From positions 1-40,429 of the forward strand of contig JAPPIX010000302.1 in NCBI GenBank assembly GCA_028820495.1: 40,429 nucleotides of DNA, read 5' to 3'. Position 1 is the first letter of the stretch, and each line of letters begins with the position of its first letter. This DNA is from Gammaproteobacteria bacterium (GTDB lineage: Bacteria; Pseudomonadota; Gammaproteobacteria; Pseudomonadales; Azotimanducaceae). Shown here in pieces: positions 1-40,429 of the stretch. The notes under the pieces were generated by a model. That model saw only the letters and a list, made by a program, of their open reading frames with translations. It was not told the DNA's origin and did no database searches. The position numbers and the translations under genes are program-made.

Positions 1-40
1 ATGCGAAACCCGCCCTTCAGGCGTCAACCAACGGCGAGGG

Positions 41-832
41 GTGCGAGTAGTTACGATTCTTTCATTAAGTGACGAAAGTGTGACATCTGTTTTGTCGTGG
101 CAAACCGAAGGCTCGCACCCGATTCGTAACGTCACGCTGATCGGCGGCATTCATCATCCCTTCGAGGAAACCGCCGCCGAATTGGCGGGTATCTTGGAAG
201 AGCAGGGCGTCGTTAGCTTCATCACGGAAGACGTGGACGAGGCCATCGGCGCACTGGCCGGCGCATCGCTATTCACCTTGAACGCGCTGCGTTGGCGAAT
301 GTTGAACCATGAAAAGTACCTCCCCTACATGGACCCTTGGTCCTATGAGTTGCCGAGCGCTCATGGCCGGGCCTTGATGGAATTCGTGGACCGGGGCGGT
401 GGCTTGCTGGGAATGCACACCGCCAGCATTTGCTTTGACGCTTGGCCGGAATACCGGCATTTGCTCGGCGGCGCTTGGGCCTGGGAACGCACATTTCATC
501 CGCCGTTGGGGTCCGCCGAGATTCGACCCGCGCCAGGCCAAGCGGACAAGCCGGGGCCGTCCATTCAATCTCTCACGGCGGGCATGGCGAGCTTCGATCT
601 ATGCGATGAGATCTATCACTGCCTCGACGTCGCCGCCGACAGTCGAATCATCTTGGAAGGCCGCTTGCCCCATGGGCCGTGGCAGCCCATCAGTTGGGCG
701 CGAGAGCAGGGTGCTGGCCGGGTGATTTACAACAGCCTCGGACACGATGCGGCGTCGCTGCGCAACGCATGCCACCGGACTTTTCTGGCCCGGTGCTACC
801 GGTGGCTCCGGCAGGTGAACCCGCTCGACTAG
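41..832 (+). CDS. ThuA-like domain protein
   Basis: Soluble protein of about 263 residues with a ThuA (trehalose-utilisation type, class I glutamine-amidotransferase-like) fold. Recognisable parts are the first strand and turn 'NVTLIGGIHHPFEET' near residue 30, the strand-turn 'GGGLLGMHTASICF' near residue 118, the 'LLGGAWAWERTFHPP' segment near 140, and a C-terminal 'GAGRVIYNSLGHD' motif near 228. The last two are characteristic of ThuA proteins, which lack the catalytic cysteine of true amidotransferases. The biochemical role of most ThuA proteins is unknown; several sit in sugar-catabolism loci, but no sugar genes are visible here. The start is uncertain: GTG at 41 has no well-spaced ribosome-binding site, and in-frame GTG 80 or TTG 92 would still keep the whole domain. 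No signal peptide is seen. The upstream neighbour lies outside the window. Confidence 0.75.
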   Translation: MRVVTILSLSDESVTSVLSWQTEGSHPIRNVTLIGGIHHPFEETAAELAGILEEQGVVSFITEDVDEAIGALAGASLFTLNALRWRMLNHEKYLPYMDPWSYELPSAHGRALMEFVDRGGGLLGMHTASICFDAWPEYRHLLGGAWAWERTFHPPLGSAEIRPAPGQADKPGPSIQSLTAGMASFDLCDEIYHCLDVAADSRIILEGRLPHGPWQPISWAREQGAGRVIYNSLGHDAASLRNACHRTFLARCYRWLRQVNPLD

Positions 833-848
833 AGCTGTGTCTAAGTCC

Positions 849-876
849 TTGAACTTCCGCCACGTGGCAGTATGCT
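849..876 (+). promoter_or_regulatory. Predicted sigma70 promoter for the GFA-TauD operon
   Basis: TTGAAC (849-854) and TATGCT (871-876) are separated by 16 nt in the gap after the ThuA gene. Each box matches consensus at 4 of 6 positions. It would give a leader of about 120 nt before the GFA gene. Prediction from sequence only. Confidence 0.35.
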
Positions 877-956
877 CAAGGCTTGAAGGAATGCCCTAAC
901 GAGGCGATGCTTCAGACTGACGAGTGGGCGGTCGCCGGGCGCAACAGTGGACTAAT

Positions 957-972
957 GGAACAATCTTGTTCC
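957..972. promoter_or_regulatory. Perfect dyad, possible operator
   Basis: GGAACA-ATCT-TGTTCC is a perfect 6-bp dyad with a 4-nt centre, 28 nt upstream of the GFA start and downstream of the predicted promoter. It could be a repressor site or a small leader hairpin. No adjacent regulator gene supports either reading. Confidence 0.25.
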
Positions 973-1000
973 GCGATGAAGAAAAACGGAGGTGGCAATC

Positions 1001-1408
1001 ATGTCCATGACCGGCCAGTGCTTGTGCGGAGCGGTGTCCTACACGGCGGAGGACGTAGAGACCGAAGTGCATAGCTGTCACTGCGGCCAGTGCCGCCGTT
1101 GGTCCGGCGCCTCGATCATGGCGGCGGGGGTTAGCAGCGTTGAGTTCTCCGGCGCCGATCACATCAAGCGCTACGACTCGTCAGATTGGGCGCAGCGTGG
1201 CTTTTGCAGCCAGTGTGGTGCCAATCTGTTCTACTACTTGAAGGGAGCCGGCAGCTACCACATGTGGGTGGGCACGTTCGACGACCAGACGCCCTTTCGC
1301 CTGACCGGCGAGATCTACATTGAGGACAAACCCGAGGGCTACGACTTCGCTGGCGACCACCCCCGCATGACCGAGAAGGAGTTCATGGCGTCGATGGGCG
1401 ATTCCTGA
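1001..1408 (+). CDS. GFA/CENP-V family zinc protein
   Basis: Small zinc-binding protein (135 aa) of the glutathione-dependent formaldehyde-activating (GFA)/CENP-V family. The family cysteines are all visible: C7-x-C9 at the N-terminus, C26-x-C28-xx-C31 ('CHCGQCRR') and C69-xx-C72 ('FCSQCG'). These bind the structural and catalytic zincs. The founding member was proposed to speed S-hydroxymethylglutathione formation, but most family members have no proven substrate, so only the fold is certain. I chose ATG 1001 because GGAGG lies 8 nt upstream (988-992); an in-frame GTG at 992 overlaps that site. The TauD-like dioxygenase gene starts 10 nt after the stop, so the two are probably co-transcribed. 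Confidence 0.85.
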   Translation: MSMTGQCLCGAVSYTAEDVETEVHSCHCGQCRRWSGASIMAAGVSSVEFSGADHIKRYDSSDWAQRGFCSQCGANLFYYLKGAGSYHMWVGTFDDQTPFRLTGEIYIEDKPEGYDFAGDHPRMTEKEFMASMGDS

Positions 1409-1418
1409 GGGCTTGGCC

Positions 1419-2267
1419 ATGAAGGTCACACCAACCGACGCCACGTTGGGCGCCATCATCACCGGCGTTGACTTGGCGTCGCTGAATGAGCGGGCTTGGC
1501 GCGCCGTCGAAGATGCCTTCCATGAGCACGCCGTGCTCATCTTCCCAGCCCAGCACCTGAGCGCCGAGGCGCAGGTCGCCTTTGGCGCGCGCTTTGGGCG
1601 GGTCGAGCAACTTGTGCCTGGCATGGAGATCGTGCCCATCAGCAACCAGCGCAAGGATGGCAGCCTGCTGGCGGACAGCGAGCATCAAATGCAGGTGCTC
1701 ATTGGCAATGAGGGCTGGCATACCGACAGCTCCTACATGCCGATTTCCGCCAAGGCGTCGATCCTTTCCGCCCATGTGCTGCCCAGGGATGGGGGCGAGA
1801 CCGAATGGGCCGACATGCGGGCGGCCTACCAAGCGTTGGATGACGCCATGCGGGCGCGGATCGAGGGCCTGGCCGCCTACCACTCGCTGTTTCACTCCCA
1901 AGCCAAGATTGGCCATCGGGCCAAGGTGGGCCCAGGTTACGGTTTCCACGAAGGCGAGCCGCCGCTGCGGCCCTTGGTCAAGACCCATCCGGTGACCGGC
2001 CAGGCGGCGCTCTACATCGGCCGCCATGCCTACGGCATTCCGGGGCTATCTGAGCAGGCTTCGGAGCAGTTGCTGACCGATCTGGTCAACTTCGCCTGCC
2101 AGCCGCCGCGCACCCTGCAACATCGTTGGGCGGTGGGCGACGTGGTGATTTGGGACAACCGTTGCGTGCTGCACCGGGCCCGGCCGTACGACCATCGCCA
2201 ACCCCGCGTGATGCAGCACACCCGAATCCAGGGCGAGCCCGATACGGAGTCTGGGCTGGCCGCCTGA
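1419..2267 (+). CDS. TauD/TfdA family 2-oxoglutarate dioxygenase
   Basis: Fe(II)/2-oxoglutarate-dependent oxygenase of the TauD/TfdA family, 282 aa (usual length about 280-300). The iron-binding facial triad is visible as H101-T-D103 in 'WHTDSSY' and H252 in 'NRCVLHRA'. The arginine that anchors 2-oxoglutarate lies about 11 residues later in 'QPRVMQHTRI'. Such enzymes hydroxylate taurine, alkylsulfates, aryloxyacids or small carboxylates; the substrate cannot be read from the sequence. ATG 1419 was chosen over TTG 1413 because GAGG at 1407-1410 is well spaced. The gene follows the GFA gene by 10 nt. It converges with the DUF6265 gene, with only 4 nt between the stop codons and no obvious terminator. 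Confidence 0.88.
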   Translation: MKVTPTDATLGAIITGVDLASLNERAWRAVEDAFHEHAVLIFPAQHLSAEAQVAFGARFGRVEQLVPGMEIVPISNQRKDGSLLADSEHQMQVLIGNEGWHTDSSYMPISAKASILSAHVLPRDGGETEWADMRAAYQALDDAMRARIEGLAAYHSLFHSQAKIGHRAKVGPGYGFHEGEPPLRPLVKTHPVTGQAALYIGRHAYGIPGLSEQASEQLLTDLVNFACQPPRTLQHRWAVGDVVIWDNRCVLHRARPYDHRQPRVMQHTRIQGEPDTESGLAA

Positions 2268-2271
2268 TTCT

Positions 2272-2763
2272 TTAGCGGCGGCGGAGGTTTATGTCGAGGC
2301 CGGTGGGGGGATCCGTTAGCTCCAACTTGATGTTGAAGGCCTCCGGTGACGGGCGGCTGTAAGTCAGCGACCGGAAGGCGTTGCCGGCTTCCTCCGCTTC
2401 GAAGCGCACCGAGTTGTCGCCGAGTTCCGCCAACACCAGCTTTTGCGGGGCCGGCATGCGCGGCTCGTAGCTCTTGCTCCATTGCTGGATGCGGAAGATC
2501 AAGGTGCCTTCGGACTCCTCGATGACGATCAACTCCACCATGTTGGTCTTGCCGTCCTCCAGCAGCCGCACGGCGGCCATCATGGCGTCGTCGGCCGGCT
2601 CCAGCCAAGTTTCCTGCAGCACGGCGTTCTCGCCCATCGGCCCCTCCCAAGCGCCGGTCATCCAGGCTAGGTCGGCGATGCTGGCAGTCGGCGGCGCGGC
2701 GTCCGCCGCGGCCATGCCGGCTAGGAGCAGGCTGGCCCAAGCGCAGCCCTTGAGTGATTGCAT
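2272..2763 (-). CDS. Secreted DUF6265-like protein
   Basis: Protein of 163 aa with an N-terminal signal peptide: a short basic start, then a hydrophobic stretch ending near 'AAADAA', residues 1-23. The mature part begins 'IADLAWMTGAWEG' and has the 'ETWLEPADDAMMA' and 'NMVELIVIEESEGTLIFR' blocks seen in DUF6265 proteins, which are small periplasmic calycin-like barrels of unknown function. The start is supported by AAGGAG 9 nt upstream. It is the third gene of a minus-strand operon, beginning 29 nt after the 2-hydroxyacyl-CoA lyase gene. A functional link to CoA metabolism is unclear because this product is exported. Confidence 0.75.
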   Translation of the reverse strand: MQSLKGCAWASLLLAGMAAADAAPPTASIADLAWMTGAWEGPMGENAVLQETWLEPADDAMMAAVRLLEDGKTNMVELIVIEESEGTLIFRIQQWSKSYEPRMPAPQKLVLAELGDNSVRFEAEEAGNAFRSLTYSRPSPEAFNIKLELTDPPTGLDINLRRR

Positions 2764-2792
2764 ATTGGGAAACTCCTTGGTTGAGCAGGCAG

Positions 2793-4448
2793 TCAGGTGG
2801 TCAGCCAGCCGAATTGCTGGGGCTTGCGCCCGGCTTGGGGATGGATGGGCACATTGACGAGCGCTGGCCCATCGAAGGCCATCGCCTCGTCGAGCGCGGC
2901 CCGCAGGTCGGCAGGATCCTCCACGTAAAGCCCTTTGCCGCCCAGCGCCTCAAGCATGCCGTCATAGCGGGCGCCGTAGGTGAGGATGGGCGGTGGGACG
3001 GACTGGCCTTCCTTTAACGGGCCGATGCCGCCGCCGATGCCGCCGTTGTTGAGCACCACCATCTTTACCGGCAGGTTGTAGCGCACCATGGTCTCGATCT
3101 CCATGCCGGAAAAACCGAAGGCGCTGTCCCCCTGGACGGAGACGATGGGCTTGTCCGGCTGGGCGACGGCGGCGGCGACGGCGAAGCCGAGGCCAATGCC
3201 CATGGTGCCGTAGGTGCCGGCGTCCAGGCGGTGGCGGGGACTGCGGTTGGCCATCTGGGTGCGCCCGATGTCCATGGTGTTGGCGCCTTCGCCGATGATG
3301 ATGGCGTCCTCGGGCAGCCAAGCCTCAATGTCGCGATAGGCTCGGTAGTAGTTCATGGGGCTGGATTCGTCATCGATCATGGGCTTGACCGCTTCCAGGT
3401 TGGCTTGAGCCTTTTCCTTAAGTTGGCTGCGCCAAGCGGTTTCCGCCGGGTAGAACCATTGGCGCTCGTCCAAGGCTTGGTTCAACTGGCCGACCACGGC
3501 CTTGCCGTCGCCAAGCAGGGCCACTTCGGCGGGCACGTTGGTGCCAATCTCCTCCGCAGCCACGTCCAACTGCACCACCCGCACGCCTTCCTTGAAGCGC
3601 GGCGGCAGGCCGAAGTGCATGATCCAGTTGAGCCGGGCGCCCATCAAAAACACGAGATCCGCTTCACGCAGCGCGGTGCTGCGGGCGGCGCCCACGGACA
3701 GCGGGTCGTCGTCGGGCAGGATGCCCTTGCCCATGGGGGAGGCGAGGAAGGGCAGCTGGGTGCGCTCGATGAAGGACCGCACTTCGTCCTCGGCCCGGGA
3801 CCAAGCCATGCCCTTGCCGACGATGACCAAGGGCCGTTCGGCGGACTCCAGGGCGGACAACGCCGCTTCCACCGCGCCGGGGTCGGCTTGGCTGCGCGGC
3901 GGTTCGCCCACGGTGGCAGCGGGGCGCACTTTGTCCTCTTCCACTTGGCCGCGGATGATGTCGTCGGGAAAGTCCAGGTAGGTGGGGCCGGGACGGCCGA
4001 ACTTGGCATGGCGCACCGCCTGCTCGACGTAGCAGGGGATGCGCGCAGTATGCTCGATGGCGTGGGCATACTTGCAATAGGGCGCGGCCAGCTGCACTTG
4101 GCGCTCCTCCTGGAAGCCGCCCATGCCATTCTGGTACACCGGTGAGGCGCCGCCGATGAGGATCATCGGCCAGCAGTTCTGCTGGGCGTTGGCCAGGCCC
4201 GCGAAGGCGTGAATGACGCCGGGTCCGGACACGGTGAGGCAAGCTTGGGGGCGCCCGGTCAAGTAGCCCGCGGCTTGGGCGGCATAGCTGGCGGACTGCT
4301 CGTTGCGCATGCCGATGTAGGTGATGCCGGCCTTCTGCGCCGCCGCCGCCACCCCGATGACCGGAAAACCGACGATGCCGAACATCATGTCCACGCCTTG
4401 CTGCTTCAAGCTCTGCGCCATCAGGGTGGCGCCGTCAATTGTCCCCAT
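2793..4448 (-). CDS. Thiamine-diphosphate 2-hydroxyacyl-CoA lyase / oxalyl-CoA decarboxylase family
   Basis: ThDP-dependent enzyme of 551 aa in three parts: N-terminal pyrimidine-binding (1-165), central (190-325) and C-terminal pyrophosphate-binding (365-545). Glu50 in 'GMRNEQSA' is the conserved cofactor-activating glutamate. The cofactor motif runs from G440-D-S to N467-N468. From memory, resemblance to human HACL1 is stronger than to Oxalobacter oxalyl-CoA decarboxylase: shared blocks include 'GARLNWIMHFGLPPRF', 'GEGANTMDIGRT', 'RHRLDAGTYGTMGIGLGF' and the C-terminal 'RKPQQFGWLT'. HACL cleaves 2-hydroxyacyl-CoA to formyl-CoA and an aldehyde. The adjacent formyl-CoA-transferase-like gene fits either activity. 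The usual aromatic residue after the NN motif is replaced in a glycine-rich 'NNGGIGGGIG' loop, so substrate preference may differ. AAGGAG lies 5 nt before the ATG. Confidence 0.82.
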   Translation of the reverse strand: MGTIDGATLMAQSLKQQGVDMMFGIVGFPVIGVAAAAQKAGITYIGMRNEQSASYAAQAAGYLTGRPQACLTVSGPGVIHAFAGLANAQQNCWPMILIGGASPVYQNGMGGFQEERQVQLAAPYCKYAHAIEHTARIPCYVEQAVRHAKFGRPGPTYLDFPDDIIRGQVEEDKVRPAATVGEPPRSQADPGAVEAALSALESAERPLVIVGKGMAWSRAEDEVRSFIERTQLPFLASPMGKGILPDDDPLSVGAARSTALREADLVFLMGARLNWIMHFGLPPRFKEGVRVVQLDVAAEEIGTNVPAEVALLGDGKAVVGQLNQALDERQWFYPAETAWRSQLKEKAQANLEAVKPMIDDESSPMNYYRAYRDIEAWLPEDAIIIGEGANTMDIGRTQMANRSPRHRLDAGTYGTMGIGLGFAVAAAVAQPDKPIVSVQGDSAFGFSGMEIETMVRYNLPVKMVVLNNGGIGGGIGPLKEGQSVPPPILTYGARYDGMLEALGGKGLYVEDPADLRAALDEAMAFDGPALVNVPIHPQAGRKPQQFGWLTT

Positions 4449-4510
4449 GAGAACTCCTTAGTGGATGGGTTTTGATTTGGTATCGTTTCAGGGTGCGCTG
4501 GTGCGCAACG

Positions 4511-5692
4511 CTATCCGCCGACGATGCCCGCCTCGATCAGTTGGGCAATGCTGTCCTGGTCAAGGGCCAAGTCCTCGGTCAACACTTGGGCTGAATGCTC
4601 GCCCAAGATCGGCGCCGCCTTGATGGGCACTTGGCTGGCGGACATGCGGGCCGGCCAGCCGAGCAGCCGCATCTTGCCTTTTTCCGGGTGATCGACTTCG
4701 TGAATGAAGCCACGGCTGAGCATATGCTGGTTTTGGTAGAGATCCTTGGTGTCGAGCACGGCGCTGGCTGGAACGCCGGCTTCGGCCAACACCTGCATGG
4801 CCTCGTACTTGCTGCGTTGGGCGGTCCACGTGCTTATGGCATCCTCCAGGGCTTCCCGATGCTTCTGCCGCGTCCGCGGGTCGGCGAAGCGGGGATCGTC
4901 AAGCAGGTCCTCCCGGTCGATGGCGGCGCATAGCGCCTCCCACATGCGCGGCGTCACTGCCATGACGTAAACGTAGTCGTTGGGCCCGTCGCCTTGGCAG
5001 GGGTACAGGCGCAGGGTCGGCGTCGGGCCGCTGCCGGTGCGCGCCGCGGCCCACTCGCCGAAGTTGGTACCGGCGGTGGCGGTGCGCAAGAAGTAGGTCA
5101 TGGCCTCCTGCATCGATAGCTCGATCAACTGCCCCTCGCCGGTCTTGAGCTTCTGCGCGTAGGCGGCGGCGATGGCAAGGGCCATTTGCACCCCAGTGCC
5201 GGCATCTCCCGTGGTGGGGCCGGGCCGCATGGGTGGACCGTCGGGTTCGCCGGTGATGGAAAACGCGCCGGCCGCGGCTTGGGCGACCATGTCGTAGCAC
5301 TTGTAGTCCGCCCAAGGGCCGTCGAGTCCGAAGCCCTTGATGCGGGCGTAGATAATATCTGGCTTGACCGCGCGCATGACGTCGTAGCCGATATCGAGCT
5401 TTTCAATGACGCCTGGGCCGTAGTTCTCGACGAAGACGTCATAGTGAGGCGCCATCTTGAGCAGAATGTCCCGGCCCTCGGGGCTGCGCAGGTCCAGGGC
5501 GATGGAGCGCTTGTTGCTGTTCCAGACCATGAAGTAGTCACTCAAGCCCATCAGGCTGCGGCCGGGGTCGCCGGTGCCGGGTGCCTCCACCTTCACCACG
5601 TCGGCGCCCAACCAAGCCAGGCACTGCGTGCAGGCGGTGCCCGCTTCGTACTGGGTCATGTCCAGAATGCGCAAGCCGTCCAGTGCGGCCAT
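4511..5692 (-). CDS. Class III (CaiB/BaiF) CoA-transferase
   Basis: CoA-transferase of 393 aa, typical for the family, which forms interlocked dimers and moves CoA between carboxylates. Visible signatures are 'GLRILDMTQYEAGTACTQ' at the start, 'LGADVVKVEAPGTGDPGR' near 28-45, 'NSNKRSIALDLRSPEGR' near 58-74, and the catalytic-aspartate block 'GPTTGDAGTGVQM', where D163 matches the aspartate that forms the acyl anhydride in formyl-CoA:oxalate CoA-transferase. It is the first gene of the minus-strand operon and is followed 62 nt later by the HACL/oxalyl-CoA decarboxylase-type gene. The likely job is loading CoA onto an oxalate-like or 2-hydroxy acid, possibly using formyl-CoA released by the lyase. 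A G-rich ribosome-binding site precedes the ATG. Exact substrate unknown. Confidence 0.87.
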   Translation of the reverse strand: MAALDGLRILDMTQYEAGTACTQCLAWLGADVVKVEAPGTGDPGRSLMGLSDYFMVWNSNKRSIALDLRSPEGRDILLKMAPHYDVFVENYGPGVIEKLDIGYDVMRAVKPDIIYARIKGFGLDGPWADYKCYDMVAQAAAGAFSITGEPDGPPMRPGPTTGDAGTGVQMALAIAAAYAQKLKTGEGQLIELSMQEAMTYFLRTATAGTNFGEWAAARTGSGPTPTLRLYPCQGDGPNDYVYVMAVTPRMWEALCAAIDREDLLDDPRFADPRTRQKHREALEDAISTWTAQRSKYEAMQVLAEAGVPASAVLDTKDLYQNQHMLSRGFIHEVDHPEKGKMRLLGWPARMSASQVPIKAAPILGEHSAQVLTEDLALDQDSIAQLIEAGIVGG

Positions 5693-5762
5693 GAGTTAAT
5701 CCCCCCAAGTGGCAGCGGCTGCTGCCGGTCAGTCAAAGCTACGGGTTGGCGAGGGCTAAATC

Positions 5763-5776
5763 AACCGGTACCGGTT
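5763..5776 (-). terminator. Possible weak terminator after tRNA-Gly
   Basis: AACCGGTACCGGTT is a perfect 14-nt palindrome 9 nt beyond the CCA end of tRNA-Gly. On the minus strand it is followed by GATTT. The stem would be only 5 bp with no real U-tract, so it may be a weak terminator or a processing signal. Confidence 0.3.
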
Positions 5777-5785
5777 CGTGAGGAG

Positions 5786-5861
<76 letters not shown>

Positions 5862-5904
5862 ATTGCTACAGGGTGCCTGAACGACGCTCCCCGTAAACGC
5901 GGAC

Positions 5905-5932
5905 ATTTTAAATCATGAGCGGGCAAGCGCAA
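5905..5932 (-). promoter_or_regulatory. Predicted promoter of tRNA-Gly
   Basis: On the minus strand TTGCGC (5932-5927) and TAAAAT (5910-5905) are 16 nt apart. A GC-rich discriminator (GTCCGCG) follows, as is usual for stringently controlled stable-RNA promoters. The leader before the tRNA would be about 37 nt. The -35 box lies next to the second palindrome of the adjacent repeat. Confidence 0.5.
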
Positions 5933-5935
5933 CAG

Positions 5936-5980
5936 CGCGACCTGATGGTCGCGTATGGAGTTTTGCTGACGCGAAACTCC
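5936..5980. repeat. Two-hairpin dispersed repeat, copy 1
   Basis: Two adjacent palindromes: CGCGACC-TGAT-GGTCGCG (5936-5953) and, 3 nt later, GGAGTTTTGC-TGAC-GCGAAACTCC (5957-5980; 10-bp stem with one G-T pair). Read on the minus strand, the second one matches the palindrome at 35906-35929 at 22 of 26 positions, counting two flanking bases. In both copies a CG-closed palindrome follows after 2-3 nt. This layout resembles REP/BIME elements. It lies in a 169-bp non-coding gap. Confidence 0.6.
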
Positions 5981-6030
5981 GCACCACAACCCCCGTCTCG
6001 AAGGAGTCCGCCGCTGGCATCAGGGCGGGG

Positions 6031-6453
6031 TCAATGGTCGAACTGGGGAATGCCGCTGCGCTCCGCCGCCGAGCGCAGGGTGCGGTCCCGCGTGCCGAAC
6101 GGCAGGTTGCGGCGAATCGCAACCTCCAAGTAAGCCGCATCGTAAACCGACAGGCCGTACTGCTCGGCCAACGCCGACGTTCGACTGAAAGCATCCCTTG
6201 CGTGGGCCTCGTCGATGGTAAGAGCGAGTGCGGAGAGACGTTCCAGTGCGAGTCTTCGTTCCGGAGCCGCTACCGTCTTCCGCCGTTCGGCCACAAGCAG
6301 GCCATTGGCGACCTCCAGGAACCAGAGCGGCGGCACCACCCCCTCATCGCCCGCCTCGACGCACTCCAGCAACGCTTCGGCTTCGGTGGTCGCTTGGCTT
6401 GGCAGAACCCAGGCGAATGCCATGGAGGCATCCAAGACGAAAGCAGCGCTCAC
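6031..6453 (-). CDS. vapC: PIN-domain ribonuclease toxin (VapC family)
   Basis: PIN-domain toxin of 140 aa, usual for VapC. The acidic metal-binding residues are all in place: D8 in 'FVLDAS', E47 in 'PPLWFLEVANG', D105 in 'LSVYDAAYLEVA' and D123 in 'GTRDRTLR'. VapC toxins are Mg-dependent RNases that cleave tRNA or rRNA and are neutralised by the co-encoded antitoxin. The start is a GTG that overlaps the antitoxin stop codon as GTGA (6453-6450), a typical coupling. The gene looks intact. The RNA target cannot be predicted from the sequence. Confidence 0.9.
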   Translation of the reverse strand: MSAAFVLDASMAFAWVLPSQATTEAEALLECVEAGDEGVVPPLWFLEVANGLLVAERRKTVAAPERRLALERLSALALTIDEAHARDAFSRTSALAEQYGLSVYDAAYLEVAIRRNLPFGTRDRTLRSAAERSGIPQFDH

Positions 6454-6716
6454 CGGCGTCCTTCTTCTATTAGGGACTTGATGTCGTCGTCGGTGAGCGC
6501 TGGATGGGTCCCGCGGCGCATCGCGATGGTCCGGCGCAGCTGGCGGAGGCCCTCCACGGCTGCGCGCACCTCCTCACGAGCTGGCCTGCCCGCAGGCACG
6601 ATCCGGGCGACAGGTTTGTCGTGGCGGGTGACGATTACCTCCTCGCCCTGCGACACCCGGTCGAGAAGCTGGCCGAAGCGGGTCTTCGCTTCGAGTGCGG
6701 TGACGCTGGCTGCCAT
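6450..6716 (-). CDS. Antitoxin, Phd/YefM type, partner of VapC
   Basis: Antitoxin of 88 aa. The N-terminal half, 'VTALEAKTRFGQLLDRVSQGEEVIVTRHDKPVARIVP', has the classic Phd/YefM fold that binds DNA and dimerises. The C-terminal half is charged and ends 'ALTDDDIKSLIEEGRR', which would wrap the toxin. Although the family is Phd-like, such proteins commonly pair with PIN toxins (VapBC). Start ATG 6716 was preferred to 6743 because GGAGG sits 7 nt upstream. The stop overlaps the toxin start by 4 nt. It is expected to repress its own promoter, and an inverted repeat lies just upstream. Confidence 0.88.
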   Translation of the reverse strand: MAASVTALEAKTRFGQLLDRVSQGEEVIVTRHDKPVARIVPAGRPAREEVRAAVEGLRQLRRTIAMRRGTHPALTDDDIKSLIEEGRR

Positions 6717-6732
6717 GACAGACCCTCCATGA

Positions 6733-6757
6733 AAACTGACCATTGACTAACCAGTTT
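6733..6757. promoter_or_regulatory. Candidate operator of the vapBC module
   Basis: AAACTG (6733-6738) and CAGTTT (6752-6757) form a 6-bp inverted repeat with a 13-nt spacer, 16 nt upstream of the antitoxin start. This is where a Phd/YefM autorepressor would be expected to bind. No confident -10/-35 pair could be assigned. Confidence 0.35.
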
Positions 6758-6781
6758 AGCAGAACAACTCGTCAGCAGGGC

Positions 6782-8077
6782 CTAGAAATCCAATTCGATT
6801 TTGTCTGCGGTGGTCAATTCGCCAGGGCCCAAGGCAGCGTTCTTGGCCTGCTTGAACGCTTCGAGATCGCCAATGACCATTTGCCAGATGAACAGGAGTT
6901 CGCGCCCATCCATGGTGAAGGTGTAGGGGCTGAAGCCCAACGGAACAGCGGAGAAGGGCTGCTCGCCTGGCCGGTGCAGATGGGCCTCGGCGAAGGCTTG
7001 GTATTCGGCCAGCCGGTCCACGGAGATGCTGTCGAAGAAGGAGACCGTGGGCCGGTTGCCAAGCTTCAGGCGCTTGCGCATCCAGGCGGGAAACAGGCCG
7101 CCGGTCCAGCGGGCGTTGGTTTCGATGATGCGGAGGTCGTCGCCATTCGTGAAATAGTCGATGCCGCAATTGAGGCCTTGAGGGGCGCTGTAGCCGAGGC
7201 TTCGCACATAGGCGCCGACGTTCAGCAGGGCCTGGCGGTGGCGGGCGGACAGGGGCAGGTCGTCGCGCAGGTAGTTGCCCACCCACAGGCCATCGGCGAA
7301 CAGGATGCGGCGCACGTTGGTGATCTCGATGTTCGAATCGCTGACGGTGAGGTCCACTGTCATTTCGGTCCACTCATCGGTGTTCAGCCGTTCCTGCAGC
7401 ACCACTTCGGTGCCTGCGTCGAAAAGGTTCAGGTAGCTTTCGCATTCCGCCACGCTCTGCACCGGCGTGACGTTGCGGGCGCCAGCCAAACCCTTGATCT
7501 TCAGCATCAATTGGCGATTGTGGCGGGTGAAAAAGGCGTTTGCTTCGGGGCCGCCTAAGTCGCCCTTGGTGGTCAACAAGGTCTCCGGCGTGGGAATGCC
7601 ATAGGCGGGCGCATCCTGTGCTAGGCGCATCTTGGAGTTCACCGCCTGGCTGATCAACCAGTGTTGATCGCTTTGGTGCACCGCCTTGTTGCTGCCACTG
7701 ATCATGTAGAGCCCGGCCAGCGCACCAAGGGTGCGGTCAGCGGCGGCCCTGGGGTAAAACGACTCGTGGGGGTAGAAGTGACAGTGCTCCAGCGGCACGA
7801 CGGGACCACAGATGTTGCGGTAAAGCCCGTTGAAGGTGTCGAGCAGGCCGCGCCAACGAGGTTCGAGGAAGGTGTCGAACAGCGCCACATGGTCGGCGGG
7901 CTTGCCCATGAACATCAGGGCCACCTGCAGCAGTGAGGTCAGGTCGCGATTCTCCCAATGCTCGGCCTGTTGCTTCTCGTTGAATTGATCGCGCTCGAAG
8001 AACAGTTCGCAATCGTCACCGCACATGGCAAAAAACACGGGCCGCTCTTGGCCCGGCGCGAACGGGGCTGCATCCAT
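6782..8077 (-). CDS. ATP-grasp domain protein, substrate unknown
   Basis: Protein of 431 aa with a C-terminal ATP-grasp domain. ATP-binding strands are suggested by 'RQLMLKIKGLAGARNV' and 'TEVVLQERLNTDEWTEMTVDL'. The metal/ATP loop is 'CGIDYFTNGDDLRIIETNARWTGG', with E and N of 'IETNAR' at about 319-321. Such enzymes join a carboxylate to an amine or thiol through an acyl phosphate (peptide-like ligases, biotin carboxylase, D-Ala ligase). The N-terminal 150 residues are not recognised and may bind the substrate. I chose ATG 8077 because the 40 extra residues upstream run into the divergent promoter region and look non-coding. No other biosynthetic genes adjoin it except a divergent glyoxalase-like gene, so the product is open. 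Confidence 0.72.
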   Translation of the reverse strand: MDAAPFAPGQERPVFFAMCGDDCELFFERDQFNEKQQAEHWENRDLTSLLQVALMFMGKPADHVALFDTFLEPRWRGLLDTFNGLYRNICGPVVPLEHCHFYPHESFYPRAAADRTLGALAGLYMISGSNKAVHQSDQHWLISQAVNSKMRLAQDAPAYGIPTPETLLTTKGDLGGPEANAFFTRHNRQLMLKIKGLAGARNVTPVQSVAECESYLNLFDAGTEVVLQERLNTDEWTEMTVDLTVSDSNIEITNVRRILFADGLWVGNYLRDDLPLSARHRQALLNVGAYVRSLGYSAPQGLNCGIDYFTNGDDLRIIETNARWTGGLFPAWMRKRLKLGNRPTVSFFDSISVDRLAEYQAFAEAHLHRPGEQPFSAVPLGFSPYTFTMDGRELLFIWQMVIGDLEAFKQAKNAALGPGELTTADKIELDF

Positions 8078-8168
8078 GGAAGGCCTTGGGAAGGTTGGCT
8101 TACCACCATTGTGCCCGCGCCTTGGATGAATTGCAGTACACTGCGAAGTTGCCACCGAGGAGCCACCC
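8078..8168. promoter_or_regulatory. Divergent promoter region
   Basis: This 91-bp gap separates the starts of the ATP-grasp gene (-) and the hydroxyacylglutathione-hydrolase-like gene (+). It must hold promoters for both. On the plus strand TACACT (8137-8142) is a possible -10 box; on the minus strand CACAAT (8116-8111) is another. Neither has a convincing -35 box. Confidence 0.3.
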
Positions 8169-8963
8169 ATGCTTGTTGAACAGATCTGGACCGGCAACGC
8201 CTACCGCAATTTCAACTACCTCATCGCCTGCCCGGAGACCGGCGAGGCCTTGGCGGTGGATCCGTTGGACCACGAAAAGTGCTTGGCGTCGGCCAAGGCC
8301 AAGGGCTGGGAAATCACTTGGATTCTCAACACCCACGAGCACTTCGACCATACTGGCGGCAATGGCGCCGTACACCGGGCAACGGGAGCGGGCATCATGG
8401 CCCACGCCAATGCCGGCGACGCCATCGAGGGCATGGACCGGGGCTTGAGCGCGGGCGACGTGGTGCAGGTGGGCAAGACCGTCGAGCTGTTGGCGCTCGA
8501 CACGCCCGGCCACACCATGAGCCACATCTGCCTGCTGTCGCAAACCGACCAGCCTGCGCTGTTTTGCGGCGACACGCTATTCAACGCCGGAGCCGGCAAC
8601 TGCCACAACGGCGGCCATCCCAACGAGCTCTACGACACCTTTGCCGCCCAGCTCGATCGCCTGCCGGACGACACCCTGATCTACCCCGGCCACGACTACA
8701 TCACCAACAACCTGGCCTTCACCTTGGACCGGGAGCCGGACAATGGAGCCGCGGCCAGCTTGCTCGCCGCCCTCGAGGAGAGCCACGACCCCGACGCCGC
8801 CATGGTCACGACGCTCGCCCAAGAGAAGGAGTTCAACACTTTTTTCCGCCTCACCAGCCCCTCGGTGATCCAGCGGCTGCGGGAGGCCTTTCCGGAGCTT
8901 GGTGAGTCGCCGTCGCCGAGGGAGGTGTTCCTGAAGCTGCGCGAGTTGCGCAATAGCTGGTAA
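8169..8963 (+). CDS. gloB: Hydroxyacylglutathione hydrolase (glyoxalase II)-like metallo-beta-lactamase
   Basis: Metallo-beta-lactamase-fold hydrolase of 264 aa. The binuclear metal ligands are H56, H58, D60 and H61 in 'NTHEHFDHTGG', H115 in 'DTPGHTMSHI', D135 in 'FCGDTLFNAGAGNC' and H175 in 'YPGHDYITNNL'. The 'GDTLFNAGAGNC' and 'LIYPGHDY' blocks and the C-terminal alpha-helical region are specific to glyoxalase II. The enzyme hydrolyses S-D-lactoylglutathione to D-lactate and glutathione in methylglyoxal detoxification. GAGGAG upstream supports the ATG. The TPR-sulfotransferase gene starts 4 nt after the stop, so they are likely co-transcribed. It could also act on other glutathione or thiol esters. 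Confidence 0.9.
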   Translation: MLVEQIWTGNAYRNFNYLIACPETGEALAVDPLDHEKCLASAKAKGWEITWILNTHEHFDHTGGNGAVHRATGAGIMAHANAGDAIEGMDRGLSAGDVVQVGKTVELLALDTPGHTMSHICLLSQTDQPALFCGDTLFNAGAGNCHNGGHPNELYDTFAAQLDRLPDDTLIYPGHDYITNNLAFTLDREPDNGAAASLLAALEESHDPDAAMVTTLAQEKEFNTFFRLTSPSVIQRLREAFPELGESPSPREVFLKLRELRNSW

Positions 8964-8967
8964 GCCC

Positions 8968-10962
8968 GTGCCGTTCGGCGACCTCGATGCCGCGCTCGCC
9001 AACGCCCGCAAGCTGCTAGAGGAGCGGGCCTACCCGGCGGCGCTGGCCCAAGCCCAGGAGATCCGCAAGCAGTTTCCCCAGGAAGGCCGCGCCGCCTTCA
9101 TCGGCGCCGTGGCCAAGAATCGTTTGGGTGAACACAAGGGCGCACTGAAGGATCTGCGCCGGTTGGCGAAAGGGGTTTCCAAGGCGACCCATAGCGCGGC
9201 GCCGATTCATCACGAATTGGGCTTGGCCCTGCGGGGCAACGGCGAGCTGGTTGAGGCCACCTCGGCCTTCAAGCGGGCGGTGAAGGCAAACCCAAAGCTG
9301 GCCCCGGCTTGGCAGGCCCTCGGCGAACTGCTCGCTGATCGTGGCGACGATGAGGCGGCGGATGCGGCCTTTCGCCAGCAAATGGCCGCATCCGGCCAGC
9401 ATCCTGGGCTGCGCCAGGCCGTGCGCTTGGTAGCCGAGGGCAAGCTGGGCATGGCCGAAGGCATCCTGCGCGACTACCTGCATCGCTGGCCAACCGACGT
9501 CAACGCCATTCGGCTGCTGGCGGACATCGCGCTGCAGCTTGAAGCCTTCGACGATGCGGTGGCACTGCTGCGCCGCTGCGTGGAACTGGCTCCGGCCTAC
9601 ACCCAAGCCCGCAACAACTACGCCAACGCGCTGAGCAAGACCGGCAACTTCGAGGCGGCGTTGCAGGAAATCGAGGCCTTGGAGCAGCTTGAGCCGCGCA
9701 ATCTCTCGCACCCGGTGCTGGCGGCTTCGGTGCTGGTCAACACCGGCGCATACCGGCAGGCCATCGAGCGCTATGAACGGGTGCTCAAACAGGCGCCGGG
9801 CCACGCCCGCTTGCAGATGAGCTACGGCCATGCGCTGAAGACCTTGGGCAGGCAGGCGGAGTCGATCGCCGCCTACCGGCGGGCTGTCGAGGCGGAACCG
9901 AATCTGGGCGAGGCATGGTGGAACTTGGCGAACCTGAAGACCTTGCGCTTCGATGAGCGTGACATCGCCGCCATGCGGCGGCTGGCGGCGCGGAAGGATC
10001 TCGCGCCCCGCGACGAATTTCATCTTGGCTTTGCCCTCGGCAAGGCGCTGGAGGATGCCGGCGACATCGACGGCGCCTTCGCTGCCTATGCGCGCGGCAA
10101 CGCCATCAAACGTGCCCAGAGCGGCTATGACGCGGACGAGAACAGCGCCATGTCCGAGGCGCTGGCGGCATCCTGCACCCGGCAACGGCTTGCGGCGCGC
10201 AAGGATTGGGGCCATTCCGCGCCGGACCCCATATTCATCGTTGGGTTGCCCCGTTCGGGCTCGACGCTGCTGGAGCAGATCCTGGCCAGCCATTCGCAGG
10301 TGGACGGCACCATGGAGTTACCCTACATTCCCCAAATCGTGCGTCGATTGGCGGGCCGCAGGGACCCTACCGGCCGGGCGAAGTATCCTGAGGCGCTCTG
10401 GGAGCTGACTGCGGAGCAGTGCCAGTCGCTGGGTGCGGAATTTCTGGATGCCGCCCGCATACAGCGCGGCGCCGCTCCCTTTTTCATCGACAAGCTGCCC
10501 AACAACTTTGCCCATGTAGGCCTGATCCACCTCATCTTGCCCAACGCCCGCATTATCGACGCGCGCCGTCATCCCATGGCCACCTGCTTCAGTTGCTTCA
10601 AGCAGTTGTTTGCGGCTGGCCAAGAGTTCACCTACTGCCTTGAGGACATCGGCCGCTACTACTTGGACTATGCGGCGTTGATGGCCCATTGGGACGCGTT
10701 GCTGCCGGGGCGGGTGCTGCGGGTGGACTACGAGCGGGTCGTCGAAGACCTGGAAGGGGAGGTCCGCCGGCTGCTCGACTATTGCGAACTTCCCTATGAG
10801 GCAGCCTGCTTGGCGTTTCACCGCAACAGTCGGCCCGTGCGGACCGCCAGTTCGGAGCAGGTCCGCCAGCCGATCTACCGCGATGCCATGGCGCAGTGGC
10901 AGCGCTTCGAGGCGCATTTGGAGCCGCTCAAGCAAGCGCTCGGCGAGCTGGCGGAAGGCTGA
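8968..10962 (+). CDS. TPR-repeat sulfotransferase
   Basis: Large protein (664 aa) with two halves. Residues 1-400 hold tandem tetratricopeptide repeats, e.g. 'PAWQALGELLADRGDDEAAD', 'ARNNYANALSKTGNFEAAL' and 'AWWNLANLKTLR'. Residues 415-660 form a PAPS-dependent sulfotransferase domain: the 5'-phosphosulfate loop is 'GLPRSGSTLLEQILASHS' (426-443) and the 3'-phosphate site lies around 'IIDARRHPMATCFSCFKQLF'. TPR-sulfotransferase fusions are common in proteobacteria, but their acceptors are mostly unknown. No signal peptide is seen, so it is probably cytoplasmic. It starts at GTG 8968, just after the glyoxalase stop. The gene is followed by a strongly structured inverted repeat. Confidence 0.85.
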   Translation: MPFGDLDAALANARKLLEERAYPAALAQAQEIRKQFPQEGRAAFIGAVAKNRLGEHKGALKDLRRLAKGVSKATHSAAPIHHELGLALRGNGELVEATSAFKRAVKANPKLAPAWQALGELLADRGDDEAADAAFRQQMAASGQHPGLRQAVRLVAEGKLGMAEGILRDYLHRWPTDVNAIRLLADIALQLEAFDDAVALLRRCVELAPAYTQARNNYANALSKTGNFEAALQEIEALEQLEPRNLSHPVLAASVLVNTGAYRQAIERYERVLKQAPGHARLQMSYGHALKTLGRQAESIAAYRRAVEAEPNLGEAWWNLANLKTLRFDERDIAAMRRLAARKDLAPRDEFHLGFALGKALEDAGDIDGAFAAYARGNAIKRAQSGYDADENSAMSEALAASCTRQRLAARKDWGHSAPDPIFIVGLPRSGSTLLEQILASHSQVDGTMELPYIPQIVRRLAGRRDPTGRAKYPEALWELTAEQCQSLGAEFLDAARIQRGAAPFFIDKLPNNFAHVGLIHLILPNARIIDARRHPMATCFSCFKQLFAAGQEFTYCLEDIGRYYLDYAALMAHWDALLPGRVLRVDYERVVEDLEGEVRRLLDYCELPYEAACLAFHRNSRPVRTASSEQVRQPIYRDAMAQWQRFEAHLEPLKQALGELAEG

Positions 10963-10977
10963 CGCCACTAGGCGCTC

Positions 10978-11172
10978 CCGGAGCGAGGGCATAACGAACC
11001 GAGGGTTCGCGTCCTCGCATCGTCGGGATGGGCGGGTCGTTCCCCGCGCGGCAGCGCGGCGTGAGCGCCGAGAGAGCGTTTGGCGGTCAACCAAACGACT
11101 GAATTGGTTCGGCGCCTACGCGCAATTCAAATCGAGGGCGCGAACCTGCGGTTCGTTATGCCCTCGCTCCGG
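10978..11172. repeat. 195-bp element bounded by 34-nt inverted repeats
   Basis: The arms 10978-11011 and 11139-11172 are inverted copies matching at 32 of 34 positions. Each arm contains its own small hairpin (CGAACC-GAG-GGTTCG on the left, CGAACC-TGC-GGTTCG on the right). Two further perfect hairpins lie inside: CCGCGC-GGCA-GCGCGG (11044-11059) and CGTTTGG-N7-CCAAACG (11077-11097). No ORF, transposase, clear target-site duplication or U-tract was found. It fills most of the 295-bp gap between the sulfotransferase and the TonB receptor. It could be a MITE-like or REP-composite element, or a structured RNA. Only the inverted structure is certain. Confidence 0.75.
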
Positions 11173-11257
11173 AAAATGACGCTGGCGCCGAGGTGAGTGT
11201 TGGCTTTGATCAGGATTTTGCGTAAGGTTGCGCTGCTTTATGGAGAGGAATTCAGTG

Positions 11258-13681
11258 ATGGCCCACAACAGCCCTAACCAATCGTTTGCCTTGAAGCCTG
11301 TCGTTCGGGCAATTCGTCGGCAGTCCTTGGCCTCCGCCGGGGCGATTGCCTTGGTTTCCGGCGTGGCGGCGGCGCCGATGGCCGCGGCGCAGGAGGGCTT
11401 GACCATCGAGGAGGTGATCGTCACCGCGCAGAAGCGGGACGAGAGCGCGCAGGACGTGCCCATCAGCATCGACGTCCTCAGCGAGACCCAACTGGAGGAC
11501 TTGGGCGTTACGGACCTTGAGGACTTCGCGCAGTTGCTGCCCTCGGTGAGCTACGTTGCCTTGGGGCCGGGCAGCGGCAGCATCTACATACGCGGCATTT
11601 CGGGCGGCGGCGAGAACGTGCTTGGCTCATCGCCCAACGTGGCGGTCTATCTCGACGAGCAGCCCATCACCGCGGTGGGCGGCTACCTCAATCCCCACAT
11701 TTACGACATTGCCCGAATCGAGGCCCTGGCCGGCCCGCAGGGCACTCTGTTCGGGGCCAACTCCCAGTCCGGGAGCATTCGCCTCATTACCAACAAGCCA
11801 AATCCGGTGGGTTTTGAGGCCAGCTACGCTGTTGAGGGCAGTTCCATCAAGAGCGGCGACATCGGCTACCTGTTCGAAGGCATGGTCAACATTCCCTTGA
11901 GCGACCGCGCCGCCCTGCGGCTGGTGGGCTGGCACAAGGAGGATGCCGGCTTCATCGACAACGTGCCCTACAGCCACACCTTCAGCAACGCCAACATTCG
12001 TGCCGGGCTGACCGATCCCGCCCTCATCGCCAAGGCCGCGGACATCACCGTGGACAACGCCGACGTGGTGGAGAACGACTTCAACGAGGCCACCACCACG
12101 GGTGCCCGAGCGGCCTTGGGCATCGACCTCAACGACAACTGGACGGTGACGGCCAGCGTCATGCGCCAGGAACTGGAGGCCTCCGGCGTGTGGGACCATG
12201 ATCCAGAGGAGGTGGGCGACCTTGAGGTCACCCGCTTGCTGCCGGACGAAAGAGACGACGAGTGGACTCAAGTGTCTCTGGTGGTGGAGGGTGAGATGTC
12301 GGGCTTCGAGTTGACCTACGCCGGCTCCTATCTGGACCGTAAGTCTTACGCCACGGTGGACTACTCCTTGTACACCGATTGGTACATCAGCGGCGGCTTC
12401 GTGCAGCGCTACTACTCCTGCTACGTCGCCTACTTCGGGGAATGCACCGATCCGCGAGTGAATTCCACATATGACGACAACGTCAAGCGGGACAACCACG
12501 AAATTCGCATCGCCTCGCCGCAGGACAAGCGTTTTCGGGCATTGCTAGGTCTATTTTACGAGGACGGCAAGCACGATTTCGACTGGGAGTGGCATGTGCA
12601 TGGAATCGTTGGGCTAACCGGCCCTGGCGGGACGCCGGCCGCCGTGGAGCCGCCGGACATCTACTGGACCACCGACATGGTGCGCGGTAACGAGGAAACC
12701 GCCATCTTTGGCGAAGTGGCCTTCGACCTTGCGGACAACTTCACTGTCGCGGGCAGCTTCCGTAGCTTCGATTCCGAAGTGAGCCTACGCGGCTTTTACG
12801 GCACATTTTGGTATCCGTCACCGCGATTCGGGGCGCGAACCCCCGATGAACAAAACGCCGATTTGGTCACCAAGGACAAGGACACGGTGTTCAAGGGCAA
12901 CGTTTCTTGGCACGTCACCGACGATGTCATGCTCTACGGCACCTATTCGGAAGGCTATCGACCGGGCGGACTGAACCGAGATTCGGCCACGTTGGCTGGA
13001 TGTTGCTACGCCCCGGACTTTGTGGAGAGCTGGGAAGTCGGCGTCAAGGCCTCGGCCATGGGTGGTAGGGCGCGCTACAACTTGGCCGCCTTCACCATGG
13101 ATTGGAAGGATTTCCAGCTAAGCCGACAGGATGCCTCGGTCTCGCCGCTTACACTGACCTACAACATCGGCAACGCCCGCAGCCGCGGCATTGAGGGCGA
13201 CGTGGCTTACCTGCTGACCGAGAACTGGGACGTCAGCATGGCCTTTTCGCTGATCGATGCGGAACTCAGCGAAGACTACTGGATCAACGCGGCCAACATC
13301 GGCGACGGCAACCCCGATGCGGCGAAAGGCGATGCATTGCCTCGGGTGCCGGACTTCAAGGCCAACGTATCCACCCGCTACAGTTTCCAACTGGCGGATT
13401 TCGACGGCTACGTGCAAGCCTATTGGGTGTACACCGGGTCATCTTGGAACTCCTTGGTTGATAGTGGCGCCACCGAAGAGCGTGCCCGCAAGAAGCAACA
13501 CGCCTATGACATCCTCAACGTGGCGGTGGGCATCGACGGAGGCAATTGGAGTGCCGAACTGTTCGTGCGCAACATCACCGACGAGCGGGGGGAGGTGTTC
13601 AAAAATGCCTTTTCCTACGACAGCCGCATCACCACCAACCGGCCGAGGACCATCGGACTACGCTGGCGGCAAGAGTTTTAG
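11258..13681 (+). CDS. TonB-dependent outer-membrane receptor
   Basis: Outer-membrane receptor of 807 aa. A signal peptide (1-38, ending 'APMAAAQ') is followed by a TonB-box-like 'IEEVIVTAQKRDES', the plug domain ('DVPISIDVLSETQLEDLGVTDLEDFAQLLPSV' and 'IYIRGISGGG', broken into known plug motifs), then a beta-barrel ending in the terminal aromatic strand 'RTIGLRWRQEF'. It imports a large or scarce ligand using energy from TonB-ExbBD. The 'VTAQKR...DVP' style is typical of proteobacterial receptors for sugars, steroids or other organic substrates rather than siderophores, but the ligand is unknown. ATG 11258 was chosen since GGAGAGG lies 9 nt upstream. The DUF3604 gene starts 9 nt after the stop. 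Confidence 0.92.
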   Translation: MAHNSPNQSFALKPVVRAIRRQSLASAGAIALVSGVAAAPMAAAQEGLTIEEVIVTAQKRDESAQDVPISIDVLSETQLEDLGVTDLEDFAQLLPSVSYVALGPGSGSIYIRGISGGGENVLGSSPNVAVYLDEQPITAVGGYLNPHIYDIARIEALAGPQGTLFGANSQSGSIRLITNKPNPVGFEASYAVEGSSIKSGDIGYLFEGMVNIPLSDRAALRLVGWHKEDAGFIDNVPYSHTFSNANIRAGLTDPALIAKAADITVDNADVVENDFNEATTTGARAALGIDLNDNWTVTASVMRQELEASGVWDHDPEEVGDLEVTRLLPDERDDEWTQVSLVVEGEMSGFELTYAGSYLDRKSYATVDYSLYTDWYISGGFVQRYYSCYVAYFGECTDPRVNSTYDDNVKRDNHEIRIASPQDKRFRALLGLFYEDGKHDFDWEWHVHGIVGLTGPGGTPAAVEPPDIYWTTDMVRGNEETAIFGEVAFDLADNFTVAGSFRSFDSEVSLRGFYGTFWYPSPRFGARTPDEQNADLVTKDKDTVFKGNVSWHVTDDVMLYGTYSEGYRPGGLNRDSATLAGCCYAPDFVESWEVGVKASAMGGRARYNLAAFTMDWKDFQLSRQDASVSPLTLTYNIGNARSRGIEGDVAYLLTENWDVSMAFSLIDAELSEDYWINAANIGDGNPDAAKGDALPRVPDFKANVSTRYSFQLADFDGYVQAYWVYTGSSWNSLVDSGATEERARKKQHAYDILNVAVGIDGGNWSAELFVRNITDERGEVFKNAFSYDSRITTNRPRTIGLRWRQEF

Positions 13682-13690
13682 GCCCTCCCG

Positions 13691-15529
13691 GTGGGCCGCT
13701 TATCGCAGCTCTGCGTGAGCTTAGCGCTGGTGGGCGCGTTTGGCATTGCCGGAGCCGCTGAGTATTCGGCTCCGGCTGGCCAGAACTACCCCAAGAACCT
13801 CTACTGGGGCGATACCCACCTGCACACCCGCAACTCGGCGGATGCCTATTCGCTGGGCAACATGAACCTGAGCCCGGCCGACGCCTTCCGCTACGCCCGC
13901 GGCGAGGCGCTCACCGCCCACAACGGCATGCGGGTGCAGTTGCGCCGTCCGCTGGACTTCCTAGTGGTCTCCGACCATGCCGAGTACCTGCAGGGCTTCT
14001 ACCGCTTCTTCGTGGAAGACCCCTTGGTGACCGGTACCGCGGCGGGCAAGCAGTGGCTTGAGTACCGGGAGACGGGGGACATGGTGAGCCTGTTCGGCGC
14101 CTTCGTCGCCAGCATGGAAGATCCCGAGAACCATCCGCCGTTCCCGGAGGAAACGCGGCGCCTGATCTGGCAAGACGTCGCCGAGACCGCCGACGACCAC
14201 AATCGGCCTGGCCGCTTCACCGCCTTCATTGGCTACGAGTGGACCTCCATGATCGACGGCAACAACCTGCACCGGGTGGTCATCTACAAGGATGGCGCGG
14301 AGACCGTCGGCCAGCTGCCGCCTTTTTCCGGCCAAGACAGCTTGGATCCGCGGGAGCTCTGGAAGGCGCTGGCCCGCTATGAGGCGCAGACCGGCGGCGA
14401 GGTCCTCGCCGTGCCCCACAACGGCAACCTGTCCAACGGCATGATGTTCCCATCGGAGACCGTGGACGGCGAGCCGATTGGCCCGGAGTACGCGAGCCTG
14501 CGTGCCCGTTGGGAGCCGATTTACGAAGTCACCCAGGTCAAGGGCGACGCCGAGGCGCACCCGACCCTGTCGCCCAACGATGAGTTTGCCGATTTCGAGA
14601 ACTGGGATTGGGACAACATCGGCCGCAGCGAAGCCAAGGAAGATTGGATGCTGCAGCATGAGTACGCCCGGAGTGCCCTCAAGCTAGGGTTGGGCTTTGA
14701 TGCGGAACTCGGCGTCAATCCCTTCAAAGTCGGCCTGATCGGCAGCACCGACGGCCACAACAGCTTCTCCACCCCGGAGGAGGACAATTTCTTCGGCAAG
14801 TTCCCGGAGTCCGAACCCGGCGTTCAACGCATCGAGAACATCATGGCCGGGCGCCTATGGCAGAACTGGAACATCGTTGCCTCAGGCTATGCGGCGGTCT
14901 GGGCCAGGGAGAACACCCGGGCGGCGCTGTTCGACGCCATGAAGCGGCGGGAGGTCTATGCGACCACCGGCTCCCGAATCCGAGTGCGCTTCTTTGGCGG
15001 CTGGGACTATGCGCCCGGCCTGATCCACCAACCCGCCTACCTGGACGTCGCCTACGGCAACGGCGTGCCCATGGGCGGTGATCTCGCCGAGCCGCCCGAC
15101 GGCGCCTCGCCGACGTTCATCCTGGTTGCGGCCAAGGATCCCGATGGAGCCAATCTGGACCGGACGCAGATCGTCAAGGGTTGGCTGGACGGGGAGGGCG
15201 CCTTGCACGAGAAGGTCTATAACGTGGCTTGGTCGGGCGACCGCACGGCAGATCCGGAATCCGGGAAGGTCGGCCCCGTCGGCTCAACCGTCAACCTGGC
15301 CGACGCCACCTTCGACAACAGCATCGGCGCTGCGGAATTGGCCGTGGTCTGGCGCGACCCGGACTTTGACCCGAACCAGCGGGCCTTCTACTATGCCCGC
15401 GTCATTGAAATCCCCCGCCCGCGATGGACCACCAAGGACCAAGTTTGGTTCGGCGTCGAACTGCCGGACGACCTGCCCTTGACCATCCAGGATCGCGCCT
15501 ACACCTCGCCCATCTGGTACACGCCTTAA
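13691..15529 (+). CDS. Exported DUF3604 (PHP-like) protein
   Basis: Protein of 612 aa with an N-terminal signal peptide (1-22, 'LVGAFGIAGAAE') and a DUF3604 domain. The metal-binding PHP-like motifs are visible: 'YWGDTHLHTRNSADAY' near 36, 'LDFLVVSDHAEYLQG' near 92, 'VLAVPHNGNLSNG' near 240 and 'VGLIGSTDGHNSFS' near 350. This arrangement resembles polymerase-and-histidinol-phosphatase metallohydrolases. The family's substrate is unknown. It starts at GTG 13691 with a weak ribosome-binding site and is probably coupled to the TonB receptor upstream. Its pairing with a receptor and its periplasmic address suggest processing of an imported compound, which is inference. Confidence 0.85.
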   Translation: MGRLSQLCVSLALVGAFGIAGAAEYSAPAGQNYPKNLYWGDTHLHTRNSADAYSLGNMNLSPADAFRYARGEALTAHNGMRVQLRRPLDFLVVSDHAEYLQGFYRFFVEDPLVTGTAAGKQWLEYRETGDMVSLFGAFVASMEDPENHPPFPEETRRLIWQDVAETADDHNRPGRFTAFIGYEWTSMIDGNNLHRVVIYKDGAETVGQLPPFSGQDSLDPRELWKALARYEAQTGGEVLAVPHNGNLSNGMMFPSETVDGEPIGPEYASLRARWEPIYEVTQVKGDAEAHPTLSPNDEFADFENWDWDNIGRSEAKEDWMLQHEYARSALKLGLGFDAELGVNPFKVGLIGSTDGHNSFSTPEEDNFFGKFPESEPGVQRIENIMAGRLWQNWNIVASGYAAVWARENTRAALFDAMKRREVYATTGSRIRVRFFGGWDYAPGLIHQPAYLDVAYGNGVPMGGDLAEPPDGASPTFILVAAKDPDGANLDRTQIVKGWLDGEGALHEKVYNVAWSGDRTADPESGKVGPVGSTVNLADATFDNSIGAAELAVVWRDPDFDPNQRAFYYARVIEIPRPRWTTKDQVWFGVELPDDLPLTIQDRAYTSPIWYTP

Positions 15530-15548
15530 GTCTTTGGATGAGGCACTA

Positions 15549-16613
15549 GTGGAGCTCTGGACCTCCCACCACGCCGCACCGACCCGAGCGGCGGATTTTG
15601 CCCGGCAGGCCGAGGCGCTCGGTTGGCATGGCATCACCACCGTGGACTCGCAGAATCTGTCGGGCGATCCTTATGTCTTCCTCGCGCTCGGTGCCACTGC
15701 CACCCGAACATTGGGCTTGCAGACGTCGGTCACCAACCCGGTGACCCGGCACGCCGCAGTGACGGCCACCTCCGCGCTCACCGTACAGAAGCTATCCGGC
15801 GGTCGAATGATCCTAGGGATTGGGCGCGGGGACAGCGCGCTGGCCCATTTGGGCCGGGCGCCGGCGCGGCTGAAGTGGTTCGAGAACTACCTGATCAGCC
15901 TGCAAGCCTACTTGCGCGGCGAGGAGGTGCCATTTGCGGCAGCAGACATCGCCGACGAGGCTGCCCCACCGGTCGAGAACCTCGGGCTGGCCGATGCGCC
16001 GTCCTCAAGCCGCATCGGCTGGGTGAAGGACACGGCCAAGGTGCCCGTGGAGGTGGCCGCCACCGGCGCCCGAGTGATCCGCATCGCGGCCCGGCATGCC
16101 GACCGCATCATGTTTGCCTTGGGTGCCGTGCCGGAACGGCTTGCCTGGGGGATTGAAACGGCCCGCCAAGCCGCTGCCGAGGCTGGGCGGGACTTGGAGA
16201 CCCTAAGCTTCGGCGCCTATATCAATCTCGCCTGCCACGAAGACCTTGAAGTGGCGCGCAAGCTCGTGCGGGTCGGCACTGGGCTGTTCGCCCGCTTCTC
16301 GGTGATGCACGGCGCGATTGCCGGGCCCGCCAGCGACAGTCAAGTGGAGGTTTTCCGAAACCTCCACGCCACCTATGACATGAACGCCCACGGGCACCAA
16401 GGCGGGCAGCAGAACGCGGCCTTGACCGATGAGTTCATGGATGGCTACGCCGTCATCGGCGATGCGGACCACTGCCTGCGGCGCTTGGAAACCGTGCAGG
16501 CGTTGGACATCAACAAGATCGCCGTGACCGGCCCCAACTTTGCCGCGAGAGCCCCTGAAGCTCAGGAATCGGCCGCTCGATTCACCGACTTGGTGATGCC
16601 GAGATTGGGGTAA
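15549..16613 (+). CDS. LLM-class flavin/F420-dependent oxidoreductase
   Basis: Luciferase-like (LLM) oxidoreductase of about 354 aa, a TIM-barrel enzyme using FMN or F420. Family features are the opening strand 'ELWTSHHAAPTRAADFARQAEALGWHG' region, 'TTVDSQNLSGDPYVFLALGATATRTLGLQTSVTNPVTRH' blocks, 'LSGGRMILGIGRGDSAL' and 'PVEVAATGARVIRIAARHADRIMF'. The latter two resemble methylenetetrahydromethanopterin-reductase-like members. Reaction and substrate are unknown. GTG 15549 has GAGG 5 nt upstream and is preferred over TTG 15534. It is the last gene of the receptor-DUF3604-LLM run and stops just before the tRNA-Ala promoter. Confidence 0.85.
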   Translation: MELWTSHHAAPTRAADFARQAEALGWHGITTVDSQNLSGDPYVFLALGATATRTLGLQTSVTNPVTRHAAVTATSALTVQKLSGGRMILGIGRGDSALAHLGRAPARLKWFENYLISLQAYLRGEEVPFAAADIADEAAPPVENLGLADAPSSSRIGWVKDTAKVPVEVAATGARVIRIAARHADRIMFALGAVPERLAWGIETARQAAAEAGRDLETLSFGAYINLACHEDLEVARKLVRVGTGLFARFSVMHGAIAGPASDSQVEVFRNLHATYDMNAHGHQGGQQNAALTDEFMDGYAVIGDADHCLRRLETVQALDINKIAVTGPNFAARAPEAQESAARFTDLVMPRLG

Positions 16614-16617
16614 GCGT

Positions 16618-16646
16618 TTGACAGCCGCAGGCCGGCCCCTTAGCAT
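16618..16646 (+). promoter_or_regulatory. Predicted promoter of tRNA-Ala
   Basis: TTGACA (16618-16623, perfect -35) and TAGCAT (16641-16646) are separated by 17 nt, with a GC-rich stretch after the -10 box. The start would be about 18 nt before the tRNA. The downstream acyl-CoA dehydrogenase operon probably shares this promoter. Confidence 0.65.
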
Positions 16647-16670
16647 TCCTGCCCTTCCGCTTCCTGCCGT

Positions 16671-16746
<76 letters not shown>

Positions 16747-16760
16747 CCTTCACAGCAAGC

Positions 16761-17936
16761 ATGCCGGACATTCAGTTTCACTTCACCGAAGAGCAGCGGC
16801 AGTTCCGCGACATGCTGCGGCGCTTCATGGCGGCGGCCTCCCCGACTTCTGAGGTGCGCCGCCTGATGGACACCGAACCGGGGTTCGATCCAGCGGTGTG
16901 GCGGCGCATGGCGGACGAACTGGGACTGGCCGGGTTGATGATTCCCGAACGCTACGGCGGGAGCGGCTTTGGCTTGGTGGAGTTGGGGCTGGCCATGGAG
17001 GAGATGGGCCGCGTTCTCCTTTGCGCACCCTACCTGGCCTCGGCAGTGCTGGCGGCCAACGCCCTGTGCCGAATCGGCAGCGAGGCGCAAAAGCAGCGCT
17101 GGTTGCCGGGCATCGCCAGCGGAGAGACCTTGGCGACGTTGGCGTTTGCCGAACCGGGCAGTGAGCCGGGGATTGAGCCCATCGCCATGCAGGCGGCAGC
17201 CATGGATGGCGGATACTCGCTCACGGGCTGCAAGGACTACGTGGTGGACGGCTGCAACGCGCACCTGCTGCTGGTCGTGGCCCGAACGGACGGGCAGGGC
17301 GGTTTGGCAGGGCTGTCGCTGTTCGCCGTTGCGGCAGACGCGCCGGGCGTTAGCCGGCGGTGCTTGCAGGTTTTGGATCCGACGCGCCAGTTGGCCAAGC
17401 TTGAATTTGAAGGCGCGCCCGCAGAGCTGCTCGGGGGCTTGGGCGAGGCTGGGCCAGCCTTGGTCGAGACCTTGGACATCGGCGCCATTGCACTTGCCAA
17501 CGAGATGGCGGGCGGAGCGCAGCGGCTGCTGGAGGATACCCTTGAGTACATCAAGCTGCGCATGCAATTCGGGCGCGCCGTCGCCTCGTTTCAAGCCATC
17601 AAGCATCGCTGCGCGGAACTGCTGCTGCAAGTCGAACTGATGAAATCGGCGGCCTATCACGCCGCCCAAGTGGCTGACGCCAATCCCGAAGAATTGGCTT
17701 ACGAGGCCAGTTTGGCCAAGGCGGCTGCCAGCGAGGCCTACCTGCAGACCGCCATCGAAGCCATCCAATTGCACGGCGGCATCGGCTTCACTTGGGATCA
17801 GGACACGCAGCTTTGGTACAAGCGCGCCAAGAGTTCCGAAGTGCTGCTGGGCGACCCGGCTTGGCATCGCGAGCGAATGATCCAGTGCCTTGAGCAGCGC
17901 GAGTCCACATCTGCGCCGACCGGAGCCTTGGCATGA
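16761..17936 (+). CDS. Acyl-CoA dehydrogenase, first subunit
   Basis: FAD-dependent acyl-CoA dehydrogenase of 391 aa. It has the N-terminal helical domain, the middle beta-domain ('LAFAEPGSEPG', 'LTGCKDYVVDGCNA') and the C-terminal helices with 'LRMQFGRAVASFQAIKHRCAE' and 'IQLHGGIGFTWDQDTQLWYKR'. The usual catalytic glutamate of the YEGT motif is absent: the matching stretch reads 'SSEVLLGDP'. E248 in 'ANEMAGGA' is a candidate alternative base, similar in position to that of mycobacterial heteromeric ChsE-type enzymes. The next gene, another ACAD overlapping by ATGA, is the likely partner in an alpha2beta2 enzyme. The ATG lies only 14 nt after the tRNA-Ala CCA, with a poor ribosome-binding site. 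Confidence 0.9.
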   Translation: MPDIQFHFTEEQRQFRDMLRRFMAAASPTSEVRRLMDTEPGFDPAVWRRMADELGLAGLMIPERYGGSGFGLVELGLAMEEMGRVLLCAPYLASAVLAANALCRIGSEAQKQRWLPGIASGETLATLAFAEPGSEPGIEPIAMQAAAMDGGYSLTGCKDYVVDGCNAHLLLVVARTDGQGGLAGLSLFAVAADAPGVSRRCLQVLDPTRQLAKLEFEGAPAELLGGLGEAGPALVETLDIGAIALANEMAGGAQRLLEDTLEYIKLRMQFGRAVASFQAIKHRCAELLLQVELMKSAAYHAAQVADANPEELAYEASLAKAAASEAYLQTAIEAIQLHGGIGFTWDQDTQLWYKRAKSSEVLLGDPAWHRERMIQCLEQRESTSAPTGALA

Positions 17937-19201
17937 GCGCGTCCGCCGAAGCGGCTGTTCGCGACGAGGTCAGGGCTTGGCTGAACGACCATTGGGATCC
18001 CAACGCCGGATTGGTCGAATGGCGCACCAAGCTGGTCGAATCCGGCTGGGGCGCGCCGGATTGGCCGCCCGAATGGCACGGCCGGGGACTGTCTGCGGAG
18101 TTGACCCGGCTGGTGGAGCGGGAGTTCGCCCGCATCGGCGCCGTCGGCGTGGCGACGGGCGGCATTCGACTGCTCGCCGCGGCGACCTTGCTGGAGCACG
18201 GCAGCGACGCTCAAAAAGCGCAATTCCTGCGCCGAATCCTGACCGGCGAGGACGTTTGGTGCCAATTGTTCAGCGAGCCAGGCAGCGGCTCCGATCTGGC
18301 CGGTGCGCTCACTCGCGCTGAGTTTGACGGCCAGCGCTGGACCGTCAACGGCCAGAAGGTTTGGACCACCAGCGCCCACCACGCGGATTGGGGCTTGCTG
18401 CTGGCGCGCACGGATTGGGATGCGCCCAAGCACCAAGGCTTGAGCTACTTCGTCATCGACATGCGCCAGCCGGGCGTCGAAGTGCAGCCGCTCAAGCAGA
18501 TGAACGGCTATGCGTCCTTCAATCAGGTGTTCTTCAACAACGCCGAGGTCAAGGCGGAGCATCTGGTGGGCGAACTGGGGCAAGGCTGGAGCGTGGCCAT
18601 GACCACCTTGGCCCACGAGCGCCGCCGCGCCGACGGTTTGCGATCGGGACGGGCGGACGTGGCGAGCGAGGCACGGCAGCGGGGAACCATCCACGAGGAG
18701 GAAGCCCAGGAGACGGCGACGGTGATGGCGCCCTACAAGTGGTACCCGCAGCGAGCAGGACGAGTCGACCTCGCGCTGCCGAATGCCCTGGCCAGCGGTC
18801 GCATCGGGAATCCTGCGTTGCGCCAGGAGCTGGCGCGCTTGCTTATTCTTTCCAGCAGCGCCGAATGGACCGCCCGCCGCGCCAGAACCGCTCAGCAGCA
18901 GGGCCAGCCGCAGGGGCCGGAAGGATCGCTCGGCAAGCTTGCCGCCAGCCATGTGGCCCGCTTGGCGGCTCGGGTGCATACGATGATCGCCGGGGCCGAT
19001 GCGCTGCTGGCGGGCGAGGACGGGCCGGAGAACGGCCTGATCGCGGAGATTTTGCTTTCCGTGCCGGCAGTCTCCATCACTGGCGGCACGGACGAGATTC
19101 AGCGCAACATCATCGCCGAGCGGGTGCTCGGCATGCCCAAGGAGCCGAGGTTCGACCAAGGCCCGTTCCGGGACGTCGCCACCAACCGAAGCCGGGACTA
19201 G
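17933..19201 (+). CDS. Acyl-CoA dehydrogenase, second subunit
   Basis: Second acyl-CoA dehydrogenase, 422 aa. FAD/substrate-binding motifs include 'CQLFSEPGSGSDLAGALTRAE' (split as 'FSEPGSGSDLA'), 'WTVNGQKVWTTSAHHADW' and the C-terminal 'SITGGTDEIQRNIIAERVLGMP'. In the last motif a glycine stands where classical enzymes have the catalytic glutamate, so this subunit likely binds FAD and structure while the base lies elsewhere, as in heteromeric steroid- or branched-acyl-CoA dehydrogenases. It starts with ATG overlapping the previous stop by 4 nt. Its stop overlaps the start of the RND adaptor as TAGTG. The pair would introduce a double bond alpha-beta to CoA in an unusual acyl chain; the substrate is unknown. 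Confidence 0.9.
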   Translation: MSASAEAAVRDEVRAWLNDHWDPNAGLVEWRTKLVESGWGAPDWPPEWHGRGLSAELTRLVEREFARIGAVGVATGGIRLLAAATLLEHGSDAQKAQFLRRILTGEDVWCQLFSEPGSGSDLAGALTRAEFDGQRWTVNGQKVWTTSAHHADWGLLLARTDWDAPKHQGLSYFVIDMRQPGVEVQPLKQMNGYASFNQVFFNNAEVKAEHLVGELGQGWSVAMTTLAHERRRADGLRSGRADVASEARQRGTIHEEEAQETATVMAPYKWYPQRAGRVDLALPNALASGRIGNPALRQELARLLILSSSAEWTARRARTAQQQGQPQGPEGSLGKLAASHVARLAARVHTMIAGADALLAGEDGPENGLIAEILLSVPAVSITGGTDEIQRNIIAERVLGMPKEPRFDQGPFRDVATNRSRD

Positions 19202-20289
19202 TGCGCCATCCAACTGACAATCGCGCACAGCCATTCTCGCTGTTGGTCGCAGCCCTTCTGCTAGGCGGCTGCGGCAACGGCGCCGAGGAGGTCATTGCGG
19301 AGCAGTCCGTGCGTCCGGCCAAAGTGATTAGGGTTGAAGCGGTGGGGGTCGTCATGGCCCATGAATTCGTCGCGCGGGTGGACGCGGCGCAGTCGATAGA
19401 CGTGTCCTTCGAAGTCGATGGGGTCTTGGCGGAACTGCCGGTTCTGGAAGGTCAAACCATTGACCGCGGCCAACTCGTCGCCGCACTCGATCCCACTGAC
19501 TTTCGCTTGGCGGTGCGGGAGGCGGAACTGCAGGTCGAGTTGGCGCGGCAGGATTGGGAGCGCAAGAGCCGGCTGCTGGCGCAGCGGGGCATTGCTGCTT
19601 CACTGGTGGACGATGCCCGTTCCATGCACGAACTGCAGCGGGTGCGGCTGGCGCAGCGGCGCGAATCCTTGGCCAAGAGCCGGATCACGGCCCCCTTCGA
19701 TGCCTATGTGGCGCACCGCTATGTCGACAACTTCGTGCAAGTGGGCGCCAAGGACCGGGTGGTGCGGCTGAACGACCTGCACGAGCTGCAGGTGGTGGCC
19801 GGCGTGCCGGAACAGTTGCTGGTCACCGTCGGCACCGAACAGGTGGTCGGCATCGACGCCATCTTCCCCTTTGCCCCGGAGCAGCGTTTTCCGTTGGCCT
19901 TCCGGGAAAACCGCGGCGAGGCGGATGCGGTGGCCCAGACCTACGAGGTTTCGTTCACCATGCAGCGGCCAGCCGAGTACAACATCCTGCCGGGCATGAC
20001 CGCGGCCGTGCGCGTGGCCCTGCGCCCCGAGGCGGGCGCCGAGGCTTCGGCGCGGATTCCGGCCAGCGCCTTGGTCAGCGGGCCGGGCAAGGGCTTCTTC
20101 GTCTGGCTTTACGATCCCGAGACGCAGGCGGTGCGCAAGCAGGCGGTGCAAGTCGGACCACCGGCCGCCTATGGCCTGCCCGTTACCTCCGGGCTTCAGG
20201 GTGGTGAGTGGATAGTTGCCACCGGTGCCAATCAGCTTCAGGAGGGCATGCGCGTTCGCCCCATGAACGCTGCGCCCGGTGGTTCGTAG
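19201..20289 (+). CDS. RND efflux periplasmic adaptor lipoprotein (membrane fusion protein)
   Basis: Membrane-fusion (HlyD/AcrA-type) adaptor of 362 aa. It starts at GTG 19201, which overlaps the ACAD stop as TAGTG; longer upstream reading frames are shadows. Residues 12-24 form a lipoprotein signal ('LLLGGC', Cys24), so it is anchored by lipid. Then come the barrel-sandwich hybrid halves ('VDGVLAELPVLEGQTIDRGQ' region and 'SRITAPFDAYVAHRYVDNFVQVG'), a helical hairpin at about 100-155 and the beta-barrel and membrane-proximal domains. It links the inner-membrane RND pump encoded next to an outer-membrane channel. No channel gene is present in the window, so a TolC-like protein encoded elsewhere is presumably used. 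Confidence 0.9.
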   Translation: MRHPTDNRAQPFSLLVAALLLGGCGNGAEEVIAEQSVRPAKVIRVEAVGVVMAHEFVARVDAAQSIDVSFEVDGVLAELPVLEGQTIDRGQLVAALDPTDFRLAVREAELQVELARQDWERKSRLLAQRGIAASLVDDARSMHELQRVRLAQRRESLAKSRITAPFDAYVAHRYVDNFVQVGAKDRVVRLNDLHELQVVAGVPEQLLVTVGTEQVVGIDAIFPFAPEQRFPLAFRENRGEADAVAQTYEVSFTMQRPAEYNILPGMTAAVRVALRPEAGAEASARIPASALVSGPGKGFFVWLYDPETQAVRKQAVQVGPPAAYGLPVTSGLQGGEWIVATGANQLQEGMRVRPMNAAPGGS

Positions 20290-23200
20290 TGGCGCAAGGG
20301 GCCGCACCGCCGCGCCAGCCGCCACGGCGGGCATGGAACATAGCCCGGTTTTCCATTGAGCGCCCGCTCTATCCTTGGCTGTTGATCCTAGGCTGCCTAG
20401 TTGGCGGCGTTATCGGCATCGACAGCGTCGGACGGCTGGAGGATCCGGCCTTTCCCATCAAGATGGCCTTGGTGCTGACCGAATATCCGGGCGCGTCAGC
20501 CCGGGAAGTGGAGCAGGAAGTCACCGACGTGGTCGAAGCCGCTTTGCAGGAGCTGCCCTACGTTGAGGAGCTAGTGTCGAAGTCGGTGCCGGGGAAGTCC
20601 GAAGTTCAGGTCGAAATCAAGGAGGAATACAGCGCCGCCGAGACCCAGCAGATCTACGACGAACTGCGGCGACGCGTCAGTGAAGCGGCGAGCCAGCTCC
20701 CGCCGGGAGCCGAGGTGCCCTTGGTCGAGGACGACTACAGCGACATCTACGGCATTCTCTACGCCCTTTCGGCGCCGGGTTATGGCACGGCTGATGTTCA
20801 GGACATCTCCAGGCGCATTGTCACGGTCCTGAAGTCGGTTCCCGGCGTGGCCAAGGTGCAGGCTGGGGGCGAGCCGGAGGAGGCTATCTTCGTTGAGGTG
20901 GACCAAGTTCGCCTAGGCAGTCTTGGCCTGCCGATGGATGCCCTCTTTTCCGGCATTGGCGCTGAAAACGACATCACCCCCGCCGGTTCGATCGCCTTTG
21001 AAGGCCGCAGGCTGCGCATTGCCCCGCAGACGGCCTTTGACAGCACCGCTGCGGTGCGCGACATGCGGCTCGGACGCCCCGGCTCCAGCGAGATCGTGCG
21101 CTTGATGGACATCGCCAACTTGGTGCGGGAGCCGGTCGAAGCGCCGCCGGAGATCATTCGCCACAACGGCGAGCGGGTGTTCATCGTCGGCGTCTCCGTG
21201 ATCCCCGACGAGAACGTAGTGGAGGTGGGACGCGCCGTGGATGCCCGGATGCAGGCGCCGCTCAGCGAACTCCCGCTGGGTGTCACCGCATCGACCATCT
21301 ACGCTCAACATCGGGTGGTGGATGAAGCCATCAAGCAATTTCTCAGGAACCTGGCCCTGTCGGTCGCCACCGTGGTTGTGGCCCTGTGCCTCTTCATGGG
21401 CTGGCGGGCGGGCGCCGTGGTCGGCGCCGTGCTCCTGCTCACCATTCTCGGCACCCTATGCATCATGGCGGCGCTCGGCATTGAGCTGCAGCGCATTTCA
21501 TTGGGGGCATTGATGATTGCCATGGGCATGCTGGTGGACAATGGCATTGTGGTGGCGGAAGGCATGGTGATTGGCGTGGGCAGGGGGTTGAGCCCCGCTG
21601 AGGCGGCGGCCCGCTCCGCAAGGCGCACCCAGTTCACGCTGCTCGGCGCGACCGTCATTGGGATCGTCGCCTTTGGGCCGATCAGCCTGGCTGACGACCA
21701 CGGCGGCCACTTCCTGCGTTCGTTGTTTTACGTGGCCGCCATCGCGCTGCTGCTCAGTTGGGTGTTGGCCATGACCGTGGTGCCGTTGCTCGGCAGCCAG
21801 CTGCTCAAGGCTCGGCCGGCACAACCGGAGAGTGCCCTCTACGCCGGTTGGGCCTATGCGCCCTATCGGCGTTTGCTGACCTTTGGCCTGCGCCGGGCTT
21901 GGCTGGCCACGCTCGTCATTCTCGCCATTTTGGCCGTCTGCCTATGGGGCTTTCAGTTCGTCAAGCAGGGTTTTTTCCCAACCACCAGTGCGCCGCTGTT
22001 TTATGTGGACTACCGGCTTGCGGAGGGCACCGACATCCTCACCACTGCCGCCGACCTGGAAGAGCTGGAGCAGGCGCTGTTGGCCGACCAGGATGTTGTG
22101 GCGGTCAGCAGCTTCATCGGCCGGGGGGCGCCGCGCTTCACGGCCATCATGGAGCCGGAACAGCCCAACCCGGCCTATGCCCTGGTGGTGGTGCGGGTGG
22201 CCGACGTGCGCAAGATGGATGCCATGATGGTGGAGACGCGGCGCCGCTTGGTCGAATGGCGCCCGGACGCCGCAGTGGAGGTCAGCCGGGCGGAGTTCAC
22301 GCCAGGCGGCGATGCCAAGATTGAAGCCCGTTTCTCCGGCCCCGACGCCCAGGTTCTGCGCACCTTGGCCGACCAGGCGCTGGCGATTTATCTGCAGCAG
22401 GGCCTCATTGAACGCCGCACCGATTGGCGCCAGCCCGCGCTGCAAATCACCCCCCAATACGATGAGGCTCGGGCGCGTCTGGCGGGCGTGACCCGCCGCG
22501 ACGTCTCAGTGGCGCTGGCCTACGCCACCTTCGGGGTGCCCATTGGCCTATACCGGGAAAACGAGAAGATGATCCCGATCATTGCGCGAGCGCCGAAGGC
22601 GGAACGCGCCGATGTCGCCAGCCTGCCGGACCGCTTGGTGTGGAGCCAGTCCCAACAACGCTACATTCCCATGCGTCAAGTGGTCTCGTCCTTCGACTTG
22701 GCAGCCGAGGATGCGATGATTTTTCGCCGTGATCGAATCAGGACCATTCAGGCCCAAGCCAATCCCCAGCCGTGGCAGAATGCGGTTCGCGCCTTTGAAT
22801 CAGTGCGTCCCCTCGTTGAAGCCATCGAACTGCCCCCTGGCTACAGGTTGGAGTGGGGGGGCGAGTATGAGTCGGACCAGCAAGCTTATGAGGTCCTGCT
22901 GCCGAAAATACCCATGGCCTTCGCCGTGATGCTGCTGATCACCGTCTTGATGTTTGGCCGCATCAAGGAGGCCTTGGTGATCTGGCTGTCGGTGCCCATG
23001 ACGATCTGCGGTGTCGTGCTCGGCCTGTTGGCCACCGATCTGACCTTCACCTTTCCCGCGTTCCTGGGCTTTATGAGCCTTTCGGGGATGCTGATCAAGA
23101 ACTGCATCGTGCTGATCGACGAAATCGACAAGCGCCTGAAGGAGGGCGCGGCCACCTTGCAGACCATGGTCCAGGGTGCGGTCAGCCGTCTGCGCCCGGT

Positions 23201-23390
23201 CATGCTCGCCGCTGGCACCACCATCGCCGGCATGTCGCCGCTGTTGGCCGACCCATTCTTCAGGGAGATGGCGGTCTGCATCATGAGCGGACTGGCCTTC
23301 GCCACGCTGCTGACGCTGGTGGCAGTGCCGGTCTTCTACCGCATTGCGCTCGGCAGGCGCATCGCAGAGCTGCCCTCTCAGGAGGCTTGA
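20289..23390 (+). CDS. RND efflux transporter, inner-membrane pump
   Basis: AcrB/HAE1-like proton-driven pump of 1033 aa, normal length. It starts at GTG 20289 overlapping the adaptor stop as TAGTG. TM1 is at about 20-40 after 'RFSIERPLYPWLL'. Porter-domain blocks include 'PGASAREVEQEVTDVVEAA' and 'VPLVEDDYSDIYGIL'. In TM4 'GMLVDNGIVVAEG' supplies D417, with Asn in place of the second Asp of AcrB, as in many HAE1 relatives. TM10 has 'LSGMLIKNCIVLIDEID' with the conserved Lys. Being co-transcribed with acyl-CoA dehydrogenases, it may export a lipid or hydrophobic metabolite rather than drugs; that is inference. Its 3' end overlaps the convergent transporter gene by 13 nt. Confidence 0.93.
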   Translation: MAQGAAPPRQPPRRAWNIARFSIERPLYPWLLILGCLVGGVIGIDSVGRLEDPAFPIKMALVLTEYPGASAREVEQEVTDVVEAALQELPYVEELVSKSVPGKSEVQVEIKEEYSAAETQQIYDELRRRVSEAASQLPPGAEVPLVEDDYSDIYGILYALSAPGYGTADVQDISRRIVTVLKSVPGVAKVQAGGEPEEAIFVEVDQVRLGSLGLPMDALFSGIGAENDITPAGSIAFEGRRLRIAPQTAFDSTAAVRDMRLGRPGSSEIVRLMDIANLVREPVEAPPEIIRHNGERVFIVGVSVIPDENVVEVGRAVDARMQAPLSELPLGVTASTIYAQHRVVDEAIKQFLRNLALSVATVVVALCLFMGWRAGAVVGAVLLLTILGTLCIMAALGIELQRISLGALMIAMGMLVDNGIVVAEGMVIGVGRGLSPAEAAARSARRTQFTLLGATVIGIVAFGPISLADDHGGHFLRSLFYVAAIALLLSWVLAMTVVPLLGSQLLKARPAQPESALYAGWAYAPYRRLLTFGLRRAWLATLVILAILAVCLWGFQFVKQGFFPTTSAPLFYVDYRLAEGTDILTTAADLEELEQALLADQDVVAVSSFIGRGAPRFTAIMEPEQPNPAYALVVVRVADVRKMDAMMVETRRRLVEWRPDAAVEVSRAEFTPGGDAKIEARFSGPDAQVLRTLADQALAIYLQQGLIERRTDWRQPALQITPQYDEARARLAGVTRRDVSVALAYATFGVPIGLYRENEKMIPIIARAPKAERADVASLPDRLVWSQSQQRYIPMRQVVSSFDLAAEDAMIFRRDRIRTIQAQANPQPWQNAVRAFESVRPLVEAIELPPGYRLEWGGEYESDQQAYEVLLPKIPMAFAVMLLITVLMFGRIKEALVIWLSVPMTICGVVLGLLATDLTFTFPAFLGFMSLSGMLIKNCIVLIDEIDKRLKEGAATLQTMVQGAVSRLRPVMLAAGTTIAGMSPLLADPFFREMAVCIMSGLAFATLLTLVAVPVFYRIALGRRIAELPSQEA

Positions 23391-23818
23391 TCGGTGCCGG
23401 ACCCCGAAGCGCGTACGGCTTGCAGTTGCGCCCGGATGGCTTGATGCCTCTCCCGGCTAAGCGGGTAGTTCCAAGCGATGAGCGCGCAAAGCGCGAAGCC
23501 GATCGCCGGGCCGAAGCTGTAGAGCATGCGCAGGCCGAGGATTTCGCTCTCGGTGTTGGTGGCCCCTTCGGAAGGGTCGTAGCCCACCCAGGCCAGCAGG
23601 GCGAAGGCCAGTGCCGGGCCGACGGACTGGCCGACCTTGACGACGAACGACCACACCGCGAAGTACCAAGCGGCGCGGTCTTCGCCGCTTTCCAAGGTGT
23701 CGAGGTCGGCGATGTCCGCCAGCATGGAGGTCGGCACCACGGCAAAGGATGCTCCCAGGAAGCCGGTGCAGGCGGTGATGGGCAGCATCAGGTAAAAGTC
23801 GCCGGGACCGAGCAGCAT
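23378..23818 (-). pseudogene. GPH/MFS transporter, C-terminal part after in-frame stop
   Basis: This is the continuation, in the same frame, of the transporter at 23819-24769. It begins with an ATG directly after the TAA stop. Its 146 codons cover the last three or so membrane spans: 'FYLMLPITACTGFLGASFAVVP', 'WYFAVWSFVVKVGQSVGPAL' and 'GFALCALIAW' regions, including the cytoplasmic 'SMLADIADLDTLESGEDRAAWYF' segment typical of the glycoside-pentoside-hexuronide (MelB-like) family. It cannot be a transporter alone. It might be made separately by reinitiation at TAAATG, or the whole gene may be dead. The end overlaps the RND pump gene by 13 nt, tail to tail. Confidence 0.75.
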
Positions 23819-24769
23819 TTACACGCAATGAAAGCCAGCGAATCCGAACAGGCCGAGGCACCAGGCGTGGTGCTTGTCGATCCGGCGCGCGACGCGCAGC
23901 CAGAAGGGCACGCCACTCAAGTTGAATGTGAAGAAGACCAGCAGCATCAGCATGACGTGCTCCTTCTGGTCCAGCGCATCCAAGATGAACAGCGCCACGG
24001 TCACCGTCGAGATGGCGGCGCCCAACTGATTGACGAACAGGGCCAGCACCAGCCGTTTGAATGGGCCGTTGTGCCACATCACCTTCAGGCCGGGCAGCAA
24101 GGGCAGGCGCGGGGGCAGGTAGTCGGTGCGCTCGTTGACGCCGACTAGGGTGCCGCCCACCGTCAATGGCAGCAGCAGCAGCATCATGATGCCGATCAGC
24201 AGCAGGTTGTCGCCGATGGCGGCCATGCCTAGGAAAAACCCGGCCAACACCGGCACCAGCTTGCTGACCACGCTGGCGCCCAAGCCGATGCCGGTGCGCC
24301 AAGCGGTGACGCGGGTGCGTTCGTTGTAGTCCGGCGAGATTTCCGCGCCCCAGGCGTAATAGGGAATGAACAGCATGGTCCAACCGAGCCAGAAGACCAC
24401 CAGCCAAGTCAGCATGTAGAACGCATCCACTGGCCCGCTTGGCAGAAATAGCTTGTAGGTGGCCAGCATGAAAACGGGCACCGAAGCGGCCATCCACAGG
24501 CGGCGGCGTCCGTAGCGGGAGTTGGTGCGGTCGCTCAGCCAGCCGATCAACGGATCCGTGACGGCATCGAACAGGCGCGACCCCAACAGCACGGCGCTGG
24601 CGGCGGCCACGCTGACGCCGAGGCTTGAGGTGTAGTAGGCGGGCACCAGCGACAGCACCGGAATGGCCGCCATCTGGATGGGCATGTCAGCCAGCCCGTA
24701 GCAGAACAGCGTACGCCGCGGAACGGGTTCGACGGCTGGCGGCTGGTTCATGGCTGCCTCGGCGCTCAT
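23819..24769 (-). pseudogene. GPH/MFS sugar-type symporter, N-terminal part, interrupted by TAA
   Basis: First 316 codons of a MelB-like glycoside-pentoside-hexuronide:cation symporter. The start 'TLFCYGLADMPIQMAAIPV', the TM2-3 loop 'DPLIGWLSDRTNSRYGRRRLW' and the 'FIPYYAWGAEISPDYNERTRV' block identify the family. Translation stops at TAA (23821-23819) inside the TM9 region, and the next codon continues the same protein. Together the parts give 463 aa, the normal family length, so this is a single nonsense change (for example from CAA or GAA) or a base error. The start may be ATG 24769 or, with a better GAGG site, ATG 24751. It begins 3 nt after the epoxide-hydrolase stop and is its operon partner. 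Confidence 0.82.
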
Positions 24770-24772
24770 GGG

Positions 24773-25921
24773 CTATCGCATCGTACGGAAGGCGTTGCGC
24801 ACCTCATCAACGAACAGTTCCGGCTGCTCGAAGGCGGCGAAGTGGCCGCCGCGGTCGAGTTCGTTCCAATGGACGATGTTCGGGTAGCGGACCTCCGCCC
24901 AGGAGCGTGGCGTCGGGATGATCTCCTCGGGAAAGATGCTGCAGCCAGTGGGCACCGCCACGGTCTCGCCGCCACCGCCGGAGAAAGCCTTGCCGAAGCT
25001 CTCCCAGTAGAGGCGGGCGGAGGAGGCGCCGGCGCCGTTGAGCCAGTAGATCATGATGTTGTCGATCAGCTCATCCCGGCTGAGCGCGTTTTCCGGATGA
25101 CCGTCGCAATCCGTCCACGCCCAGAACTTCTCCAAAATCCACATGGCCTGCCCGGCGGGCGAATCAACTAGGCCGTAGCCGAGGGTTTGCGGACGGGTGC
25201 TCTGTTGCTTCGAATAGCCGGAATCCCACTCTTGATAGTAGCTCGCGCCCTCCAAGGCCAGCTTGTCCCGGTCGGTGGGATTGGCCAAGGCCTCGGCGGT
25301 GGGCGCTGCGAAGGGCATGTTGAGGTGAATGCCCGCGCAGCGGCCCAGGTTCTGGATGCCGATGGCCGTGGTGACCGCCGCCCCCCAATCGCCGCCTTGG
25401 GCGAAGTAGCCGTCGTAGCCCAAGCGCGCCATCAGTTGGTCCCAGGCCGAGGCGATTTTCTCCACCCCCCAGCCGGTGGCCGCGGGTTTGCCGGAGAAGC
25501 CGTAGCCGGGGAGGGACGGGCAGATGACGTGGAAGGCATCGGCCGGGTCGCCGCCGTGGGCGGCGGGGTCCGCCAGCGGCTCGATGACCTTGTGGAACTC
25601 CACCACTGATCCGGGCCAGCCGTGGGTGATCAGCAACGGCCTGGCCTGGGGCGACGGGCTTCGGTAGTGAATGAAGTGCAGCTCTAAGTCCTCGATGGTG
25701 GTCTTGAACTGCGCAAAGCGGTTCATCAAGGCTTGACGGGCGGACCAGTCGTAGCTTTCCGCCCAGTAGCGGCAGAATTCCTGGGCGTAGGCCAGCGGGA
25801 CGCCTTGGCTCCAATCGTCCGGCGTTTCGGCATCCGGCCAGCGGGTTGCGGCCAAGCGGCTTTTCAGGTTGTCGATGTCCGCGGCCGGCACGTCGATGGC
25901 GAAGGGTTCGATGGTGGTCAT
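24773..25921 (-). CDS. Epoxide hydrolase, EHN-type alpha/beta-hydrolase
   Basis: Epoxide hydrolase of 382 aa with the EHN N-terminal domain ('PFAIDVPAADIDNLKSRLAATRWPD' region, residues 6-30) that is found in microsomal-type enzymes. The oxyanion motif H100-G-W-P-G104, the nucleophile D178 in 'QGGDWGAAV' and the catalytic H360 in 'RGGHFAAFEQP' are all present. It opens an epoxide through an ester intermediate to give a diol. ATG 25921 is preceded by AGGAG and is preferred to the 34-residue-longer frame. The next gene, a GPH transporter, starts 3 nt after the stop. A Baeyer-Villiger monooxygenase and a GST nearby suggest oxidative degradation of cyclic or unsaturated compounds, but there is no direct proof. 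Confidence 0.9.
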   Translation of the reverse strand: MTTIEPFAIDVPAADIDNLKSRLAATRWPDAETPDDWSQGVPLAYAQEFCRYWAESYDWSARQALMNRFAQFKTTIEDLELHFIHYRSPSPQARPLLITHGWPGSVVEFHKVIEPLADPAAHGGDPADAFHVICPSLPGYGFSGKPAATGWGVEKIASAWDQLMARLGYDGYFAQGGDWGAAVTTAIGIQNLGRCAGIHLNMPFAAPTAEALANPTDRDKLALEGASYYQEWDSGYSKQQSTRPQTLGYGLVDSPAGQAMWILEKFWAWTDCDGHPENALSRDELIDNIMIYWLNGAGASSARLYWESFGKAFSGGGGETVAVPTGCSIFPEEIIPTPRSWAEVRYPNIVHWNELDRGGHFAAFEQPELFVDEVRNAFRTMR

Positions 25922-25973
25922 GGGTGGTGTTGCTCCTGTTTCGGACGAATAAAGCTCAAGTATGGCGAATGTC

Positions 25974-25986
25974 GCACAAGGTGTGC
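25974..25986. promoter_or_regulatory. Dyad in the divergent promoter region
   Basis: GCACA-AGG-TGTGC is a perfect 5-bp dyad in the 134-bp gap between the epoxide-hydrolase start (-) and the small hypothetical gene (+). It could be a repressor site. For the plus-strand gene CATAAT (26020-26025) is a possible -10 box with only a weak -35 (TTCCCG) 16 nt upstream. Confidence 0.25.
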
Positions 25987-26055
25987 AGCGAAATCGACTT
26001 CCCGCGCCCAAATTCATTTCCATAATGGCACCAACTGGCCAACGGAGAGCAAGTC

Positions 26056-26424
26056 ATGGACGCCCAGGAACTGATGGAGCGGCACAAGCCGCAGTTGATC
26101 GAGACCCTGAGGAACGCCTCGCCCGCCGTGCAGGGCAATGCCGAAATCATGGAATTACTAAGCAGGATCCTTGATGACGAGGAAAAAGTCGAAGTCATGC
26201 CGCCGCGCCGTCTGGTGCTGCCAGGCGAAGACGTGTTCTGGTGGTGCGTCGAGCAGCTCTTGCTGCTCACCGACTTCGTCCGGCCCGCCACCGACCCCTA
26301 CTTGCTCATGATTATCGAGGACCTAAAGTCCTTCGCCGCGCGCCTCGAGCGCAATGAACCCCTCCCGCCCGGCTACCAAGTGGGGTGGCTGGACTTTGAC
26401 GAGCCGATTAATGATGGGAGTTGA
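26056..26424 (+). CDS. Hypothetical protein, 122 aa
   Basis: Not recognised. The product is acidic and soluble, mostly helical by composition, with no signal peptide or membrane span. Notable segments are 'LLSRILDDEEKVEVMPPRRLVLPGEDVFWWCVEQLLLLTDF' (cited by its parts: 'RRLVLPGEDVFWWCVEQLL', residues 51-69) and a proline/aromatic tail 'LPPGYQVGWLDFDEP'. The ATG has GGAGAG about 8 nt upstream, and codon use looks like that of neighbouring genes, which supports a real gene. It lies alone between the divergent epoxide-hydrolase operon and the toxin-antitoxin cluster. Confidence 0.6.
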   Translation: MDAQELMERHKPQLIETLRNASPAVQGNAEIMELLSRILDDEEKVEVMPPRRLVLPGEDVFWWCVEQLLLLTDFVRPATDPYLLMIIEDLKSFAARLERNEPLPPGYQVGWLDFDEPINDGS

Positions 26425-26652
26425 AGCGCATCCGCGCCTCGCCCTGGACGTCCTTGACGGGGGTGGCGTCCACGCCGATCCGGCTGCGCTGCGTCGATCG
26501 TGGGCGGAGCCTAGGGCATCGGAAACGGGCGGCGTCAATCGCGCATGGAGTGGTGGCATGTGTGCAGCTCCCGATTTAGACTTCCATAATTCCTCCACGT
26601 CATCTGTTTCAAAACCTTTTACACTTGTCTCATCTATTGCGACACTGCCTCC

Positions 26653-26940
26653 ATGAAAGTGAGGCACAAGAGACTGAGGCAGTTTGCGGAGACGGGTGTC
26701 GCCAAGGGCATCGACGCCGCCATGGCGCGGCGCCTAGACGAGGTTTTGACGGCGCTGCGCGGGGCATCGGGGCCGAGCCAGCTGGACAACCCTGGCTGGC
26801 GGCTGCATCCGCTGAAGGGCGACCTAGCGGGGCACTGGAGCGTCAGCGTGACGCGGCACTGGCGGGTCACGTTCCGCTTCGAGGGCGGCGAGGCGGTGGA
26901 CGTGGACTTGGTTGACTACCACACGGGAGGACCGAGATGA
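26653..26940 (+). CDS. higB: RelE/HigB-type toxin
   Basis: Small toxin of 95 aa in the RelE superfamily, HigB/GraT group. Typical features are the early 'LRQFAETG' helix, 'RLDEVLTALRGA', 'GWRLHPLKGDLAGHWSVSV', 'RHWRVTFRFEGGEAVDVDLVDYH' (given in parts: R-W-R-V-T-F-R-F near 69-76 and D-Y-H near 90). HigB toxins cut mRNA on the ribosome. The toxin gene precedes the antitoxin, the reverse of most systems but normal for higBA. Its stop overlaps the antitoxin start as ATGA. The 228-bp region upstream (26425-26652) is otherwise empty; its last part is AT-rich and must carry the promoter, though no clear boxes were found. Confidence 0.9.
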   Translation: MKVRHKRLRQFAETGVAKGIDAAMARRLDEVLTALRGASGPSQLDNPGWRLHPLKGDLAGHWSVSVTRHWRVTFRFEGGEAVDVDLVDYHTGGPR

Positions 26941-27236
26941 GCGATGACTGGATCGATCCGGGGCCGGATGCGAGCATTGAACTGGTGCATCCGTGCCATC
27001 CGGGCGAGCTGCTGCGCAGCTGGATGGAGGGCCACCGGGAGACGGCGCAGGCGACGGCGCGGCGGCTGGGGGTTTCGCGGGCGACGCTGCACCGGGTGCT
27101 GTCGGGGCGGGGGCGGCTGACGCCGGAGCTGGCCGTCAGGCTGGAGGAGATGGGCTGGTCGGACGCGGACTTTTGGTGCCGGCTGCAGTCGCAGTGGGAG
27201 ATTGCGCGGGTCCGGCGGGAGCGCGAGGCCGCCTGA
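26937..27236 (+). CDS. higA: HigA-type antitoxin, XRE family
   Basis: Antitoxin of 99 aa with an XRE helix-turn-helix of HigA type. It carries the signature 'HPGELLRSWMEG' near 21, the HTH 'TARRLGVSRATLHRVLSGRGRLTPELAVRLEEMG' (residues about 39-72, given here in outline: R-R-L-G-V-S-R then L-H-R-V-L-S-G), and 'DADFWCRLQSQWEIA' near 76. It neutralises the HigB toxin and represses the operon. The start overlaps the toxin stop by 4 nt. A vapB-like gene starts 11 nt after its stop, so three antitoxin or toxin genes may be read as one transcript. Confidence 0.92.
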   Translation: MSDDWIDPGPDASIELVHPCHPGELLRSWMEGHRETAQATARRLGVSRATLHRVLSGRGRLTPELAVRLEEMGWSDADFWCRLQSQWEIARVRREREAA

Positions 27237-27247
27237 TCCAAGCAGCG

Positions 27248-27436
27248 ATGAGCCTTAACATCAAGAACGACGAGACTTGGGAGCGACTGGAACGGGAACG
27301 GCGTCGGCGCGGCCTCGAATCCCGGGCACGGCAGTTGCGCACGATCGCCGAACGTTGCGCGAAGCTCACGGGCTCGGAGCCGTCAGCAATCAAGCATGGT
27401 GACCTGCTCTACGATGAACGAGGGCTACCCAAGTGA
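27248..27436 (+). CDS. vapB: VapB-type antitoxin, partner toxin truncated
   Basis: Small protein of 62 aa. The opening 'MSLNIKNDETWERLERE' is the ribbon-helix-helix-type start typical of PSK/VapB antitoxins ('SLNIKN-E'). The rest is charged and ends 'DLLYDERGLPK', the usual toxin-binding tail. The stop TGA overlaps the following GTG as GTGA, as in intact vapBC pairs, but the toxin frame that follows is cut short. It begins 11 nt after higA, with a weak ribosome-binding site, so it probably depends on the higBA transcript. It may persist as an orphan antitoxin. Confidence 0.75.
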   Translation: MSLNIKNDETWERLERERRRRGLESRARQLRTIAERCAKLTGSEPSAIKHGDLLYDERGLPK

Positions 27437-27486
27437 TTATGGACTGTTCCGCAACGCTCGCGGTCTTCAATCGCGAGCCTAATTCG
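27433..27486 (+). pseudogene. vapC remnant (first ~17 codons of a PIN toxin)
   Basis: Starting at GTG 27433, the frame encodes 'MIMDCSATLAVFNREP', the characteristic PIN/VapC N-terminus (M-I-x-D-x-S-A-x-x-A with the first metal-binding Asp at residue 4). After about codon 17 the similarity stops and the frame continues as low-information sequence to 27621, overlapping the NYN gene start. None of the other PIN acidic residues follow. It is therefore a 5' fragment left after a deletion or insertion. The 120 bp after it hold a small hairpin-rich, non-coding stretch. Confidence 0.72.
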
Positions 27487-27607
27487 TCTGCTACCAACGG
27501 AGCAAGGGCGTCCCGCCCTCGAACTTCCCCGGGTAATTCCCTTGCGCACTTAATTTTCGGGAAATCGGATACATTGTTAGGATCGTTGATTGTGAAGGTG
27601 TTGTTTA

Positions 27608-28417
27608 GTGGAATTGACTAATGAGGGTCGGGGCGAGGCAGTCAGGCGCTCCCGGCGCTTGGCTGTCCTGATCGATGCCGATAACACCTCTCCAAAGTGG
27701 GCGGACGCCATTTTCCAGGAGGTGGCCACTTTCGGCGATGCGATCGTGCGGCGCATCTACGGCGACTTTGCAAGCGGGGGCTTGAAGGGTTGGGAGGACG
27801 TGCTTCGCAGTCATGCGGTGATTCCGCATCACCAAATTGCCTACACGAAGGGCAAAAACTCCTCCGACATCGCTTTGGTGATCGATGCCATGGACCTGTT
27901 GCACTCCGGCCCTTGTGAGGGGTTTGTGCTGGTGTCTTCCGACAGCGATTTCACCCGGCTGGCGAGCCGGGCGCGGGAGGCCGGGTTGGATGTTTTCGGC
28001 ATCGGAGAGAAAAAAACTCCTGACGCCTTCCGCAAGGCTTGTAAGCGCTTTATCTTCGTGGAAAACCTGCTGGCTGAGGACATTGAGGCTGACGAAGAAG
28101 GGGGGCGCCAGCCTGAGAATATTGAGGCTGGCCAGCAGGGGGCGCACCAGCCTAACGTAGCCACAAGCGATGGGGGCATGAAGAAGTTCCCGCCGTCCAA
28201 AGTGGTGCCCCTTGTCCGCAAGGCCATGGCCAACCCGGATGGAGAAGAGTGGGTCTCGCTGAGCGCGGTGGGCTCCTACCTGCACAGGGCCGATCCGGAA
28301 TTCGATGTGCGCGCTTATGGCTGCGCCAAGCTGAGCGATTTGGTGGAGAGGACGGGCAACTTTGAAGTGGATCGGAAACGCAATCGGCTGCGCGTGAAGG
28401 ATAGGCCCAGCAGGTAA
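27608..28417 (+). CDS. NYN-domain protein with C-terminal LOTUS/OST-HTH domain
   Basis: Predicted RNA-processing protein of 269 aa. Residues 16-155 form a NYN (PIN-like) nuclease domain with acidic residues D23 and D25 in 'LIDADNTSP', D87 and D93 in 'KNSSDIALVIDAMD', and D112 and D114 in 'VSSDSDFTRLA'. Residues 195-265 form a LOTUS/OST-HTH domain ('PLVRKAMANPDGEEWVSLS', 'FDVRAYGCAKLSDLVE', 'GNFEV'), an RNA-binding winged helix. The same domain order occurs in bacterial relatives of MARF1/limkain. The linker carries a tandem 13-residue duplication. GTG 27608 has GAAGG upstream. A second NYN protein lies at 30546. Targets are unknown; no mobile or defence genes are evident apart from the toxin-antitoxin modules. 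Confidence 0.88.
   Translation: MELTNEGRGEAVRRSRRLAVLIDADNTSPKWADAIFQEVATFGDAIVRRIYGDFASGGLKGWEDVLRSHAVIPHHQIAYTKGKNSSDIALVIDAMDLLHSGPCEGFVLVSSDSDFTRLASRAREAGLDVFGIGEKKTPDAFRKACKRFIFVENLLAEDIEADEEGGRQPENIEAGQQGAHQPNVATSDGGMKKFPPSKVVPLVRKAMANPDGEEWVSLSAVGSYLHRADPEFDVRAYGCAKLSDLVERTGNFEVDRKRNRLRVKDRPSR
28082..28159 (+). repeat. Imperfect 39-bp tandem duplication in NYN linker
   Basis: Two 39-nt units (28082-28120 and 28121-28159) encode 'IEADEEGGRQPEN' and 'IEAGQQGAHQPNV'. They lie in the acidic to polar linker between NYN and LOTUS domains. The unit length keeps the frame, so the repeat only lengthens the linker and could vary in copy number between strains. Confidence 0.7.
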
Positions 28418-28522
28418 CGCCTTGATCTGGGCAGACCGTCGCAGGGAGCGAGTCCATGCTGCTGGGCAGCGGGTTAGTATACGAAAGGCGAATTGCCCTT
28501 GACCTGAGTGAGGAGGAAGAAG

Positions 28523-30454
28523 TTGCCACGCATTGAGATTCCGGGCACCGAAGCGCAGCTTGAGGCGGCGCTTGAGGATGTCAACCTGCCGACGCTGTTG
28601 GTTACCTTGGCCCACCTGACGGGGGACGACGCTTGGTTGGCGCCACGCTACGCGCCGACGCCCATCGCCGTGCCTGAAGGTGAGCTTTTTCCGGACAACA
28701 CGGGTGGTTATTCGGCGGACGTTGCGGCGGAGATTCGCGTCGCGGCCTTTGATGCGCTTCGCCGCCTAGGCCGCGAACGTCCCGAGCTGCCGCCGCCGCC
28801 AAGTGTTGGGCAGCTGGCGCAATTGATGGCCTTTTCCGTGGCCGAACCCATTGATGAGGCATACGCGGCCATGCTTCTGGAGGAGACCAACTTTGTTGAC
28901 CGGGACGTGCAGTGGCAGCGGCAACTGGCTGCGGCGCCCGGCGCGGCGGCGGACTTCCATGTTGCCGTTATCGGCGCCGGCATGTCGGGTATCTGCATTG
29001 GGGCCAAGCTCAAGGCAGCGGGCCTTGCGTTCACCATTCTTGAGAAGAACGACGCCGTGGGCGGCACTTGGTACGAAAACGCCTATCCGGATTGCGGCGT
29101 CGATACGCCCAATCACTTCTACTCCTACTCCTTCGCGCGCAATCCCGATTGGTCGGGCTACTTCTCCAAGCGCGATGAACTCCACGCCTACTTCGAGCGC
29201 TGCGCGGACCAGTTCGGGCTGAGCGAGCACATCCGCCTGCGAACCGAAGTGACGGCGATGGCCTATGATGAAGCAGACAGTCGCTGGCGCATTGAAGTGC
29301 GCAATGCGGCGGGCGAGGTGGAGACGCTCACCGCCAACGCCGTGGTCAGCGCCGTCGGCCAGTTGAATCGTCCGGCCATGCCGGACATTGAAGGGATCGA
29401 GTCCTTTGCCGGGCCCTTGTTCCACTCCGCCCGCTGGCGTTCGGATGTCGATTTGACGGGCCGCAGGGTGGCCGTCATCGGCACCGGCTGCAGCGCCGTG
29501 CAGTTGCTGCCGAAAACCGCTGCGGCAGCCGCCAAGGTGAGCGTCTTTCAACGGACGCCACACTGGATCTCACCCAACGACGACTACTACCGGCCGGTGG
29601 AGAAGGGACAGACCTGGGCGCTTAAACACATCCCCTTCTACGCGGAGTGGCATCGCGCCCGCATGGTGTTCGCCTTCTCGGACCGCAATTGGCCTGCGGT
29701 GGTGGCCGACCCCGAATGGCCGCGTCCTGAGCAAGCCATGAACGAGGTCAACGATGCCACGCGCGAGGCGCTGACCGGCTACATTCTTGACCAGCTTGGC
29801 GAGCGCCGTGATCTGGCCCCTCGCTGCACGCCGGAATTTCCAGTGTTCGGCAAGCGGCTGATCATCGACAACAACTGGTACGGCACCTTGGCGCGGGATA
29901 ATGTGGCCTTGGTGACCGACCCGATCGAGCGCATCGTTCCCGACGGGCTGGTGACGGCCGGCGGCGCGCTGCACCAAGCGGACGTGATCATCGCCGCCAC
30001 CGGCTTTAGGACCAACCAGTTCCTCTGGCCAATGGCTGTGGCCGGGCGTTCCGGGGAAACGCTGGATCGCCGCTGGGGGGATTCCCCGCGCGCCTTCAAG
30101 GGCACCGCCGTGCCGGACTATCCCAACTTCTTCTGCCTATACGGCCCTAACACCAACATCGTGCATGGCGGCAGCATCATCTACCAAGTGGAGTGCCAGG
30201 TTCACTACGTCATGCAGTGCCTCGCCCTGATGGTCACCCAGGGATTGCGCTCGATGGAGGTACATGAGGCGGTGAACGACACTTACAACGACGAGGTGCA
30301 GGCTCTAAGCGAATCCCTGGCCTGGGGCCATCCGGACGTGTCGAGTTGGTACAAGAACAGCCAAGGCCGGGTGGTGAACAACTCGCCGTTCAGCCTGCAC
30401 GAGTTTTGGCAGCGGTTGCACGACTTGGAGCCCGAGCACTACGCGCTTGTCTGA
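28523..30454 (+). CDS. Type I Baeyer-Villiger monooxygenase, HAPMO-like
   Basis: FAD/NADPH monooxygenase of 643 aa. A 140-residue N-terminal extension precedes the FAD Rossmann motif 'VIGAGMSG' (149-156), followed by 'VGGTWYENAYPDCGVD', the Baeyer-Villiger fingerprint F295-x-G-xxx-H301-xxx-W305, and the NADPH Rossmann motif 'VIGTGCSA' (318-325). The late 'ATGFRTNQFLWP' is also typical. Length and extension match 4-hydroxyacetophenone monooxygenase. It inserts oxygen next to a ketone to make an ester or lactone. TTG 28523 is the probable start, with AGGAGG 6 nt upstream (28511-28516); GTG 28508 would overlap that site. The gene sits between two NYN-protein genes, and a GST follows, so its pathway is not clear from neighbours. 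Confidence 0.88.
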   Translation: MPRIEIPGTEAQLEAALEDVNLPTLLVTLAHLTGDDAWLAPRYAPTPIAVPEGELFPDNTGGYSADVAAEIRVAAFDALRRLGRERPELPPPPSVGQLAQLMAFSVAEPIDEAYAAMLLEETNFVDRDVQWQRQLAAAPGAAADFHVAVIGAGMSGICIGAKLKAAGLAFTILEKNDAVGGTWYENAYPDCGVDTPNHFYSYSFARNPDWSGYFSKRDELHAYFERCADQFGLSEHIRLRTEVTAMAYDEADSRWRIEVRNAAGEVETLTANAVVSAVGQLNRPAMPDIEGIESFAGPLFHSARWRSDVDLTGRRVAVIGTGCSAVQLLPKTAAAAAKVSVFQRTPHWISPNDDYYRPVEKGQTWALKHIPFYAEWHRARMVFAFSDRNWPAVVADPEWPRPEQAMNEVNDATREALTGYILDQLGERRDLAPRCTPEFPVFGKRLIIDNNWYGTLARDNVALVTDPIERIVPDGLVTAGGALHQADVIIAATGFRTNQFLWPMAVAGRSGETLDRRWGDSPRAFKGTAVPDYPNFFCLYGPNTNIVHGGSIIYQVECQVHYVMQCLALMVTQGLRSMEVHEAVNDTYNDEVQALSESLAWGHPDVSSWYKNSQGRVVNNSPFSLHEFWQRLHDLEPEHYALV

Positions 30455-30477
30455 ACGGGCGGGTTTCAACCTATAAT
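30447..30477 (+). promoter_or_regulatory. Predicted promoter for the second NYN gene
   Basis: A perfect -10 box TATAAT (30472-30477) follows TTGTCT (30447-30452) with a long 19-nt spacer that overlaps the monooxygenase stop. A small hairpin TCGAGC-CTCAAA-GCTCGA (30499-30516) lies in the leader before the gene at 30546. Confidence 0.45.
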
Positions 30478-30545
30478 TCACCCCTTTGCCGACTCGGCTC
30501 GAGCCTCAAAGCTCGAATCCGGTGCTGGCAGTCGAGGTCGAGGCG

Positions 30546-31175
30546 ATGGACAAGGTCTTCATCTATTGGGACAACTCCAACATCTTCCACGAGGCGCAAC
30601 GTCTCGCCGAGGAGCTAGAGGGCACACCGGATGCCCGCTACGCTGTGCGCATCCACTTTGACAATATGCTGCGGCTGGCTAGCGTCGAGCGTCCAATCGG
30701 GCGGGCGTACGCAGCAGGGTCCGTGTCGCCCGAACTGCGCATGCTTTGGAACCGGATGGAGAACAGCGGCGTCGAGGTAAACTTGTTCGACCGCGGGGCT
30801 CGGGACCGGGGCGAGCAGGAACGCCCGGATCAGTGGCTACAGTTGCGGATGTTGGAGGATTGCGTGGACTTTAACGGCAGTCCGGGCATCGTGACCCTAC
30901 TCACCGGCGATGGGGCGGGCTACGTTGAAGGCCGTGGCTTTCACAGCACCTTGCGCCGCATGAGTCAGCGGGGCTGGCGCATCGAGGTGCTTTCCTGGGC
31001 GCACTCCTGCAACCGCGCCATGCGGCATTGGGTGGAAGCCAACGGCGTTTTCGTGCCGCTGGACGACCACTACAATTCCATCACGTTTCGCGAGCCATCC
31101 CGGCCCGGCCACGAGCTTGCGCCGTCTCGTGATGCCATCGCAGTTGAACTCTCCAAACGCCCGGTCGTTGGCTGA
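30546..31175 (+). CDS. NYN-domain protein
   Basis: Predicted NYN (PIN-like nuclease) protein of 209 aa. The start 'MDKVFIYWDNSNIFHEA' gives the first acidic site at D9 with N10 and N12. 'VEVNLFDRGARDRGEQERPDQWLQLRMLEDCVDF' corresponds to the middle helices (key D near 101 and 108), and 'GIVTLLTGDGAGYVEGRGFHSTLR' holds the late acidic site near D131. Unlike the first NYN protein here it lacks a LOTUS domain and has only a short charged tail after residue 185. ATG 30546 was chosen because it begins exactly at the conserved strand and follows GAGG. Substrates are unknown; RNA is likely for the family. Confidence 0.78.
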   Translation: MDKVFIYWDNSNIFHEAQRLAEELEGTPDARYAVRIHFDNMLRLASVERPIGRAYAAGSVSPELRMLWNRMENSGVEVNLFDRGARDRGEQERPDQWLQLRMLEDCVDFNGSPGIVTLLTGDGAGYVEGRGFHSTLRRMSQRGWRIEVLSWAHSCNRAMRHWVEANGVFVPLDDHYNSITFREPSRPGHELAPSRDAIAVELSKRPVVG

Positions 31176-31215
31176 CGGCTGGCCTTACCGCACATCTGAT
31201 CAAAAGGACCAACCC

Positions 31216-31851
31216 ATGAGGCTCTACGACAGCAAATTGGCCCCCAACCCGCGCCGAGCGCGCATTTTCATGGCGGAGAAGGGCATTGATTGCGATACCG
31301 TGCAGGTGGACATCATCCAAGGCGAGAACTTGGGCGATGACTTCCTTGCCATCAATCCGCGGGGGGTGTTGCCCACCTTGGTGCTTGATGACGGGACGGT
31401 GATTGACGAGTCCGTGGCCATTTGCCGGTACTTTGAGGAGATTCAGCCGCAGCCGGCGCTGATGGGCACCGATCCGGTGAGCAAGGCGCACATCGAAGCA
31501 CGCCAGCGGCACATGGAGTTCGATGGCCTGATGGGCGCGGCGGAGGCGTTCCGCAACGCCTTTCCAGGCTTCGCCAATCGGGGGTTGCCGGGCAACGCGG
31601 GCACGGTGGACGCCGTTCCCGCGCTGGTGGAGCGGGGCAGCAACACGGTGCGGCGCTTTTATCAACGGCTGAACGAAGACCTGGGCGAGTCGGAGTTCGT
31701 GGCTGGCGACGCCTTCAGCATTGCCGACATCACGGCGCTTTGCGTGATCGACTTCGCCGCAGGAGCTGCACGGCTGCCCATTCCGGACGACTGCGAAAAC
31801 CTCAAGCGCTGGCATGCGGCGGTGTCCGCGCGTCCCAGCGCTGCGGCTTAG
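31216..31851 (+). CDS. Glutathione S-transferase
   Basis: GST of 211 aa. The thioredoxin-fold N-terminal domain contains 'NPRRARIFMAEKGI' (9-22), the cis-proline 'GVLPTLVLDDG' and the glutathione-binding 'VIDESVAICRYFEE' with the conserved E-S pair near 65. The helical C-terminal domain includes the N-capping 'FSIADITALCVIDFA' motif near 170. It conjugates glutathione to electrophiles; class and substrate are not clear. ATG 31216 has AAGGA about 10 nt upstream, and the 33 extra upstream codons in this frame overlap the NYN gene and look non-coding. The lipoprotein gene follows 11 nt later. Confidence 0.9.
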   Translation: MRLYDSKLAPNPRRARIFMAEKGIDCDTVQVDIIQGENLGDDFLAINPRGVLPTLVLDDGTVIDESVAICRYFEEIQPQPALMGTDPVSKAHIEARQRHMEFDGLMGAAEAFRNAFPGFANRGLPGNAGTVDAVPALVERGSNTVRRFYQRLNEDLGESEFVAGDAFSIADITALCVIDFAAGAARLPIPDDCENLKRWHAAVSARPSAAA

Positions 31852-31862
31852 CGGCGTTTACT

Positions 31863-32732
31863 GTGCGCCCGCTCGCTGCCGCACTTGCCCTGTTTCTCGC
31901 CCTAGCGGCCTGCGCCGCGCCTGAAGATGCGGCCGTGCCGGTCAGTGACACTTGGCGGGCGCCGCGGGGTCCGGATGGCGTTCATCCGGACTTGAACGGC
32001 ATCTGGCAGGCGCTCAATGAAGCCAACTACAACATCGAGTTGCACATGGCCCGCTCCTCTCTGCAGGAGCGCGAGGGGCCGCACGGGCCGCTGCCGGCGC
32101 CCAAAACGCTCTACCTAGGCGCGGTGGGGGCGGTGCCGCCGGGCATGGGCGTGGTTGAAGGCGGCAAGATTCCGTACAAGCCGGAGGCCTTGGCCAAGAA
32201 GCGGGAGAACCAGGCCAACTGGATCGACCGGGACCCAGAGGTGAAGTGCTACCTGCCGGGGGTGCCGCGGGCCACCTACATGCCGCAGCCCTTTCAGATT
32301 TTTCAAAACGCCGACTCCATCTTCATCGCCTACCAATATGCCGGCGCGGTGCGCGACATCTACATGGAGGATCCGGGGCCAGCGCCGATCGACTCCTGGA
32401 TGGGCTGGTCCCACGGCCGCTGGGAGGGCGACACCCTAGTGGTGGAAGTCACCGGCCAGTTGGATTCGACTTGGTTCGACCGGGCGGGCAACCACCACAG
32501 CGCCCAAATGAAAGTGACGGAGCGCTACACCCCGATGGGGCCGAACCATCTCCACTACGAGGCCACCATCGAGGATCCAGAGACCTTCACCGAGCCTTGG
32601 ACCCTGTCCATGCCCCTGTACCGGCGCATGGAGCCGGACGTCCGGCTGATGGAGTTTCGCTGCGTGGAGTTCGTGGAGGAGCTAATGTACGGCGAGTGGC
32701 GTCGCAATCCACTGCCTCGGTCGATTCCGTAG
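31863..32732 (+). CDS. Predicted lipoprotein of unknown function
   Basis: Protein of 289 aa with a lipoprotein signal peptide: hydrophobic residues 3-16 and the lipobox 'LAAC' with Cys17. The start is GTG 31863; the longer frame overlaps the GST gene. The mature domain has 'PDLNGIWQALNEANYNIE', 'CYLPGVPRATYMPQPFQIFQ', 'SWMGWSHGRWEGDTLVVEV' and 'HYEATIEDPETFTEPWTL' segments. These occur in a conserved, uncharacterised family of exported proteins, often encoded next to DUF6152 genes, as here (48 nt downstream). The aromatic-rich beta strands suggest a barrel or beta-sandwich. Function unknown. Confidence 0.8.
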   Translation: MRPLAAALALFLALAACAAPEDAAVPVSDTWRAPRGPDGVHPDLNGIWQALNEANYNIELHMARSSLQEREGPHGPLPAPKTLYLGAVGAVPPGMGVVEGGKIPYKPEALAKKRENQANWIDRDPEVKCYLPGVPRATYMPQPFQIFQNADSIFIAYQYAGAVRDIYMEDPGPAPIDSWMGWSHGRWEGDTLVVEVTGQLDSTWFDRAGNHHSAQMKVTERYTPMGPNHLHYEATIEDPETFTEPWTLSMPLYRRMEPDVRLMEFRCVEFVEELMYGEWRRNPLPRSIP

Positions 32733-32780
32733 TCGGCCAACCGGAACGGCAATACGATCGGCAATCAGGAGGTTCCAAAG

Positions 32781-33206
32781 ATGACGAAATCCCTCTATCG
32801 CCTGCTTTGCGCGGGCTTGGCTTGGGCCTTGGCATCGGGCGCCCAGGCGCACCACGCCTTCGGCGCTGAATTCGACCCGAACCGGCCCATGGTGCTGCGC
32901 GGCCCGGTGGTCAAGGTGGAGTGGGTGAATCCGCACGCTTGGATTCACATGGAGCACACCACCGAGACCGGGGAGAAGGAGGTCTGGATGGTGGAGGGCG
33001 GTACGCCCAACACCTTGCTGCGTCGCGGCCTGAACCGCAATTCGCTGCTGCCGGGCACGGAGATTGTCGTGGACGGCTACCAGAGCAAGGACCGCTCCAA
33101 GCGGGCCAATGGACGTGACGTCACGTTCACCGACGGACGCAAGATATTCATGGGCTCATCGGGCACCGGGGCGCCCCGCGACGGGCGCGATCCGACGGAG
33201 CGCTAA
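32781..33206 (+). CDS. Secreted DUF6152 protein
   Basis: Small protein of 141 aa with a signal peptide (1-23, 'LAWALASGAQA') followed at once by the diagnostic 'HHAFGAEFDPNRPMVLRGPV' start of mature DUF6152 proteins. Other family blocks are 'VEWVNPHAWIHM', 'TPNTLLRRGLNRNSLLPGT' and 'GYQSKDRSKRANGRDVTF' leading to 'DGRKIFMGSSGTG'. It resembles an OB-fold beta-barrel. Function is unknown. AGGAGG lies 9 nt before the ATG. It is very likely co-transcribed with the upstream lipoprotein gene, with which it recurs in other genomes as far as I recall. Confidence 0.85.
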   Translation: MTKSLYRLLCAGLAWALASGAQAHHAFGAEFDPNRPMVLRGPVVKVEWVNPHAWIHMEHTTETGEKEVWMVEGGTPNTLLRRGLNRNSLLPGTEIVVDGYQSKDRSKRANGRDVTFTDGRKIFMGSSGTGAPRDGRDPTER

Positions 33207-33236
33207 CGCGCAGGAAACGCCTTTCGAACCCACTAG

Positions 33237-35414
33237 CTACAGCAAATTGACGATGCGGCTGTACTTCAGAATGATCTCGCGGTGGGGCTCGCCGACGAAG
33301 TCCCGGTCGTCGAATTCGTTGTAAACGAGGTACAAGCCGGCATTGGCGGTTTGCAGCCAAGCGAAGCGCAGGTTGGTGGCTAGGGCGTTTTCGCGGTCAT
33401 CGTATTGAACGAGGGCCTGCAGCGACATGCGCGGGGTGAATGAGTAGGTGGCGCGTAGGCGGGCGACGTTGACGGTGAAGTTCCCGCCGGGTAGGTCGAA
33501 GTCGTTGTAGATCCACGAGAAATCGGTATTGAACTTCTCGCCGATGCGCCAACGCAGATTGTTGTCCAAGTTTATTCGGTCGCCTCCGAAGCGGCCTCCG
33601 ATCCTAGAGCGGATGGAAATGCTCAGCGGCGCCGCTTGATCGGTCCAGAAAACGAGCTGGGCCTCCTTGTGGTCGTAGCCGCCCGGCGGAACCACCACGC
33701 CATCATGGATTTCAAAGGCTTCGCGCACGCCCTCGCGGGTGAAGTTGATGCCGGTGTGAATCTCCAGGCCCGACTTCCATTCCCAGTGATTGTCGATGTG
33801 CAGGAACATCGACTCGTGGTAGTCGTCGCTGTAGCCCCAATGGCCGATGTAGGCGATGTGCGGGCGCAGTTCGTGCAGGCCCCAAAGGTCTTTCGGGCGG
33901 ATGCGCCGCAGTGTGCGCCCGCTCACCTTGCGGTAGGCCCGCCGGGCAAGGAAGCCCACTTCGGGATTGAAGTTAGTGGCCACCTCGGTGTACGAGACGG
34001 CGTTCGCCCAGTTTTGGGAGTTGTAGTCCGCGCCGAGCTTGAAGGCGTGGTCACTGCCGCTCAGATGCGGCGAGTCGGTCTTCGCGGCCCACCCGTTGAT
34101 GGAGGCCACATCGCCCAAGCCGAGACGTCCGTCGATGGCGTAGGTGCGATTGGAGCCGGCGCCGCCGATTTCATGCGCACCATCGCGGTTGACGAACATG
34201 ACGCCCAAGGAGGAACGGTTGGGCAGTTCCTGCTTGAGGCGCGCCACGGAGTAGTCGTTGCGCGGCGTCACCCCGGTGACGGCATCGGAACGCATGTGCA
34301 ACAGGCCCACCAGGGTGTTTGTGCCCACTTTGCCCGACAGGCGCAGGCCGCCTTCAATGGGAATCCGGCCACCGTCTTCGCTGATGCCAATGCGGCGGCT
34401 GAAGAACAGTTCCGCTTGGCCCGGGTCGCCGACTGTGAACAGGCCCGCGTTCTCAAGGAAAAACGGGCGCTTCTCGGCGAAGAAGAGGCTGAAGCGGTCG
34501 AGATTCACTTGAATTTCGTCCGCCTCCACTTGGGCAAAGTCCGTGTTGTAGGTGGCATCCAAGGTCAGGCTGGGGGTTAGCGAGTACTTGATGTCCACGC
34601 CGAGTTCGGTATCCGTTTTGGTGCCCTGGAGCGACGGTCCGCCCTTATGCCCCATAGCCAAGCCATAGGGCATGAACTGGAGGTTGCGTTGGGGCGGCAC
34701 CTCCAACCCGGTCACGGCGCCCGCCTGCGAAACCCTGAGCAGGTTGTGCTGGCGCGGCAAGGGCGCCCAAAAGGCCTGCTCGTAGTTGCGGCGGATGTTG
34801 CGCTGGAAGTTAATGCCCCAGGTCTGGACGGCGTCGCGGTCGTAACGCAGGGAGGTGAAGGGGATCAGAAACTCGGCGCTCCAGCCGTAGTCGCCAATCC
34901 GGCTGGCCACGGTCCAGCTCGTATCCCAGTTGAGGTTGAAGCCCCCGACGCCGCCGGCGCCAAAGCGGCGCCCAACGCCTTCCTGGGTGACTTGGCCATC
35001 GTATTCCACGCCAGCGGGGTTGGTGCCAAAAATGAAACCGTTCTGGCGGTCCTGAAAGGTGTCTAGGAGAAACTGAAAGCTGTCCGTTTCGTTCAGGTCG
35101 CTGTCGCGCCGGCTGTCGGCGACGATGATCCCGCTTGGCTCGCTGTCGTAGCAGACTGCGCCGATGTAGAGGGCGTCCTCAGTGAAGCCGACCCACACTT
35201 CGGTGCGCTGGCTGGCCGGGCGCCCTTCATAGGGCCGCGTTTGAGTGAAACCGGTGGCCGCGGGTAGGGATTGCCAGGCGGGGTCGCCGAGCACGTCGCC
35301 ATCAATGACGGGCGTCGCTTCAAGGGCCGATGCGGTGAGGGCCGGTGCCGCTGCGAAGCCGTTGGGGCATGCGCACAGCAGGCACAGGGTCAGCGTTGCG
35401 ACGCGCCGCTGCAT
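33237..35414 (-). CDS. DUF5916 outer-membrane protein with CBM9-like N-terminal domain
   Basis: Protein of about 725 aa with a signal peptide (1-22 from ATG 35414). Residues 30-210 form a carbohydrate-binding family 9-like domain ('PVIDGDVLGDPAWQSLPAATGF', 'EVWVGFTEDALYIGAVCYDSEP', cited as separate motifs, and 'ETDSFQFLLDTFQDRQNGFIF'). The remainder is DUF5916, a predicted beta-barrel with 'FAEKRPFFLENAGLF' near 320 and alternating strands to a terminal 'REIILKYSRIVNLL'. Function is unknown. The ATG overlaps the upstream DUF1801 stop by one base (TGATG), suggesting coupling. An in-frame start 19 codons upstream is possible but would bury the signal peptide. Confidence 0.85.
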   Translation of the reverse strand: MQRRVATLTLCLLCACPNGFAAAPALTASALEATPVIDGDVLGDPAWQSLPAATGFTQTRPYEGRPASQRTEVWVGFTEDALYIGAVCYDSEPSGIIVADSRRDSDLNETDSFQFLLDTFQDRQNGFIFGTNPAGVEYDGQVTQEGVGRRFGAGGVGGFNLNWDTSWTVASRIGDYGWSAEFLIPFTSLRYDRDAVQTWGINFQRNIRRNYEQAFWAPLPRQHNLLRVSQAGAVTGLEVPPQRNLQFMPYGLAMGHKGGPSLQGTKTDTELGVDIKYSLTPSLTLDATYNTDFAQVEADEIQVNLDRFSLFFAEKRPFFLENAGLFTVGDPGQAELFFSRRIGISEDGGRIPIEGGLRLSGKVGTNTLVGLLHMRSDAVTGVTPRNDYSVARLKQELPNRSSLGVMFVNRDGAHEIGGAGSNRTYAIDGRLGLGDVASINGWAAKTDSPHLSGSDHAFKLGADYNSQNWANAVSYTEVATNFNPEVGFLARRAYRKVSGRTLRRIRPKDLWGLHELRPHIAYIGHWGYSDDYHESMFLHIDNHWEWKSGLEIHTGINFTREGVREAFEIHDGVVVPPGGYDHKEAQLVFWTDQAAPLSISIRSRIGGRFGGDRINLDNNLRWRIGEKFNTDFSWIYNDFDLPGGNFTVNVARLRATYSFTPRMSLQALVQYDDRENALATNLRFAWLQTANAGLYLVYNEFDDRDFVGEPHREIILKYSRIVNLL

Positions 35415-35851
35415 CAGGCGGAATGGTACTTGGCGCGCATGGCGCCTACCGATTCGCGGATCAGTTGGCAAAGCACATCGTTGTCCACGTCATCCAGTTT
35501 GTTGATGTAGAGGCAGGATTTGCCGGTCTTGTGCTTGCCGAGCCGTTCCAGCAGTTCGGCGCTTCCCGCAAAGCCGGGCATGATGTACAGCACTAGGGAT
35601 TGCTTGCGTGGTGAGACGCCGATGAGCGGCATTTCGCCCTCCCGGCCGCTCTGGTAGGCGTAGCGGTAGCTGCCGAACCCAATGATGCTCGGCCCCCACA
35701 TCTTGGGCGCCTCACCCGTCTCGGCGGCCATGAATTCCATGACGGCGCGGCAATCGTGCTGCCGCACGGAGTTTTCCACGGCATCCAGGAACTGCCCTAC
35801 GCTGGCGCCGGTGGGAGCCGTCTTGTTCCCGGCTCGTCTTGCCTGTGTCAT
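35414..35851 (-). CDS. DUF1801 (YdhG-like) protein
   Basis: Protein of 145 aa of the DUF1801 family: 'SVGQFLDAVENSVRQHDCRAVMEFMA' region, 'MWGPSIIGFGSYRYAYQSGREGEMPLIGVSPRK' region with the G-Y-R-Y core, 'SLVLYIMPGF' and 'KHKTGKSCLYINKLDDVD' ending 'LCQLIRES'. The fold is known but its function is not. I chose ATG 35851; the 39 residues upstream in the longer frame are translation of the two-hairpin repeat and not protein-like. Its stop overlaps the DUF5916 start by one base. Confidence 0.83.
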   Translation of the reverse strand: MTQARRAGNKTAPTGASVGQFLDAVENSVRQHDCRAVMEFMAAETGEAPKMWGPSIIGFGSYRYAYQSGREGEMPLIGVSPRKQSLVLYIMPGFAGSAELLERLGKHKTGKSCLYINKLDDVDNDVLCQLIRESVGAMRAKYHSA

Positions 35852-35905
35852 TGCACGCTGTCCGAGTCTATGGGCATCTCTAGGTCCATCCCAATCAATG
35901 GGCGC

Positions 35906-35952
35906 GGAGCTTCGCGCTAGCGAAACTCCAACGAACCCGCGCAGCGGGTTCG
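35906..35952. repeat. Two-hairpin dispersed repeat, copy 2
   Basis: First palindrome GGAGCTTCGC-GCTA-GCGAAACTCC (35906-35929, one mismatch in a 10-bp stem). Two nt later comes CGAACCCGC-GCA-GCGGGTTCG (35932-35952, perfect 9-bp stem). The first matches the 5957-5980 palindrome in opposite orientation. The second shares the ACGAACC/GGTTCG core with both arms of the 10978-11172 element. Lacking a U-tract, it is not a standard terminator. Confidence 0.62.
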
Positions 35953-35954
35953 CC

Positions 35955-35982
35955 TTGACTTCCTCCAAAATGTTTCAATAAT
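35955..35982 (+). promoter_or_regulatory. Predicted sigma70 promoter upstream of the sphingolipid operon
   Basis: TTGACT (35955-35960) and AATAAT (35977-35982) are 16 nt apart, 5 of 6 matches each. It lies directly after the two-hairpin repeat and would give a leader of about 230 nt before the ligase gene. Confidence 0.5.
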
Positions 35983-36222
35983 GTGTTGTCTATGTTTCCA
36001 TAGACGTAACAAAGAAAGCAGATTGAAAGTAGGTGATTTTCTGGATTTGGTTTACAATTCAGCCTGCGTTCAGAATTCGCCACCGGGTGGAACGATGCGG
36101 TTGTGTGAAGGAATGAGGGTGAACTGAGGGGCAACGAAAATCAATAATTTGGGCTAGGCGGGGTAGATTGGCGTTGGCTGCACTCCTTTGTCACGGCCCA
36201 ATTCTACAAGATAAAACGAACA

Positions 36223-37980
36223 TTGGCATATGTAGGCGCAACCCCGACGGGAAGCGGAATTCCGTGTCCGGAGGGAGAATTCGAAGGGCTGGCTGAAGCG
36301 CTGGATTTCGCGGCGCAAGGGCGTACCGGCTACAACTTCTATGGCGGCTCCGGTGAGTTGGAGGCCGTCCTGCCCTATGCCGCGCTCCGTGAACAGGCTC
36401 TCGCCACCGCCCGCCGATTGGCCCACCTCGACCTGCCGCGTTACTCCCGGGTGGCCATCATCGCGGACACGAATCCGCTATTTCATCGTTTCTTCTTTGC
36501 TTGCCAGTATGCCGGATTGATTCCCGTGCCCATGCCCGCCGCCTTGCAGATGGGCGGCGGCGACGCCTATGTGGGCCAGATTCAACGCATGATGGAAAGC
36601 TGCGGGGCGGCCGCGGCCGTGGCGCCGGACAGCTTTCTAGACCTGTTGCAAACCGCCGCTGAGCCTTTGGGCTTGGCCTTTGTCGGCGGCGAGGCGGATT
36701 TCGACGCCTTGCCGGAATCCACCACGCGGCTGTCCCCTGTGCGCGACGATGAGCCCGCCTATCTCCAGTACACGTCCGGCAGCACCCGCTTTCCGCGGGG
36801 CGTGGAGATGTCACAACGCGCCGTGTTGTGCAATCTTCGCGAAATCTCGGAAGTCGGCACTGAGATTCGCGACGATGACCGGCTGGTGTCCTGGCTGCCG
36901 TTCTACCACGACATGGGCTTGGTGGGATGCGTCTTGGCACCCTTGATTCGCGCCCTGTCGGTCGATTACCTCAGCCCCCGCACCTTCGCTATGCGTCCGC
37001 GTCTGTGGCTGAAGCTGATTTCCGAGAATCGCGGCACGTTGTCATCGAGCCCGCCCTCCGGCTATGGCCTGTGCGCGACTCGGCTGCGGCTTTCCGACCG
37101 CGAGAAGTACGATCTCTCGTCTTGGCGCGTTGCTTGTGTTGGCGCGGAGCGCATCAATCCACGGCTGCTTGAGCGATTCAGTCAGGTATTGGGCCCCACC
37201 GGGTTCAACCCCAAGGCCTTTGTCGCCTGTTACGGCATGGCCGAATGTGGGCTGGCCATCAGCTTTGCGCCCTTGAACAACGGCCTTGATGTGGACGTGG
37301 TGGACAAGGAATCGATTAGCGCTTCCGGCTTGGCGAAGCCCGTCACCGGCGAAAGCGGCGCTCTGAAGCTGGCCGATTGCGGGGCCGTTATGCCGAGCTA
37401 CGAGTTCCGGATTTGCGATGATGAGGGCCGTGAAGTGGCGGAGCGCCACTGCGGACACATCTTTGTGCGTGGCCCGAGCGTCATGCGCGGCTACTTCAAC
37501 GACGCCGAGGCAACAGCTGAGGTGTTGGACGATTCAGGTTGGTTGGACACTGGCGACATTGGTTACCGCATCGGCCGTCATCTCGTCGTCACCGCCCGCA
37601 GCAAGGACGTCATTATCGTCAATGGCCGCAACATCTGGCCTCAGGATTTGGAGCAGTTGGCGGAAAGTTCCCCAGGTGTTCGCATTGGCACCACCACTGC
37701 CTTTGAAGCCACTCGGCCGAATGGCGACCCGTTGGTCGTCCTGGTGGTGGAGAGCAAGCGAGCCGAGCCCGACCTGCCGAGGCGCATTGAATCCTTGGTG
37801 CGCGAGCATTTCGGCGTCACTTGCTACGTTGAGATCGTGCCGCCGCGGACCCTGCCACGCACCTCCTCGGGCAAGCTCTCCCGGGTGACTGCGCGGGCCG
37901 GATTCCTTGACCGGACCCATTGGGATGAAGCCGGCAATCCAGCGCCTGCCATGGAGAGCGCCCGGCTCGCCAGTGGCTGA
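36223..37980 (+). CDS. Fatty acyl-AMP ligase / acyl-ACP synthetase of the sphingolipid operon
   Basis: Adenylate-forming enzyme of 585 aa. Core motifs are 'YLQYTSGSTRFPRGVEMSQ' (ATP loop, near 180), 'WLPFYHDMGLVG', 'TLSSSPPSGYGLCATR', 'ACYGMAECGLAISF', 'GWLDTGDIGYRIG' (A7) and the C-terminal 'TSSGKLSR' lysine loop. 'PFYHDMGLVG' and the extended middle region mark the fatty acyl-AMP ligase branch, which passes acyl-AMP to an acyl carrier protein. The ACP gene two places downstream is the obvious partner, so it likely loads fatty acid for serine palmitoyltransferase, like the acyl-ACP synthetase of the Caulobacter ceramide locus. TTG 36223 is the only ordinary start that keeps the N-terminus and has a weak ribosome-binding site. 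Confidence 0.87.
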   Translation: MAYVGATPTGSGIPCPEGEFEGLAEALDFAAQGRTGYNFYGGSGELEAVLPYAALREQALATARRLAHLDLPRYSRVAIIADTNPLFHRFFFACQYAGLIPVPMPAALQMGGGDAYVGQIQRMMESCGAAAAVAPDSFLDLLQTAAEPLGLAFVGGEADFDALPESTTRLSPVRDDEPAYLQYTSGSTRFPRGVEMSQRAVLCNLREISEVGTEIRDDDRLVSWLPFYHDMGLVGCVLAPLIRALSVDYLSPRTFAMRPRLWLKLISENRGTLSSSPPSGYGLCATRLRLSDREKYDLSSWRVACVGAERINPRLLERFSQVLGPTGFNPKAFVACYGMAECGLAISFAPLNNGLDVDVVDKESISASGLAKPVTGESGALKLADCGAVMPSYEFRICDDEGREVAERHCGHIFVRGPSVMRGYFNDAEATAEVLDDSGWLDTGDIGYRIGRHLVVTARSKDVIIVNGRNIWPQDLEQLAESSPGVRIGTTTAFEATRPNGDPLVVLVVESKRAEPDLPRRIESLVREHFGVTCYVEIVPPRTLPRTSSGKLSRVTARAGFLDRTHWDEAGNPAPAMESARLASG

Positions 37981-38915
37981 AGCTGAAGGCTCCATTCGTT
38001 CCCACTAAGCCAACCACTGTTGCCGTCACCGGTCTGACCGGCTTCATCGGCAGGCGTCTGGCGATCAAGCTCACTGACGCGTTCATCGAGACGCGGGCCA
38101 TCATCAGGCGGCCGGCCGCCGGGCTGGATGCGCGCATCTCGCCTTGGATGGCAGCCTTGGACGATGTGGATGCGTTGGCCGGTGCGCTGTCTGGAGTGGA
38201 CGCCGTTGTGCATCTCGCCGGCACGGTGCGCGGTGCGCGGCCCTGGGATTTTGCCGCCGCGAACAGTGAGGCGGTTACTCATTTGTGCGCTGCTGCCCTG
38301 TGCCAGGCCAAGCCGCCGGCCATGCTGCTGGTTTCGTCGCTGGCCGCCACCGAGCCGCAGCTTTCCGACTACGCGGCCAGCAAGCGAGCCGGCGAGCAGG
38401 CGCTGGCGGCACACCCGCAGATAGATTCAACCATCATTCGCCCGCCCGCCGTTTACGGCCCTGGGGATCGTGAAATGACGCCCCTGTTCCGCCTGATGCG
38501 GTGTGGCTGGATCTTGGTGCCCGGCAATCCCGCCCAAAAGTTGTCCTTTCTCTATGTCGATGACTTGGCTGACGCTATCCTCTGCTGGCTGAAGGCGCCG
38601 CGGCGCTTCCGGAGACGGCAGTTCAGCATCGACGATGGCGCCGAAGACGGCTACGATTGGCCCGCCATAGCGGCGGCGGCGGGTGCCCGCAAGACTCGGA
38701 TGCTGGTGATTCCCACGCCCTTGCTGCAAGGAGCGGCCAAGGCAAACGTCGGCTTGTCGCGTCTCTTGGGCCGTGCGCCGATGCTGACCCCGGGCAAGGT
38801 TCGAGAGCTTGGCCACGATCGTTGGGTGGGCGGTGGCGATGACTTCGCCGCCGCCACCGGTTGGCAGCCAAGGCATAATTTGGCCAGTGGACTTGAACTG
38901 ACATTTAACGGCTAA
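37977..38915 (+). CDS. cerR: NAD-dependent epimerase/reductase, CerR-like (CTG start)
   Basis: Extended short-chain dehydrogenase, 312 aa if begun at CTG 37977. Read this way it opens with 'TVAVTGLTGFIGRRLAIKL', the NAD(P)-binding Rossmann motif (T18-G-L-T-G-F-I-G25). Then follow 'VVHLAGTVRGA', 'LLVSSLAATEP' and the catalytic Y132-A-A-S-K136. The first ATG, at 38148, would remove the whole cofactor loop. There is no ATG, GTG or TTG in frame between the upstream stop (37926) and 38148, while CTG 37977 overlaps the ligase stop as CTGA. In Caulobacter a homologue in the same setting (CerR) reduces the keto group of the ceramide intermediate. A frameshift near the gene start is the alternative. 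Confidence 0.8.
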   Translation: MKLKAPFVPTKPTTVAVTGLTGFIGRRLAIKLTDAFIETRAIIRRPAAGLDARISPWMAALDDVDALAGALSGVDAVVHLAGTVRGARPWDFAAANSEAVTHLCAAALCQAKPPAMLLVSSLAATEPQLSDYAASKRAGEQALAAHPQIDSTIIRPPAVYGPGDREMTPLFRLMRCGWILVPGNPAQKLSFLYVDDLADAILCWLKAPRRFRRRQFSIDDGAEDGYDWPAIAAAAGARKTRMLVIPTPLLQGAAKANVGLSRLLGRAPMLTPGKVRELGHDRWVGGGDDFAAATGWQPRHNLASGLELTFNG

Positions 38916-38932
38916 GGGCCATAAGAAACGCG

Positions 38933-39169
38933 ATGGACAGCCCTCTTGAACTGGAATTGCGTGAGCTGCTTGGCGGCATAACGCCATTGCCCCCGGACTT
39001 CACATCGGATACGGACTTGCTGGATGCGCTAGCCCTTGAATCGGCGCAGATCATGGAGTTCGTCATGGAAGTGGAGGACCACTTCGATGTCATCATCGAC
39101 CAGCGGCAACTGGCCGAGGTGCGCAACATTGCCCAGTTGGCGGCTGTGGTCGGCAAGGCCGTCGCATGA
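38933..39169 (+). CDS. acpR: Acyl carrier protein for sphingolipid synthesis
   Basis: Acyl carrier protein of 78 aa. The phosphopantetheine attachment serine is S37 in 'ALALESAQIMEFVMEVED', which replaces the usual D-S-L with E-S-A, as in specialised ACPs. The acidic helix II, 'EFVMEVEDHFDVII' and 'LAEVRNIAQLAAVV' (helix IV) complete the four-helix fold. It starts 17 nt after the epimerase stop, and its stop overlaps the serine palmitoyltransferase start as ATGA. It is expected to carry the fatty acyl group from the acyl-AMP ligase to the SPT. Confidence 0.9.
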   Translation: MDSPLELELRELLGGITPLPPDFTSDTDLLDALALESAQIMEFVMEVEDHFDVIIDQRQLAEVRNIAQLAAVVGKAVA

Positions 39170-40353
39170 GCCTGCTGGCCAAGTTTGCCGCGGTGGATGA
39201 AGCCCGACGCGCCCTGGGCGAGGCCGACCCTGCCCGCACGGTTATTGAACGCTTGGAGTCCGCCACCTTGGGGATCATCAAAGGCGCCCCCATCACTTTG
39301 GCTGGCACCAACAACTACCTAGGGATGACCTTTGACGAGGAAGCGGTCGAAGCGGGCCGCGACGCATTGACGGAAGCCGGCACCGGCACCACGGGGTCTC
39401 GCATGGCCAATGGCACCTATGCGGCCCACGTCGCGCTCGAAGCGGAGCTGGCGGACTTTTACGGCTATCCGGCAGCGGTGGTGTTCTCCACCGGCTATGC
39501 GGCCAATCTGGGCACCCTGTCGGCGCTGCTCGGCGCCGGCGATGCGGTGCTGCTCGACGTCGACGCCCATGCCAGCCTGTTCGATGGCTGCCGCCTGTGT
39601 CCCGCCGATCTCTACACCTTCCGGCACAACGATCCAGCCAGCTTGGACAAGCGCTTGGGCCGTCTCGGAGACCGGGCGCGAAACGCGTTGGTTGTCGTGG
39701 AGGGCCTTTACGGCGTGCTCGGCGACCGTGCGCCCTTGGCCGACATCGCGGCGGTCAAGGATCGCCACGGCGCCTGCCTGCTGGTCGATGAGGCCCACTC
39801 CCTCGGCGTGGTCGGCGCTGAGGGACGGGGGGTGGTCGAGGAGGCCGGCGTCATGGACCAGGTGGACTTCGTGGTGGGCACCTTCAGCAAGAGCCTGGGC
39901 ACCATGGGCGGCTTCTGCGCCAGCCGCCATGAGGAAGTGGCGCTGTTTCCCTATGCCAGCCGGCCCTACATGTTCACCGCCTCGCCGTCCCCGGCCACCA
40001 TTGCCTGCACCCGGGCTGCCCTGCGGACGCTGCGCGCCCGCCCGGATCTGAAGCAACGCCTATGGCGCAACGCGAACCGCTTGCACCAAGGCCTCTCCCA
40101 GCTTGGCGTGGACGTGGGCGAGGCTCCCAGCCCGGTGATGCCCGTGCGCCTTCAGCAAAGGGAAGCGGCCTTGGCGGCATGGAACGGCTTGTTGGCCGAG
40201 GGCGTGTACGTCAATCTGTTCCTGCCTCCGGCGGCACCGGGTGGCGGCAGCCTGCTGCGCATGAGCGTTAGCGCCGCTCACACTGACGATCAGATCGACT
40301 GCATCGTCGCCGCCGTGGCCAAGGTGATTAAGGCCATTGGCGCAATGGATTGA
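39166..40353 (+). CDS. spt: Serine palmitoyltransferase (alpha-oxoamine synthase)
   Basis: PLP-dependent alpha-oxoamine synthase, 395 aa. K242 in 'GTFSKSLGTMGGF' binds PLP, H135 in 'DVDAHASLFDG' stacks on the ring, and D208 and H211 in 'LLVDEAHSLGVVGAEGRG' (cited to G-V-V-G) bind the pyridine nitrogen and phenolate. 'TNNYLGMT', 'GTGTTGSRMANGTYAAH' and 'FSTGYAANLGTLSALL' are also conserved. Family members are SPT, KBL, AONS (BioF) and ALAS. The operon with an acyl-AMP ligase, ACP and CerR-like reductase, and no biotin or heme genes, points to SPT: serine plus acyl thioester to 3-ketosphinganine, the first step of sphingolipid synthesis. It is the last gene in the window; a ceramide synthase gene is not seen. 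Confidence 0.87.
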   Translation: MSLLAKFAAVDEARRALGEADPARTVIERLESATLGIIKGAPITLAGTNNYLGMTFDEEAVEAGRDALTEAGTGTTGSRMANGTYAAHVALEAELADFYGYPAAVVFSTGYAANLGTLSALLGAGDAVLLDVDAHASLFDGCRLCPADLYTFRHNDPASLDKRLGRLGDRARNALVVVEGLYGVLGDRAPLADIAAVKDRHGACLLVDEAHSLGVVGAEGRGVVEEAGVMDQVDFVVGTFSKSLGTMGGFCASRHEEVALFPYASRPYMFTASPSPATIACTRAALRTLRARPDLKQRLWRNANRLHQGLSQLGVDVGEAPSPVMPVRLQQREAALAAWNGLLAEGVYVNLFLPPAAPGGGSLLRMSVSAAHTDDQIDCIVAAVAKVIKAIGAMD

Positions 40354-40429
40354 CCGTAACCAGTGTGCCGTCCCGCCAATAAGTGGGTTTTAGTCGCTAG
40401 GCCATTTTGGTTCCCGGCAAGGCGCGACG

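Follow-up and report, generated by a model that had tools for sequence, protein, structure and literature searches.

A predicted ceramide operon of the proteobacterial type in an uncultured Candidatus Azophilus-like gammaproteobacterium

Gammaproteobacterial carriers of ceramide genes have been published before, among them Escherichia coli B, Azotobacter vinelandii and Pseudomonas luteola (PMC9386255, PMC11324152). Escherichia coli BL21(DE3) has the four genes aasR, epi, acpR and spt (ECD_02851-02854), with the ceramide synthase gene yghO (cerS), the acyltransferase gene named 'aca' in that cluster (PMC9386255), transcribed apart from them. According to excerpts of the same article, BL21 AcpR was labelled with a phosphopantetheine precursor, AasR of the studied relatives acylates AcpR but not CoA, and Spt prefers acyl-AcpR (PMC9386255). 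Caulobacter crescentus possesses the set aasR, cerR, acpR and spt (CC_1162-CC_1165), with cerS (CC_1154) in another operon, and its CPG/CPG2 genes include a lipid kinase, a nucleotidyltransferase and a second set for LptF/LptG, as described in the accessible parts of PMC11324152 and PMC12275187. There, ceramide phosphoglycerates arise through a ceramide kinase together with an enzyme that forms CDP-glycerate (PMC12275187, in part), and the order of the CerS and CerR steps is left open in the portion available of PMC11324152. Another gammaproteobacterial sphingoid base is made through an alpha-oxoamine synthase by SgaAB of Pseudomonas fluorescens MYb115, which relies on an iterative polyketide synthase (PMC12134224, from extracts), in contrast to the ligase and free carrier protein encoded in the DNA analysed here.

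This DNA, hereafter the window, is the whole stretch of 40,429 nucleotides that forms contig C61 of a 5.1-Mb metagenome-assembled genome (MAG; completeness 90.9%, contamination 5.2%). At its end we find the same four genes as in E. coli BL21(DE3), in the same order, on one strand and with similarly tight spacing. Very probably they constitute the core module for de novo ceramide synthesis of alpha-, beta- and gammaproteobacteria, a reading based on gene content, homology, active-site residues, phylogeny and co-occurrence. Judged from its sequence, the operon is genuine and largely a standard proteobacterial ceramide operon, whose gene set, gene order and occurrence in Gammaproteobacteria are already published; it leaves the known biochemistry unchanged. 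What counts against this reading is that it rests on a MAG with cerS and the transport genes on other contigs, that the start of cerR is unclear and that CerR reaches no NCBIfam cut-off.

Operon layout and gene products

An open reading frame and coordinate check places aasR, cerR, acpR and spt head to tail at the window's end (Table 1). The initial annotation had described a fatty acyl-AMP ligase, an epimerase/reductase, an acyl carrier protein and an alpha-oxoamine synthase in succession, and the reading frames and family profiles agree with it. Its gap of 17 nt between cerR and acpR and its ATGA overlap between acpR and spt also stand, so that acpR lies immediately 5' of spt, with an overlap of 4 nt, and aasR two genes upstream of acpR.

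Table 1. Coordinates of the operon, of the element behind it and of genes on other contigs of the same genome
Feature	Position	Strand	Remarks
aasR-type fatty acyl-AMP ligase / acyl-ACP synthetase	36223..37980	+	585 aa, TTG start
cerR-type NAD-dependent reductase (epimerase/dehydratase fold)	37977..38915	+	5' end uncertain
acpR-type acyl carrier protein	38933..39169	+	78 aa
spt, serine palmitoyltransferase	39166..40353	+	395 aa
MITE-like dispersed element, first 67 nt	40363..40429	+	remainder at start of contig C157
cerS homologue	C391:927-2045		heads same-strand gene run
LpxO/OlsC-like hydroxylase	L101 3675-4451 (contig C391)		PF05118; under NCBIfam cut-offs
GMC oxidoreductase	L101 4441-6063 (contig C391)		in cerS gene run
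Rifampin-phosphotransferase-like two-domain dikinase	L100 93-2720 (contig C157)		875 aa

On the other hand, the CTGA overlap previously read between aasR and cerR is not borne out. The frame is open at this place and the sister species do not support the overlap, which leaves the cerR start uncertain. Reading on from the preceding in-frame stop, one meets the first ATG, GTG or TTG of cerR at 38148, within the gene and past the NAD-binding motif. Two sister species (loci L045 and L046) show a possible TTG start 22 and 37 nt past the aasR stop, respectively, and the window codon that aligns with it by eye is ACT. It is possible that cerR starts at the CTG at 37977; a different non-standard start or an error in the sequence is also possible.

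One could wonder whether the pathway ends at a free sphingoid base, or decays in this strain, with the cerR start lost and an element located after spt. The 5' end of cerR without a standard start codon, the inverted-repeat element behind spt and the lack of an SPT match in two genomes of the same genus (G002 and G003) would fit this idea. However, all four reading frames are free of stop codons, the aligned parts of the four proteins (AasR, CerR, AcpR and Spt) are still 94-98% identical in the closest sister (L044), the element sits downstream of the spt stop, and the ceramide synthase homologue is an open frame of 377 residues. We therefore hold a truncated or decaying pathway to be very improbable and retain the ceramide operon as our reading.

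AasR scores 692 bits against the fatty acyl-AMP ligase model NF006624 (PRK09192; cut-off 600) and 192.5 bits against PF00501. CerR (80 bits with PF01370) and AcpR (42 bits with PF00550) both reach the Pfam cut-offs, and neither reached a cut-off in the NCBIfam profile search. The CerR translation displays the GxxGxxG and YxxxK motifs. In AcpR, Ser37 (LESAQ) is the presumed phosphopantetheine site, and by eye the AcpR of E. coli BL21 has a serine in the same LES context. Identity to the BL21 proteins amounts to 52% for Spt, 43% for AasR, 39% for CerR and 43% over 44 residues for AcpR.

Elsewhere in the window, positions 33237-35471 encode, on the strand opposite to the operon, a protein of 744 aa whose residues 259-362 match DUF5916 (90.5 bits), and the region 11228-15529 encodes a TonB-dependent receptor and, after it, a DUF3604 protein (772 bits).

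Spt among the alpha-oxoamine synthases

The family of Spt is large, and an alpha-oxoamine synthase next to a ligase and a carrier protein could also belong to a small biosynthetic cluster for a non-sphingolipid product, such as an aminoketone, a secondary metabolite or whatever a reaction of BioF/KBL type would yield. Spt does score 318 bits on the BioF model and 303 bits on the glycine C-acetyltransferase model, and in sister species spt is followed by a gene with a distant resemblance to PigC/RedH ligases (228-230 bits, cut-offs 1300-1350). The first two scores nevertheless miss their cut-offs (426 and 460 bits, respectively), whereas Spt passes that of the curated model NF047599 for rhodobacterial serine palmitoyltransferase (560.4 bits, cut-off 500). 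It remains under the cut-off of the sister model NF047603 (428.7 bits, cut-off 670). Its best PDB matches are the serine palmitoyltransferases 2x8u and 2jg2, which we take to be Sphingomonas enzymes.

The tree points in the same direction. In a midpoint-rooted IQ-TREE phylogeny of 65 rows, with some long branches among distant rows, the window Spt falls into a clade of 37 rows (support 100/100) together with the SPT of E. coli BL21 and two Sphingomonas SPTs, and E. coli BioF and KBL lie outside it. A BioF/KBL-type function for spt was thus rejected by family scores and tree. The co-occurrence of SPT with CerS and the genome's genes of head-group and Lpt type, both described below, further argue against a non-sphingolipid product, to which we give only a slight chance. 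Altogether, the separation of SPT from BioF and KBL in the tree and a ceramide synthase homologue in the genome support the ceramide pathway proposed initially, in so far as sequence comparison can indicate it.

Active-site residues were compared with those of the S. paucimobilis enzyme. Equivalents of His159, Asp231, His234, Lys265 and Arg390, presumably the PLP lysine and active-site residues, are all present in Spt. As the BioF and KBL rows share these five residues, they mark an intact alpha-oxoamine synthase and not an SPT as such. Arg378 of the Sphingomonas SPT, to which we would ascribe a functional role in S. paucimobilis, is a leucine in the window Spt. In the 37-row clade only the two Sphingomonas references carry this arginine, which is therefore not family-defining. 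Altered chemistry as the meaning of the Leu substitution was considered and rejected, since the SPT of E. coli B carries the same residue; this BL21 enzyme has been assayed (PMC9386255).

Unlinked genes and a possible route to an exported lipid

The ceramide synthase had been expected outside the window, and the genome search places its homologue on contig C391. With E. coli YghO as query, a single homologue was found in the genome (49% identity over 374 of 380 residues, E 1.6e-113). A FemAB-like gene (PF04339) on contig C26 was also considered as ceramide synthase and rejected, its best E value to YghO or to the C391 protein being 2.2.

On C391, cerS heads a same-strand run comprising an NTP-transferase-like gene, a DAGK-type lipid kinase, the hydroxylase and the GMC oxidoreductase of Table 1 and a second nucleotidyltransferase. 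Homologues of this hydroxylase also occur at other gammaproteobacterial spt loci (L048, L052 and L054), as do homologues of the GMC oxidoreductase (L048, L050, L051 and L053). The LptF, LptG, metallophosphoesterase, CDP-alcohol transferase and nucleotidyltransferase-like genes that neighbour spt at L048 have homologues on contig C152 (52-61%), which also carries a flippase with 40% identity to that of L050. Counterparts of most of these C391 and C152 genes share one locus with spt at L048, where cerS is cut by the contig end and where the lipid kinase and the flippase have no match. It looks as if the ceramide gene set were split in the genome of the window, with assembly gaps between contigs.

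Like in E. coli BL21(DE3), cerS would be transcribed apart from the four-gene operon; there, however, yghO and LptF/LptG-annotated genes adjoin the operon, whereas their counterparts here are on other contigs. As compared with Caulobacter by description, the genome likewise has genes of the lipid kinase, nucleotidyltransferase and LptF/LptG types, but its whole ceramide set, operon included, is spread over at least three contigs instead of one region of 17 genes, and GMC oxidoreductase and LpxO-like genes come in addition.

A route can be proposed in which substrates, reaction order, head group and transport are carried over from the studied relatives. AasR would activate a free fatty acid and load it onto the dedicated carrier AcpR. 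Spt would then condense acyl-AcpR with L-serine to 3-oxo-sphinganine, with loss of CO2. Reduction by CerR and N-acylation by the unlinked CerS, whose sequence is debated in the literature, would give dihydroceramide. The lipid kinase, NTP transferases and LpxO-like hydroxylase of C391, together with the CDP-alcohol transferase, LptF/LptG-type proteins and flippase of C152, would probably provide a phosphorylated head group and transport to the outer membrane. These last assignments, and with them possible counterparts of the ceramide kinase, CpgC and CpgD-type cytidylyltransferase of the ceramide phosphoglycerate pathway, would follow from family membership (DAGK_cat and NTP_transferase proteins on C391, a CDP-OH_P_transf-type homologue on C152), the Caulobacter Cpg proteins being known here by description.

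Relatives, host and the genes behind spt

We searched a panel of 58 genomes, comprising the genome itself, 8 of the same genus, 28 of the same family and 21 of the same order. A match to SPT at E <= 0.001 was found in 39 of them, many of these matches being BioF/KBL-like. SPT was counted at 50% identity or more, a cut-off of our own. SPT is then present in 17 genomes and CerS in 18: both occur in 16, one alone in 3 and neither in 39 (Fisher p 3e-11, uncorrected for relatedness). The exceptions, which we count against the ceramide reading, are G003 and G034 with CerS but no SPT and G018 with SPT but no CerS. The in-frame stop codon found in the counted SPT of G021 and in the counted CerS genes of G012 and G023 also weighs against it.

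Gene neighbourhoods were compared by tblastn (E <= 1e-5) at 38 loci, 37 from the SPT search and that of E. coli (L043), with flanks of up to 10 kb that are often cut by contig ends. Among the named alpha- and gammaproteobacterial SPT loci (L044-L067), a cerR homologue is found at 23 of 24 and an aasR homologue at 20 of 24; at L056 both genes lie about 7-9 kb from spt on the opposite strand. The 13 loci L068-L080, mostly actinobacterial and bacteroidete, have neither gene. Four actinobacterial ones (L068-L071), where aasR and cerR have no match on the locus, show a hydroxylase-like match (39-43%) at about 300 nt or less from the SPT-like gene, on the opposite strand. When the window spt DNA was compared with 5426 complete E. 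coli genomes, 1675 gave a match, always chromosomal and never covering 80% of the query; the best 8 of the 1675, those listed, are all annotated spt. The E. coli sphingolipid cluster is consequently not limited to E. coli B.

The host was suspected to be a gammaproteobacterium, and this is confirmed by the nearest named SPTs, which come from the Gammaproteobacteria MAG SB0675_bin_3 (98%), a Pseudomonadales MAG (91%) and Candidatus Azophilus lithoversatilis (89%). NCBI taxonomy assigns Azophilus to the Pseudomonadales, Candidatus Azotimanducaceae. Judging by isolate names, MAGs of this kind presumably come from sponges. Our literature search returned nothing that ties a ceramide operon to Azotimanducaceae or Azophilus, and serine palmitoyltransferase was absent from the sponge-symbiont literature among the matches listed. 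With this operon, an uncultured Azophilus-like lineage of Pseudomonadales would join the bacteria that should make sphingolipids, with a route inferred from fatty acid to exported lipid, and lipid chemists would know which compound class to look for where the lineage is abundant.

Behind spt, the window runs into a MITE-like dispersed element. Counting this copy, a search at E <= 0.01 located it at 17 places in the genome, some of them weak or partial. Both inverted ends are present in 7 copies, 5 of which measure 159 bp. The terminal inverted repeats are 23 bp long (GTGTnCnGTCCCGC...), and the left flank is CTA in 4 of the 6 copies inspected. That C61 stops at 40429 was deduced from loci L012 and L083, whose flank is cut. 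The tail of the window aligns to positions 1-67 of the 159-bp copies and the head of contig C157 (L100 1-86) to positions 74-159, and the C157 gene after the element shares 97% identity with the immediate downstream neighbour of spt at L044. As the two contigs carry opposite ends of the element and the genes beyond correspond, C61 and C157 are very probably adjacent in the genome. Beyond the element there would most probably be the gene for a rifampin-phosphotransferase-like protein, which in three sister species (L044-L046) comes immediately after spt.

Its product combines a PPDK_N ATP domain with a PEP-utilizers domain, the swivelling His domain; in the profile search the C-terminal PEP domain was unmatched and every NCBIfam cut-off was missed. 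The best PDB matches, 5fbs, 5hv1 and 5hv2, are titled phosphoenolpyruvate synthase, and we take them to be rifampin phosphotransferases. No rifampin phosphotransferase appeared among the matches listed in the corresponding literature search. The gene is found only at L044-L046 among the 38 loci. These belong, with L047 and L048, to genomes of the same genus (by contig coordinates, L044-L048 correspond to G008, G006, G007, G005 and G004, respectively), and L047 has neither this gene nor the reductase-like gene that follows it, which resembles 2-hydroxy-3-oxopropionate reductase (219 bits, cut-off 341). In the family, 78 of 150 genomes match the phosphotransferase-like protein at E <= 1e-30, and at least 23 of the 150 encode a nearly full-length relative with 40-57% identity. 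Since such relatives are common, including in G002, where SPT and CerS both lack a match, a role in sphingolipid synthesis is speculative, and a dedicated enzyme was kept as a low-probability reading only. One could nevertheless imagine, though we find it unlikely, that in one branch the ceramide operon gained a fifth and a sixth gene behind spt, and that this dikinase and the tartronate-semialdehyde-reductase-like enzyme could supply phosphoglycerate for the sphingolipid head group or phosphorylate it.
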